Origin: Saksenaea vasiformis B4078
Taxonomy: Eukaryota; Mucoromycota; Mucoromycetes; Mucorales; Saksenaeaceae
Length of the DNA: 64,000 nt
Assembly: GCA_000697055.1 (NCBI GenBank)
Contig: JNDT01001889.1
Span: forward strand, 1 to 64,000
Direction: 5' to 3'
Shown here piece by piece: positions 1-64,000 of the stretch. Within the stretch, counting starts at the first letter, position 1. Each line of letters starts with the position of its first letter. The position numbers and the translations under genes were made by a program. Under the pieces are notes generated by a model, which did no database searches, was not told where the DNA came from, and saw only the letters and a list, made by a program, of their open reading frames with translations.

Positions 1-27
1 AAAAAAGTTTTTTTGGTCAAATCATGA

Positions 28-3016
28 CTAGTTATCAAGGTCAGCTAGCTTTCCCAATTCCGCTTCTTTGCATTTCCGCATATGCGGCCACACAATGTAC
101 GTTCTTCCAGAGCTACCAGATATCCACCCTGTCATGCACTCAATATCTTCCACGCGAATGACACAGAACCGGCTAGGAGCTGAAGATTGCATATAAGGGA
201 ATCCTGATGTGGTGAGTTTGGCGTCGTAGATACAAACAAGAGCAAGCAGCTGTGCATGATGACCATGAACATGCTTAAAGTATAAATACGCCTTGCCAAA
301 GTATACACGCGCGGACCTTCTTATCTGGGGGTTTCTTCTACCGTTTCTGTCCACGTCCAGCACCATTTTCACCATGTGAGATGCCTTACTTGCACCTCTT
401 GAAGCCAGCATCAGACATCCTGTGACCTCTCCTGTTGACTTCCACAAGCGTGCTGCGGCTGATATTGTGGGCTGATGGCAATCGTGTTGCTAGTGAAGAT
501 TGACCAAAATCGTCGAAGAAGGTGTTCCAGGTCCAATTGGAATCCATCTCCACCAATATTTGCAATGTTGATATCCATCATAAAGGGGACCCATAGTTCT
601 GATGCATCCTCGTCGTCTTCGTCGTTTGTTGCGGTCAGAACGCGGTCATTTTCACGAACTATGCTGCTTTTCTAGAACTGCAACGTGTCTCCGCTATAGA
701 TCCGCGTTAAGTGGCGAGAAGCTGACAGAACATGCATGACGATGGCCGCATTTTCTCCTGGCTTAACACGGGATTTGATGCGGCTAGAATACTCGCCGAT
801 TGCTCTCTCCATTGGATGTGCACTAATAGCGCGCAGAGGGCCCAGATGCTTCACCACCAAAGTAATATGCGTCAGGTAATGTTGGGTAACGGTGAACACT
901 GATCTACTGATCTTGGGTTGTCCAACGAGGTAACTGAGCCATGATTTTACACTGTTGTCGATGGACCTTAGTTCGGCAGTGCTTAAGGTCCACTGCTGAG
1001 CAAGAGAGCATGCATTAACCAAATCCAGTAGGGCAGCTCTGGCGCTGTTGTCCACGATGTGTTCTGCGACAATGGTTGGGACGATATACAGGAGGAACTC
1101 GATCCAATCCACCACTTTGAACTGGCCAGAGACATTTTCGACATTATTCCAGCTGCTGTTGAAACTCGGGGGAATCTGACTTCGGCTATCGACAATCTTC
1201 TTCCCAATCGCCTGTCTGACGGCAGGTGATAGGTAGAGAGCATGGTCCTTTCCAAATCGCCCTGATATCAGATCCCATGTTTGCTTCCCTATACCATGGC
1301 CTATCAAATGCATCTCATCCATACCGAAGAAGAAGGAGCCATTGAATCCGTACAGATCGCTGAATGGGCACTTGCTCATAATACCCTGCTCTTCATTGCC
1401 GTTCACCAGATAATCTTTCGATCGGAGCGGGTAACGGTGGTTGTCGGATATAAAGCAGCAGCTTTTCAACGTTTCGGCATCTATTTCTTCGTTTAGTATT
1501 TTTTTTTATTGCGTTGTTGCTGATTTTTTTTTTACCTTCATCGCTTTCATCTTCATGGGCAGGATTGCGTCGGGTGCCTTTGATCACGCAGATACGGCAA
1601 CCATATCTGTAATTATGTCCATGATGATGCATCAGCTTTGCAATTCCAGGGATATCTCCGGATGCAAATATCAAATGGACTTTCACTCGGTACTCCTCAT
1701 TGCCTCGTCGAACATATAAACCAGCGCTTTGCATTTTCTTCAATTCCGAAAGCATTGGAGCAAGGTAGCTGAACAGATCTTTTGGGGCTTTCTCTCCTGG
1801 GACGATACAGACTTAGATCATTCTGTTGAGCTCGTAACGGATCTCTGGAGGAAGGTTCATGATGACAAAGAGTACCATCGTCATAATCGAGCGCCCACGT
1901 GCGTGAGGTCTGAATCCATCAACAAACATACCCAGCGCGATATCCAAGTCACCAAAGATATTCCTTCCCACCATAGACTTATAGACATCACCATCGAATA
2001 TGTCCTCGTAGACACCATCTGGATTTGGCTGTCGTTTGGAACGGAACCTCAGCAGTTCGCGAGTATTTCGGTCAGTCAGCAGTAAGCCTAATTGCTGAGA
2101 GAGTGGTAGTTGTTTAACGATATAGGATGGTTTTATCATACAGATAATTTCAGTAGAGTTCGACAGTAAGAACAACTACCTTCGTATGATCCAGCTCGAC
2201 ATAGCGAGGTGCGCCGCAATGGCTGCATGTCGTTGCTTTGTCTTGCTTGGTGAACATCTTGCAGCCATTCTTGCAGGCGTCATATGCCGTCACCTTGACT
2301 GGGTATCGTTTGGTGAACGCCTCCTTGGATGAATGGTGTGATAATATTTTTGGGACGTTTTGATAGACATTCCACTCGTTTATCAGCTTCACTTGCTCAT
2401 CATAGTATTGCCGTGGCACGTTGTATTCCTTGGCAAGTTGGAACATCCTCAAGCTGAAAGCCGTGGCTATGTTAGGCTTTTCAGGGATTGCTGAATCGAA
2501 CGAGACATGTATAGGTTGTGTAGATTGGCCATTGGTTTGGATACTATCTGGTAAGCTGGTATCTATCACGTCGTTTTCAGGAAGAAGTTGTTCATTGTGA
2601 TGTTGCTCGGACCGAAAAGTGTCTTCAGACCAGTCTTCGTCGAAGTCGTAATCATAGTTCGCAGAGATCGTTGATGATGTTTCCAGTTGTTCACGAGCCT
2701 ATCGAGTATTCAGTTTAGCATGGTAAAGTATGTTATTCTTGGTTCTAACTTCACCACTATGAGCCATCGCTGTTGAACTGTCATTGTTGCTTTCTGTGTT
2801 TGCAGTTTCCTGTTGTTCCGCTGCGAGAACAGGGATTCTGGAGCCGTGAATGGCATTATGATCTGCCGATAGCATTTGTCTAAGCTCTTCTGTAGCTTGA
2901 TTTTCGCCGCAGCTGTATGCATGCTCCAATTCGCTAGTATTTGCCCTGTCATAGTATTGACCACAAGCGGAACAGAGAATAACGGTCTTGTTTAGGCGCC
3001 TCCGTTTGTGTTGCAT
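28..3016 (-). CDS. Tnp2-type (CACTA/EnSpm) transposase, multi-exon, probably decayed at the 3' end
   Basis: Several minus-strand exons read as one Tnp2-like transposase. The N-terminus (from 3016) has a zinc-finger-like CSACGQYYDRA...H segment. Near 2300-2190 a C-x4-C...C-x2-C-x3-RY module (DACKNGC...CSHCGAPRY) matches the zinc ribbon at the start of Tnp2 catalytic regions. At about 1990-1815 is FVDGFRPHARGRS followed by NLPPEIRYE, and at 1700-1570 VHLIFASGDIPGIAKL then CRICVIKG, both typical Tnp2 blocks. The 672-1469 exon carries the DUF4218-like part (MDEMHLIGHGIGKQ). Introns fit GT-AG, for example about 1495-1550. An in-frame TAG near 674 separates the 672-1469 exon from the C-terminal piece (28-447), so it may be inactive or have an extra intron. 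Terminal inverted repeats were not found; the element may run off the left edge. Family identity is from motif recall. Confidence 0.72.
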
Positions 3017-3119
3017 GGTGGCTTGAAGTTTATAGGAGAATAACTTTTGCCAAAGGGACTATCTTTATAGTTGTGCATTACTAATACTCATGGAAGAACG
3101 TAGAACATCTTATATCCTC

Positions 3120-3460
3120 AGGTTTCAACTTGAAGAGTTTCAGTATCCTCCAGATTCCCCCATAAAGACTTCCAGACTCCTCCAGATTCCTTCAGATTCC
3201 CCTTGAAGATTTCCAGTATCTTCCAGATTCCTCCAGATTCCTTTGTCTTACAATGTTAAATCGTTTGTTTTGCTTGATATTTGCAATTATAAAACATTAT
3301 ATAGAATTAATAGCAATCAACTTCTGCTATAACGTGCGTAAATCGTATTTCTATTCAATATTGAATCACTTGATTTTCCCAGATTCCTTCAGATTCCTCC
3401 AGATTCCTATAGATTCCTATAGAGACCTTCAGATTCTTCCAGATTCCTCCAGATTCCCAT
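3120..3460. repeat. Two tracts of short tandem repeats based on CAGATTCC(T/N)
   Basis: The motif CAGATTCC recurs every 9-14 bases at about 3150-3245 and again at about 3378-3458, with variants such as TATAGATTCC and CAGATTCTTC. The two tracts are separated by about 120 bases of AT-rich sequence without the unit. It is a degenerate minisatellite-like array between two transposons; no coding role is visible. Confidence 0.8.
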
Positions 3461-3486
3461 TTTCCCATGGTGATATATCTGAATCA

Positions 3487-3532
3487 ATGCAAGGGAAACA
3501 CTCCAAAAAAGTGTAAGTACTTTCCCTTGAAG
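3487..3532. other. Imperfect inverted repeat (hairpin) beside the transposon 5' end
   Basis: AAGGGAAACACT and AGTG...TTTCCCTT face each other across a short A-rich loop at about 3490-3530. The 8-bp arms AAGGGAAA/TTTCCCTT are perfect. It sits just before the Tc1-type transposase ORF and could be part of its left terminus, but no matching right end was found. Confidence 0.4.
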
Positions 3533-3578
3533 GCGTGAGAGAGAGAGATGCGTTGCTTGGTTGAAATAGAGAAAACCA

Positions 3579-4914
3579 ATGGATAGAGATTTGAGAGAAC
3601 TAAAGGCTTATATTGAAAACAAACTTATGCAATCTATCATTGGGACTAAAGTAAATATTTCTTTGGGTACAATTCGTTCCCACATGCCAGAATGGGGATT
3701 TGAGTTTCGTAAAAAAAAAACCCCCCCAAAGGCGTCAATTTCGATGGACATGAAAGAACGGATGTCGTGCAGTATCGACAAGAATGGGCACAAGAATAAT
3801 GCAGCATTCAAAGTATATGGAGGGTTATACAGGCGAAAATTTGGGTGAAGCTATTGAACCTTCATTGGAGGGTAATCACGAAAAGCTGGTTGTTGCCATC
3901 ATGATGAATCAATCTTTTACGCCAGTGACGGTGAAGATAAAGGGTGGTTCCTCGCTGGAGAATCACAAGTCAGAGGAAAAGGACCTGGGCTTTCGATTAT
4001 GGTCAGTGAATTTCAGTGCCCCTGCCACGGCACTATGCGCCTAGGCGACATGGTACCCCGAACACTTTTTTTTATCCTGGAACCAGTTGAGATGGCTACT
4101 GGACTTATAAGGATCTGCAGAAACAGTTGGAATACCAAGCGATCCCAATTTTTAAAGTTTTGCATCCAAATTGTATGGGCGTCTTTATATTCGACCAGTC
4201 TTCCAACCACGCTGCTTTCGCAGCTGATGCTTTAGTGGCTTCTCGCATGACACTTACACCAAAAGCATATAATCCCTCAAAGGATAAGTACCGTTTCAGG
4301 AATACCCATTATTACCACCAGCAGGAGCAACGATGGAAGAACTAAACGTTTGCAAAACCAAGGAGAAAAAGCGAAGAAACGGGTCTATGAAATGATGGGA
4401 GGAGTTTAAAGGAATGAAAAAGATCTTAGAAGAACGAGGACTCTGGCACGACTTCAATCGCTCTCCTGGTAGAGAGGAGAAGAAGTGGAGACTGCGTTGC
4501 GAGAATAGCGAGAATAGTGGCAACAATGCCGAATGTTGTGCACACATTGCTCGGCTGCCCAAGACGACTTCAAGTACCAAAGATCCGCTCTGCAAGAGAC
4601 GCTGCTAAAAAATACAATATTTACTGTTTGATTTGTATCCCAAGTATCATTGCGAATGCAATTGGATAGAGCGGTATTGGGCAGGTGTGAAGCGCGATGT
4701 ACGGTCAACTTGCGATTATTCTTTTGAAGGGCTGAAGAAGCTGCTACCTTATGCAATTGATAATGCCTCCCTCCATATGAAACGCCATGAAAGATACAAA
4801 CATACTTTAAAAGATGTATGAGATACATTGAGGTGTATAGTAATGGAATGGATGCATGAGCAGCAGACGAACAAGTTAAAAAGTTCGCCACAAGGGTGTA
4901 TGCATCTCACCGCA
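3579..4914 (+). pseudogene. Decayed Tc1/mariner-IS630-type DDE transposase
   Basis: Plus-strand segments in several frames together resemble the DDE transposases common in fungal genomes. Visible blocks are an N-terminal part at 3579-3848, FDQSSNHAAFAADALVASRM at 4192-4251 (second catalytic region) and PKYHCECNWIERYWAGVKRD at 4637-4696, where NWIERYW holds the third acidic residue (N-x-I-E). A downstream RYIEVYSNGMDA...VYASHRR piece (about 4818-4910) completes the usual C-terminus but is broken by an in-frame TGA. At least three frame changes and the stop show that it is a relic. The first catalytic Asp was not located with confidence. Superfamily assignment is by motif recall. Confidence 0.65.
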
Positions 4915-4984
4915 GATGAGGTGCAGAGGATTAGAAGTTCATCTCCGATATGGAAATTGAAAACTGTTGATTGTTAAGCGTATG

Positions 4985-5526
4985 CACAATACCAGTTTGT
5001 TTGTTGCAATCGAAGTTGAAACTGCCGTGATGCTTGGTGAACTCCTCCAAAATATGCTTGAACAAACGTACTTCAGAAACATTCGCATTTGCAGTGATAG
5101 GCTGTGGGTCCTTAAATATTGGTCGAGCTCGTCAGAAAGTTTTTTTTATAAAGGATTTGTGGGACAGTTTTCCTGTAACCCTTCCGTACTGAAGTAATCA
5201 GCCCAAATGTTCTCACTGGGATCCATGGATATAATGCCGATCTTTAAATGTGGATTTATGTCCTCATATATGACCCATGCAACAAGAACATTTGCTGCCT
5301 GTGATAGAACAGTCGACACAGAAGTCCTGAAATTTTCTTCACGAAGTTAACTGTTGATTCCAATACTACAAGTGACATGACCTCAAGTTGATCTAATTTG
5401 ACCCCGCCTATTCGCAAAGTTGTAAGCTCGAACAAACAACACACGACTACATCTACCATATGCACATTTAGTTGCTCAGTAATCTTTCCAAACCGTAAAG
5501 GCCACACTTGAGAGGGACTTTCGACG
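4985..5526 (-). pseudogene. Truncated copy of the PD-(D/E)XK-like gene at 8736-10424
   Basis: Reading the minus strand from about 5526, a piece containing QVWPLRFGKITEQLNVH corresponds to QVWPLRLGKVAKQLNVQ in the longer copy. At 5229 the segment MDPSENIWADYFSTEGLQE matches MDPSENVWSDYFTTEELQE at 9861. The middle exon of the long copy is missing, an in-frame stop follows (NPL then TAA), and similarity ends near 4985, next to the Tc1-type relic. It is therefore a 5' fragment of a paralogue. The nuclease-like half is absent. Confidence 0.75.
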
Positions 5527-5653
5527 ATTACAGTAACTTTTATTTACAGTAAACTTTTCTTCTTCATCAACAAAGTCTACCAAAACCATAGCAACCCATT
5601 CTTCTTAGCGATATAGTTGTTCTTGGGAAAGATTATAAGCATACGTCGTTGAG

Positions 5654-5770
5654 TCGCACGCACAGAGAGGGATCTTGAACTCGAGACCAATGGACATCGT
5701 CCCAAGGTTTGCATCTGCACATACTCGAGTCATCCCAGCTCGACGAAACGTCTGGGCTTATTCCCTAGCA
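5654..5770. repeat. Direct repeat R1 (about 117 bp)
   Basis: This segment (starting TCGCACGCACAGAGAGG) recurs at 5926-6042 with about five substitutions and no gaps over 117 bases, an offset of 272 bp. It contains a hairpin CCCA-GCTC-GACG-AAA-CGTC-TGGG (CCCA/TGGG and GACG/CGTC stems with a 4-base bulge). No open reading frame is conserved. It lies 3' of the Fanzor relic on that gene's strand. Confidence 0.85.
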
Positions 5771-5925
5771 ATTACAGTGACAACAATCATAATACGCCAA
5801 CACCAACGTGAACAGCTAAGACATTTGCAGATAAGTTAATGACATTGAGATGGAGTGAGAGTAGCTTTAGCTCGTACCTTGTAGCTCTCCAAAAACATTG
5901 TTATAACGCGGCCATGTAAGTTGCA

Positions 5926-6042
5926 TCGCACACACAGAGAGGGACCTTGAACTCGAGACCAATGGACGTCGTCCCAAGGTTTGCATCTGCACATACTCGA
6001 GTCATCCCAGCTCGACGAAACGTCTGGGCTTGTTCCCTAACA
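5926..6042. repeat. Direct repeat R2 (about 117 bp)
   Basis: Second copy of the R1 unit, same orientation, keeping the same GACG-AAA-CGTC hairpin. The spacer between copies (5771-5925) is unique. With R1 it occupies the 280-670 bp just downstream of the Fanzor stop. It could be an old segmental duplication, a SINE-like unit or part of a noncoding RNA locus; the sequence alone does not decide. Confidence 0.85.
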
Positions 6043-6277
6043 ACTGGTTGCGCAAGGATGGATCAATGGGAGGATAGCTTGCAAAGTAAGGTATGTTAGC
6101 TACTTATTCTGATTAATGAAAATCTTAGAGCTTACCGTAAGGCTAGCTGGTACATGGTCTTGAGATTGCATTCACCTTGCGGGACCCTCAAGTTGGAAGG
6201 TAAAGGTGTGAAAATTTCACGGGCACAAAAATTAGTTATTGGACTGCGAACTTGACGTGTTACACACCTGGTCACCT

Positions 6278-6296
6278 ACTGGCGCGAAAGCCCAGT
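6278..6296 (-). other. Stem-loop 25-43 bp downstream of the Fanzor relic
   Basis: On the minus strand the sequence ACTGGGCTTTCGCGCCAGT folds into a hairpin: five pairs ACTGG/CCAGT, then GC/GC across one bulged G, closing a TTTC loop. In characterised Fanzor and TnpB loci the guide RNA scaffold overlaps or follows the 3' end of the nuclease gene, so position and structure fit a candidate omega-RNA scaffold. Functional assignment is inference. Confidence 0.35.
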
Positions 6297-6320
6297 TCAC
6301 TTATCTAGGTGGACTTATCG

Positions 6321-7313
6321 TCATAAACGTCTTGATGGACGGATGAAGCGCGATGGACGCTTCCTACGTGCTAGCATGGAAGCGATAATTGCAGCTATAT
6401 TGTGCGTCGCATTCCCTTCGCGGTGGAAGAAGTCCTTACAAACGTCACAGGCGAGGGTACGTAAGATATCTTGTTCTCTATGGTCCGTTAATCGCTGAAA
6501 AAGTTGAGCACGCAGGCTCCTCCCCGCTGGAGATGTCGATAGCAAATTTTGGATGCATTATACTCATCAACACGGCATATTCGTGCTGTCTGTTTGAGGC
6601 TGTGCTATGTTTTCTCAGTCTTTCCATCAGTCTACTATCCATGGAAGGTAAGGCCCCTCGTCTGCTGCCGGGAATCGTATCGTCCATTCCAAATGAAAGG
6701 ATTATTGGTTTACATTGTTTGCATGCCGACTTTGACGATCTATCTGACGGATATTTCGTGGATTTGATTATTCTCATGCAAGCTTTATTCAGAGCAGAAT
6801 GCGTGGACAGCGAAGTGTCCCAACTACGACGCATGACTGACCTATTGTTATAGAAATCACGGAGGCAGAAGCTGCAGTGATCTTCTTGCCAAGCACGGAT
6901 GTACAGCAATAGATTGACCACGTGAGATCGTTGGGATCCACAGCTTAAAGCCGTCTTGTCTTCTTCAATGCCGTATTTGCCTTTACGATCATCCAACCAA
7001 ATGCTATTCATTGCATTTCTTCCGTAAATCTCGTTTTGCTTCACAGCCAATTGTACATCCTGACGTTCTGATATGGCTGGCTCGGAAAAGGACGCTGCAC
7101 TATAGGTTTTACCAAGGTCAAGACCAGCGACCTGGTCATAATTAGAAAGATATGTTCGTTGACGGAGGATTGCTTTCTTGCTTTTCTCGTTGGCGAAGCA
7201 TTCGTTTCTCAGGAAACCATCCGTTTGAAACGTGGATTCGGCAATGAACCTTGTTAACTGTATGTCAGGTATACGCTTACGTAATCTCCTTTTGTAAACT
7301 ATTGGTCCTCTTC
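6321..7313 (-). pseudogene. Fanzor (eukaryotic TnpB-like RuvC nuclease) relic
   Basis: The minus strand carries the ordered hallmarks of a TnpB/Fanzor nuclease. RuvC-I is QVAGLDLGKTYSAA (Asp codon 7119-7117), followed by LAVKQNEIYGRNAMNSIWLD, which resembles the xLxVKQ...xNWL block of fungal Fanzors, and then RSWD. RuvC-II is VDEYNASKIC (Glu codon 6565-6563). The end is a zinc-ribbon/RuvC-III block CDVCKDFFHREGNATHNIAA (6449-6400), matching the HRDxNAAxNI consensus. The motifs lie in three successive frames, consistent with two 1-base deletions (between about 6640 and 6585, and between about 6550 and 6520). The RuvC-III Asp is replaced by Glu (codon 6419-6417) and the first zinc CxxC is damaged (CYRH). 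Upstream of 7313 in-frame stops (TGA at 7314-7312 and 7341-7339) interrupt the N-terminus. It is an inactive copy; Fanzor1 versus Fanzor2 was not decided. Confidence 0.8.
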
Positions 7314-7831
7314 AGGATATTGTTCTTCTTTTCATTGGTCACCGCCTTGACCGCAACGTTGAATAAGAAGGCAAAACTATCACCTCGTTTCGAGACTGTA
7401 GCTGGGGTGATAAGAATTGAGGGTACGTTACACGGAGTACCTCCGTCACACCTGCCATAGTGAGAATGCAAGAAAGCCATTCTAAAGGAGGGCAGCGTCT
7501 CTTTGTTGCGGATTTAATTATGTTCTTGCTCGAGTTAACAAGTTCCCCCAAAAATTAGAGATAGTTATATCGCGCACCCACTGTATGTAATGTCTAGAGA
7601 TTCTTTGGCGCGCCAAAAGATGCAGTTGACCGGAACAATCGCTGTTATCTGACAGTACAAACACGTTTGTAGGGAAAATGCCTATTAGATTCAGGGAAAA
7701 CTTGTTGAAGGAGACAATATGTGATGTGCAATCGCGCATAGTCTGTATAATCTTTGGACATTCTGAAGAACTTCGTATTCTCTAAGCTTCTCTTTCAGCT
7801 CAAGAAGGGCTAGGCGATTGTCATCATCAGT
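7314..7831. other. Noncoding or decayed DNA upstream of the Fanzor relic
   Basis: Only short, interrupted reading frames are present. The frame continuous with the relic has two stops but a long open stretch at 7551-7339, which could be a decayed N-terminal half of the Fanzor. No promoter motif or RNA gene was recognised. Confidence 0.4.
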
Positions 7832-8077
7832 TCAATCACGGAGAAAGAGAGAATGTTCTCCATTCTTTAGTATCCTCACGTGGGCAACGTTCCAGGCGAC
7901 TTTTGTCTGAAACTGTTTAAGGATGTTCCGCGTTGTTTGTGTGGCACTTGGTAATCGCCCGGCTGCCGCTGGAACTGATATTTCCTGGTTAAGCATCATA
8001 TTGACGAGTCTTCCTCTGTCACCCAAAGAGGTCTTGGCGTAATATTTCTTTTCAACATTTTGAGATGACATGTTCGA
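7832..8077 (-). pseudogene. Helix-turn-helix fragment of a Tc1/IS630-type transposase
   Basis: From an ATG at about 8071 the minus strand reads MSSQNVEKKYYAKTS, then RGRLVNMMLNQEISVPAAAG and TRNILKQFQ, a helix-turn-helix pattern like the N-terminal DNA-binding domain of IS630/Tc1 transposases. The frame ends at 7832 and no catalytic domain follows. It could be a separate relic or a decayed N-terminus of the neighbouring element. Confidence 0.4.
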
Positions 8078-8090
8078 AAGTGTATGTGTA

Positions 8091-8094
<4 letters not shown>

Positions 8095-8126
<32 letters not shown>
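8095..8126. repeat. (TG)n microsatellite
   Basis: About 15 consecutive TG units, preceded by TGTATG variants. It lies just upstream (minus-strand sense) of the HTH fragment. Confidence 0.95.
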
Positions 8127-8131
<5 letters not shown>

Positions 8132-8244
8132 ATAGTCGAAGTAGAAATAATAGAGTCTTTTATACAAGGTTACCATATATACACATTTAACAGAATCTTC
8201 CCATCACTTCATTAGGTATGGAACACCATTTTGCCATGAAAAGG

Positions 8245-8290
8245 CACGAATTACGTTTCTGAGATGCATCGATTGCGTTTGTGAGATGCA
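8245..8290. repeat. Two tandem 22-bp units
   Basis: TACGTTTCTGAGATGCATCG is followed immediately by the near-identical TGCGTTTGTGAGATGCATCA, then a third partial AGATGCATC-like sequence is absent. The remainder of 8130-8735 shows no gene or other repeat. Confidence 0.6.
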
Positions 8291-8735
8291 TCAATAGAAA
8301 TTGCAGACACACCGATTAGACTTGGAAATCTTGTATATCCCCCATTAATCTCAGCAATGGAGCACGATTCGAACTTGTACAATTTTCAATTGTCGTAAGC
8401 GCCGGCAAAGATCCCCATGAGTCCAAGATTTATAGCACCCAGAAGAGAATTATAGGCAATTTCCTTAATCCCAAAAGTCTGTGAGCTCAAATTTAATGTT
8501 GTACTGACCAGGTTTTTCGTCCTTGCAAAAAAGAAATCATTGCCACATCATCTCTACAAAAAAAATTTTCAAGAACTCTTTTCTTGTCTACAGGAAATCG
8601 AAGTAGAAGAGAAGGATTTTAATATGAAATATAATATCCGATCACAACAAGAATCACAAAAAGTGGCGGGACGCTGGGTGGATTCAAGTGGAGGTAGAAG
8701 CTTCAGATTCGGAGGAGCTTACTATCTTCCGTTTC

Positions 8736-10424
8736 TTACTCTCCGGGCAGGATGCTGTAAAGCATGGAGGTATGCAGATGGTAGGCTGTGGCGTAAAAGA
8801 TAGAGCCGGGATGGTATTGTCCATAGTTACCATGTCTAGCACTGACTCCATCGACACCTTCATATGCCAAATTAACTGAAATATTGGACTTATCTTGTTT
8901 TATGAATTCGCCTTCAGACGTAGGGAACTGCAACCAGTTAGGTAGAACCGTGACTCGGCAAACGTGTCCTTCTGGAAAATCTGCCATCGTGAACTTGATA
9001 TAGACTCCTATAAGAACGGTGACAACAGCATTAGCGGAGTAATCTGGCGGAGAGTAGAGTCTATAATAGCGAGCGAGACATACCAGCTATCGTAAGCCCA
9101 TATGTCGATAGCTGTCTCTGATTAGCTGGAGATTCTTTTGCTAGTTGCAATAGCATATCCTTAATGGTTTTCGGGCCCTTTAGACTGCACTCTACTATGC
9201 TTTTGCTGCTGTCTGTATCGGAGAATTTTCCAGCCTCACAAACGCCGAGCTCCATAAAGCCAGTCTTACTCCTAAAGAGCATATCTGTTCTGGTGCCAAT
9301 TTGCTTTCTATGCATTGCTTGGATAGTGGCAGGTGCTCTGTTCACATTCTTCCTCAAAGATGCAGATTGGCTCGACTTCTCACCGCTGAATGAATAAAAC
9401 TGCTTGCTTAGGTGATAGCTCCTTTGTCTCTGTCTGAGGCAGACGTACCTGATAAATTTTATTTTGCTTGCATCAAAGCAACGATCTATGAACCCCCATA
9501 CTCTCCGCAGTAGATCTGCTTCAGTTCTGTCGGTATCTTGAAAATACTTGTAATGATACAGGTCCAAGGCCATCCTGATTGTCTCGTGCATCCAATACTT
9601 ATCAGCTTCTTTGATACGATCAAACTTGAAGCTGTCATGATGGTTGGTTAGCTCTTCCAGAGTATGCTTGAGCAAACATATTTCAGAAACTTTCGCATTT
9701 AGAGTGGCAGGTTGCAAAACAGTTACCTTGCCTTGGTAACTCCTTAGATACTGGTCGAGTTCATCAGGAAGTTTGCTTATTGTAGAAGGTCTATGGAACC
9801 GGATTTCTTGCAACTCTTCCGTGGTGAAGTAATCACTCCAAACGTTCTCACTGGGATCCATGATCAATGAGTGCGATGAGCTGAGAAAATTTTATGCATA
9901 AATCTTCAGCACTTGGTAATAGTATACAACGACTTACTGCTCATAAGAACATTCTAATGCCAACTTCTCCATCTGCTTTTCCACCAAGGTACCGGAAGAA
10001 AGTCTCCACATGGCACTTTCGTCCAGGGACGCATATATCTGAGCAACGCGTTCTCGGTCACTGGCTGATAGCCTTTTTCGGGAACTCCCTGTGCTACAGC
10101 TGGGAACAGAATCAGAAAATTTGCTGGTTGCAATAAAAGCGGCTGATGGATTATCTCTAGAATCGTGCTCTTGGAGGCGACGTGCAGATCTCAATACTTT
10201 GAGTGCTATTTCCCCCCAGTTGATCGGATTTGACTTTGCCTATTCGCAAAGCTGTAAGCTCCAGCAGAAAAAAGCAAAATTATACCTACCACCTGTACAT
10301 TTAGTTGCTTAGCAACCTTTCCCAATCGTAAGGGCCACACTTGAGAGGGATCTTCACCGACCATAGTGTTTTTTACGATCAACTCCTCTTCTTCATTAAC
10401 GAAATCTGTCAAAGTCACAGGCAA
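8736..10424 (-). CDS. PD-(D/E)XK nuclease-like protein of a Mucoromycota-expanded family, possibly decayed at the C-terminus
   Basis: Exons on the minus strand join as: 10424 to about 10270 (DEEEELIVKNTMVGEDPSQV, then QVWPLRLGKVAKQLNVQ), about 10240-9934 (Ser-rich linker, DRERVAQIYASLDESAMWRL), about 9886-9085 and 8998-8736. The long exon starts MDPSENVWSDYF and contains RTDMLF-(6)-MELGVCEAGK at about 9300-9240, an R-x-D...E-x4-E-x-GK arrangement that resembles PD-(D/E)XK active sites. After a GT-AG intron (about 9084-9011) comes VYIKFTMADFPEGHVCRVTV, similar to the usual tail of this family. The final 60 residues look unlike a conserved domain, so the 3' end may be decayed. I recall many mucoralean hypothetical proteins with this architecture; the cellular role is unknown. 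A second truncated copy lies at 4985-5526. Confidence 0.55.
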
Positions 10425-12693
10425 TCCATCTTCCTTGCGATGCAGTATGAATGAGGCAATCTCTAAGTATGATGAGTATTGTATAGATCAAAGCATTGTG
10501 GCGTTATACCTTCCTGATATGCGGTGTCAGACATGTCAAAATGCAGTGGTGAATGTCGTATGACCTAATAGGGATCTTATAGGGTCATCATCATGTAACA
10601 CAAGAATGCTGCCCAATGATCTCCAGAACATGTGGACTGGATGCTGAGATGAACGAAGATAAATATTATGTTGGATCTTCATTGGACTCTCTCGGAGATG
10701 AAACTAACAGATGTAGACATCCTGATGGATTTCTGGGACCGTTTAAGGGTTTTTATTAGACATAGTAAGTGTATTTATGAGACTCCTTAACGTTGAACTA
10801 TTTTAAAAAGAAAATCCAATCTCTTTCTCAATATACGTATTTCAGTAAGATGCAGAATTGCTGATCTATCCAAAATGATTATCCACAGTAGCTCTCGCGC
10901 TTGTGCAAACAGTACGAAGAGTGAGCGTTCTACATTCTCCAGCAGGGTTTTCCCGAAGTTCTTTTGATCACCTATCAACATCTCTTATAAAATTCACGAG
11001 CTGCTTGTCTCGTTCGATTTGCTTTGTTGGCAGCATGTAACAATGACAATTTTTGCACTTGTTAAAGTTCAACAGAGTGCATAGAAACGGATCTTATTTA
11101 GGTATATCGGCTGCGGAGAGAAAAGTTCGCGAGAGGACGGTATCAGAAAGCCACTTATAGCTGCACAAATAAAGCATTCTACACACAGTCGATGTTTTTA
11201 GTAACATTTTCCATCATGGTTGCCTGAGATTGAGAAGCAACTTTTTGACATGGCCACGCTGGGCTGCAAGTGCTCTCAATCTCCAATGATTTTCGTCTAT
11301 ATTAAGAGGTTCTTTAGACACATTGCCATAGATGCAATCGCCTATCATGAAGCAGACCATGCTTCTAAAATGGGATGGGCTTGACCATGTATGCTAGGGA
11401 GTAACTGGTCTGGCTATCTGAGTTCAAGAATGACCGTTTATCCATCTCCATTTCATAAGCGCCTAAAGAATCGAATATGGATTTATCCACTTATATCTTT
11501 TTGACGTATTTAATGAGAGTGGATTTTTGTGGACTCAACTCGTATTGGGCGTTTGAAATCCTAATGGAAATGCGTATCTGATTGGGAGCCTTGTGTTGAA
11601 AAAGAAGACATATTTGCGTATGCTTCATACCATGTTAATTCAGCTTTAATTGTGCGTAAACTCAAAGGATACACTGCGATTCTATACGCGGATACCACTG
11701 TCTTGGATAGGCAGCCTGTGAAGGATTCAATGAGGTTGGGAACATGTTTCAGATGGTTCCTTTATAAGCAGTCCAGCAAACATTGCTCTTTTTCTCTTCT
11801 TTACGTTTTGCGTTATTTCTTCGGCAAGTGCTGATGCAGTAATCCATTCATATGAACTAACTGTGTGATTGATAGTTCAACTTGGTTGAGGTGAGTTCTT
11901 GTTCCCGTAGCCCTCCCACTCGCTTTTTTTTTCCTTTCTGTTTCTTCTTTTTGTAAGTGCCACAGCTCTTTCAATGGTCATCACGTACTAACTTTATCCC
12001 AGACACAGGCGCCGCCAGTCTGTCTTCTTCCCTTTTCTTTGTGTAAGGGCTACAGTTCTTTCAATGATCGTCATAACTAACCTCATCTTGCACAGGCATT
12101 TCTTTCTTTCTTTCTTTTTCGTCCCAGGAGGGCACCAGCCCCTCTTAACGGAGTGGGTATGCTCTGGATGGGGTACGGTGTCTGTAGGTGCTTATCTTTG
12201 TATTGAATGAGCAATTTCATACTGACAACTTTTTTTTACGATTTGTAGCTGCTGGAGGCTTTCAATGTTTACTAACTTTTTAGCTGCTTATTCAAACAAA
12301 CTGTAATCATACCGAGTGCCACCCTGGACGGGATGCGCCGCAGTCTCTGACCCACGCGCTGGGATTACATCAATGGTAAGTGAGATAACAAACTATCATC
12401 GGATGTGTGCTTATCGTGAATGGTTATTTATGATACTTTGATAGATTTTGCGCCTAGAGGGAATCGAGTTTCACGTCAGTAATTTTATGCTTTTTCTCAT
12501 AAATGACATACTAACAACGCAAAATTGATTCCTTCATGGACGCAGAATTCATTTAGAGTAGGGTAAAATGTCATTCAATAAGCAGTAACCATGTAATTAC
12601 TGCTCATTAGTTTTATCGAATAAAGTTATCTTATGTTATTTTAGATTGAACATGTATACTTGGTCACAGACTAAGAATCAAAAGTGTTTAGCT
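10425..12693. other. Gene-poor 2.3-kb stretch
   Basis: No supported gene. All reading frames are short and without recognisable domains. The stretch contains pyrimidine-rich tracts and the intron-like duplicated cassettes listed separately (11953-12095). Confidence 0.6.
11953..12095 (+). repeat. Two tandem intron-like cassettes
   Basis: The segments 11953-12008 (56 bp) and 12043-12095 (53 bp) are homologous. Both start GTAAG, share CACAG/TACAG and CTCTTTCAATG-like blocks, contain a TACTAAC or ATAACTAAC branch-site-like motif and end in CACAG. The 34 bases between them would be a tiny exon. A third, weaker relative follows at about 12257-12282 (CTTTCAATG, TTTACTAAC, TTTAG). Each copy has everything needed for a fungal intron, but no flanking coding exon is recognisable. 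Confidence 0.6.
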
Positions 12694-13539
12694 TCAGTTT
12701 CTCGACGACTTTGACCGCCTCGCGGGTTTCCGCAAACGGTATAAATTCAACGTCTCATCAAACGTAATGTGTGTTAGTTTTTTCTGCCATTGGATTGCTG
12801 GAAGAAGCTCCACCACGAACCGCGCCTTGGCTTCGGCCACAAATTTCTCTTGCGCAGCTTGATTTCTCACCTCACTGATGCAGATAATGGAGGTTTTCTC
12901 GCTGGCAAGTTGGTCCATCGTTTCTACAAGATCAACAGCACTAGCTTCAGAATAGATACAATCGCATGCCACAACGTAGTCAATTTCTCCAGCGGATTTG
13001 ACGTGATTGATTGCATCCTTGTCATTCCATAACAACGGTTCCACCACAATAACATTGTCGTTGTCGGCTGGATTCTTTTTTCGACCACTGATCGATTTTA
13101 CACCAATCCCATTTGCCTCGACATTTCGTTCCAGGTCCGGGATTAGCTCCTCAATATCTGTCACAACCACGTCTTCAATGCCTAGCTTGTGCAGCATGAT
13201 ACCGATTAGCCCGATACCAGAACCAAGTTCGACCCAGCGCTTTGTCCTAGCTAAAGAGATCCACTCATGCCGAGCCCGTTTGGAAAGCAAGGAATCAAGA
13301 TATGAGCAAAATACAATTGCTGTCAGCCAAATGTAGCCGCCAAGATGGTTAGAATGCGGGTCTTGAACCAACACAATCTCTTGTCCGCCAATGTAAAGTG
13401 TCAGTCTCTCGGCGGATTGTAATTCCCAGCGATCTAACTTGGTTATTTGACGAGTATAACGTTCCCCATCTTCCCAGCCTTCGACAACCCCGATGGGCTG
13501 CTCTTCATCCACCTGGCTGCAACGCCTTCCTTTGCCCAT
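12694..13539 (-). CDS. Methyltransf_16 (METTL21/EFM-type) protein-lysine methyltransferase-like protein
   Basis: A single-exon protein of 281 residues. Residues 103-112 (VELGSGIGLI) form the SAM-binding motif I, residues 124-133 (VVVTDIEELI) the acidic post-I motif, and residues 186-199 (IDYVVACDCIYSEA) the DxxY-type motif of seven-beta-strand protein-lysine methyltransferases. The QDPHSNHLGGYIW block upstream is the usual N-terminal substrate-entry segment. Family members methylate lysines on elongation factors, Hsp70 or similar targets; this substrate cannot be read from sequence. The start at 13539 gives a complete N-terminus; the C-terminus ends in a basic tail. It is followed on the same strand by nothing recognisable and preceded by a GNAT gene 609 bp away. 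Confidence 0.8.
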   Translation of the reverse strand: MGKGRRCSQVDEEQPIGVVEGWEDGERYTRQITKLDRWELQSAERLTLYIGGQEIVLVQDPHSNHLGGYIWLTAIVFCSYLDSLLSKRARHEWISLARTKRWVELGSGIGLIGIMLHKLGIEDVVVTDIEELIPDLERNVEANGIGVKSISGRKKNPADNDNVIVVEPLLWNDKDAINHVKSAGEIDYVVACDCIYSEASAVDLVETMDQLASEKTSIICISEVRNQAAQEKFVAEAKARFVVELLPAIQWQKKLTHITFDETLNLYRLRKPARRSKSSRN

Positions 13540-14147
13540 GTGGCAAAATCAGAGGAAAAGTTACAGGCAATAACGGTGTGACTGGGTGAGAAATAGCAAA
13601 AGTGGCATGATGTGCCGAGGGAATCTGCACGGGGACGCGCTTAGTGCACGCCAAACCGGACACATCAATCCTTGTGGTGAAGTGAATTAAATATCCTTAA
13701 AGGGCCTTAAGCTTATCTCTAGTTCCCGCAATCAAATTGTATTTGTGTCAAACGCTTAGTCGCTGACAAGTACTAGCTACCTTCCCGGGCTTCACACCAT
13801 TCGTCACCTTCCACAATCTCTATACTGAACGGTTATTATCATGACAGGTCTTCCTCAGAATATAATAAGCGGAATGCATTAAAGGAAGTGTGAGATAGAC
13901 CTACTAACGGTCGGTTTGATAGATAAAACCGGCAGTAGCTACCTAAATTAGATAATTACAAGAGCAAACAGGAATCGTAAAGTTCGCAATGGTCAGTTAA
14001 CGTAAATTATGAGAGCTGTGGCGATACGGGAATGACCATAGGCTAAAAACCCACAATGTACGAGTACCACGAGCGGACAATATGCCTTGCTTAAAAAATG
14101 ACTGTAACGTTGCATAGCTTTGATTGTATAACTTTGTTTCTATATAT
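13540..14147. other. Intergenic, no gene seen
   Basis: About 600 bp between the methyltransferase start and the GNAT stop. No supported coding frame, RNA gene or repeat. Confidence 0.6.
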
Positions 14148-15227
14148 TTAACTTGATACTTTTTTATACTGAGGCTTTGTCTTATCGTTATTACATTCCA
14201 TCCATTGTTTGACGTCGCATGACCATGTTTTTTCATACTGTCCGAACCAGCCCGTGCGCTTCTTACTGATCTGCTTGAAACCATGACGCCGTTCAAGGAC
14301 GTGCTCCGCTGCCATCATCATCTCATCAGTCACAGCGAATACTTGTTCTACACCATGTTCGCTGGCCCAAGACATGGCTCGATTAATCAGGAGAGTTGAT
14401 AGGCCACAGTTCTGGAACTCGTATTTGACCGCCAATCGCTGAAGTGTGGCAGTATTGGGTTCATGTGCGCGAGCAAATACTGCACGTGGAACAGCTGCTG
14501 GCGACTGGAAGATGGCGGGTACTGGGAGACGATATCGTCGACAGATACCAGCTCCCAATCGTTTCCATGCTGCCGGCAAAATCTCTCGCTGGTCCTCAAT
14601 ATCTTCGCGGTTGCAAGCCAGACCTACCATTGCACACGGAGTTCCTTCCATTGTGAGCACCCAGAAATGTGAAGGTGTCTGTTCAGATTCGGGTTTGCGC
14701 TCTCGAACAACTTCTACCGCGGGTTTGGCATCCTTGTCAAAGGTCACTCTCTTCTTGCCTTTCCCTTTGTCTTTCTCGGTGTTACCATCCTCCACTATGA
14801 CTTCTCGTTTAATCCAATTCAGGTAATACACCTCTGGGTCACTTAAATCGTTCTGGCGTGCACGTTCCACCTTTTCGACAAGTTCAAATCGGTCAGTTGA
14901 GGTAAACAATGCGGCAAATCCCACAGCAGCCCACGCGAAAGTCAGGAAGAGTCTCAATGCGAATGAGGACCAGCTGGGAACATCCATGCCAGATAAAAGA
15001 ACCGGGACAATCAATAGCAGATAAGAATAGACGCCAAACCAAATAGCCCACGTTAGCGGCGACCACAGCTTCCGTCGTACACCTTCCGGGACAAGTGCGA
15101 AGTACGTGCTATAAAATAAATAGTCGACATAGCTGAAATCCGCTGCTTGATATGTGCGGAGTACTAGCTTTGGAGGCTCTTCGCTCTGTGATGATGTCGC
15201 ATTACTCATGGTGAATGAAGAGGGCAA
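14148..15227 (-). CDS. Membrane-anchored GNAT-family N-acetyltransferase
   Basis: A 359-residue single-exon protein. Two hydrophobic segments at about residues 58-79 and 88-110 interrupt the N-terminal part. They are followed by a charged linker (KDKGKGKKRVTFDKD, about 153-167) and a C-terminal GNAT domain. The acetyl-CoA loop reads KYEFQNCGLSTLLI (about 268-281), where Q-x-C-G-L replaces the canonical R/Q-x-x-G-x-G/A. Fungal proteins of this architecture with two membrane helices before the GNAT core are widespread and uncharacterised; substrate unknown. An alternative start is Met7 (15209). The gene is tandem with the methyltransferase and divergent from the small ORF at 15256. Confidence 0.75.
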   Translation of the reverse strand: MPSSFTMSNATSSQSEEPPKLVLRTYQAADFSYVDYLFYSTYFALVPEGVRRKLWSPLTWAIWFGVYSYLLLIVPVLLSGMDVPSWSSFALRLFLTFAWAAVGFAALFTSTDRFELVEKVERARQNDLSDPEVYYLNWIKREVIVEDGNTEKDKGKGKKRVTFDKDAKPAVEVVRERKPESEQTPSHFWVLTMEGTPCAMVGLACNREDIEDQREILPAAWKRLGAGICRRYRLPVPAIFQSPAAVPRAVFARAHEPNTATLQRLAVKYEFQNCGLSTLLINRAMSWASEHGVEQVFAVTDEMMMAAEHVLERRHGFKQISKKRTGWFGQYEKTWSCDVKQWMECNNDKTKPQYKKVSS

Positions 15228-15255
15228 CGTCTACCGGGAAAATTGAAGTGTAACA

Positions 15256-15494
15256 ATGGCGCTTTTTTATCCGGAATCTCTTTTCGGACAATCATTCGCA
15301 GTCCATCTGGCCAAGGCTGCCCGTGAAATTTTTGCACCTGCAACGCTCAATTTGAGGAATTCTGTGTGTGCCGTAAGCTATTCCATTTATGTTATATTTT
15401 AAAGATGCATGAATTCGCTACGGAAGTTCTGCGACGAGAAAGTGCCGTCTTTACCCTTGCAATAATGAACTGTTCACCCAATAAAAACTGAGCG
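15256..15494 (+). CDS. Possible small two-exon protein, unknown
   Basis: An ATG in good context (TAACAATGGC) opens MALFYPESLFGQSFAVHLAK, 39 codons up to a GTAAGC donor at 15373. A 32-bp putative intron ending AAAG leads to MHEFATEVLRRESAVFTLAI and a stop near 15494. The intron is shorter than the others in this window, which weakens the model; without it the frame runs 48 codons. The divergent position 29 bp from the GNAT start suggests a shared promoter if real. Not recognised. Confidence 0.2.
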
Positions 15495-15499
15495 GATGG

Positions 15500-16003
15500 A
15501 ACCTATTGAGATGATAAACACTATCATATACGCTGACTTAGACAAGAAAATAAGGATCCAAGCTTTGAACCAATGAAACAATCGTACCGTTTTTTTTTCA
15601 GGTGCTGGTTTGTATAGTCAAAATGCAGGCTCTCTACAAACGGAATTTATTGCCGTTTGGAGCTTTTGTGGCTGAGAGATTTGGCTATGCGCACGTATCC
15701 GAGAAATGACAAAGGCAGCTAATGCGGCAAGTAGCGGAGTCTACGAACTCGGATTGGCCAGGCACTCTCCTCTAGTGTCATCCTGTATCCTATTGAGTAT
15801 CTGCAACAAATTCCTGCACCGTTAAGTTTGTCTTGCCTTAACGGAGATCGTGTAGGAAACAATGCACTAACAATCTAGAGCGACACGGATAAAAAGATTT
15901 TAGCTGTGGTTTCTCTGGAGATATTAAGTTAAGCATGGATTCATGTCTGAATCTGAAGAGCTATCGCTTGATAGTGAACGGAATCTGCAGATTATACATT
16001 TTC
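15500..16003. other. Intergenic DNA left of the MULE
   Basis: No supported gene or RNA. Ends at the left TIR of the Mutator-like element. No clear 8-10 bp target-site duplication was found when comparing this flank with 20073 onward. Confidence 0.5.
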
Positions 16004-16194
16004 GGGAATTGCTACGGACACTCCAGTCCCCCCAAAAAAAGATCAGGTGTTCAGGTATTTGTTACATTTTATTTCAAAACAGGATGGAGTGTGGTACTTA
16101 CCTCGAAAAAGGGTGGAGTGTAGTACTAATGCTTAATTGAGTTAGTGTGGAGTGTCCCCTAGTGGAGTGTCCCGTAGTGGAGTGCCCCATGGTC
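16004..16194. repeat. Left TIR of the MULE
   Basis: Matches the reverse complement of 19892-20072 nearly base for base from GGGAATTGCTA through the TGTGGAGTGTCCC blocks. The sub-motif GGAGTGT(C/G) recurs about five times inside the TIR (about 16085-16183), so the TIR is itself built from short repeats, possibly transposase-binding sites. Confidence 0.9.
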
Positions 16195-16581
16195 GGAGCA
16201 TCTTCGTGACAATACCTTAGAAACTTTTTATGCCACATGTCTTCGAGTGTCATACAGGCACTTTGACCAATCGTTTCAACAAGAGTGCTCCCATTTTGGC
16301 CTCGTCGGCTCTTTTTTGTTTTGGGTTTGGCCAGATATTTTAAAGAAGTACAGAACTTAATCGCGTCTACCTTTTGAAAAGGAAAACCATCCTTTATTTT
16401 ACAATTATCCAAAAAGACTGCCAAGTCCAGAGGATGCTCAGCATCTGTAACTTAACTATTTCTTACTTCAATCCCGTCTCCCTTTGAACTTCAATAGCAA
16501 AATAACTGTATGATTTAGTGGTAGCAAGAAACATATAAATTGGGTCGATAAAAGAACACTTTTTTCCTTATCAATTGTCAA

Positions 16582-18923
16582 TTGCTTACTCCTTATCACT
16601 ACTATCACACTAACACGATGCACAATCTATTGAACAGGACATACGACTCCAAGAAGAATGTGGTCCAGACGGTCCAGGCTGAGGCCAAGGAGCTGAATTT
16701 TGCAGTCGGTACAAGGCGTAGCAATGACCGCAACATTTACTTGCAATGTGTTCATGGCGGTAAAATCGAAATACCCATGGGGTCATCTCTGACAACCGCC
16801 AACGCATTCAAACAACAAAGAAAATAGACTGCAACTGGTATCTGCGGGCAGCGTTCAAAGCCGAAACGAGAAAGTGGACGATTTGTACACGTTGCATCTT
16901 TAAATGAACACAATCACCAACTCGACAAGGATCCGATTTTCTACCACCAGCATCGCAAGTCAACCGCGGCGATGGTCGAACGTGTGACATCCATGACCAG
17001 CAATAGGAACAAACCATCCAAGATTCATGAAGAGCTAAGAAGCAATGCTGGCAATGAAATTATTATTACAAGAAAAGATTTGTACAATCTCATGCAAATC
17101 TTGCGAGATCAACGTAAAAGCAACTTTGTGGATCTTATCGAATTTCTGAACAAGCGTAATTATGAGATTGCCTGTAAAATCAGCGACAACAACCAACTCG
17201 ATGCGTTCTTCTTTAGCCATGAAGCAGCGATTGATAAGGCCCGGAGATTCCATGAGGTGGTCGTAATGGATGCAACGTACAGTACCAATATCAATAAGAT
17301 GCCTTTGGTAAACATTGTTGGAGTTGGCAACTTAGGAACCAGTCGGTTATCAAACTTCCTAATCAGTTCAGTATTCGTCGTCAACGACACAAGCGAAACA
17401 TACGAGTGGATTCTTCAAACGATGCAATCTCTCTTATGGTCACAACAGCGTGTTGGCCTCATCATCACTGACAATGACAAAGCGTTAGTCGGTGCTGTTG
17501 AAAAAGTATTTCCAGAATCAGTACATATTCTGTGTTGATGGCATATTTCACAGCACCTGCAGTCAAAGATGGCGGGATGTCTTGGAAAGAAGAGCGAAGA
17601 GTATGACGAGCTGCAAAAAAAAACAATCATAACGATGGTGTACAATCGCAAGGAGGATGCTTTTAACAAAGCAGAATCGGAATATCGCAACTTGGCAAAA
17701 CTTGCGGGCGTGGCATACGCAAGTAGCAAAGACAAAATACCTGTCAAAAAAGATACAAATGATGTGAAACAGAAGAACAACGACGAAGAAGAGAAAAAGA
17801 AAGCATCGAATGAAAAAGCTGTAGCAGCCAAAATGGAAGCAAAAATCCTTGAACACTTCGATAGGTAATATTAATATGATTATTCAATTGATATACTAAA
17901 ATCTTTGGAAGCGTGCTAGAATATAAAGAAAAACGGGCGGGACCATACGCTGGCAACCACCTTACGCTTGGTGTACGCTCTACGCAACGAGTCGAAGGGA
18001 CACACTGGCGAATTAAGGACACTATGCAAACTACGAGCAGCCTCATGCGAACAATAAACTTCATTGATGATGTGATCCGACGTACAGTAAGTCGCCTTTC
18101 GACGCGATTAATGCGCAGGAATTATGCTAACAGCATTCAAATAGTATATGGTCGAACGAAAAGACTTTCTGAATGAGAAATACAAACGGCCAATTTTGAT
18201 GACGACGAATATAGTGCCATGGCTGAACTTTTTGGCAAAGTCTCATTTTTTGCGATCAACATGGTTAGGACTGAGCTGAAAAAAGCCTGGAAGAATGCCA
18301 CCAATGACATTGAAAGGGAGAGCGGCAGTTTGTGATTGTGATGCTAAGATCTGCTTTGCGCTTCCTGTCAACATATGCTACCACTCTCTGGTGCTGGTGC
18401 TATTGGAATTGATATGATCCCCGGACGTTGGCATCTAGAGTATTCGGAAGGTACGCAAGTAAAATTTATGCTGTTATTTTGATTAATGTTATGTACTCCA
18501 AAACTTGTAGATCATTTTCCATTAACAAAGGTGGCACTTACAGAAGAAGTTCAGAAGAGCGCAACAACTCTTTTCGAACGGATACAAAACGTACTAGACG
18601 AATCCGAAACCAATCATTAGAAGATTGAAATAATCCAAGCTATCAATTCGAAACTGGATACCCTGAAGAGTACAGCCATGGATGAAGTGAAAATTCCTAG
18701 CATCGTTAAAACAAAAGTCCGCCCTGAATCAACCAGTGGAAAGCGAATCGGATCTCAGTTTGAGTCTGAAGAAAAGAAAATCAGGAAAGAGTCTCAAATG
18801 AAGAAGGCAGAAATCATTGAAGGCGAATCCGAGGATGCACTTTCTGAAACTAGTGTGTATGTTTTGCCGGGAAAGAGAGACCTTAAAGACAAATATCTGG
18901 AGAGCATTAAATCCAAAAGGTAA
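16582..18923 (+). pseudogene. MULE transposase (FAR1-DDE-SWIM), frameshifted
   Basis: Segments in order: 16582-16827 (N-terminus); a FAR1-like WRKY-GCM1 zinc finger split over frames (CNWYLRAAF...KWTI...NEHNHQLD, 16832-16925); 16972-17538 with the MULE DDE core (VVMDATYSTNINKMPLVNIV, then IITDNDKALVGAVEKVFPES, ending HILC). A TGA at 17537-17539 falls exactly where the family continues C-x-(W/F)-H. The frame resumes after it as WHISQHLQ, then 17569-17868. A further exon at 17913-18176 contains HLTLGVRSTQRVEGTHWRIK. A CDC...CYH SWIM-type finger is seen near 18334-18382, and 18678-18923 is a charged linker. Two frameshifts in the FAR1 part and the TGA make it inactive as read. Confidence 0.75.
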
Positions 18924-18988
18924 GGGAAGGCTATGAATCGCTACAGTATATCAAGTTCTGTTTTAGAACTAAAGATGCACCGAACGAC

Positions 18989-19669
18989 ATGGCTGATTTC
19001 CGAGTAAATACTCATATCCCCCGTGATTTTTATTCGAGCGCTGCCAACATCAAGGCTGATGGATGGTGTGGATTCCGCACACTGGCACATCTCTTAAAAG
19101 AAGATCAAAACAACTTTGTACAAGTCAAACGTGATATGCTTGCCTGTCTGATCGAAAACGCCGACATATACAGTAGCCATTTCCCTTCTATCGGCAAAGT
19201 TGAGCAGTTAAGGGAGCTTGTTAGCTATGGCATAGATTTCTCTCCATCAGCAGAAGGTCATTATCCATCATGTGCACATACTCGATACTGGTTTACAGCG
19301 CCAGAGTGTGTTCAGTTAGCGGCAGATACATATCGCATTACCATCGCCGTGTACTCTGATAATGAAGAAGCTAGCCCTGGGGGAGATCTCGTATACCCTC
19401 CTCTGTTATATCTCCCGTTCCGTGGTCCATTACCTCGTCAGCAACCATTTCCAATCGTGTTGCACCACATTGACGGGAACCATTGGGCGACTTTGAACAT
19501 GAAACGCGGCATCAAGGTAAAGTGGCCACGAATCGATTATTACGTGAAACAGGCATGCAAGGAGTTGGGATATGGCAACAATATCCGCAAAACTGTGTGG
19601 AGATATCTCGACATTGAGAAGGATACAACCAAAGAAGGTGAAAATGTCATCACAATTGTTAACCTGTAA
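18989..19669 (+). CDS. OTU-type cysteine protease domain fused to the MULE transposase
   Basis: The catalytic block is KADGWCGFRTLAHLL (about 19052-19096), the OTU D-G-x-C signature; the C-terminal histidine lies in HHIDGNHWATLNM (about 19462-19503). Asp, Cys and His of an OTU triad are therefore all present and the frame is intact to a TAA at 19667. The preceding linker exon ends AAAAG/GTAAGG and, after GTTTTAG, continues AACTAAAGATGC, giving KRTKDAPNDMADF. So the OTU is the C-terminal part of the transposase polypeptide rather than a separate gene. OTU proteases cleave ubiquitin-like conjugates; a role in removing ubiquitin from transposase or host factors is inference. Confidence 0.75.
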   Translation: MADFRVNTHIPRDFYSSAANIKADGWCGFRTLAHLLKEDQNNFVQVKRDMLACLIENADIYSSHFPSIGKVEQLRELVSYGIDFSPSAEGHYPSCAHTRYWFTAPECVQLAADTYRITIAVYSDNEEASPGGDLVYPPLLYLPFRGPLPRQQPFPIVLHHIDGNHWATLNMKRGIKVKWPRIDYYVKQACKELGYGNNIRKTVWRYLDIEKDTTKEGENVITIVNL

Positions 19670-19891
19670 TTACTTGTAGTTTTATATATATATTATCTTA
19701 CCATTGAAATTTTCATACATTTAAGTAACATATAACGATAATATTCATAAAAATGAAGCCACAGTTTTGCAATGATGGTTTTGACCTTCTATTCGTTACA
19801 GCTTTTCTTTTCTGAAACTGCGTAATATATTTGTCACTAAATGATAAAACACTAGTGTATCTGAAATAACTTCCTGGAACACGGCAATAAG

Positions 19892-20072
19892 GACTCCACT
19901 ATGGGACACTCCACACTAACTCAGTTAAGCATTAGTACTACACTCCACCCTTTTTCGAAGTAAGTACCACACTCCATCCTGTTTTGAAATAAAATGTAAT
20001 AAATATCTGAACACCTGATCATTTTTTTTGGGGGACTGGAGTGTCCTGTTGGAGTGTCCCTAGCAATTCCCC
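19892..20072. repeat. Right TIR of the MULE
   Basis: Inverted copy of the left TIR. The outermost bases read TAGCAATTCCCC on the plus strand, and the element probably ends at 20072. It has an extra GGAGTGTCC copy near the terminus (20047-20060) compared with the left end. Confidence 0.9.
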
Positions 20073-20448
20073 ATAAGAAAAACGATATTTATTTGTTTTC
20101 TATAGTCTTGGGTGATTGCATCTGCAGGGACTCTTTGTAGTTCACAGCGATGGTCACCCGGTATATGGTAATCGAAGTCCTGGTTGAAGTTTTTTTATTT
20201 ATCCACTTATCAAGTGGTAAGGCGGTTAGAGAGCTGCCATCCAGCCTCTTTGTTAGGCGCGGGCTTTGTCCTCTTGTGGAATGGAGGCAGTGCTGCAGCA
20301 CCTGTGAGGTAAGGAAATTACATGATTGGTTGATTTTTATTGACGTCATTTGCTGGGGTGCGCGGTAGCGAAACTTGGTTCAGTGGTGGAGCTTAGCTTG
20401 CTCAGACAGTCTCATTTTTTCACCCCTCACTCTATCAAAGCACGCGCC

Positions 20449-20658
20449 ATGCTTAACAAATCCCACACCGAGCTCCAACAAAGAACACCTGTTTATCACG
20501 ATCCCTGGGCTCGACGTGAAGCCTGGCGCAAGCATCCCATTTTCTCGAAAGTATCCAATTTCAAGACCATGTTCCCGGGCCTCGGAATTGCCACCGTTGC
20601 ATTCACTGCGTATTGCGGCTTCGAGTACTTCTTCCTTAATGAGAAGAAGCACCACTAA
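20449..20658 (+). CDS. NDUFB3: NADH:ubiquinone oxidoreductase B12 (NDUFB3-like) subunit
   Basis: A 69-residue protein. Residues 15-40 (VYHDPWARREAWRKHPIFSK and on) carry the basic DPWxRREAWRxHPxF pattern of the B12/NDUFB3 accessory subunit of mitochondrial complex I. It is followed by a single membrane helix (about residues 43-63, GLGIATVAFTAYCGFEYFFL) and a KKHH tail. Length fits the family. Start chosen at 20449 because the conserved part begins right after it; the longer upstream frame lacks similarity and overlaps probable 5' leader. The MULE end lies 377 bp upstream. Confidence 0.85.
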   Translation: MLNKSHTELQQRTPVYHDPWARREAWRKHPIFSKVSNFKTMFPGLGIATVAFTAYCGFEYFFLNEKKHH

Positions 20659-22125
20659 AATTAGACGCATCAGCATTCGGTAATTAGCGATTATTTGGCC
20701 GAAACTATTTACTCAAATTTTCCAGTTACTGGGTTTCCATAGCGCGATACATCAACCAAAGAACAATAAAATAAACATTGCAGAAAATTTTCTCCTTACG
20801 TCGCCATTTGGACAACCAGTAGTTCTATACATTTCGACTATGTACGTGCATATTGTTCTTCGACTCGCTTCGTTAAACTATATGGAATTTTATGGTGTAA
20901 AATGAAAGGTGGTCCACATCCCATAAAATAAGCGTTTAGAGTGTTGAATACTGAGTATCGTACGTTGGATAATGAACATTGCTGCCGTGTTGAAAGGCAA
21001 TCGCTATGAGAGAGACGATGCATACATATTGCGCAACAGGAAGTATCTATGCGGCGGTCTACTGTAGTCATCCTTGATAGTCTGCGCTTTAAGCAGAATA
21101 TCCGAGGATAAAGTCGGAGACGACGTCCAGATCTCTTCTGTATTGCTTCTCCCTCCGAGGACTGAGACACGGTTCAATTTCAACAGAGAGCATTTCACCT
21201 CATTGTGTGTTAGAAGAAGCTAACTTTCGCTTAAATATAGTATCCGGGTTCTCGATCTATTCGATGCTCATATGATACAAGATTTGAGGGTTTAACCGGT
21301 TGTCGTGTTATCTTGCTTTTTCCTGGCCTTTTTCCGGTTTACCGAGTGATGTAGGTATGTAGAACTCCGGGGGAACGGTTACATCTTTCAGAGAGGTACA
21401 ACTAGCGCTCATGTCTCTAAGGTTGCATCTTGGTGCAAGGACGAAGGAATCAAGTTACGGACAGTTAACTTGGAGTAACTGGGCCCTTGCAGGACGATCA
21501 GAACACCATACTACAGAAAGAGCTTACTGAACACACACTTAATTGTACAGTTGTTCTTGCTATTATTGGTCTATGTTTTGATAATATGGTGAGGCTGCTG
21601 TTTTCTCCTTCGTTTTGGCCAAAATAATACGTGCTGTATCGCTCTCTGACTATGGATAAATGCTGAACATTCTTTTAAGCTATATACTATGGTGCTACGC
21701 CTTGTATTAACTATTGGTTCGTGTAGGTTATAATGATTGGTTTTGACGGCATCCGCAACACAGGAGTTAAGCGGAAGCCTCTTCAACTGTGTAACGCGAT
21801 TCCAGCTTCATTCCAAGCCGTAATCGCTTTCAGTTTCTGAATAGTAAAGAATCGACTGCTCGGTTCGGATAATCAGCAAGAATGCTGGCTCTCAATGGGT
21901 TCAGCATCAGTACGCTAAGTTGCATAGACCGTCCCTTAAAGTTGTAGTTATAAAGACAACGTATCGAGCTTACGCCATACGTTGGTGATCGACGCTCAAT
22001 TAATAATCGAAACAATTGTCCGACTGGCTTGGTTTCCACTTTGAGCAGTATGTCAGGAATGATTCCAGTGTGTAACCCATGTGATGGTTTAAAAGGAGCC
22101 GCAGTTTTTGTGCTGTTAGTTTGTT
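20659..22125. other. 1.5-kb intergenic region, no gene seen
   Basis: Minus-strand frames at 20838-21198 and plus/minus frames at 21571-22039 show no domain, codon structure or splice logic that I can support. No tRNA or repeat was recognised. Confidence 0.5.
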
Positions 22126-23648
22126 ATGCTCTCTTCCGAAGCTTTGGTAACAATGACTAGCGATGCAAAGATCTCTCGACGCGCACTTGCCAACCTGGAA
22201 CTACATAAGCCTATGTACAAGGTGAACATGTCCGTCTCCGGTCGACTTTACCATCCTGTCACGAACCCTCGGGGAGCGATCAACCTTGGAATGGCGTCAA
22301 ACACGCTGTTGCAGGAGGAAATAGCGGAGAAGGTAGGTATCCCTCACGTCGTCCATTCATTCGATTTATGCAATAATTCAGATGCAAAAGGCTCTCGAGT
22401 TCAAGCCGCAGGATTTGGGTTATGCCGATGGTGATGTATCTGGAAAGTTTCAACAGCAAGTTGCCTCGATCATCAACAGACACTTTAAACCGCATGAACC
22501 CGTTAAGAGCGACCACATCGTAACAACCACCGGAGCAAGTGCAGCTTTGACTCTGATCACCATGGCAGTAGCCGACCCTGGCGACAGTATCATTATCCCA
22601 GCACCTGGCTATGGCAATTTCGATCTGGATATGTGTGTCAACACGGGCGTTGATATTATTTCAGCCCCAGCTTTTTCAATGGATACTCTTGCAGTAGATA
22701 CTAATGCTCTGGAAGCTGTTATAGAGGAAGCAACGCAGAATGGCAAACGTGTCACTGGGATGCTTGTCCCGAATCCGAATAATCCGGTTGGAAGGTAAAA
22801 CAATAACGAACTAAGGTATGTTCTAACTCGAATGTCAAGATGCTTTCCCAAGGAGGATTTGGAACGCTTTGCTCGGTTTGCTTCCAAGCATTCGCTGCAC
22901 CTTATCGTTGACGAAATCTATGGTTTATCGTCATTTGAACATTTGCTCGACCCATCTTCTGACAAGACAGACGCTTTCGTGTCCGTTCTCAGCTTCGAAA
23001 ATCTGGACCAATTGATTGATCCGAGTTTGGTACACGTACTCTATGGCATGTCTAAAGATTTCGCGATGAGTGGCCTGCGAATCGGTTTCATCATCGACCA
23101 GCACAACGAAAAGCTCAGACAGGCGCTAGCACTGAGTTCGTACGTAAAGCTGCGTGAGTTAGAAAAAAAATAACGTTGTAATAGACGTTGCAGCGACATG
23201 AATACGGTAACAAGCAGGCTCATGTGCCAGGTTTTACAAGATGAGGAATGGGTCGACTGGTAAGAAGAACTCTCTACAACAATGTTCCGAAAGGATTTGA
23301 CACATTGTTAGGTATTTGCATACGAATAGACAACGTCTGGCCGAATCTTACCGTCGTACGACGGAATTATTGGACCGCCGAGGAGTAGCTTACATCCCAG
23401 CGCAGGCTGGTCACTTCATTTACATTGATCTGGGATCAACGGTTCAGAGAAAAGGAAAGAAGCCCCTGGCTACCATGGATGATGAACATCAGCTATGGGA
23501 CCTGCTTGTACAAAATGGCGTGTTCGTATCACCAGGTCACTGTTACCATACCAAAGAACCAGGTTTCATGCGTACTACCATTTCAATGCAATGGAAACTT
23601 CTGGAACCGGCACTGGAGAGGATCTGCGACACCGTCGATTCCCTCTGA
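22126..23648 (+). CDS. Class I/II PLP aminotransferase (ACC synthase-like)
   Basis: Five exons: 22126-22332, 22382-22794, 22840-23139, 23185-23259, 23312-23648. The assembled protein has INLGMASNTL near the N-terminus, the cofactor-phosphate block TTTGASAALTL, the substrate/PLP block PNPNNPVGRCF, IVDEIYGLSSF, and the Schiff-base lysine in YGMSKDFAMSGLRIGF. This pattern is typical of fungal 1-aminocyclopropane-1-carboxylate synthase-like aminotransferases; many such fungal proteins are actually aminotransferases or C-S lyases of unknown substrate, so ethylene precursor synthesis should not be assumed. All junctions keep frame and no lesion was found. Cytosolic, no signal peptide. An internal ATG at 22153 is an alternative start. 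Confidence 0.88.
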
Positions 23649-23938
23649 AATAATCAATGCTCCCTATAGGCATAAATAAAAGCGCTTCTTGCGTAGTCAT
23701 CTTAGAACTCAACTATAATTAGTGTCTTTATCTTTTACATGTGGTTTTACGAAGGGTCGAAAAAGAAACTCTGTGACAACTTCTTCAGTCGCATTGTTCA
23801 AGAAGCTTCTAGAAATTGATCTCATTGGCCGTCGCACTTGGCTTCTGATTGGGTACTGTGGCTGACAAGACAAGTCAACCAAACTCATAACTCCAGAAAA
23901 CACAGGAGGTTCGAATACCATCTTTCTTTCCCGTAACC

Positions 23939-25353
23939 ATGAGCAACCCACGCGTGTAAGTCTACAAAGCATTGACTTCCTCGTATGCCCTTCGGTGATG
24001 CTCACCAAAGCTTGAAAAAAGTTTTTTTGATATCACCATCGGCGGTCAGAAAGAAGGCCGCATCGTGTTTGAATTGGTAATTTGCAACCTGATTCCCACT
24101 CGTCCTTGCTAAAGCATCAACAACATGTAGTTTAAGGATGTTGTACCCAAGACAGCCGAGAACTTCCGTACTCTATGTACCGGTACGTATTTGCTGTTGC
24201 ATACTATTATTATTCTCTTGGAGAATTTACGCGTGCATTAGGAGAAAAGGGTGCTGGCGCCTCGGGCAAGCCGTTGCATTACAAAGGCTCTATTTTCCAC
24301 CGCGTTATCAAGGTATGTTACAACATGACAAAAAGGATCCAATTAAACTTTAGTCAAGAATTTTATGTGTCAAGGTGGTGACTTCACCGCTGGCAATGGA
24401 ACGGGCGGCGAGTCTATCATGGCGAGAAATTCGAAGGTAAGTGATCAACTCTAGCGGTAACGTATTCTGAATGGAAGTAGATGAGAATTTCCAGCTGAAG
24501 CACGAGAAGCCATTCTTGTTGTCCATGGCTAACGCTGGCCCTGGAACAAATGGATCCCAATTCTTTATCACAACTGTGCCCACGCCACATCTTGACGGCA
24601 AGCACGTCGTTTTCGGAAAAGTGCTCAAGGGTAAAGACATTGTTCGCACTATCGAATACCAAGAAACGAATGCCGACAAGCCATTGCAAGACGTCGTGAT
24701 CGCGGACTGTGGTGAAATCCCCGAGGGCGCAGATGACGGTGTCCCTGCACCTGCAGACGGTGACTTGTTCCCTGAATATCCTGACGATTATGAAGCATCG
24801 AAAGAACCATTAGATCTCATTGAGATTGCTGGCAAACTCAAGACGATTGGTAACAGTTACTTTACGAAGGGCGACTACGAAGGAGCTTGCAGAAAATACC
24901 GCAAGGTAATGCGGACGGATGGTTATAACTGAAGTCGCTAACATTCTGTTGTTACAGGCTATCCGCTATTTGAACGAAAAGCCAGCATTTGACGAAGATG
25001 ACGCTGAGGACATCCGCGTCAAGTTCGCAGCCATCAAGATTCCCTGCTACCTTAACCAAGCTATGAGCCACATTAAACTAGCGGAATACCGCGATGCTGT
25101 TACCTTAACAACACTGGTTTTGGAGTATGAACCCAAGTACTTGAAGACTGCAGATATCACCAAGGCTCTCTTCCGCCGCGGCACCGCCAGGCTGGCCCTC
25201 AAAGAGGAGGAACAAGCAATCGCCGATTTCGAGCAAGCAGCTAAGGAATCCCCAGATGAGGTCGCGATCACCAATGAATTAGCCCGTGCCAAACAGAAGC
25301 TGCAATTGAGAAAGCAAAAGGAGAAGGCTACTTTTGCCAAATTGTTCTCTTAA
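23939..25353 (+). CDS. CYP40-type cyclophilin (PPIase D) with TPR domain; one apparent 1-base deletion
   Basis: Exon 1 (23939-23955, MSNPRV) joins 24022 ([18 protein letters not shown]). Then come [53 protein letters not shown] and, from 24481, [20 protein letters not shown] with [20 protein letters not shown], which form the cyclophilin PPIase core. A C-terminal TPR region (24820-25353) binds Hsp90/Hsp70 EEVD tails in characterised CYP40/Cpr6/Cpr7. In the fourth coding block, GGCGAGTCTATCATGGCGAG should encode GESIYGE but one base (T after ATC, near 24417-24420) is missing, shifting frame before the next donor. This could be an assembly error or a real null allele. 3' end is 235 bp from the convergent DsbA-fold gene. 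Confidence 0.85.
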
Positions 25354-25587
25354 ACAAATATAATAAATCGTATATAATGTGCAATCCCAGTGTTGCCATA
25401 TTTACACGGAATTCGTATGTGATTTTACGCATGTCTGCATTGCGGTCAAGCAGAATGCCGACAGCGCAAGAGTTAGAGATCCGTGTTTCTCGGAGGGACA
25501 CGCCAACCAATCATGCAAAACCATTTCCTTGTGGAAAGCCTTCTTTTTAATAGCAAACTTTGGATATAAAACAATAAATGTGCTGCA

Positions 25588-26399
25588 TTAAAGCTTGGCC
25601 TTTAGGTAATCTTGCCATTGCTTTAGATCCCAACCGGAAGAAACGCTGTCATCGCGCAGACCATCAAACACAACCGTGGGACTAACATGGATACCGTTTT
25701 GACGGCCAAACTTGACACAAAGCTTGAGATCGTTTGTCACACTGTTTCCTGCATTCTTTGGTTCGCCGGTGCCGTTGGCGAGCAATTCGCGTACTTTCTG
25801 CGAAGGCACGCCCACTTGATCCGCCAACTCAGTAAGCTGTGTTATCAAATCATGGCGGGATTTGTGTTCAACCGCTTCGTCAAAGTACCTAAAACAGAAA
25901 TTAATCAAGAACGCACACATGAGAAAGCCGCATACTCGGTCTGATGGGAGAATAGAGCATCTGAAAATTCAAAAAATTTGGAAGCATCGACTTTCTCAAC
26001 TGCTAAAGCAGCTTCGTGGACCAAGGTTGAAGTAGCATGCCACGGTTGAACTTGCTGACGAAAAATGAGCTGCAGTTGACCTGAGTGGTGCTTTTCCACG
26101 TATGGCCAAACTTGCTACTCATATCGTTTTCATGTTAGACATCGTTTCCTAAACTACTCCTTTTTTACCTCACGAATCTTCTTGTAAATCTTGGCAGAGA
26201 AGGGGCACTAACATGGATATTAAGGATATAACCTCTTTTTAGCTATTTAAGTGGACACGTACAACATAATCCAGATAAATTTCAAGGGTATGAGGAAACG
26301 TAGCAGAACCAAGGCGATGACCTGCATCGTAAATCGCGTCATTGTCATTTCCCACTTCAATGTGAGCTAATTACCTGCGAACTGAGGTGCCAATGCCAT
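25588..26399 (-). CDS. DsbA-fold thioredoxin-like protein (CPFS active site)
   Basis: Five exons on the minus strand: 26399-26375, 26321-26263, 26207-26169, 26114-25936, 25888-25588; all junctions are GT-AG and keep frame. The protein opens MALAPQFAGHRLGSATFPHT, then LEIYLDYVCPFSAKIYKKI. CPFS occupies the place of the CxxC redox motif, so only the first cysteine is kept, as in several DsbA-like (thioredoxin_4) proteins. The helical insertion (WHATSTLVHEAALAVEKV) and the cis-Pro-like HVSPTVVFDG near the C-terminus complete the fold. About 200 residues; no signal peptide is evident. Likely an oxidoreductase- or glutathione-linked fold of unknown substrate. Confidence 0.75.
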
Positions 26400-26937
26400 T
26401 GTGTGTGAAAGAAGAAAAAGAAAGTTGAGGCGAGGCCGACCGCGTCGGGCTTTCGTCTTTTTATCGGTGCTCGCAGTCAATAGCACCATATTTGTCACGC
26501 ATGGCGTGAACGTATCGCGCGCAACGATGGTTGTTTGATGATGGCTTTTGACATCACATAATGAACTCTTAGAAGCTTCTACGGTTTCTTAGTGGGTAGA
26601 ACTAGCTAGTGCTCGGTTATTCGCATGATTATTATGCACGAAGCTTCGTTTATTGTATTCACGTGGTATCAGACGTAATTTCCTTTTGTTATAGATTGCA
26701 AACCATTAATCAACTTGACATATTTGCATCGATTAGTTATCACAAAGCGAAAAAAGTTATATTGCTAAATATTACATGTCAAATTGCGCTACTCTGTGGC
26801 AAATGTAAACGCAGGTAAACAGTGACTAATGTACAGGACGATATCAAACCGGAGAAAAGGAGCAAGGACATGACGTTAAGATTGTCATCATCCATATTCG
26901 TTCATTAACAGACTCATATTATGTGCATTCGCTCGAC
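26400..26937. other. Intergenic, presumed promoter of the DsbA-fold gene
   Basis: No supported gene. AT-rich; lies between the start of the DsbA-fold gene and the end of NBP35, both minus strand. Confidence 0.5.
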
Positions 26938-28043
26938 TCATTCGAATCGTTCGCGAAGTCCTAATAACACGCTCAGTACAGTGTAAATCATCGATGCAAA
27001 ACTTACTGTCAATGATTTCCTCATAAGCAACACAGGCTGGCGAGTCGGGATACTCATCTAAAAATGAAACGCCCATGTCGCAGCACTTGGCCACTCTTGG
27101 ATCGAGTGGAATCCGACCTAGCAGTTTGATATTCATTTCTGCGGCAAGCGCTTCTGCGCCGCCCGTGGTGGGTGGAAATACGACGGATTCACCTTTGCAG
27201 TTGGGACAAACAAATCCAGACATGTTCTCGACCAGACCAAGGATAGGGATCTTTGCTTTGCGACAGAAATCAATTTCTTTACGAACATCTTGTAACGCAA
27301 CTTCCTGTGGTGTGGTAATGATCACCGCTCCGTCGATCCCACTTCCTTTCAAAAAGGACGCAATCGAGAGATGCTCGTCCGATGTACCAGGTGGTGTATC
27401 CACAAGGAGGAAATCGAGCTCACCCCAATCCACATCCCTCAAGAATTGCTTTATCAAACCGTTCTTTTTAGGTCCACGCCAAATGACAGCATCGTCTTTG
27501 TCTGGAAGCATGAAGCCAATGCTCATGACACCCAAGTTTTCTTGAACGAACACAGGTTGCCATCCACTGTTGCTTTGATGAATCTGCTCGCCAACGAGTC
27601 CCATAATCGTCGGGATTGATGGTCCACAAATATCAACATCCATTACACCGACTTGCACGTCTTCGTCGTGAGAAAGAGCAAATGCCAACTGCGATGTAAA
27701 ACTTGATTTTCCCACACCACCTTTACCGGAAAGAACCAGAATCTTATGCTTAACTACTTCCATACGTTTGGTGATTAACTGGATATCTGGAAAAATTGGT
27801 CAGAACATATTGGAAGCTGTCGTGCAAAGTCATGAAGTACCTGGATCAGGACCCTTTGGTGCCGATGCACAAATGTTCTGGTTGGGACAACCGGCACAAG
27901 CGTCAGCTTTGCCTGCATTTTGACTTTCAGGTCCCTTTAACAAAACTAATCAGTAAAAGACTATCAAAATACTAAAAGTTCCTTACAGGACAGTGCTCAG
28001 GAGCATCCTCGGGGACGGTGTCTTCGTTATGAGGTGGTGCCAT
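26938..28043 (-). CDS. NBP35: Cytosolic Fe-S cluster assembly factor NBP35 (P-loop NTPase)
   Basis: Four exons: 28043-27987, 27934-27841, 27786-27007, 26960-26938. The N-terminus carries C-x13-C-x2-C-x5-C (CPGP...[10 protein letters not shown]), which holds the stable N-terminal 4Fe-4S cluster. The deviant Walker A reads [11 protein letters not shown], and the C-terminal CPNC (FVCPNCKGE) is the bridging cluster site shared with Cfd1. Walker B-like [11 protein letters not shown] is present. The final 23-bp exon gives the ending EEIIDRLRERFE; reading through the last intron instead would add about 40 unrelated residues. NBP35 with Cfd1 scaffolds Fe-S clusters for cytosolic and nuclear proteins (CIA pathway). 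Intact. Confidence 0.95.
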
Positions 28044-28419
28044 GATCAACGAGCAATGTGAAGAAACCAACTGAAACTTGGCAAATTTGTCTATTTGTAA
28101 GCCAACTCCGCCATTTGCAGTGTCCAACAGATGACAAATTCATCAAATCTTTTAAATATGCGGAAGTGGCTATGTTTGTTTACAGGATCCGGAAGGATCC
28201 GCCACCATTACCACTACCATTCTCTGTGATGACCATGAGGAGATATTGTGACCTCGAGAGTGTGATACATCTCCAGGTCTTGTTACAACGGAGAGCATAA
28301 CATCTTTCAGATCGCATGTAGTCGTTTTGTTCGTTCTCTTCTTTACCGAGTAAGCATTTAGTACCAATCAAGTGCGTAGAATTATCATTTTGTACAAGAA
28401 AGGAAAGATATCTAGAACG
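28044..28419. other. Intergenic between NBP35 start and OPT pseudogene end
   Basis: About 375 bp holding the presumed NBP35 promoter. No gene or repeat recognised. Confidence 0.5.
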
Positions 28420-30844
28420 TTACTGATAGACATCGATCCCTGTCCAGTTTGCTGTAGCCAAAGGACATTGATCCACGGATTCCGCATTACCCCACCACAC
28501 CGGGAAATGGATATCTGAGTTCTGAAATGCAAAAAAGATGACAATGGCAGACTGCAACACCAGAATCTAGAGCAGCCGACAGTACGTAGTTATACTTTTT
28601 CCACCACGCGGAATGCCTACTTTTCACAAAATAATTGAAAAAGAAGCCTATGGTAGCCCACGTTGGCATCACAGCGGTCCCAGCTGATCGTATAAACATT
28701 AGCTTATAGCACGTGTGCATATCATTCGATGCTGACCAGGTGGAAAAGGGCTAAGTCCAAGCATAAATACAGGAATGTTGATGTGACGAATCCATGATGT
28801 AGGATACTTGCGTCTAAGAAAATAGAAAGGGATTGGTAGGAGAAATCCAGCCAGCAAGGAATAAGGAATAGGATAATAAACACCATCTCTATCGAAGAAC
28901 TTCTTGGGGCCTATAAGTCCCCAGATAATGGATGAAGAACCAAATAACTCAGTGTTGGGGCATGTCCAAGGATAAGCTTCCTTTGTGCAAATATTCGGGA
29001 TCGTCCACAGCAAATAGTTTGCGGTCAATAGAGATACAAATGAAGCCAGTATGGTACCGACGACTCGAAAAATAAACATATGCCGAGGGGGGATTTTCAT
29101 ATAATGGCTATATGAGGTTTAGATCGCAGTTCATAGCACGATTGCCGATGCACTTAGCCTAGCTTAAGATCTTGAGAAAACAGTAACGCCTGTCCGAGCT
29201 TATAGATCCATATATTTTGAAGATAATGTTGCCAATCGGATACCCAGGTCGAATAAGTCCATAGACCCATTCTGCAAGAAGCCAGATTGAAAGTGATTCG
29301 GAGGTAATAGCTGTCACCATGCCAACTGGAAATAACCATATTACAGCAAGTAAGATGGCGATGAAGAGGGTCCACCACGGCATATCCGAGGGCCAGAACG
29401 ATATAGTTATAAAACTTAAGGAAAGAGTAGTTGCAAAAAGTATCGCATACCACCGTACTGGTACTTCTTCGTATCTTTCCGTTAACCTTACATGGATGTC
29501 GTCTGACTTGTGCTGCGCACTTTTCAAGCGCTGCCAGATCTCCTTACCATTGAAAAAAAGCGTATGAGAAATAATAGCGCCCATTGCTGCTGACCCTTGC
29601 ACATAGCATATGGCAAAAACCGCTGTGATGCGGACTGGAGAGTAAGCCTCGTATGCAGTTTCATTAAGTGTGTTTTCTGGAGTGAGAATACGGGAGCGAT
29701 TGAACACATTTCCCCAGATGTCGTACTGATGCATATTGTACATGGGGAGTTTTTTCGCCTCGAACGTGTTGGTATAGTACACAATCGGTACTAAGATCCA
29801 AGCGAAGAATATGAATCCAGCTAGCATATTAGCTTGGATATTCCAGGGTACAGCCAAAGGACTCGGGTACCATGCTGCAAGCTTACTCCAGTCCAAGGTA
29901 AAACCGCCGAAACCAAGACCGTGTAGCCCACTTCCTAACTGAGATGCAAGTACTGAATCTTTTTGTGTCCAACTAGAAGTATATTAGCATTATTATAGGA
30001 TTCAATAAGCCAAAATCACTTGCCAAATCCATGAAATCGATACTAAGACGGGCATTATATATCCTGGAAAAAAAATACCAGAAAAATGAGGCTGCAAAGG
30101 CGATCAAAAAAAAAAACCGATTGCGGGAGAGGGATGTCCCAACAGTCAACGACTCCGAAACTTCCTTTGGTACCTTTCTATGGAGTGTGTGGAACAACGT
30201 CGCATTGACCAAGCTTATAGGCCAGACCATTGCTGCCGGTCGTACCAGAAACCGTCTCAAAACACCAGCAAATCCAAATCCAAGTAAACTGGTCGTCAAT
30301 ACAAGTAAGATAGCTCCACCAAAACCCCACCACTAGTTGTAGTATAGTTTCTGCACGACAATGACATCGATGGCTTTGAATGAGGTTGCAGCAGCATTAG
30401 CCATGACTGTGATCAGGACATGCTCTTTGACGCTGAACGGATCCGGATTCAGGGTGAATTTCTTGCCTAAAAAGTGAATTGCTCCTTCGGGTAGAATGTT
30501 TTCAAGCAATCGTCCGGCAGGATAAGCTAGGAGCTGAACAACAAGAACTTGGATTTTTAAAGGATTTGAACGGAACCAGAAGAACTTGGAGGAATACATA
30601 TTAGAGCAAACTTCGTAATTCTTTTCATTACTTGATTAATGAACGAGATAGTTAATGAAAAAAGAATCCCCAAAAGCCAGGCTCGAAATGTCGCTGTTGG
30701 CAAGCTCGGATCATCTGTCGGAGGAACACTTGCTCGAACTTCCTCGATAGGAAAATCTTCATAGTTTTGGACGGAAGGCTCTGGATCAGTCTCCATTACA
30801 CTCCCACAAGTTGAGCGAGGAGCATCCTCCTTGAGTGCAGGCAT
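28420..30844 (-). pseudogene. Oligopeptide transporter (OPT family), multiply disrupted
   Basis: Homology runs the full length of an OPT: an acidic cytosolic N-terminus (30844-30690), TM1 onward, NPDPFSVKEHVLITVMANAA, FGFAGVLRRFLVRPAAMVWP, ASQLGSGLHGLGFGGFTLDW, KEIWQRLKSAQHKSDDIHVR, YEEVPVRWYA, the KIPPRHMFIFR and INIPV blocks, and YNYVLSAALDSGVAV. Lesions: an in-frame TAG at 30335-30333 (expected Gln in YYNQWWGF), one extra T in the run at 30068-30075, one missing base near 29191, a destroyed donor (CTAAGT for GTAAGT) at 29157, and one inserted base after SGVAV near 28552. A GC-AG intron (GCAAGT...TTCTAG, about 30020-29971) restores the frame WICWTQKDS. Working relatives import tri- to hexapeptides or siderophore-like peptides at the plasma membrane. 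The density of lesions argues for a pseudogene rather than sequencing error. Confidence 0.88.
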
Positions 30845-31002
30845 GATATGTGGTATAGTTGGAAACAGATGTTCTTTATTCTCATTTTCTTATGTTACTT
30901 GAATATGACCTTATGTCGGTCACCTGCATGATAGCACGCAACTTTCCTCCAAGTGCTCTTTGACCGCGTAGCCAACCAATTTACGTCAGCTTGACATGCT
31001 TT

Positions 31003-31457
31003 TCATACAGGTCCGGTTCCACCAGGAATCAACTAACATTCAATCAGAACCATGAAAATCGTTTTTCAAACTTACAGTGCAGATATTGTTGCCATTCAAC
31101 AAGATCTGGTCGACCTTGTTGGTCTTGTATCCTTCAGGAGTGTTCTCGCTACACAAAATCGCATCATTTTCAGCTTTCTTTCTTCAGCGCAGCACTCACT
31201 ATTCAGTCACGTCTTCCAGTACCATATCTACAACGAAGGAAAAACTATTACTTTTACTGATAACGAAATGTGCTGTACTTACTGACGAAATCGTCAAATC
31301 CCAGTAGCTTGCCCGTAAATTCCTTTTCATTCTTCATGACAACCCAAATTTTTGATCCAATGCATTTGTCAATGAGCTCTTCAAAATTCAAGTGATCAGA
31401 TAATGTTTAATTCACTGGAATAAACACACCCAACGGTAACAATTGAGACGTCGCCAT
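31003..31457 (-). CDS. LSM5: U6 snRNA-associated Sm-like protein LSm5
   Basis: Five tiny exons: 31457-31430, 31378-31283, 31227-31200, 31148-31076, 31032-31003. The 84-residue product starts [20 protein letters not shown] and continues [37 protein letters not shown], ending [19 protein letters not shown]. Sm1 ([21 protein letters not shown]) and Sm2 (ILLNGNNI) motifs are complete. LSm5 is part of the LSm1-7 (mRNA decay) and LSm2-8 (U6 snRNP) rings. No single exon is long enough to be noticed by itself; the gene is supported by all four GT-AG junctions keeping frame. It lies 159 bp upstream of the OPT pseudogene on the same strand. Confidence 0.93.
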
Positions 31458-33979
31458 ACTGATCCAGAAAGGTGGTGTACCCTCGTCTCCCGTCTTTCTT
31501 TTTTTTTGTGTAGCACGAGCGAATAGGACTGGTTTGTGGCCAATCGGAAATCTCCGCCTGGCGCAAGAGAAACGGTGTCGCGGTAGGGACACTCGAGCAG
31601 GACGATCATGCGAACTTTTATGCAAAAGTAACTTATACCTTGTGATATATGCATCATGTATAATGAGCCGTCTTCTGCGTCCAGACACTGTGATGTCCTT
31701 AACGCCACACTACTATTTGGAATATCCTACTGCTATTTTATGAGAGCACCACTCCGGGTGATCTGACGTTCCTTTTTCTTAGGAGCCATACCAAAAATTG
31801 GAGCCATACTGAATTCCCGGTCCGGATATTAATAAGATTTAGGGCAGGTTTGGTGGGTGTGCGGTTGTGCAAGATATGGTTCCAAAAAGTGCGGGTCGGA
31901 TTAGGTATGGCTCCTAAGAGATCTGTCTAACGTTCTGGGACGTTCCGTCATCTAAGCCTTCCATCCTAGCGTCCCCTTCATCCACAACACTCACGAAACG
32001 ACCAAAATAACTATTCTAGATAACAAGTCTTCCGTAGTGCGCTGTGCAGAAATTTTTTCTGCTCGAAGCATTCATACATTATCAGTCTAAAACTGACTGA
32101 TGACGATGATCCATGCGATGCATAACTTAAATGATTGTTGAATTGTACTTATCTAGAAGCCATGAATATCATTGAATCTCATCCGCGAATGCGTCCAGAA
32201 AGCACCTTTCTTGCTCTTTCTGTTTTACTATCTCGCTGAAAATGCATGTAACCGCTTGGGAGACGCATTCGCTTCGAAATATATATTATTTCCACATATG
32301 ATAATCTTTTGTAATACTGGCTATCGGATTGTGTTTACGCTAACATATATATATATAGCTATTACATCTTGTTATCTAAGAAAAACGTTGCAATTGGATA
32401 CTGAGCAGTATGCAATATTTCTTTTCGTGATCTGTTTGTGTCGGGAATAGCTCCCTGATACCTGACGCAGAAGGTGCATGAGAAATAGGGTACTCTTGTC
32501 TCACATGAAAGACGAAATTTCATGGACATTTACGGGTAAGGCCGGTCTCTTGATTTTTTCCTTCGGCTCCCTTTAGTTTTGCAAAAAAAAAATTTCCTCC
32601 GGCAGGAATCACAATTCAGCATAGATACAGGATCTTTGTTTACGCATAATCTCCCTGGATCGAACTAGCTTGTTTGTGATATAACACACGTTATTAGCAG
32701 CTAAGCAAGATTTGTTTATATGCAAAGAATGCTCAGTCCCTTACTTAGTGCAAACTTGACCCTTCGTGGAGGCGAGACTTATTCACTACGCCATGTTCAT
32801 AATTTAAACTCCATAAGTACAATGCCAGTCAAAGGTGGTGATAGAGTTGCTCAGCATTCTAACCACTGGCGAAAACAGATATTACGGTTTTATTGACAGT
32901 GAGAAAAGACGACCGGAATTTGCAGATGGTCTTGTGCGATTTAGGAACAATAGGGCAAAGCGTTACCGATGCTTCGCTGGTAATTCACTGTCGCACATGG
33001 TTTCCGGAAACTGCCGTGCGGGCTTCCTGAAGTTTCTCCACCCTCACAAGTGCAACGACTACCATGACAGCAGCAGCAATAACTATAACTCCACGTTAAA
33101 AATACATGGATGCCTATAGGATTCATGCAAGTCCAGTTGACGCTTTGGAATCCTCTGCTGATTGAAGTCTGCTCTACACTTCTTAGTTTCAGTTTCTTTC
33201 ATCTTGAACAGTGCTTCTGATTCCCATACTCTTCCTATACCGTTGGATGCCTTCTCTCTCGTTTCTCTTTTTTTATTCTTCCACAATTACTTCGTTCAGT
33301 ACTCCTCGCAAAACGCTGGGAAACCCCACAAATGACGATTGGCGGAGTTTTTCCTTGTGATCAGGTCGCCATTCGCAGCAGCACCTTTACGCAGTCGATC
33401 AGAAACAGTTCCGGATCCAGACTGCTTGGCCGATCCCTTACATCAAAACATTGAGACATATATGGATGCCCGCAAGCATGCTTAGCAAGTTTTCGTTGGT
33501 TCCGGTATATGTTGCAATAAACTAATTTGGAAGATTTTTCATTTTTGGGCTTTTCTTCCTGGTTTTTAAGGCGAAAATGACAAAGACAGCGTTTTCCAGG
33601 AGCGGGGATACACACGCAAAGAAAATGACACATAATGAATGGTGTTATACATTATAGCGCCACTTATCACGGGATTTGCTTATTCCGGTGTGACAAAAGG
33701 GCATACACGTTTACCGCAGCGCTGGTGCCACCGCTGCGCTTGAAGAAGAGAGCAAACCAGTTTCCTTTTTCGGCCTATTCTATTGTTAACAGGACCAATT
33801 ACCGATAGGATTAGGTCCATGACAACCGAAAGAACAGAGTGGCAATCGGTGGCTCTAGCTTGTAGCTATTGGAAAGAAAGAAAAAGAAGGGGAGAGAAGA
33901 AGATATAAAAGGCCATGCTTTCTACAGACTTTTCTCCATATCATACAACTTTTCCTCACCGCGTCCTACAATTTTTACA
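31458..33979. other. 2.5-kb intergenic region with a small MITE-like repeat
   Basis: Apart from the inverted-repeat element at 31778-31918, nothing was recognised. Short frames at 32172-33640 show no conserved features. The right part is the presumed promoter of the GNAT gene starting at 33980. Confidence 0.5.
31778..31918. mobile_element. Small MITE-like element with perfect 15-bp TIRs
   Basis: CTTAGGAGCCATACC at the left end is the exact inverse complement of GGTATGGCTCCTAAG at the right end, 141 bp overall. A second GGAGCCATAC copy follows just inside the left TIR (31793-31805), and an (A)TATGGTTCC piece lies inside the right end. No coding capacity; no clear target duplication. Confidence 0.65.
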
Positions 33980-34924
33980 ATGTCTATATCATCTCTTAAT
34001 ATTCGTCCCTGCACGGTCGAAGAGCTCGAAGAGTGTTTTCACACATGGCTTCTGCTGAACAAATGGGATCCGTCGCTCGACATGGTTGAACTGAAGCAAG
34101 CTTTCTATCCCACGGAACCCAAAGGTTTTCTCGTAGGAACCATCCCTGGCCTGCAGCGCAAACCGGAAACTGTTGTTGTTGCCGCCATTGTTGTCCATTA
34201 CAATAACGAGATTGGCTGGGTTAGCATGTACCAAGCAAATCCTAAATACCGAAACCTTGGTTATGGAATGGAGTTTAGCCGCAGAGGCATCACTAGGTTA
34301 AGCACCTGCCGAAGTATTGGGTGTGACACTCGCCCGGAAATGTTGAACAAGTACAGAAGCTTTGGATTCAATCACACTGGTATCAAGATTCAGCGCTACC
34401 GCTTTGGTCCCATTGACCAGTTCTTGAGGAGCTACAGCAACAGCACCCATGGTTTCAATTTTGTGGATATTTCAAAAGCCCCGGTGAACGAAGTGATTGC
34501 TATGGATGGGCGTTACTTTGGAACGGAAAGACCAAAACTGATGTTAAACTGGATCAAAATTCACTCAGGCAAGGATGGCCGCTTCGGTGTTGCTGTAATG
34601 AAGAATGGAAGACTCCAAGGTTTTGGTTGCTTACGCCCTGGACATAATGCATACATGATCGGTCCTCTATATGCATCCTCGACCGATATGGCAATGGCGC
34701 TAATCACAAGACTCGTCCAGTGTGCGGCGTCAAACAAGTCGTCCTCCGTTCCAGCCGAACCTTTTGTCAATATCAACGTCTGCTACTCTAATCCTGAGGC
34801 GGTACGCATGTTCGAACGATTTGGCTACAAGACGAAGGCTACCTCAACAAGACTTTGGATGGGAGAACCAGTCAAAGTTGACACAAATGGCTTCTACGCT
34901 ACCAATAGCATTGAACTAGGATAG
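33980..34924 (+). CDS. GNAT acetyltransferase with DUF1248-type second domain
   Basis: A 314-residue single-exon protein. The N-terminal GNAT has YQANPKYRNLGYGMEFSRRG (about residues 79-98; R-N-L-G-Y-G is the acetyl-CoA loop), then SIGCDTRPEMLNKYRSFGF. A second, C-terminal GNAT-like half (from about residue 165) has NGRLQGFGCLRPGHNAYMIG and ends with a YSNPEAVRMFERFGYKTK segment. This two-half layout matches the YitH/HolE and nematode DUF1248 acetyltransferases, whose substrates are mostly unknown. Start chosen at 33980 because homology begins there; the upstream in-frame extension to 33869 is basic leader sequence. Confidence 0.8.
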   Translation: MSISSLNIRPCTVEELEECFHTWLLLNKWDPSLDMVELKQAFYPTEPKGFLVGTIPGLQRKPETVVVAAIVVHYNNEIGWVSMYQANPKYRNLGYGMEFSRRGITRLSTCRSIGCDTRPEMLNKYRSFGFNHTGIKIQRYRFGPIDQFLRSYSNSTHGFNFVDISKAPVNEVIAMDGRYFGTERPKLMLNWIKIHSGKDGRFGVAVMKNGRLQGFGCLRPGHNAYMIGPLYASSTDMAMALITRLVQCAASNKSSSVPAEPFVNINVCYSNPEAVRMFERFGYKTKATSTRLWMGEPVKVDTNGFYATNSIELG

Positions 34925-35073
34925 GCTGTAGACACATTACATTTGATTTTTGAATCTTTCTCATCATTATTAATTTAAATAGTATCAGTAATAAAGACAG
35001 CATTGAAATAATCATTTTTTATAAGATTTCCAAGCAGGTGGTCGCACTTGATGGATAACAACAAATAAAGTGG

Positions 35074-35555
35074 TTAAATTCCCTGTAGTTGATGTTCGAC
35101 CTCTTCTAGCTCTTCCCTTGCAGCCCTGCAGTTTTCTTCATATTCCTCGCATGCAATATCTGTCATATTTAATAAGACCTGAAGTTGTAGTGACTTCTCT
35201 TCCAGTTCTTCCACCCATGCAGTAGTATCATAATAACTAAGCGACATCGTTAATTTTGTGGCTCATTTGTTTCACAAATCTTACTCGTTACACGTCTCGT
35301 TCAGGTCGTTTTCAGTCTTTTCCAGTTGTTCTTCCACAATCTTTAACTGTGACTTGAGCGAATTCATTACATCTTCTTCATGTGTATCTTCAGCTTCAAG
35401 TTGCTTGATTTTATCTTCGAGCTCTTCCGCTTCTGCGCCGGCAGCATCTGCTTCCGATCGTAAAGTGGCCAGTTCCTGTTGATCGTCGTCTGTCAGGAAA
35501 TGCCCGGATGTCCTTTTTTTTTTTCCTAGATCTTTACCTCCCTAAGTCTGTCCAT
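35074..35555 (-). CDS. Short tropomyosin-like coiled-coil protein
   Basis: Three exons: 35555-35538 (MDRLRE), 35475-35285 and 35236-35074, all GT-AG, total 123 residues. The product begins MDRLREELATLRSEADAAGA and continues EAEELEDKIKQLEAED, then SQLKIVEEQLEKTENDLNET and REELEEVEHQLQGI: almost pure heptad repeat with no proline or glycine breaks of note. The MDxLREE...L...AD opening resembles fungal tropomyosins, which stabilise formin-made actin cables. Fungal tropomyosins are usually about 161 or 199 residues (four or five actin subunits); this one would span about three. Other short coiled-coil proteins cannot be excluded. The 18-bp first exon is inferred from frame and homology. Confidence 0.55.
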
Positions 35556-36330
35556 CAGTAAAGAAAATAAAAACGCGAGTATGTCCTTAGTTTACACCCT
35601 TTTATATCCATATGGGAAAAATTTACTTGCGTAAGGTTAGAATGGAGCCAATAGGATCTCTTGCCCAGTTTGCAGGAGGATGTAAGTTGGATGATTGGAA
35701 AATTGAATTCACGTAATGTATCCGCTAGTTGCCTTCCCTTTTGTCTTTTCTTTTCTTTGCTTTATTTTTCAACACCGAATATGAGATTCCCTTCACAAGG
35801 ATAAATCATGCAGTGGGCATTGTGGAGAATCTACAACATCATAAAATGCTCGTCTATCAAACGCGGTCGATGGTCCGAACATGACAGCATTTAAAACTCC
35901 CTTTGCCGGTATCTCTCTAGGTGGGCAACACCAGCGTTTGATTGCAGGAGACCGTATATATCTCGTGAAGTAGCAAATACGCATATCATTCAAACGTTCA
36001 TGGTGATGCACGTTCTTCATATCATATCACTGTCACATGAATCCTGCAGTTGGAAATATCGATATCTGGAAGCAATAACTTATGTGAAAGCCGCAATATC
36101 ATAAGGCTGAAATGAGCCATAAATTTTATTCCTGTGTGAGCGATTCAACACATCACCACGTTCAGCTTTCGAACGTGCTTTATGAGTAATTTCCAGGTGT
36201 TTCAGTTGAGAAGGCAGTCTATGACCATGGTCTCAACTCGGCGGATTATTGCTCAAATGTTTCTAAGACATTCAATGAATCGGAAAATTCATTTGTTTGC
36301 AATCTTCTGCTTCTTTCAACAACTAACGAC
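35556..36330. other. Intergenic, no gene seen
   Basis: About 775 bp. Holds presumed promoters for the divergent tropomyosin-like and transmembrane-protein genes. No RNA gene or repeat recognised. Confidence 0.5.
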
Positions 36331-36972
36331 ATGTATCATCGTACTGAAAGTCTTGGCAACAAGAGTACGAGATACACTACCAGCAGTCTACCTATAGTTA
36401 GCACCAACTGTTCGACCATGTGTAGTTCGAGCGATCTGTCTTCTGTAAACTGCATCTGTGCAGACAACGATGATAACAAAAGCGACAACAAACAGGGTTC
36501 AACGTGTAGTACCACAAAGACGTGCAATCACTCTCCTTTCAGTGCAACGAGGCCTACTATGCAGCAGTCCACCTCATCCTCTTCCTCCTCTCAGACAATG
36601 TATCCCTCTTTGACATCAGCAACTTCAAGTGTACCTAGTACAAGCAAAGTACAGACACCACCACCGTCGATGCAATCAAATAGGAAAATATCATACATCC
36701 CAGCTCTCGAATTTTTTGGAAAAAGGTTCTCTAATGAGTTTTACGAAGCACAGCGACGGTATGGGTCTGGCGAAATGGATTCGGAATGGTACCAGAGGGC
36801 CATCAAACACAAAAAGCGAAATAAGATTATTCTATCTACTGCTGGTGCAATTTTCCTTATGGCCATGATGTCAGGCTTTCTTGTATTAGTCTTCCACAGT
36901 CTCATTTTTCCAAAATCCAATATTCCTCTTACGTATACACCAGACAACCTTGCATCCGATGAGACACCATAA
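36331..36972 (+). CDS. Unknown Ser/Thr-rich protein with a C-terminal membrane segment
   Basis: A 213-residue frame. Residues 1-115 are Ser/Thr/Cys-rich and low complexity (TSSSSSSQTMYPSLT). Residues 116-160 are a compact, probably folded part (ISYIPALEFFGKRFSNEFYE, then GSGEMDSEWYQRAIKHKKRN). Residues about 164-190 are one hydrophobic helix (IILSTAGAIFLMAMMSGFLV and on), followed by a short polar tail. Topology suggests a single-span or tail-proximal membrane protein with a basic KHKKR flank. Not recognised. Start may be further in; no intron is needed. Confidence 0.5.
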   Translation: MYHRTESLGNKSTRYTTSSLPIVSTNCSTMCSSSDLSSVNCICADNDDNKSDNKQGSTCSTTKTCNHSPFSATRPTMQQSTSSSSSSQTMYPSLTSATSSVPSTSKVQTPPPSMQSNRKISYIPALEFFGKRFSNEFYEAQRRYGSGEMDSEWYQRAIKHKKRNKIILSTAGAIFLMAMMSGFLVLVFHSLIFPKSNIPLTYTPDNLASDETP

Positions 36973-37216
36973 ATATATATACATAATCCGATGTAATAAA
37001 TGTGGTATCATTTTTGACTGTCAGGAAGCTTTTACCCACAAAACTTAATAATAACGTACATGGCCGTTGACCTCCATGTATAAATATCCTAGTGACAACC
37101 TCGGCATGCTAACCAGTCTGCAATGAGCATGAAAATAGATCGTTTTATACGTGCTGACCAGAGACACGCGATGCGTGATGAAGGTGATGCTCAGCACAGC
37201 TGGCTACAATCTCGCG

Positions 37217-37258
37217 ACGCGTCAGCGACGCGCCGACAGCGCGCTGGTGAAAACGCGT
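37217..37258. promoter_or_regulatory. Two MCB-like ACGCGT sites upstream of the DNAJC9-like gene
   Basis: Perfect ACGCGT hexamers at 37217-37222 and 37253-37258, the second extended as AACGCGTCACGCG, lie 52-93 bp upstream of the start codon at 37310. ACGCGT is the binding site of the G1/S factor MBF in yeasts. Whether MBF acts here is inference. Confidence 0.5.
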
Positions 37259-37309
37259 CACGCGCATAAAAAAGGGAATTGCTATTTGGGTCCGTTCCTT
37301 GTAATCCAT

Positions 37310-38173
37310 ATGACACCAGATCTGATCAACACCAAGAAAGATTTCTATGAGATTCTCGGACTAGAACGCAATACAGCGACAGCGTCAACCATTAAATCGG
37401 CTTACCGCAAGCTTGCATTGAAGCACCATCCTGATAAACAATCCGCATCTGCAACAGATGAAGAAAAGCAGGAGGCGACCAAGACCTTTCAACAGATTAG
37501 TTTGGCATACGCTGTCCTAAGTGACCCGTCAAAGAAGTCTTACTACGATCGAACCGGCAATGTGGGCGAAAGCTTTTTAGATGGCGAAAAGGATTGGATG
37601 GCTTATTTCAAAGAGCTGTGGACCGGCGTAGTGAATGCGGAGACGATCGAGAAACAAGCTTCCAAATACAGAGGTAACAAATGAAACCAGAATCATTTGG
37701 GGATTGCTCACCTATGTATTGCAGGTTCTGAAGAAGAGCGTAACGACGTTTTGAAGTATTACAAGCAGTGCAAAGGTGATATGGATGAGATACTTCAATT
37801 TGTTGAATGCAGCACGGACGAGGATGGACCACGGCTAGCCAAAATCATTAAAAAAGCGATTGCTGCAAAAGAAGTGGAAAAATACCCTGACTTTGCAAAA
37901 ACCACCACTCAAGCTGCTAACTTGGCACGGATAAAGCGAGCAAAAAAGAATGCGGAGGCATTTGAACGACAGCAACAAAAATCAGAAGATCAATCGCTGC
38001 AAGCATTAATCGTGGCCAGACAGAAAGACAGAAAGCAAAGACTAGATGCAGTGATTGATTCTATCGCAGAAAAAGCAGGAAAGAAACGGAAGCGTGAAAC
38101 GACTGAAGATGAGCCAAGTGAAGAAGAATTTAAGAAGATACAAGAACGTTTATTGAAAAAGAAGAAGAACTGA
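37310..38173 (+). CDS. DNAJC9: DnaJ homologue DNAJC9-like J-protein
   Basis: Two exons, 37310-37673 and 37725-38173 (GT-AG; junction reads KYRGSEEER). The J domain is at residues 7-80 (DFYEILGLERNTATAST, then ALKHHPDKQ with the catalytic HPD). It is followed by DRTGNVGES and a long, basic, helical C-terminus (SEEERNDVLKYYKQCKGDMD, then AGKKRKRETTEDEPSEEEF) as in DNAJC9. Human DNAJC9 couples Hsp70 to histone H3-H4 chaperoning. The start at 37310 places the J domain at the N-terminus; the upstream extension to 37151 is unlike the family and contains the MCB-like sites. Nuclear location is likely from KKRKRE. Confidence 0.85.
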
Positions 38174-38344
38174 AAAGGCTGACGTTATAGCTTTAAATTA
38201 ATGTACGCGGCGAAAAGCCCGTTTGAAGATGAAGCTGATGTAAATTTATCAAATGAATATAAGGAATTATCGCAGTGATAGTATCCATTACTAACAAATG
38301 AACGATCTAAAAAAAACGCGCAACTGTCATTATTACGTCAATAT

Positions 38345-38886
38345 GAAATCCATCTTATCAATGAAGCGAGCAGATACTGCTGCACCGGTAGGTTGGTCGT
38401 TTTCCGGCATGGCTGATTAGTTTGTTGATGCCTAGCGGACCCATACATTGAAGCAATAGCTGCACGTTTCCGGATAGAGAATCGCCATGCTGTACCAACT
38501 CAACAAGGCAACAGCACGGATCCTGTGCTTGTTCTGAGATCTGAATGAGAACGCCCAACGGAAGCAATACCAGGAATAATTATAAATGTATAGTCAAAAA
38601 GCAAAGAGGCACACACTTTTACAGCGGGCAAGGCGCGCTTTAGTTGCTGCGTACTATCAAATGGGCGTTAGTTGACGGAAAGAACGAAACAGCCACGGGC
38701 GAATCGCTCATGTTGTACAAATTTTTGATCCCGACTCACAGATACCGCTGCGGGAATGAGTCGTACAGCAAGATGTTGCGGGTTCCGCTCAAGCAAATTC
38801 CATGTCCCGAGTAGACGTTGTGGAAAGGATTGATTAATTTCCCGGTGGACGCAAGTTTTATCCGAATAGCATAAAGGATGCGTCAT
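38345..38886 (-). CDS. Unrecognised small three-exon protein (tentative)
   Basis: A phase-0 model joins 38886-38746 (MTHPLCYSDKTC, then SFPQRLLGTWNLLERNPQHL), a short exon near 38646-38614 (QLKRALPAVK) and an exon from about 38539 (ISEQAQDPCCCLVELVQHGD, SLSGNVQLLLQCMGPLGINK) ending near 38350. Boundaries follow GTATCT/GCAG and GTGTGT/TTCAG. The alternation of beta-rich segments could suit a small OB-type fold, but no motif is diagnostic. Not recognised; exon 2 is weak. Confidence 0.3.
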
Positions 38887-38930
38887 TGTTGGTAAATGAA
38901 ATAACACTTGCATGCTGTCGCACTTATTCA

Positions 38931-39303
38931 AAGGGTACTGGTGACCTGCCAGGCTCTGCGTCTCAAACGGGAAAACGAGCTATAACTGAACGTGACAACA
39001 TTTACGTAGCAAGTGCCACCGCAACTGAGATGGTTTGGGATAGAGATCAAGCAGCCCAAACAACAAACAAAGAGATATATAAACAATCAATAAAAAGAGA
39101 ACTTAACATCTGGTGTCCAATTTCACATCGTTGATTATGATATACATTGTCATGCTTTCAAAAAGTTAAATGACGGGTTAAAATGTAATCTCATCAGGCG
39201 CAGTTTTGGAAAAGGCGTCTCCAAAATCACAATCAAATGGGTTTTATACAACCATTATCCATCCCAGATTTAAATAGCACAAAACTTCATTTGATGGAAA
39301 CTG
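38931..39303. other. Intergenic between small unknown gene and Pex8-like gene
   Basis: About 370 bp, no supported feature. Confidence 0.4.
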
Positions 39304-42193
39304 TTAAGATAGGGCAGGAGTATCGGTGGATAAGCTATCTCGTCGAGAAACCTGTTGTTTTAGATCCAAGAACCATCCCACAGCTTCTACACGTCTCATA
39401 TCCGAAATGCCAGACCCGCTAACAGTTTCGAACAGTATCTTCAGGGTTGCTTGTCTCATTGCGGGTGTTTCTTGCTCTAGTATTAAAGATTTGACCTGCT
39501 CCAGCATCTGACCGAAGAATGGACCCAGTGACAGCGGTTTTAGTAGATCGATGAGCGCAACCGTATACTGAGAGCGAAGTACTGCGTTCTTTTCATCCGA
39601 CAGCAGATGAATCTGCTCCATCAATTGGTTGACAGTAAGCCATGACAGAGCATCGTCCATTTCACATAGGGACTGGATCATTGTAGTGTATGCAAATCGT
39701 AACTGATGGTGTGTCATCGGCTCTGGGAATCCCTGGAGGCAGAAAGATTTAGTTTGAGGTAATTCATTCAGACAAATCAGTACCTTGATCAAGATTTTGG
39801 CGTAGACCCCAGCTACTTCCCGAGCCACTGGCTTTTGAGCATTAAAAATGCTGAGGATGGCAGCATGGGCACTTTCGAAGAGATCTTGATCCTCCACCTG
39901 TTTCCACGTCAAAATTGGGTAGATAACAGGCAGAACAGTGTTCTCTAGCACATCATCCGTGATTTCATCCATTACTTGTTCAACCAGATTGGTGAAAAAC
40001 GTCAGACGTGCTCGATGTACAGAGGATAGCATTGAAACCGGCGGTGTCCGGTCTGTTGTGAACTGCTGCGGCACTAACAAAGTCATGTGTAAGAAGATAT
40101 AGTTTCGCGCAATCCAATAAATTACAGTATTCACGGTACACTGTGGACAGGAGCTTATTTAGCTGACACGTGTGATCGCTATGTGATAGATAGCCAACTG
40201 CATTGGTTAAAGTTTCCTGGTATGCTTTGAAACCGGAGCCGGAGCTGAACCATTTGGTGATGAAGTGGAAATTGCCATACACTGATACAATATCTTGCGC
40301 TACAAAAAGTCAACTCATGTCAGCCACAGGCCCTCCCTTGCATATCAATTACCAGCATTCTCGATAGATGCGATTCCATGACTGCCAGGTATATCAACAG
40401 CGATAGCTTTCAGAATAGCCGTAAATGCAAAGATTAATGTTTTGAACACATTGCCGATAGCAGTATCCAATTCCTTGTACATCTTTTTAGCATCTGTATA
40501 GATCACATGAGAAACAAATACATCTGCGATAAAGACTTTACCTGCATCCATGCTTGCTTCAGGATGACCGGTAACAAATTGGTCCCAATCAATCAGGACA
40601 TTGTAGGAAAATCCAACAAGTCTAAACAGCTTGGTTAGCAACTGGGACAATGTTCCATGTTTACATGTACCTGTCCAGAACCCTTTGGATAGCAGCTGCA
40701 TTTGGGTTTTCATCGAGCAGCAGCAGTTGCAAAATTTTTGCTACCGATCGAGATATTCTTCCGATGTCTTTGTATAAAGGATTATCGATAAGGGCCTTGA
40801 TTTCAGCCACAGTTTCTGGTGTATTTTCCAAGCGTCTGACGATTAAACCACTTTTCCATACATTGTCACTCGTTAGTAGACATGATATTAAGATGTTCAG
40901 AAGACCCTACATTGTGATAAGCTTAACACCGTTTACTATGAACTATGCATGTACTGTACCTCTAGATTCATTTCCTTCATCATATCTGTAGGTATATTAG
41001 GTAGGCACTGGCCACAAAAGTATGCTACAGTGTCTGCACCCGTGCAGATGTTAGCGTAAAAAAGCAAAAACATTGATCGCCTACCTTGGTTACTCGCTAG
41101 ATCGTATGCCTGCTCGTCTTTTGAAACAACAGCCACAACACTATCCAAATATTTCACGAACAACAACTCCGCTTGCTGACGGATCCGTTCAACTTTTCTT
41201 GTTTTACGACCTTCAGTAAACTGGAGTGTCCGTCTAAGGATAAATGTCTACACATGAGTGTTTTCTCTTTTCTAAAGAAAGCATGCCGTAATAACAAATG
41301 ATGCTTACACTATTCCTGCCACAACAGCTAAGCGTGTCAACAACTCCATTGGTCTTCCTGCCTTATCAGCAGAGTCCGTCACTGTCTCCGCCATAGCCAC
41401 TAAGCTCTCTAGATCAGCTTCCGCACGGCTCTGGGGTTTCAACTTTGATCGGACATCCACAGCATGCTCCAGGATCGTCATGATTGCTCGGGGCCCATGT
41501 GGTCGATGTCTCGCCAAATTGATATGCGCGTCCAGCAGTCGCTGCAACTGCTCCATCTCGAACGAATTAAGTGTTGTTGATTGAGCCAGACAATGTGCCA
41601 CACCAGCATCTAGGTTATCTCCCAAGGTAGCAGCGGTTTCGGCATTCTGAACCACCGTCGTCATGATTTCTATCAATCGGCTGTCTGGATATCCAGGGAC
41701 AGATGTCTGACAACCAATTAACGCTACGAGACCAATCCATGCCTCTTTTCTGATCTCAGGTATGCCTTCTGCCGGACTAACGAGCGCGTTTTCCATTGAA
41801 CTCAATACATGCGAAAGCTGCTTCTGGTCGGCTGCGCCAAAAGCGTTAGGAGTCCCCGACAAACGTCGGACCCAGACAGCCCACAGACTGTAAATAGGCA
41901 CAAGACTGTTGTACTGTTGTTTGTCCGAGAATTTGTCTTTCAAATGCATCAATGCATCGAGGAGCGTCGTTGTGAACCATGACAAGGGTAGGTGATTGCT
42001 GTACTGAGCCAAATGCGTCAAATGACTAAGAATCTAAAACAGAACGTTGCGTTTCAGTTCCATGACAAACAATACAAACAAACAGTATTTACGTTTTCTT
42101 CAGGCTGTGTTGCATACTGTAAAATGGTAGAGTAGCTTTCAGACAGTGTCTTTGCCAATGCCTTGAGGTCGGTCTGTCCCTCTTCTTTCGACA
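39304..42193 (-). CDS. Pex8-like HEAT/ARM-type peroxin (tentative)
   Basis: A multi-exon minus-strand gene, start 42193 (MSKEEGQTDLKALAKTLSES), stop TAA at 39306-39304. The exons at 42021-41305, about 41166-40700, 40700-40345, 40282-39800 and 39720-39304 encode an all-helical protein (LTHLAQYSNHLPLSWFTTTL; LFESAHAAILSIFNAQKPVA; GFPEPMTHHQLRFAYTTMIQ). The last two blocks resemble what I recall of fungal Pex8: F-E-x-A-H-S/A-x2-L-x-I-F followed by S/T-x2-Q-x-R-L/F-A-Y-x-T. Pex8 links docking and RING modules of the peroxisomal import machinery on the matrix side. The C-terminus (TPALS) lacks the SKL signal of some yeast Pex8. Exon limits are approximate. Alternative: another helical-repeat protein. 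Confidence 0.5.
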
Positions 42194-42318
42194 TGGTGTG
42201 GAGCAGGAAACGGTTGGGGGCATGTGATTTCTCCGATCCCAGTCGGTGTTTTCCCCGTTCCACTCGAAAGGAGATGACACATAGCAATTGTCTTTTTATT
42301 GAATTTTTTTTTTTTTTT

Positions 42319-43565
42319 TTACATGTACGTCACTTTGGTTCCCATCTGTACAGTCTGCCAAACCTTGGACACAAGGCCTTTTACTGCTAATGACAGATAG
42401 CTCTTGTGGCTCCGCAGAAGGCCCAACAATGCAAATACAATAATTAAGATAACTCCATAGACTGTAGATCCATTCGCCGGCAATTGGTGGATCCAGTTTT
42501 TTAGAATAATAATGCTTTTATCCATTCGCGTTTGTCGTGTCATTTGATTTTTCTCCATTGCCATGCTTCTTGTTGAGGATGTGGAGGAAGCAGATGATAT
42601 CCGTGTTTCTACAGGGGTTGTGGTGCCAGAGACTCCTGCTACTGTAGTTGTAGCTACCTCTGCCGTGGATACGATCGGTGTTTCCGCCTTTTTTTCTTCA
42701 GCCTGTCTTCTTTGCCTCTCTAATACTTTCCTTTCCGCTGCAAGTTTTGCCGACCGAGCAGCAGCAGCAGCGGCGGCGGCTTCTTTTTGTCGATCCTCCT
42801 CCTTTTGTCTCTCTCGTACTATGTATTCATACTTTGACTGAGCCTTTTTCAGTAATGACTATAATCTCTAAATTAGCTCAAGGATGATCTCAACTCTTTG
42901 CTCTGTACCTCTCTTTCTTCTTCAGGTATCAATGTGTTATACTGCAGGAACGTCTTGGCGGATTCAAAGTCATCCATGGCAAGAAGAATAGATGTAACGT
43001 ATACTTCGACCGTTTTCAGATAGGCCTTCATAATTGCATCGGGTTCCTCCTGCACATTCCCTAAATGATCCAGTGTAGCATCAGGCAGACTGGCATACCA
43101 CTGTTCGACGGCCTGGCGACCAACTGCTGGTGCCTCCAGTTTCAACGACATGATCATGCTAATATCCCTAGTTCAGTCTCCCCGACTCCTTATTTAATGC
43201 ACGACTTACAAGGCAGATACCAACTGTGGATCAACGAGACCGGCATCACCAGCATAACCTTTCTCCAACAGATTGATCCACAACGCATGACAGAACTGCT
43301 CTTTCGATTCACATGAAGAGATACCAAGTAGCTTTGTGGCATGGAACAAGGAATTTTGTGGGGTTGTGGCCATGGCAGTAGCAATGTTTAAATAAAGCAA
43401 CCATACTGCTGCTCGCAGCTCTACAAACTTGATCGTCATTTCTTGATTGGCCGAAAGGGATGATACTGCTTTTGTGCATGCTGTTGCTGCTTTGGAATAC
43501 TTGGTTAGGACGAAATGTCGAAGTGCCCTCTGGTATTGTGTTTGTATAGAAACGAGGTTGGTCAT
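42319..43565 (-). CDS. Tail-anchored Pex26/Pex15-like protein (tentative)
   Basis: Three exons: 43565 to about 43209, about 43158-42914 and about 42863-42319. The N-terminus is helical and TPR-like (YQRALRHFVLTKYSKAATAC; ALWINLLEKGYAGDAG; LKLEAPAVGRQAVEQWYASL). It continues into a charged Ala-rich coiled coil (RQKEEDRQKEAAAAAAAA) and a Thr/Val-rich linker. A single hydrophobic helix sits near the C-terminus (STVYGVILIIVFALLGLL), followed by about 35 basic residues. This layout fits fungal Pex26/Pex15, the peroxisomal anchor of the Pex1-Pex6 ATPase. The K-L-x-x-P-x2-A/G-R-x2-V-E-x-W pattern supports it. The Pex8-like gene follows 126 bp downstream on the same strand. Confidence 0.5.
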
Positions 43566-45191
43566 GGCGTGGTAACAAAAAGAGGAGTATGTCCCGCTCC
43601 GATTCTCACTTTGTCAGTGATTTGCTTTTTTGGGGGAATTTTGCGCCGCTTAAAATCGCTTTGCATGGGCCATTCGCCAGGCTGTTTTGGCGCCGGGGTA
43701 AAATTTAATATACTCAAGGAACAAACGTGTAACACACAGAGCATTCGCGTTTGTGTGGGTTTGACATAGGATATTCTTATTCCAGAAAAATACATAGATA
43801 ATCCGCTTATAATGGCAATATTTTTAAGGGATCGCCATGTTTGGCTACACTGGAAGATTCTATTCAGCCGGAAGCTTTTTTTACTGTCACTAAAAGTTAC
43901 TTTGGGGCTAATCTATGATATTTTTGCGATGGTGAAGGATCACCAATACATGAATTGATGGCAGACTTGTATTACACCTGTATCAACTTGTTCTCTCGAT
44001 GGACACAAATTTCGTAGAGAGCAGGGATCTATTCGTGGTTAGTAAATGGAACGAAAAATAAGTCCGCCAGCGGCGGGAGTCGACCTTGCACCATGGCTTG
44101 GGGGGCGATAGAGAGGAGCGATAGCAGTAGAGTTCATGGTAAGTGATATGCACCGTAGAGGCTTTGAATCAATGCAGCATCTGGTGAGCTGTTGCATAAT
44201 ATGAATGGTGCCGACTGCGTAACCGCATCTACTTACTGAAATGACGGGTTTTGAGCCCCATCTCACTGAGACAGTTCGGGAAAGAGGTCATACAGGCTAA
44301 ATGACGGGAAAAACAGATATGAGTAATCCTGGATGAGTATTTCATCAAAAGTACCTGTCGAGGATGTTAAACAAACGGAGTCGAAGAAAAAGAAATCTTT
44401 TAAACACCAAACACATGTCGTTATGTCGTAATCGGACGCTGGAACAATGAACAAGGATAATTAACAACGTAACGCACTTTGAGTTGATGTATAGAGGTCT
44501 GCTTCCCACACAAGATTTGAAGACATAGTCCGCAAAAAGATGTGCTCCCCAGTTTGGAGCTAACGCTAAATAGCTCAACAGTACTGCAAAATTGTCAGAT
44601 AAATCCAGGATTTCTTCTACCATGACAAAAAGATTGTCGGGCTTTGTTCTTTTTAGAAAATAGTTGCTTAAATGGCAACTTGGCAGAGAGAAACAACTAG
44701 TTGCTTCTATGGACGATCTCCTGCTTTAAGCAAATCGATTGTACCTACCCGTTCAATAATTTTGCGGAAACCCCCCTACCTATTAATCCCATCGTTGGGC
44801 TACAGATTACGGTTTCCTTGTATAATTTGGATGCTTCAGCACACTTTAGGGAGGATCAGCTGTTAGAAGCGATTGAAAGTGGTTTGATGTGTTGCGGGCG
44901 AACGGTTGAATTTTTGGGCCGAACTTTGTTGAGTGGAGTCCAAATTCACTTTCGCACAGCAAAAATGCAACCTCGATTGACCAATCGCCTGTTTGGGCAA
45001 AGAGTAGGGAGTTACTGTAGACTGACCCAGTCGCGAGCCAAGGGGCGGAGTTGGTGCATCGCACTGTCAACGTCTTGGTCAGACCTTTCCTTACTTCTTT
45101 TTTTTTCTTCTTCTTCTTCCTTTTACTGTGTTAGACTTCCTTTTATATTTTTATATTTTGCTCTTGTAACAAAAACTGGCGCTGAGGAAGA
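43566..45191. other. 1.6-kb divergent intergenic region
   Basis: No supported gene. A minus-strand frame at 44343-44623 (MVEEILDLSDNFAVLLSYLA and on) has a plausible start and a GTGGGA donor-like site, but I recognise no family and cannot complete it. GC-rich sequence at 44060-44100 was checked for tRNA and rejected. Confidence 0.4.
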
Positions 45192-48100
45192 ATGCTACCG
45201 CCAACCAACTCTCAGCCAACGCTAATAACGTTGCAAGATGCCATTACAGACTCACCTGTGTATCGTGCCAATGTCCTGCACTTTGATGAACAACTAGACT
45301 TACTGGAGAAATGGCTCGATACATTGTCGAAGCATTTGAAGTTATACTGCGAAAAGCTTGCCAGTAAATATTTCTCGACGATCGCGTTGTTCTTTGTCTA
45401 ATGTCATGGCAACAGAGTTTAACTTGGAAACCAACTTTGTCTGCAAAAAGGCGATTCCCGTGGGTATTGATGATGCGTTGATAGGTATACTGTCCATTTA
45501 TAAAAGTAATTGATATGCACGATTAAAAAATTTTCCTTTTTGGTATAAAAAAAAAGATCCAAATTTTACCGGTGCTGTTATCAAAAGTTTCTCGGACGCA
45601 CTTCAAACGAGCTTAGCTTTCAAGACAAAATTGGTACAGTGCTATAGAGGAGATATTAAGGGGAAGCGGTTGGAAAAATGTGGCTAACGCTAATATTTCT
45701 TTAATTAGGTGTCTGACCTCGAGGACAACTTTATTCAGCCACTACAACAGTTTGTCAAGACTTACCTTAAAGAATTCAAGGTAAAATGAGACCAACTCTA
45801 ATTTTGCCTCGAGCTAACAAGCATGACAACAGGATTTTCGAAAACAGCACGAAAAGGCGCTTGAACGTTATGAAGCTCAGCTTGTGAGATATACCAGCCA
45901 GAGTAAGTCGAAGGAAGCATCTGCCGTGCGTGAAGAGGCGTTCCGATTACATGAGGCACGGAAATCCTATGTGCGAATGTCGGGACAACATGTGCTGCGC
46001 ATATTGCATTTTCGTTCATTATTGGAACACGTTCTTGTTGAACGTTTTTCGTCGGCGACGCTGGCCCATATGACGGATTTGGACGGGACAACGCAGGTGT
46101 GGCAAAAACTGGACATTAGTTTGGCTTCGTGGAAACAATGGTTGATCGATGTAAGAAAAGGAGAAGAAGTCTTAGGAAAAAAGAATTTCTTAAATGAATG
46201 AGTTATTTAGGATAAGGATACGTGCGAGTATCAGTTGCACAAACTGCAGTCGGCGCGGAAAGAACTACAATCAGAGTACATTTCGCAGACAGAGCCAGCA
46301 CGCGATCTTGAGCGGTACGCTGCTTCAAATACCTCGGCATCTGCGATCAACAGTAGACACTCCCTGGATTTTTCTGCAGCTACCAGAAGAAACGAAAACA
46401 TGACAAGTTACAAATGGGGTTACCTTTTCATGCGCGGCTCACGAAATTCCTGGAGCCGGAAATGGTTTTTTTTGTGCGACGGCTATTTTGGGTCATGTAA
46501 TGTCAATCCCACATCTAAGCTGAAAGGAGCAATTACTGTCGCAGATCGTGTATCTGTCTTGCTTTGCGACATTAAGCCCCTTGTTGATATTGACCGTCGC
46601 TTCTGTTTCGAAGTGATGTGCGCTCAGCAGTAGGTGGAACTTGTTCTTCCCATCCCGCCATGATTTGTCTAAAAAAATTGTGTGTGATTGACAGGGCTCC
46701 TTTCGTTCTGCAGGCAGAGACAGAGGAGGAAATGCGCGACTGGCTGGCATCGTTTGATAAAGCCAAACGACTGACGTTGCAGAATGAACAACCAAACGTA
46801 TATACCACGCAAACGACGGACGTTGAGCAATTGAACGCCAATGATTCCGATCAACTATCTTCGTCACCCATCCCCATCAGCTCCCGCTCCAATCTCGCCT
46901 CCGAATCTACGCCTGCTATGCTATCGTCTTCCGGCATTTCAACAAGCGCCACTGTAGTATCTGGAAATGCCGCCAATCCTCTTACTAACGGGTCATCTCC
47001 CTCATCAACTCGCCCTTCGATTGTCATGCTTTCTACTTCTCCAGATAGCGACAGAACATCCCTTTCTAATGCCACTTCTCTCACACCCTTGCTTGTATGG
47101 GAGGCTGCGAGATCGCAGCCTTTATCGCAGAACAACGTGTCGTCTTCTCCGCCGATGTCACCAATGGCACCGTCGCAGTCATTTGCTGCTGCCATGGCAG
47201 CTGATAATGCAACAACGACGACTAGCGGTCCATCACAAGTCAATCCGCCGGCCTCCAGCTCTTGGGGCATCCCATGGACCTTGGTGCCAAGCATGTTCCA
47301 AAGTCCATCGGATGAGGGTGCGGGTGAATATCCATCTTCACCAGTGTCTGCGTCTCAGCCGCCGTTAGCGGATGCAGAGGGTCACCAGGTAATCTGGCCT
47401 ACGAGACAGGACGATGCAGCCTTACCAAAGGTGGAGCTGGGTGGCTACACTGGGGAATTGGAATCTCGAAACCGTGAGCTACGTCGTCTTTTTGGGGGTG
47501 TCTCGTCAACTGAAGTCGTGCTGGATGGTAAATCTATTTTTAACAACTTTCCCTAACTAATCACTATACACCAGCTTTCATTGGTCTTTTGAAAAAGAAG
47601 CCACTTCAGGATTCAGAGGAGAGTAAAGAGGCCGATATAGCATCGTCGCCCTACACATCAAGTCCAGTGGATGCGTTGGAGCAAGAGTTCAGCTCCCATT
47701 TACCAGATTCGGTGAAAGCCGCGAAGTCTGAGTTTGGCTATTCTTACACTGGGCGGGGTTTCATTACCCAAGAAACCTTCTGGTTCTACAGCTGCGTTAT
47801 GATGACATGTGTAAACACGGTATGTTAGGGAGAGCATCAACAGAAAGTGTGTTCTTATGCATACACCGACTAGGTTGCTGTGCGTTTGAAGGATATCAAG
47901 AGCGTCCGGCTTATTCGTGATCCTTCCATCACGAACACAGGCAATAAATCGAATATTGCGCTCGCTATTGATATTTCTAGTCCAAACAACGAGACTCAAG
48001 GTCCTTTGATACTGACAACCTTGATGGATGACATTGAAGTAATTGCAGAGAAGCTGCGTTTTGCTATCGACAATGCCAAGAGTCCAGAGGTACAATCCCG

Positions 48101-50306
48101 CATAGCGACGCTTCCTGTACTTATAAACTTTGTTTATATTCCATTGATTAGCCAATGCCTCTGCAGACAATGTACGAAATCATCCATAATTTGTCAGCAG
48201 CCATGAGTAAAAAGAAGAGCGGTAACCAGGTCACAACCATCATTAAAGCCGAACCAGTGAAGGCACGATCATCACCAGAGTTGTATGCATCTACATCCTC
48301 CTCTACCACGACTACTACCACCACCACCAACGCCACCCTCACACCAGATATCCATAATCCGGAGCCCTTAGGCTCACCCTTACCAAGTAAATCGAAAAAG
48401 AAGTTACGCAAAACATCCGGAGGAACCAAACCACTCCAGCCCAAATCTGGTGCTTTGGCTGCTGCCATGATGGCAGCCACTGTCGCTGGTGGAAGCAGCT
48501 TTTTTGATGTCAGCAGAGTCACACGCATGGAAGATGAATCCAGCGCAAGCCAAAAGCAAAGTCAATCTGCAACAGAATCTGGACATACCAGTGATGAAGC
48601 GAGACCCGTGGATAAAGCAAAACCAGCAACAGACAACGCCGTTGCTAGCAGCAACGTGCCAGATGGTATGCAGACTTGATACATAGTAAAAAAAATTATA
48701 TATAGCGAGCTCACAATGGTGCTTTCTACAGCTGATGAATTACCTTCTCATATCCAGCCACCTTCTGGCCCTCTCTCTTGCGGATGTGATGAACATCTGG
48801 ATAAAGTCGAAGCGGAAATCGAACTGCCCATTTCCGCCAAGAAGCTGTACGATCTCTTGTTTTCCGAAGAGCAAACGGGTCCAAGCACAAATGGTGGCGT
48901 TTGGGAGCGCAAGACGACAGTGAGCGGAAGCAAAGGTAAAAGGAAAAAACGACCTGTTTGTTGAGGAGCATGACATATTCAATATTATTTTTGAAAGATC
49001 TTCGAATTACAAAATGGGAACCAGTTGATGGAAAGCAACAGCGTATATTGAAGTACATTATGCCCGTTAATAACCCAATGGGTAAGCTATCCACAAATAC
49101 TATGGGACACCTTATATTCATCGCTGTCCAGTTAAAGTGAAGGAAGCCGAGGTCGTAGAAACTCAAGTACTGATGAAGAAGGAGGATTATCTGTGAGTTG
49201 AAGAAACGTGTACTATGAACAATGATCTTATTTCTCGTTGAAGTCGTTACATCGTACAGATTTCTACCAAGACAGCACAGCTTCCGTATGCAGACGCATT
49301 CGTGCCTTCCGTTAGATATTGTATTTCATGGATGAACAAATCTCAGTGCAAGTTAACGTCTAGTATGGGCGTTAAGTTTATCAAGAACCCACTAGTGAAA
49401 GGTGAGATGAGAAAGCTATGATAAATCAGGAAACTTACATCAAATGCGCATAGGCATGATTAGTAAAGCAGCTCTGAAAGGAATGGGTGAGAGTATTGCC
49501 CAGTTTAATCCAATTCTTGAGGAGGAAGCAAACAATTTGGCAGCAAAGAGTGGTGGCCAAGGAAAGATCAGAAAATTACATCCGGCGACCTCTCTGAAGC
49601 GAAGTGCCCATGTGAGTATGCGACGGGATAAATCCAAGCTGGCGGACAAACAGAAGGAGGAAAAACAAGGATGGTCTGGCATGCTACAGAATGTAACGGA
49701 CACCATCCTCGACTTGGTGACAGAAGAAATTCCTATCTACGTGGGACCTGTATTAGTTGGTATCGTCGTTCTTTGGATGATGTGGGTTTGGCTACGCGCT
49801 GGCTCGCGTACCCAGCAAGTACCGGCAGTTGGTATGCAGAATGGAGGACAGGTTGTTTCCAGAGCGGTGTATCTACGCGATGTGGAAGAAGGGCTACTCA
49901 AAACTGAGCTTCAGCCGGCTTATGTCCACACCGATAGGTAAGATTGTCGATCCATGCAAAGCACTGGCCGCCTCCTTGTTCCCCGTACTAAAAAAAATTG
50001 CTTCATTTACAAAGTTTCCGATTGTTTTCCGAATCCAGGCTAGCCAACAGCACAGACCACCACCGATGGTTCAGTTCGCGCCATCATCAGTTAGCAGTGG
50101 AATTATTTTTCAGCCGTGAGCGATTGGCCATGCTACGTCATGACACGCTTGTGATCTTCCAACTACTGAACGAAGTGGATGCTCAGCTCTTGGAAAATGA
50201 ATATATGAACTGGTTACTGGACTCGCGACTAAAGTGCCATCAATCGGATGGTTCCTCAATAGAATGCGAGAAAATCCAAAAACAGCTGAGAGCCTTTTTT
50301 GTCTAG
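45192..50306 (+). CDS. SIP3/LAM1-type BAR-PH-VASt sterol-transfer protein
   Basis: A large gene with about a dozen short introns. In order: an N-terminal BAR-like helical region (SPVYRANVLHFDEQLDLLEK; DFRKQHEKALERYEAQL; 45192-46300), a PH domain (YKWGYLFMRGSRNSWSRKWF at 46411-46470 through DRRFCFEVMCA and EEMRDWLASFDKAKR), a long Ser/Thr/Pro-rich linker (46830-47540), more conserved helices (47590-48140), a second disordered linker with NLS-like KSKKKLRK, a VASt/StART-like domain (EIELPISAKKLYDLLFSEEQ at 48817-48876 through KFIKNPLVKGMISKAALKGM) and a membrane helix VGPVLVGIVVLWMMWVWLRA at 49741-49800. Yeast relatives Ysp1/Lam1 and Sip3/Lam3 move sterols at ER-plasma membrane contacts. The C-terminal 100 residues after the helix are helical. 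No lesion was noticed, though not every junction was checked. Confidence 0.85.
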
Positions 50307-50766
50307 AACAAAGTTTTAATCACTCAATTAAAAAGAAATGATCGAATAGAGAGAAGGGTCGTTCTGTTATGATAATCTATGCAGAGTGTTTCTCCTCCAT
50401 AAAAAAAAAGGATAAACCAGGTAATGCTAGCACGGCGCTGTGCAGCTATAATCGGGCGGGCCGTTCTATGGTTTCTTCCAAGAGATCGAGGAAACGAGTG
50501 TCAATCAGTGCGCTGTTATCTGTCAGTAGCTCTGCATTGTCCCTGAGGCTTCTTCCCCCTTTTAAAGCACGATGTAACTTGATTCAGTAATTGCGGAATT
50601 CACATCATAACCAACCCCACTATTATCCGCGTCAATTAAAAGCTCTTACAGATCACATTGAATGCAGAAAAAGTTCACCAGCATCCCCATTGTCCGTTAT
50701 CACACACTATCCCAATTATAGGATTCATAAAGCCATCTGTACATATTTTTTTATTTAGTATTGGTA
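50307..50766. other. Convergent 3' region between SIP3-like and DYRK genes
   Basis: About 460 bp with presumed 3' ends of both genes; no other feature. Confidence 0.5.
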
Positions 50767-53700
50767 TCATGTCCTGGTATGGTGTCGTCGGTTTGAACCA
50801 GCAATCCATGGATGTTGAAGCGCTTCCTCAGGTGTCATACGCTGGTCTGGGTCCCACTTCAGACATTGACGGACGAAGTCAATAAAGTTATCGTCGGAGG
50901 AGTTCAAAGCGTCTGCCAGGGTCTTGGTGCCGGGTCGACGTTTCTTCCCCTTCGAATTGCAAATGATGCGTGGATTTCCATACGAATCTGCAGAAAAAAA
51001 CATGCTTAGTTCCGCCGAACTGCAAAACGGATCAGGGGAGGGGTTTTGGTCTTACCAAAAAACAACTTGCGTCGGCTGCTTTTTTCCACTAAATGCGTGT
51101 TGGGCACGCCTTGAATCTCCATAATACATGCCAGCTGTTCCTGTTCGTTCTCGCCGGGAAAAAGAGGGCACCCTAAAACGAAAAGGAAAAAAAAACGGTT
51201 GGACGCCGGCCATGTGCTCATATACACACTTACCAGTGTATAGTTCGGCCAGAATGCAACCAACACTCCACATATCGATTGCCATTCCATAATTCATGCC
51301 TGTCACCAGTGTGTGTTTAGTCAGGTTAAATTTTTTTGTATTTTCTAATAACCACATTTAGCTTACCTAAAATTACCTCGGGAGACCGATAGAACCGACT
51401 TTGGATATAAGTATACACTGATAGTTTAAGATGAGTATAACAACAAGATCAAGTGGTTCACGATGCTTTGTACCTTTTTCATTTTCAAGACAAGAGCTGC
51501 CAAAATCAATAATCTTGATGCCGCTTTTCTGAGGATGTTTTAGAAGAATGTTCTGCGACGCGTTGGGTGAGATGAATTCTGTGGAGGTCACCAAACAAGC
51601 AGTAGCAAACAACAAACCTCGGGTTTCAAATCGCAATGAATCAACTTGTGCTTGCGCAGCAAGGATAAGGAATTCAAAATTTGAATGGTAAATCTAAAGC
51701 ATTCGTGAATAAATTGGGCTTGTTCGGACATGTCTATTTACCTCCGGGTTAATCCCGTGCTGAGACCTTTGAACCCATTGCTTTTGATAAAATCGTATAA
51801 ATTAATACTCAGGCACTCGAAAGCAATGCACAAGTGGTTCCGGAAGTAGAAATGTTCAATCATTCGGATATTGTTATGTTTGTCGTCTGGATCCTGTACC
51901 CAATGAGGTGAGCCACCACATGCTGACCTCTTTTTCTTTTATATATACCCATAAGATCAAGTCTTCTAGAATCTTGACCTCCACCAAAGCTTGCGTATGG
52001 AAACGTTTCTTGTTGCGGATCACTTTGACAGCCACCATTTTCCCAGATTTGTGATCGAGGCACTTTAGCACCTGGCCAAAGGACCCCTTGCCCAACGTGT
52101 CTAGAACTTCATAGCGATAACTTAGATGATCACGTAAAATAATATGATAATCGCCTCGTTCATCGTCATAGCCATGGTTGCATACGGTCTGCTCGACCGT
52201 TGCTTGGCGCTTCTTTGCATGGTTCCCCGTGAAGTAAACATTTGGATAATCAAGAATTTCCGTCTTTTCGAAAGGTGATAAAGTAGATTGGTACAGTTTG
52301 AGAGCCGCTGAAGATGGAATAGCATGAGAAATATGTGTGCGACTTTTAGTGTCACAGCCTCCACGTACCTTGGGGACTAACTGCTATCCGTAATGCCTGT
52401 TCCTTGGGCTTTTGATGTTCGCCATCTAATTTTGCTGTGCCTTCACGTGCACCTGATACGGTACTCGTGCTGATGCTTCCACCTCCACGCAGGACAACAA
52501 CCTCGGTTGCTTTACGAGGTTCCTGTTTACGTCCATGCTTTTCACTCTCGGCCTGCGAGCTCAATTTATGACTATCATCGAGAAAGCCTTGAAGGCGTGC
52601 ATGCAATGTTGATGCTTTTCGCCAGTTGGAATCAACCTCGTGTAACTCTAACTTTGTCGATCAGCCCGTGAACCACTACTGTGTTTGCGCAATGGCCTAT
52701 TCTTTTTTTTTTTCCTTTTTCTTTTCTTCCCCCCTCTCCTGATCACAAGACTAAAAAAGAGTATGAGTGGCCCACTTGCCTGATGCGCTAGACGATGTCT
52801 TGGCAGAGCTTGACGTTGTGAGCCTGGCGGATACCGCACTGACTTTTCGGCTCCGTGGCAGCATATTGCTCGTGGTTCTGCTGGATCGACTTACTACCGG
52901 CGGCGTAGTCGCTGTTTTCGATTTTCTCGCTGAAACACTTGTCACTACCTTTGTTTCATTCGTTGTTCGTGCGCTGGTTGAATTAGTTCCTGAATAAACG
53001 GTGGTCGTTACGCCGACTTTTGGCGCTCCGACTGTCAAGTAGCTCTCCTTGGTTGTTGTAGTCTTTTTCTTCGCCTTTGTGGGTCCTGTTCGCAAACGCT
53101 CTTTCTCGGGCGTTACTAGAAGTTCATCCTCACTGCTTCCAGTACTGATGCTTTCAGCTTCATTTTTACATGAGCGTGATGCCTTTTGTACTGGTAAAGG
53201 AATGCGCGTAGGCGTTCGTGCTGTTGATCGAGACGATGTTTTGGCTGAATCGTCAGCTCCACCGCCGGGTATAGTCAGAGTAAGCGGTTCAAGTTTCATC
53301 GGTGGCAAGGCCAACGGAGCCACAGCTGGTGGCGAAGCGAGATTCCCAGGAAGCGTCTGATGGAAAAAGAAGGATGTTATGCATTCCCATCACCAAACTG
53401 CGTGTGTATGTGTATGTCTCGATATTTCAGTTCTGTCTTCTCTCATCCCCCGACCCTCCTTTTTTTTTTTGGCATAATGATACGCTTTGCTTACCTTCCC
53501 CCTTTTCCTCCCTGTCGTACGTTTGACCGAAGTTTTCGTCCCAACTGACGGCTTTCCGCTGTCACCAGTAGTAGTACCCCGAGTCCTTACCGTTTGTGAA
53601 CTTGCAGGCGCTATACGTACTTTTGCCGTTTTTGTGTCCTCTGGTCGTCCATCATGACCTTTGCTCTGCATCGTACTAGTAGTCGACAATACTCTTCGCC

Positions 53701-55630
53701 TCGTAGAGACATTACTCTTCGGTTTTATCGATTTTGTGCCCTCCTGCACATTGGCCGATGTATTGTCCAGCAAAGTGTCACGCGCCAACGTGGTGTCGAA
53801 GTCGGCAAGTGCTTTACTCGCCTGGTCGGGTGTAAGCATGCTGACCTTTCTGGTCCTAACGGGGGAAGAGGATGGTTCAGCACGAAGCGGTAGCACACTC
53901 TGTGATTTTTGAATGGTCGGCCTCACAACAGATGCTTTGCGTGGACGTCTTGGAGTCTCTGCTTCCTTGTCTTCTGTCTCATGCCGTTGTGATAGACTGA
54001 CTGAACGGGTCAAGACAGGTGATGTGCGTTTGTGTGCGGAAGATGAATCAGTTTGACTCCGATCTGCATTGCTCAACTTCAGCCGTGATGTGCGAGGTGT
54101 GGTGCTCGTGCTCCATCTTGGAGAATCTATTTTAGGCGTTGCATAGGCATGGGTCGACTTTGTTAAAGTGATACCCAAACCTTCCAACCTTGATTCGCTG
54201 TCTGACCATTTCAATGAGCTATCGGTTCGATCCACGGAGGAGAGCGTACGTAGGCGCTGGCGGGGAGAAAAACGTGGGGCAGGCAAGCCAACGCGAGGAA
54301 ATGTAACAGGTGCAGGAGCGGGGCTTATCGTTTTTGGGGTTGGTAGTTTTGTTGAGGGTGAATCCAGTGAACGCGGTTCATTTTTGTTAGTTTCTAGCCG
54401 AGATGTATCCAGTTTTGCCAAATCCCCTGGTCGTCGCTTCACCTTGTCTTTCATCAGCTGATTTGTTGACATCGAACCACGCGTGAGTGATTTGGACAAC
54501 GACACATGACTGGACAAGGAAGTTCTGGGTGAGGAAGGCTGCGATGGACGGGCAGCTTTAGCAGCGAGAAAGGATTCCATCGTTCCTGGGCTACCACTCT
54601 CACTTCGTTTTTCCACTGAACCAGACGCTTGTTTCATGCTATCGTGCGTAGCGTCCATGGGTCTCGTGTATAAAGCAGAAGATGCAGCCATGTGAAAGGT
54701 TTCTTTGTCTGGTTGTACGCTAGAACCATGTTTTTTATAGAAACTGCCGCTTTTCCCCGTAGATAATTGCCTGACAAGACTCACATCATTGGCTGTAGTC
54801 GATTTTGAGTTCCTAGCCGCGCCTTCGCTGAGCGTTGTGAACGTGGTAACAAAACTCGCGTCGGTATCGTCGAATGAATCATCGCCGACAGAATTTACGT
54901 TGCGCAGAGGAAGATCGACAGCCATATCGGCGCTATGTCGCTGTGAGGTATCACGATGAAAGAAGGTTTCATTTCTTATGCGATGCCCATCAAGAAGCTC
55001 TTTTAATCGACCGGCGTCTTCACCCCTGCTTTTGCTAAGTGTGTCCGTAGTCGAAGTATCAGAATCATTCGACGACTGTGTCCGACGTCGCGATCCATCA
55101 ACCTTTCGGAGTCGGTAGTTTGCTAATCTTTGGGCCGAGGCGGCTATTAGCCCTTCGAGATCCTCCAGGCTAGTATCACTGTAATCAAATTTATCGCGAG
55201 TGGCTGCCGTGTCATCCAATTCTCGACGTGAATCGCTCGTGGTCGAGTCAGACCGCAAGTAGCGTGATTCGCTTGTAAAAGAGAAACTAGATCTTGCGGA
55301 ATGAATATGTCCTTGCTCTGTGCTATCATCATTTGAAAAGCTATGGGACATCCGTTCATCTTCTTTTGAAAAGGTTCTTCTAACAGGCGTAGTAGCAATT
55401 CTTTGTTGGGTCCAATTCGCGACGTCTGTCACTTGACGTTCAAGATTCTGCAATTGTTTTAGTCTTTCTGCTTGTGTTTGCTGTCTCTTCGCAGCATGAG
55501 ATGATTGGATTTGACGCCATTGATCGTTGGCAGACGAAGAGAACGACTCCGTTGTTGAGGTAGAGACAGAAGGGCTCACAATTGGCTCAAAACTATAACG
55601 AGAGGAGTTACGAAACGGTGATTCTGCCAT
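50767..55630 (-). CDS. DYRK-family (Pom1/DYRK2-type) protein kinase with a very long disordered N-terminus
   Basis: The first exon (55630 to about 53520) encodes roughly 700 Ser/Thr/Arg-rich residues without a fold. Further linker exons follow at about 53355-52760 and 52620-52380. The kinase part starts with the DYRK DH-box region ([29 protein letters not shown]). Then [19 protein letters not shown] (P-loop), [12 protein letters not shown] (Lys), [18 protein letters not shown] (DFG) and [18 protein letters not shown] with the Y-x-Y autophosphorylated tyrosine of DYRKs, then [14 protein letters not shown]. It ends [20 protein letters not shown] about 12 residues before the stop. At least nine introns. 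In S. pombe, Pom1 gradients couple cell size to mitosis and polarity; orthology is inferred from architecture. Confidence 0.9.
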
Positions 55631-57384
55631 GGATGCTGTTGATAATAAGATAAGTAAGTCAGGTTAAAAGTTTTAGCATAGGTACAAAAATTAAATACCT
55701 CAAATCCTCTCTATTCGTATAAATGGTGTATTTTGAATAGCCTATAGAATAATGTTTAAGTTTACATAACGATGGCGATGAATGATTAACCTCTTGAATC
55801 GATGCACAAGGGAATCAGCAAAATGGTTGCATTCCTGGTACGTTACTATCGACCGGTATCCTTTGATGATGACAAGGAGTGGAAACAGAATCACACACAC
55901 ACACACGCAGAAAGAAAAGAAAGTGAGAAAAAGAGAAAGAAAGAAGGAACAAAAAAAAAAGCGTCGTTGCGCTTGTGTGTGGGCCTCTCCTTTCCCCCAA
56001 TTTCTGGCTCAGACCTTTTTCTTTTTTTTTTTTTTAACTTTTGAGCAACCATTATGATTGTCTTGTCACATCTCTTCAGTCTACATATCGTTTCCATGGA
56101 TATTATTATCATTATCTTTATTATTGAATTATGCAGCGGTAAAACCATCAATAAGTTTGTTTGCATAGTATCATTGATTGTTCTTTTGAATTAAAAGATA
56201 TGTAAAAGGAAAAAAGGGAGATACCGGTTTGCTGTTTTAATCATTGTAACGAAAAGTAGTTCATAGTTAAAAAAGAAAAAAAAAACTGCACTTATCTCTT
56301 TTGTTCTTACGCGTTACCGATCATGTCGGATGATTTATCTTAGAAAAAGGAAATGGTACTTGCTTTCTCATTCTATTGACTACATGACTTCTGAGAATGG
56401 TAATTATCCCCCTTTTTCATCGTTCCCATCATCAACCCCCAAAACTCCCTTCCCTCTCAATTTTTGGGCCTATCTTTTTTGTTTCTCCCTTTATACCTAC
56501 CACTGGCATTTTAGCGATCTATTTAATAAATCACTTAGTAAATCCCACTGCATTTACGTCCCCGAATCTGTTGTAGGTAATGTCGATCCTCCATATTTTT
56601 TGCACGCGCCTAGGGTAAATTGTTATCTGGTTGGCCATATGAATATGCAAGGTACATTAAACTATCCTTTGATGTCAGACCAGGTCAGTTGTTTCTTTTC
56701 GTCTGACCTTCTATGGTAATTTTTCTTCTTCTGCACCTTCCTCGTGGATATGATTTCTGTTTGCCTATCCATCCTCGGATTATCAATAACAATAAGCGAT
56801 AATCCACAGATAGAAACATATCTCTATGATTTGCCCACGTTTTCTTTCCCTTTTTTTTCGGCTCGGAACGCAAATCTGTGCGCTGCTCTTATGGCGCATC
56901 ATTTATGTAAGTGATGGTTCATGCACCTAAACCTATTAATTGTCCATAAAAGAAATGAAAAAGGAAAAAAGAAAATCCGCACCTGAATTAATAGAGAACA
57001 TTGGAAAAAATGGGAGGATAATAAGAACATGATGTATAAGAAAAAGAAGAGAGAAAGACCAAAAAAAAAAAAAGAGAGAGAGGGAACAGGATCTAAACAA
57101 CGTCCCTTAAGAGCAATCTTTAATTTGAAACAGTAGGAATAGTTCTCCTGGTACCCGTCAACAAATAGCCTATCGACATGCAACTCTATGTGATTTAGTG
57201 GCCATTGTAATGCGTAGGCAGCACCTATCCCTATTTTGGAACCATGTCAAAGGTCCTCAACCCCACGTTATTTTGCCACCGATAGACTCCCAACTCGTTT
57301 TACAAGTCAAGCCTTGAATATATAAACCATCGAATTAAGAAAAGTGAATTTAGTTGTTTCTTTACTGTAATCTCTTTCTTCAAC
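55631..57384. other. 1.75-kb divergent promoter region
   Basis: Lies between the DYRK and Zn2Cys6 start codons. Contains a (CA)6-7 run at about 55892-55906, long A or T runs (for example 56023-56035 and 57061-57073) and purine-rich tracts. No supported gene or RNA. Confidence 0.5.
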
Positions 57385-57849
57385 ATGAATCAATACACTC
57401 CACGATCATTATCGCCCGTCGTTATTCACGGTGAATACCATGCAGGCAATGACCGCATATTAGGCTCGATCACTGAAACAGACCATCACTGTTCTGGCCG
57501 TGCATGTACACGCTGTGTACAGTCTGCGGTAGATGATCAATTACTACGCTCTAGTCCACCCAAGTTGTGTAAATACAAAAGCATCAGCAACATCTCAACT
57601 ACGCTCACGAACAGTGGATCACGTCGTCTTAGCTCCGGATCAGCTTGCGAGACCTGTCGTCGGCGAAAAACCAAATGTGATGGTGGCCAACCTTGTGCTT
57701 TCTGTGCCTCGAACCGTATCGAGTGTGTCCATAGGGCACCCCGAAGAAAACGCTCGCCTGTCAACAATGTAGGTGCAACAAAAATGTTCACCCATGCAGG
57801 ACAAGCTATCTCTGATCCGTCCCTGAACTCGCAAGGTAAACTATTCATG

Positions 57850-57890
<41 letters not shown>

Positions 57891-58365
57891 ACTTGAAACT
57901 TAACATAACTCTTTTTCTCCTTACCAAAAAGGACGTCGCGGTCCACTGATGAAGCAGATGAGCTGTCCATCCCTTGCTCTCGGTCAACGAGCGCGTTCTA
58001 ATCCTCCAATGACTCCGTATCCGACGCATTTGTTCCATGCGGATCCCCCGCCAAGCACAACTATACTCGATCATGCTGATCGGTCGTTTAACCCCTCGCC
58101 TCCAACGAGCAGCACCAGTCTACCCAATATCGCACGACGTGAAGATCTCTTCACAAGGGATCGGATGCCAAGCATGATGGGTAACGTATTATCACTTATC
58201 AATCATTGTTAAACGCCACTAACCTTCTTTTTAGATCAACTATCATGCCGCACATTTTCCGCCGCACTTGCCACCATGACGAATAATACAAGATACCCAA
58301 CACATCCATTATCACCACCGTCGCCGCCATCGATGCAGATCCATCCTCTGCCTGAGTTTCCTTAA
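57385..58365 (+). CDS. Zn2Cys6 binuclear-cluster transcription factor (short)
   Basis: Three exons: 57385-57835, 57932-58180, 58235-58365; total about 276 residues. The zinc cluster is SACETCRRRKTKCDGGQPCA then FCASNRIECVH, giving the six cysteines C-x2-C-x6-C-x5-C-x2-C-x6-C, followed by a basic RAPRRKR linker. The remainder is Pro/Ser-rich without the fungal_trans middle-homology domain, so the protein is shorter than typical regulators of this class. A Cys/His-rich stretch lies before the cluster (HHCSGRACTRCVQS). Intron 1 contains a TTA microsatellite. DNA target and regulated genes cannot be inferred. Confidence 0.85.
57852..57888. repeat. (TTA)n microsatellite inside intron 1 of the Zn2Cys6 gene
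   Basis: About eleven TTA/ATT units fill the intron just after its GTAAAC donor. Frame is not affected because it is intronic. Confidence 0.9.
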
Positions 58366-59079
58366 AAAACAAAAAACAAAAAAAAAAAGAATCCCCACAC
58401 TGTATCACCTTTTTCTTTTTCCCTTTTTCCCTTTTCCGTTGTGTTACTTTCTTCTTCTTTTTCTGTCTACATGTGCATTCTCCGAGTACTCATTTAACAT
58501 GTTTTACTTTTTTTTTTCTTTTCCTTTTCCCTAAGCCGTTCATCTATATTTCATGTATCTTATGTCACATACTATGCTTTACGCTTACCAAGCTCCTTTT
58601 TTTTCTTCTTCTTTTTCTTGATTTATTACCTGCATTTTGCTGTTGTATAAAGGATCAATAAATTTATAGACATTATATTAAACATGAATATAAAGTTCGA
58701 TCAGGTTGCTGTGGGAAAAATTATGTATGAAAAAAGGAGGATTCCCCTGAAAAGCTCCGTTGTCCGATTGAGCTTGAGCCATTCTCGGAAATCAATCGAC
58801 ACCGAAAGAAAAGATGTTCCGTTCAGGGAATTTGCCTCAAGTGGTCCATAGTAAAGTCGTATCCTATCTATGGCGGATGAATGTACATTTTCTTTCTACT
58901 TCTGCTTCATGCATCGAATGTCAAGCCTTATATTATTGTGATTATCATATCCATTTGTAACGGCCTCTTAGAGAAACCAGAAAACAGGTAGTCTCTCTCC
59001 TGGTACCGGTTGCCATCAACTCCCAAATTTATAGGTCAGGGACACATATAATAAGATTAATTCTCTAAATGGATTATGG

Positions 59080-59132
<53 letters not shown>

Positions 59133-60998
59133 CTCTATGATCGTCTTAACAACTTTGGTAAGCTCAATTTTCTTAACCATACCATGTTTCGTAGCATGTG
59201 GTTTTAGTGTTAACTCAATTCGAACAATGGATGGCAGGGAACTCGTGTATTTCTTTGTTCTTTTTTCTATAAGGTTGGCAATCTCAAACCATAGCTGCTC
59301 CTTGATAACGAAATGAAAATGTCCTATTTTGAACAAACCTTCTTATTTTGGATGATCCTTTCAACCAATAAAATGTCCCTTTCTTTCTTGTGCAGATGGA
59401 AGATTGTCTGGCATTGATCTACTATGTACCATCAGCTTGGTGAGACTATCCTAGTTATGTCTCAGTAGCGATCCATAGCCTCAATAACCGGCATTTCGTA
59501 TGTGTAGTCGTGTATACCGTAAAGATCAGCGGACCCCTTCCATCCACTGATGGCGATATTCCAGGTGTCCAAAACCTTCTAAACCCCATTGCATTCCAAG
59601 ACCTTGGCTATCTTACTACAGAAATGCATCAAATAAGTTCTTTGTTCAAACGTAGAGCGCTAATCATACAAAACGTATGTGCATACCCTGCTGACTTGCT
59701 GACTTTTTTTTTATTTGTTTCCGGATATTGAAATTAGCTTGCGGATGAAATAGATTGCTGCTTACAAGTAAATAAAGCATTTCTTTTTGATAGACATGAC
59801 ATGCATGTATTCTGTGTTTTAAAATAAAGTGACAAACTGAGCTAGGAAAGGTCAATGGACACGTGCGATACAGTGGATCCCTCCATGAAACATTTGTCAC
59901 AATTTGCAAAGTGGTACCACAGAAAAGTAGAATGCGTTTCTTTTGTTTGAAGTTAAAACGGAACAAATTCCAAAGAGATTGTGTGAGGAGGGGAATGTTC
60001 TGGTTCAGGAATAGCTTATTATTATTATTTGGTCCAGCGTGATCTGGCAACCGATCGGATAGACAGATTCTCCAGGAAATGTCCAAGACATGTTACTACA
60101 ACCACTTTCACCTCAAAGGCAAACGAAAAACAGGCTGAAAAATTCCAGATGAGAGGCGCACCATAAGAAAACGTCACTGGTCATCTGGTGGACGACCAAT
60201 GCAACGCAAGTATGATGCGCAAGTAACGAAAGAAGGACGTAAGATATAAACTATTCCTCGAAAGAATACAAATGCTGTCAAGTACAAACAAAATTCCGTC
60301 CGAGATGCATCCAAATCACTTACGACACGACAACCTAACTCCCAGGGGATATGGGCCATGCTGCTGTCTATTCTAGTACGTGAGAAAAATGTAAGCGTAA
60401 ACAAAAGCACAGGGTCGCTGTCCCTTTCCTTCTTCAGATGCAGCATAACCTATGTATCTGTCTATCCTATGCTGTGGTCCTATTTTTCACACGTTTTTAA
60501 GATTAGAAATCCTGCTGGGTCGCAGCAGTTACGTAGCATCGCTTTTAGTTGGCCATACAGGTTTACTGCATTATGCCATACGAATGCTGAGTTCTTATTA
60601 TGTCATTGGAGTTTGTATTTTTAAATTCAACAAAAAAGTGATGCGCAATCATCCATCCTGATCAACATGAACATTCTCCTGGAGCACACTTTGTTCGATG
60701 GGCCCTGGAGCCGGGGGTTGTCGGTGGTACAAGTGTAAGCAAGGAAGTCGGTATAAAAAAAGGAAAGTCGGTCTCAGTTTTTCGTTTGACTAATCGAGAG
60801 ATGTCTAGAACCAATCAAATCGAAATATTACATCTTTTATCGCCCCAATGAGCAACTTCGCGTGGGAACGCGGAGATCAAAATAGACCAAAAAGGGATTT
60901 TTTTTTTCAGTTTGCTTGTCTCTTTGTCTGAAAATTCTTTTATTTTCTTTTCCCCCAAAAGAACGTATCTACTTCTTTTTTTTCTTATCGCTTTTTGT
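58366..60998. other. 2.6-kb intergenic region, no gene seen
   Basis: Contains T-rich 3'-UTR-like sequence after 58365 and the CT/GT microsatellite at 59080-59129. Frames at 59510-60086 and 60174-60661 lack recognisable domains or splice logic. Confidence 0.5.
59080..59129. repeat. Compound (CT)n-(GT)n microsatellite
   Basis: Ten CT units (59080-59100) are followed directly by about fourteen GT units (59101-59129). Confidence 0.95.
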
Positions 60999-62243
60999 AT
61001 GGATACACTTTCTGCTGAGCTTATCGAGACTATCACAGAGTTCTGTGGCGAAGAGGACTATCCTGCACTTGCGATGGTCTGTCAGAACTTCTACAGAGTG
61101 GTGAATCATCGCTACTTGTATGGGCGTATCTGTATCACTTATCCCGCCAGATACCACCGTCTTTTACAAACAGTAGATCTCCGTCCAGACCTGTTTGTGA
61201 ATGTCCAAACCCTAGATTTTTCCCGTTACACAATGCGTGGTTGTCGTCTGACAGAGAAAGAGCAAGCACAGGCTATCCTTGATCATGAAGGCTTAGAGAG
61301 ATTGCTATGGAGTTGCAAAAATCTCCAAGAAATCCTCATTAACAATGAGACCTGTGGCTCATTCGCATCACCCAATGTTCTCCACTGTCTCCTGAACCAA
61401 CATCCACAGCTTAAAACATTCTCTTTGTCCGCTGACAGTATGAAGCCACTCGTCAATTCGTTGGTAGACATCATAGCTCCCTACACAAAGGAAGCATCCG
61501 ATGAACAGAAGCATTGGCAAGGACCCACCGGACTAAGCGATGTTACTTTTATTTCCCACGTTGATGTAAACCATATACCTGTCTTCCCTGCTTTCCTGGA
61601 ACTCTTGACTGGGAACAACAAGAACTTGACACATATCAACTTCTCCAAAACCAGGATTAGTATGAGGCTGCTTAACCAGCTTGATCCCTTGCGGTTAGTC
61701 CATCTTGGTCTCGAACATTGCCAAGTACCAGACAACGAATTCCTGCTCTTTTTGGAACGATGTCTCCATCTCAAGTCTCTCAATATCAAGACCGCGCCGA
61801 TGTACAACAATTTCTCCTACGATTCTATTAATCGGTTTGCACGTATACCTTTTGCACAGCTCCAGGACCTAAATATCATTGGTCGAAATCAGCATATGGA
61901 TGACCAGACGCTTCGGCTTTTTTCACCTCAGGTGCTAAACAATCTATGTACACTCAAAATGGATATGCCCAAACAGGTCTCTTTGGACGGCTTGGGGCGT
62001 ATGATGAAACACATGAATCATTTGAAATCAATCCATCTCTCGTGTCTTCACGACCGTCGTGAGTGGGGATGGTACGCTGATTTGTTGTACCTTCTAGAAC
62101 GTAGCTCTTGCCTCGAGACTGTCCATCTCACATGCAAGTTACCGAGCTTTTTCCCAAAGACTGTCGGTAGCTGGACAGTCCATCATACTACCCCTGATAC
62201 TTACATTTGGCAAAGAACTACGCTCTCTACTAATCAAGCATAA
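60999..62243 (+). CDS. F-box / leucine-rich-repeat protein
   Basis: A 414-residue single-exon protein. Residues 1-40 (MDTLSAELIETITEFCGEED, YPALAMVCQNFYRVVNHRYL) fit an F-box: L-x2-E-(L/I)-(I/L)-x2-I ... L-x2-V-C-x-x-(F/W). The remainder has irregular leucine-rich repeats (LQEILINNETCGSF, LKTFSLSADS, LTHINFSKTRIS, LVHLGLEHCQVPD, LKSLNIKTAP, LQDLNIIGRN), as in SCF substrate receptors. Start chosen at 60999 because the F-box begins there; the upstream in-frame Met at 60912 adds only hydrophobic low-complexity residues from a poly-T leader. Target unknown. Confidence 0.75.
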   Translation: MDTLSAELIETITEFCGEEDYPALAMVCQNFYRVVNHRYLYGRICITYPARYHRLLQTVDLRPDLFVNVQTLDFSRYTMRGCRLTEKEQAQAILDHEGLERLLWSCKNLQEILINNETCGSFASPNVLHCLLNQHPQLKTFSLSADSMKPLVNSLVDIIAPYTKEASDEQKHWQGPTGLSDVTFISHVDVNHIPVFPAFLELLTGNNKNLTHINFSKTRISMRLLNQLDPLRLVHLGLEHCQVPDNEFLLFLERCLHLKSLNIKTAPMYNNFSYDSINRFARIPFAQLQDLNIIGRNQHMDDQTLRLFSPQVLNNLCTLKMDMPKQVSLDGLGRMMKHMNHLKSIHLSCLHDRREWGWYADLLYLLERSSCLETVHLTCKLPSFFPKTVGSWTVHHTTPDTYIWQRTTLSTNQA

Positions 62244-62754
62244 CTTAGAAACATATACCAAATAATAAAAACATCCCTTGCATTTCTATCGTGTTAAATC
62301 CCCTTACATAGCGCAAAACGTTTCCACACGTGGAGCTTCCTATTTTTTTTTTTAAGATTCATTTGAGCTTTAGTTGACAACGGTATCGTAGACTCTGTAA
62401 TTGGTTAGAGCTAGATCATCATCCTAACTTCCGCTCCGTAGCTAGAAACAGTGAAAGCATGAAACCGACAATGCTAACGGTAGTATGATTTAGAGGACCG
62501 ACATGTGAAATCACTTTTTTTTTCTTTTTCATTACTTGTGGCACTCAGTCCTTAGGGCAATTTGCGTTCAGGTTTCCTATTTTGGCAGACCTCGCTCCAA
62601 GGACCAAAAGGCCCCTGGAGCATCAATTTTTCTCTGGTGGTTCTTTCCCCATTTACCGTCACCGTTCCTTCGTTCATCTTTTACTTGCTCATTACCTTCT
62701 TTTCTTTGTTGTTTCTTATTATTTTATTATTGCACGCTCTTAAGTCGAAACATT
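62244..62754. other. Intergenic, presumed promoter of the Rap-type GTPase
   Basis: About 510 bp; pyrimidine-rich before the ATG (62640-62750), as in several genes here. No gene recognised. Confidence 0.5.
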
Positions 62755-63482
62755 ATGCGAGAGTACAAATTGGTCGTTCTGGGATCTGGAGGTGTTGGTA
62801 AATCAGCTTTGGTAGGTCTCACGCCCTTTTCTTTTCTTCTGCTGGCCTAGATAAGCAAAAACTTATCCAAGCGTAAAAAAAAAACAAAAGACAGTTCAGT
62901 TTGTTCAATCGATCTTTGTTGAAAAATACGACCCTACAATCGAAGATTCCTACCGTAAACAAGTGGAGGTGGATGGTCACCAATGCATGCTCGAGATATT
63001 GGATACTGCTGGCACCGAGCAATTTACAGCGATGCGTGACCTGTACATGAAAAATGGCCAAGGTTTCATCCTGGTCTTTTCCATCACGAGCATGGTAACG
63101 CTGACGGATCTCCACGAACTTAAGGAGCAGATCTTGCGAGTCAAGGACTCGGACAATGTAAGGGCAAATAGAGTTTTAAGGAGCATTTAGGTTCTTTTTT
63201 TTTTTGGGTCTTCGTTCATTGATAGGCTTTTTTTTTGGGTTTGTGATTTAGGTACCAATGGTACTTGTGGGGAACAAGTGTGATTTGGATGACGAAAGGA
63301 TGGTATCCAGGGAACAGGGAATGATGCTGTCGCAGAACTGGGGCGATAAGCCATTCTATGAAACTTCGGCAAGATACAAGATCAACGTCGATGAAGTCTT
63401 TTATGATGTCGTTCGACAGATCAACAAACAAGCACCATCAAAAGATAAACAGAAAAAGAAGTTCAAATGTCTCATTCTGTAA
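62755..63482 (+). CDS. Rap1/Rsr1-type Ras-family small GTPase
   Basis: Three exons: 62755-62811, 62891-63157, 63252-63482; 184 residues. G1 is [10 protein letters not shown] (residues 10-19), switch [14 protein letters not shown]3 [14 protein letters not shown]4 VGNKCDLDD and G5 ETSAR. Thr at the position of Ras Gln61 (DTAGTEQ) is a Rap hallmark and lowers intrinsic GTP hydrolysis. The C-terminus is polybasic and ends in CLIL, a CAAX box whose last Leu favours geranylgeranylation, so the protein is expected at membranes. Fungal Rsr1/Bud1 GTPases mark polarity sites and act upstream of Cdc42. All junctions keep frame. Confidence 0.92.
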
Positions 63483-64000
63483 ATTCCCCCACACTTTTTC
63501 TCCTTTTTCTCTTCTTAGGATTTGCATTTTCATGAGCCTGTCAAATTATCCCTTGACCTTCTTTGCTTGGAGAGAGAAAGATGACCAATCCTTCCTCGTG
63601 GAGAAGTCCAAGCAGGTTCTTTAAAGTACGTTAGTTGATAATTTTACACGTTTTTACACCCCTACGTTATTATTTCAAGTGAAACATTATTTCACAAAGC
63701 ATAATTTGTTACACGTCAATACAATGCGTCCTCCAAGTCTATTTATTTTATATATTTATTTATTTCCGGTCATATCCCGATTATGCCTCCGCTATTTGCT
63801 CAATACAATCAAGCTATACTTGTGGGTTTGTCTTCCCTCCGAGGGACCGTGCAGCGGCGTTTCAACGAATCCCACTAGCTGTTTTTGCAACTATACCACT
63901 CCTGGCACACAAAGCTATTCATGACCCAGTTTAGTTGTCATGGCCAGCAGGTTTAGGTTAGCTATTCATCTCGCTACTTGAAAATGCTATCTTCATACGA
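63483..64000. other. 3' flank to window end
   Basis: Includes the presumed 3' UTR of the GTPase gene. No further gene is recognisable before the window ends. Confidence 0.5.

Follow-up and report, generated by a model that had tools for sequence, protein, structure and literature searches.

Probable MULE-type transposons joining EXO1-like and Fanzor nucleases, traced from a decayed gene fragment in Saksenaea vasiformis

Background

What kind of element left the Fanzor-like remnant that lies on the minus strand near the start of contig JNDT01001889.1 of Saksenaea vasiformis B4078? The original prediction, made from the letters of a 64,000-nucleotide stretch of this contig (positions 1 to 64,000, hereafter the window), read it as the dead copy of a plain Fanzor, the eukaryotic counterpart of the TnpB nuclease, carried by a transposon. 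According to the text of PMC3627910, Fanzor1 elements are plentiful in Mucorales, and some of them (ROr-4, PBl-3 and MCi-4) resemble MuDR elements, having target duplications of 9 bp and lacking a MuDR transposase; the same text gives the Fanzor motif as D-X(125,275)-[TS][TS]-xx-C4 zinc finger-X(5,50)-RD.

In this report, we compare the remnant with its relatives in the same genome. Our main finding, which we regard as likely, is that the remnant in the window is a dead copy, truncated at its 5' end, of a DNA transposon of MULE type, and that fuller members of its family join an EXO1-like nuclease to a Fanzor nuclease. A structured tail that follows the gene is examined as a candidate guide-RNA scaffold, and a mechanism is tentatively proposed.

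Results

The window copy and its damage

The remnant is a 5'-truncated, frame-broken fragment of a Fanzor-type gene (Table 1). All four motifs that the original prediction had listed in order on the minus strand (GLDLGK, LAVKQNEIYGRNAMNSIWLD, RVDEYNASKICYRH and CDVCKDFFHREGNATHNI) were located in the window. Its extent had been put at 6321 to 7313; this interval falls inside the homologous stretch, which is wider, running from about 7425 to about 6204 with 80.0 and 80.6% nucleotide identity to the relatives L022 and L021, respectively. The RuvC exon of a relative matched the window by tblastn at 2e-91, with frames in matching order, and a 277-aa piece of the window gave at least 29 matches, itself included, in its own 38.7-Mb assembly, the best non-self match being at 7.3e-91 with 72% identity. 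Because of these two values, the motif match is not due to chance.

Table 1. Features of the Fanzor-type fragment in the window
Feature	Position	Strand	Basis or comparison
Surviving element fragment: Fanzor RuvC half and 3' tail	6204..7425	-	Nucleotide alignment to L022, L021
Region before RuvC-I, KRGDSFAFLFNV ... YKRRLRKRIPD, split over two frames	7264..7390	-	tblastn
RuvC-I GLDLGK, Asp kept	7108..7125	-	Aligns with GLDLGE/GLDFGE of relatives
Conserved block LAVKQNEIYGRNAMNSIWLD	6991..7050	-	Aligned with relatives
RuvC-II and first zinc knuckle RVDEYNASKICYRH	6533..6574	-	Relatives read RVDEYNTSKICCRC
RuvC-III with the second zinc knuckle, CDVCKDFFHREGNATHNI; Glu in place of the catalytic Asp	6396..6449	-	Relative reads CDACSGFFHRDGSAAHNI
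C-terminus FIRPSRRL and stop codon	6321..6347	-	Coordinates from window sequence
Non-coding 3' tail that overlaps the element's right end (candidate guide-RNA scaffold)	6204..6320	-	Identity to C401 tail, A1 alignment

The expected damage is real: two one-base frame changes lie between RuvC-II and the zinc ribbon, RuvC-III has its D-to-E change, and the zinc ligands, CCRC in relatives, read CYRH. This list was incomplete, however, since comparison with the nearest copies adds a deletion of about 64 nt, small frame changes further upstream and the absence of the 5' half. The RuvC-II segment keeps its Glu and has altered zinc ligands and one altered residue of the TS pair, so that the window copy departs from the Fanzor motif (D...TSxx-C4-RD in short) by AS for TS, altered zinc ligands and RE for RD. 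With its frames broken, the Asp replaced, the ligands altered and the 5' half gone, the copy is dead, as had been supposed.

Pfam searches with five pieces of the window returned no TnpB/Fanzor profile and no relevant family; Rfam found 0 families in the window, and no match to the XPG or REC parts of the relatives was found there at E 0.01. The profile search proposed as a check thus fails on the window pieces and succeeds on the relatives, which match PF07282. As a profile test on the window alone would fail, the Fanzor assignment needs the relatives. Further along the window, the MULE transposase model PF10551 matches 17257-17553 on the plus strand at 80.6 bits, in a frame that a single stop interrupts.

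Two families of relatives of Fanzor type

The relatives fall into two families that are about 30% identical to each other and have different element ends. Family A comprises the window copy and those on C618, C277, C401, C289, C545, C567, C501, C580, C662, C161 and C283; family B comprises C428, C232, C395, C376, C238, C434 and C418, and its copies are 96-98% identical. Elements measure 5.6 and 6.0 kb in family A (two copies with both ends) and 7.5-8.1 kb in family B (three copies with both ends), C395 holding extra DNA. The expectation that living relatives might be in the genome was half right: relatives are present, but the copies whose frames are listed (C226 and C637 left out) all have frame breaks.

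Their TnpB/Fanzor type agrees with the original prediction. PF07282 (Cas12f1-like TNB, cut-off 26.3 bits) scores 30.4 on L024, 30.3 on L026 and 25.3 on L032, two of these three RuvC ends passing the cut-off, and our profile A3 matches the Spizellomyces Fanzor SpuFz1 (8gkh) at E 0.0037 across RuvC-II, zinc ribbon and RuvC-III, with DEYxTSxxC..RC and RDxxxxxN...SML...RP.xFxR shared in the alignment. Designed repeat proteins occupy the top PDB rows for A3; they were rejected since no single stretch passes the threshold, and SpuFz1, called Fanzor1 in a legend of PMC10432273, is the best PDB match that has a passing stretch. L024 reads as the published motif throughout: D25 (counted by hand), T213 S214, C217, C220, C249, C252 and R258 D259. 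Viral contigs searched with A3 and with A4, the profile of the N-terminal part described below, gave 47 and 91 pattern matches, respectively, and no confirmed relative.

TnpB/Fanzor-type sequences are numerous in this genome, with at least 137 PF07282 matches at E <= 0.001 among the 150 that were scored of 388 candidates. One of another family, L046, has an unbroken Fanzor-like frame of 772 aa 395 bases past the end of the window (L046 96-2414, equal to C419 64395-66713, minus strand); it scores 32.5 bits with PF07282, reads NRDVNAARNI and has no XPG match in Pfam.

Element ends of MULE type

The Fanzor-bearing copies C618 and C277 have inverted end repeats of 22 and 16 matched positions, with one mismatch each. 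Exact direct repeats of 9-10 bases accompany four of five end pairs, namely those two and the short elements C377 and C368, which are without Fanzor; the C377 repeat lies some bases outside the usual ends. No target duplication was found at the fifth end pair, C180, or at three family-B copies (0/3), and seven other family-A copies showed no left end within the DNA examined. The window copy itself is without element ends. Throughout the genome, the terminal pattern occurs 56 times at up to three mismatches, versus 0 for the reversed control. One end on C49 adjoins a MULE transposase (PF10551, 43.4 bits) that reads the other way, and a PF10551 match lies on the opposite strand 1.7 kb beyond the XPG part of C545; there is none within C618 and C277, and the matches elsewhere in the genome, that of C545 included, number 48. 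The fragment was indeed transposon-borne: the elements that house its subfamily are of MULE type and are flanked by target duplications of 9 bp.

Three further observations concern these ends. In the A6 ends, a set without L023, the window, L022 and C280, 9 of the 11 copies (L047, L051, L054, L056-L063) have, just 5' of an internal AGGTGC, a base that is the Watson-Crick complement of the one directly following the terminal CACCT (binomial P 1e-4 for a pairing seen by eye and picked after seeing it). Most of the element is about 95% identical between C277 and C618, and the C277 tail (L025) resembles those of L021 and L022, not that of L024, as if ends had been swapped between subfamilies. Finally, the C401 Fanzor element has a MULE-type end (L027 410-548, minus strand) some 570 bases beyond its own right end, on the same strand.

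A structured tail follows the gene

In family A, about 130 nt are kept after the stop codon. The window tail is 83% identical to the C401 tail over 6210-6313, its last 20 nt or so being lost or altered. Four of five single tail folds are alike, that of the window differing, and single-fold z-scores are modest (-1.3 to -2.7; -2.0 in family B). An RNAalifold consensus was discarded: its covariation term was only -0.29 and its second helix came from other columns. Because this consensus was weak and its second helix different, the fold common to the four was used.

Pairing was counted on the structure of L024, which is itself one of the counted sequences, a choice that favours structure. In 10 of 12 tails (A1; L030 and L026 dropped), 91.6% of 215 cells were paired versus 30-42% for slid versions; five pairs had changed on both sides (as many in 60 of 500 shuffles), and 12 cells were changed on both sides versus 4.0 expected (0 of 500 shuffles). 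For 23 tails the corresponding values were 90.1% of 465 cells, 7 pairs (24/500) and 20 cells versus 6.1 (0/500), and for the 13 tails that cover the first-hairpin region (A7) 88.8% of 312 cells, 8 pairs (5/500) and 18 cells versus 5.5 (0/500). Further pair types showed no excess over shuffles in any set: 7 versus 9.0 expected in the 10 tails (500/500), 321/500 in the 23 and 202/500 in the 13. A conserved tail that covaries in accordance with its predicted fold follows the gene, at the right end of the element.

The tail is found at 40 places among the matches listed, 11 at known family copies and 29 without known Fanzor part, 17 of the latter (16 and C49) having been examined. As the first hairpin is also present, with different letters in both arms, on C49 and at C401:410-548, the structured end is shared by a wider family of MULEs. 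Two other places, C476:117053-117174 and C567:31809-31923, have tails of the Fanzor-linked type with the first hairpin and no Fanzor part nearby among the matches listed; they are possibly non-autonomous elements that keep the structured end.

The concerted change of the arms argues for a role as a single strand, most simply RNA, and the tail is a candidate guide-RNA scaffold. Since the same end stands on MULEs without Fanzor, the RNA role is one that we infer, and the tail may serve another purpose. It is indeed conceivable, with a probability that we place only a little short of even, that the fusion described below is real and that the tail is just a MULE end, used by the transposase or in replication, with no guide RNA involved. 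The 29 tail places without known Fanzor part fit such an end, as do the hairpins at C401:410-548 and on C49, beside an oppositely reading transposase. A double-stranded binding site, however, would not require its arms to covary; moreover, in family B, where the ends are different, the tails of L035 and the diverged L037 agree at 199/230 non-coding positions versus 149/201 coding positions just before. It is these last two observations that speak for the scaffold reading.

Both nuclease parts lie in one gene

Among the matches listed, 20 places hold the XPG-like part, and at 17 of them a Fanzor part follows downstream, no more than 7 kb away and in the same orientation, the exceptions being C5, C462 and C551; C57 and C567 may be one locus counted twice, because their scores are identical. 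GT-AG introns, recognized by eye, separate XPG-I, a short exon, a long H3TH-REC exon and the RuvC exon ('REC-like' being a label by position only; Pfam finds 0 families in the long exons). From the H3TH motif into the REC-like part, a single open frame extends over 783 aa in C376, 775 aa in C238 and 767 aa in C232. Summing exon lengths by hand, fuller members would encode one protein of about 1,500 aa with XPG-N, XPG-I, H3TH, REC-like part, RuvC and zinc ribbon.

The same arrangement exists in an annotated protein of Apophysomyces ossiformis, also of the Mucorales (EC973_000314, here P0001; 1036 aa long and 53% identical over 89% of the query), the sole match among 7981 scored protein-database candidates. 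In it, XPG-I, H3TH, the REC-like part and RuvC-I are linked at the junctions seen in the Saksenaea copies; because it is without both outer ends, the full set of domains stands in no one record. A family-A read used in two protein searches gave nothing at E <= 0.001 among 7998 and 3092 candidates; these searches are insensitive, since they did not recover P0001 either. Compared with the PDB by phmmer, P0001 and L046 gave unrelated weak matches only.

These gene structures place both predicted nuclease parts in one gene. The original prediction was right as to Fanzor type and missed the EXO1/XPG-like N-terminus, the MULE type and the structured tail. Could its plain Fanzor nevertheless be the whole story, the XPG-like gene upstream being a separate neighbour that some elements captured? 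The window, which holds the RuvC end only, would be compatible with this, as would the three XPG-like places without Fanzor part and the XPG-free L046 on the same contig. We judge it unlikely, however, as one unbroken exon spans H3TH and the REC-like part in three copies, P0001 joins XPG-I to RuvC-I, and the association recurs in two families of low mutual identity and different ends. A single gene for both nucleases remains our preferred reading.

The N-terminal part resembles Exonuclease 1

Upstream of the Fanzor half, both families have a start of the form MGxKGLHxF, with the marks of XPG/EXO1 nucleases: (I/L/V)D(F/V), DG or DA, FEADP, xDGDL or DGEP, and NDY. Single sequences match Pfam XPG models below the curated cut-offs wherever bits are shown: C428 matches XPG_N at E 0.003 over positions 1-99 of 101 (18.5 bits, cut-off 22), and P0001, an unaltered database protein, XPG_I at E 2.1e-4 (22.1 bits, cut-off 24.9). 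Of the five rows of A4, three of which are read across frame breaks with X, four match XPG_I (best 2.3e-5) and one XPG_N; unrelated or distant Pfam models match one row each, the best being XRN_N at 0.007. As a profile, A4 finds Exonuclease 1 in five distinct sequences (7e-7 to 8e-6), then Rad2 at 0.1, and nothing else to E 1. Its alignment with Exonuclease 1 (3qea, which we take to be the human enzyme, and others) begins at profile position 64, takes in the DG motif, EAD and DSDL, and reaches the H3TH motif. The genome's own XPG-type host genes are at five other places.

XPG-N, XPG-I and H3TH follow in order, and in the rows that span them each of the seven presumed catalytic positions (taken, like the residue roles, from FEN1) is Asp or Glu; P0001 begins after the first two of the seven. 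The part is predicted to be a 5' nuclease like those of EXO1/FEN1 type. A degenerate XPG fold that binds branched DNA and does not cut it seems improbable to us: similarity to known XPG nucleases is low, and C277 reads SDGEP where others read xDGDL (Glu for one Asp), yet the seven acidic positions are kept, together with the EXO1-like EAD, xDGDL and NDY, and these favour an active 5' nuclease.

Selection on both parts, and decay

For the XPG exon, C277 against six other family-A copies gives pN 0.21-0.29 and pS 0.68-0.89 (102-117 codons compared), and against C401 pN 0.38 and pS 0.93. For the RuvC exon, C618 against C277, L021, L022, L023, L030, L040 and the window, the seven pairs in which dS could be computed, gives omega 0.17-0.28, the value for the window being 0.19. 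Between subfamilies, synonymous sites are near saturation and the amino acids of both parts are held; the acidic residues at the predicted catalytic positions are likewise retained in both nuclease parts. Close pairs look unconstrained, with omega 1.15 for the XPG exon of C277 and C618 and 0.32-0.93 within family B, a sign of decaying copies.

Discussion

The least tenable alternative, that the gene is no Fanzor or TnpB at all but another RuvC or zinc-ribbon protein, might invoke the failure of the window pieces to match a TnpB/Fanzor profile and the designed repeat proteins heading the A3 rows, but it is very improbable given that those rows have no single passing stretch, that relatives exceed the PF07282 cut-off and that L024 reads D...TSxx-C4-RD.

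As to what a Fanzor gene with an EXO1-like N-terminus would do, we put forward a two-nuclease mechanism as a hypothesis drawn from sequence. The tail would be the scaffold of a guide RNA, with its 3' guide read from flanking DNA. RuvC would then cut a site that matches the guide, such as the donor site left empty by excision, and the EXO1-like part would trim the 5' strand at this cut. Such trimming would favour a repair in which the sister copy serves as template and the element is restored, so that it would be kept, or would home. For excision and insertion the element would probably depend on a resident MULE transposase that uses the same ends and acts in trans. Taken together, the protein would be a new kind of RNA-guided effector in eukaryotes that unites an EXO1-type 5' nuclease and a Fanzor and cuts and resects in one step, and its scaffold would be the structured MULE end, so that MULEs with the same end and no Fanzor, transposase-coding ones included, could be served in trans. 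We offer this full reading as tentative, and would sooner doubt than trust it as a whole. If it is true, nature itself would have fused a Fanzor-type cutter to a DNA end-resection enzyme and would offer a single-protein cut-and-resect design; the purpose of Fanzors for eukaryotic transposons would become directly testable, as the EXO1-like partner predicts a cut meant for resection and copy repair.

Family A fits the MuDR-like Mucorales Fanzor1 elements of Bao and Jurka 2013 (PMC3627910), the comparison being one of descriptions only. With Fanzor1 it shares the RuvC-I Asp, the RuvC-II Glu, the TS-xx-C4 zinc ribbon, RD and carriage by DNA transposons; it differs by the EXO1/XPG-like N-terminus and by a protein about twice the 772 aa of L046. 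Neither XPG nor FEN1 is mentioned in the main texts, as distinct from the protein supplements, of PMC10711439, PMC10432273 (Saito et al. 2023) and PMC3627910. A full-text literature search, with many subscription papers and bioRxiv-only preprints outside its scope, found no Fanzor-XPG fusion, and nothing in open full texts for Fanzor with Mucoromycota; TnpB with FEN1 or flap endonuclease, and Fanzor with transposon, exonuclease and fungi, led only to papers that, by title and the start of the abstract, are on other subjects.

With Exonuclease 1 and XPG (Rad2), the likeness lies in the order XPG-N, XPG-I, H3TH, in EAD, xDGDL and NDY, and in the A4 match of 7e-7; the difference is that the part described here is carried by a transposon, with a Fanzor after it. 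Academ transposons are eukaryotic DNA transposons that also carry an XPG nuclease, and to our knowledge they have no Fanzor part; literature searches on this point listed only papers with titles on unrelated topics. In TnpB elements of IS605-IS607 type, the omega RNA is a structured tail that follows the nuclease gene and closes the element on the right. The candidate scaffold resembles it in having a conserved predicted secondary structure after the gene that ends at the element's end; it differs in standing also on elements without known Fanzor part. Finally, MuDR/MULE elements share the inverted ends, the 9-bp target duplications and, in the resident transposase-coding MULE, the very same end, but C618 and C277 have no PF10551 match, and their cargo is a two-nuclease gene.
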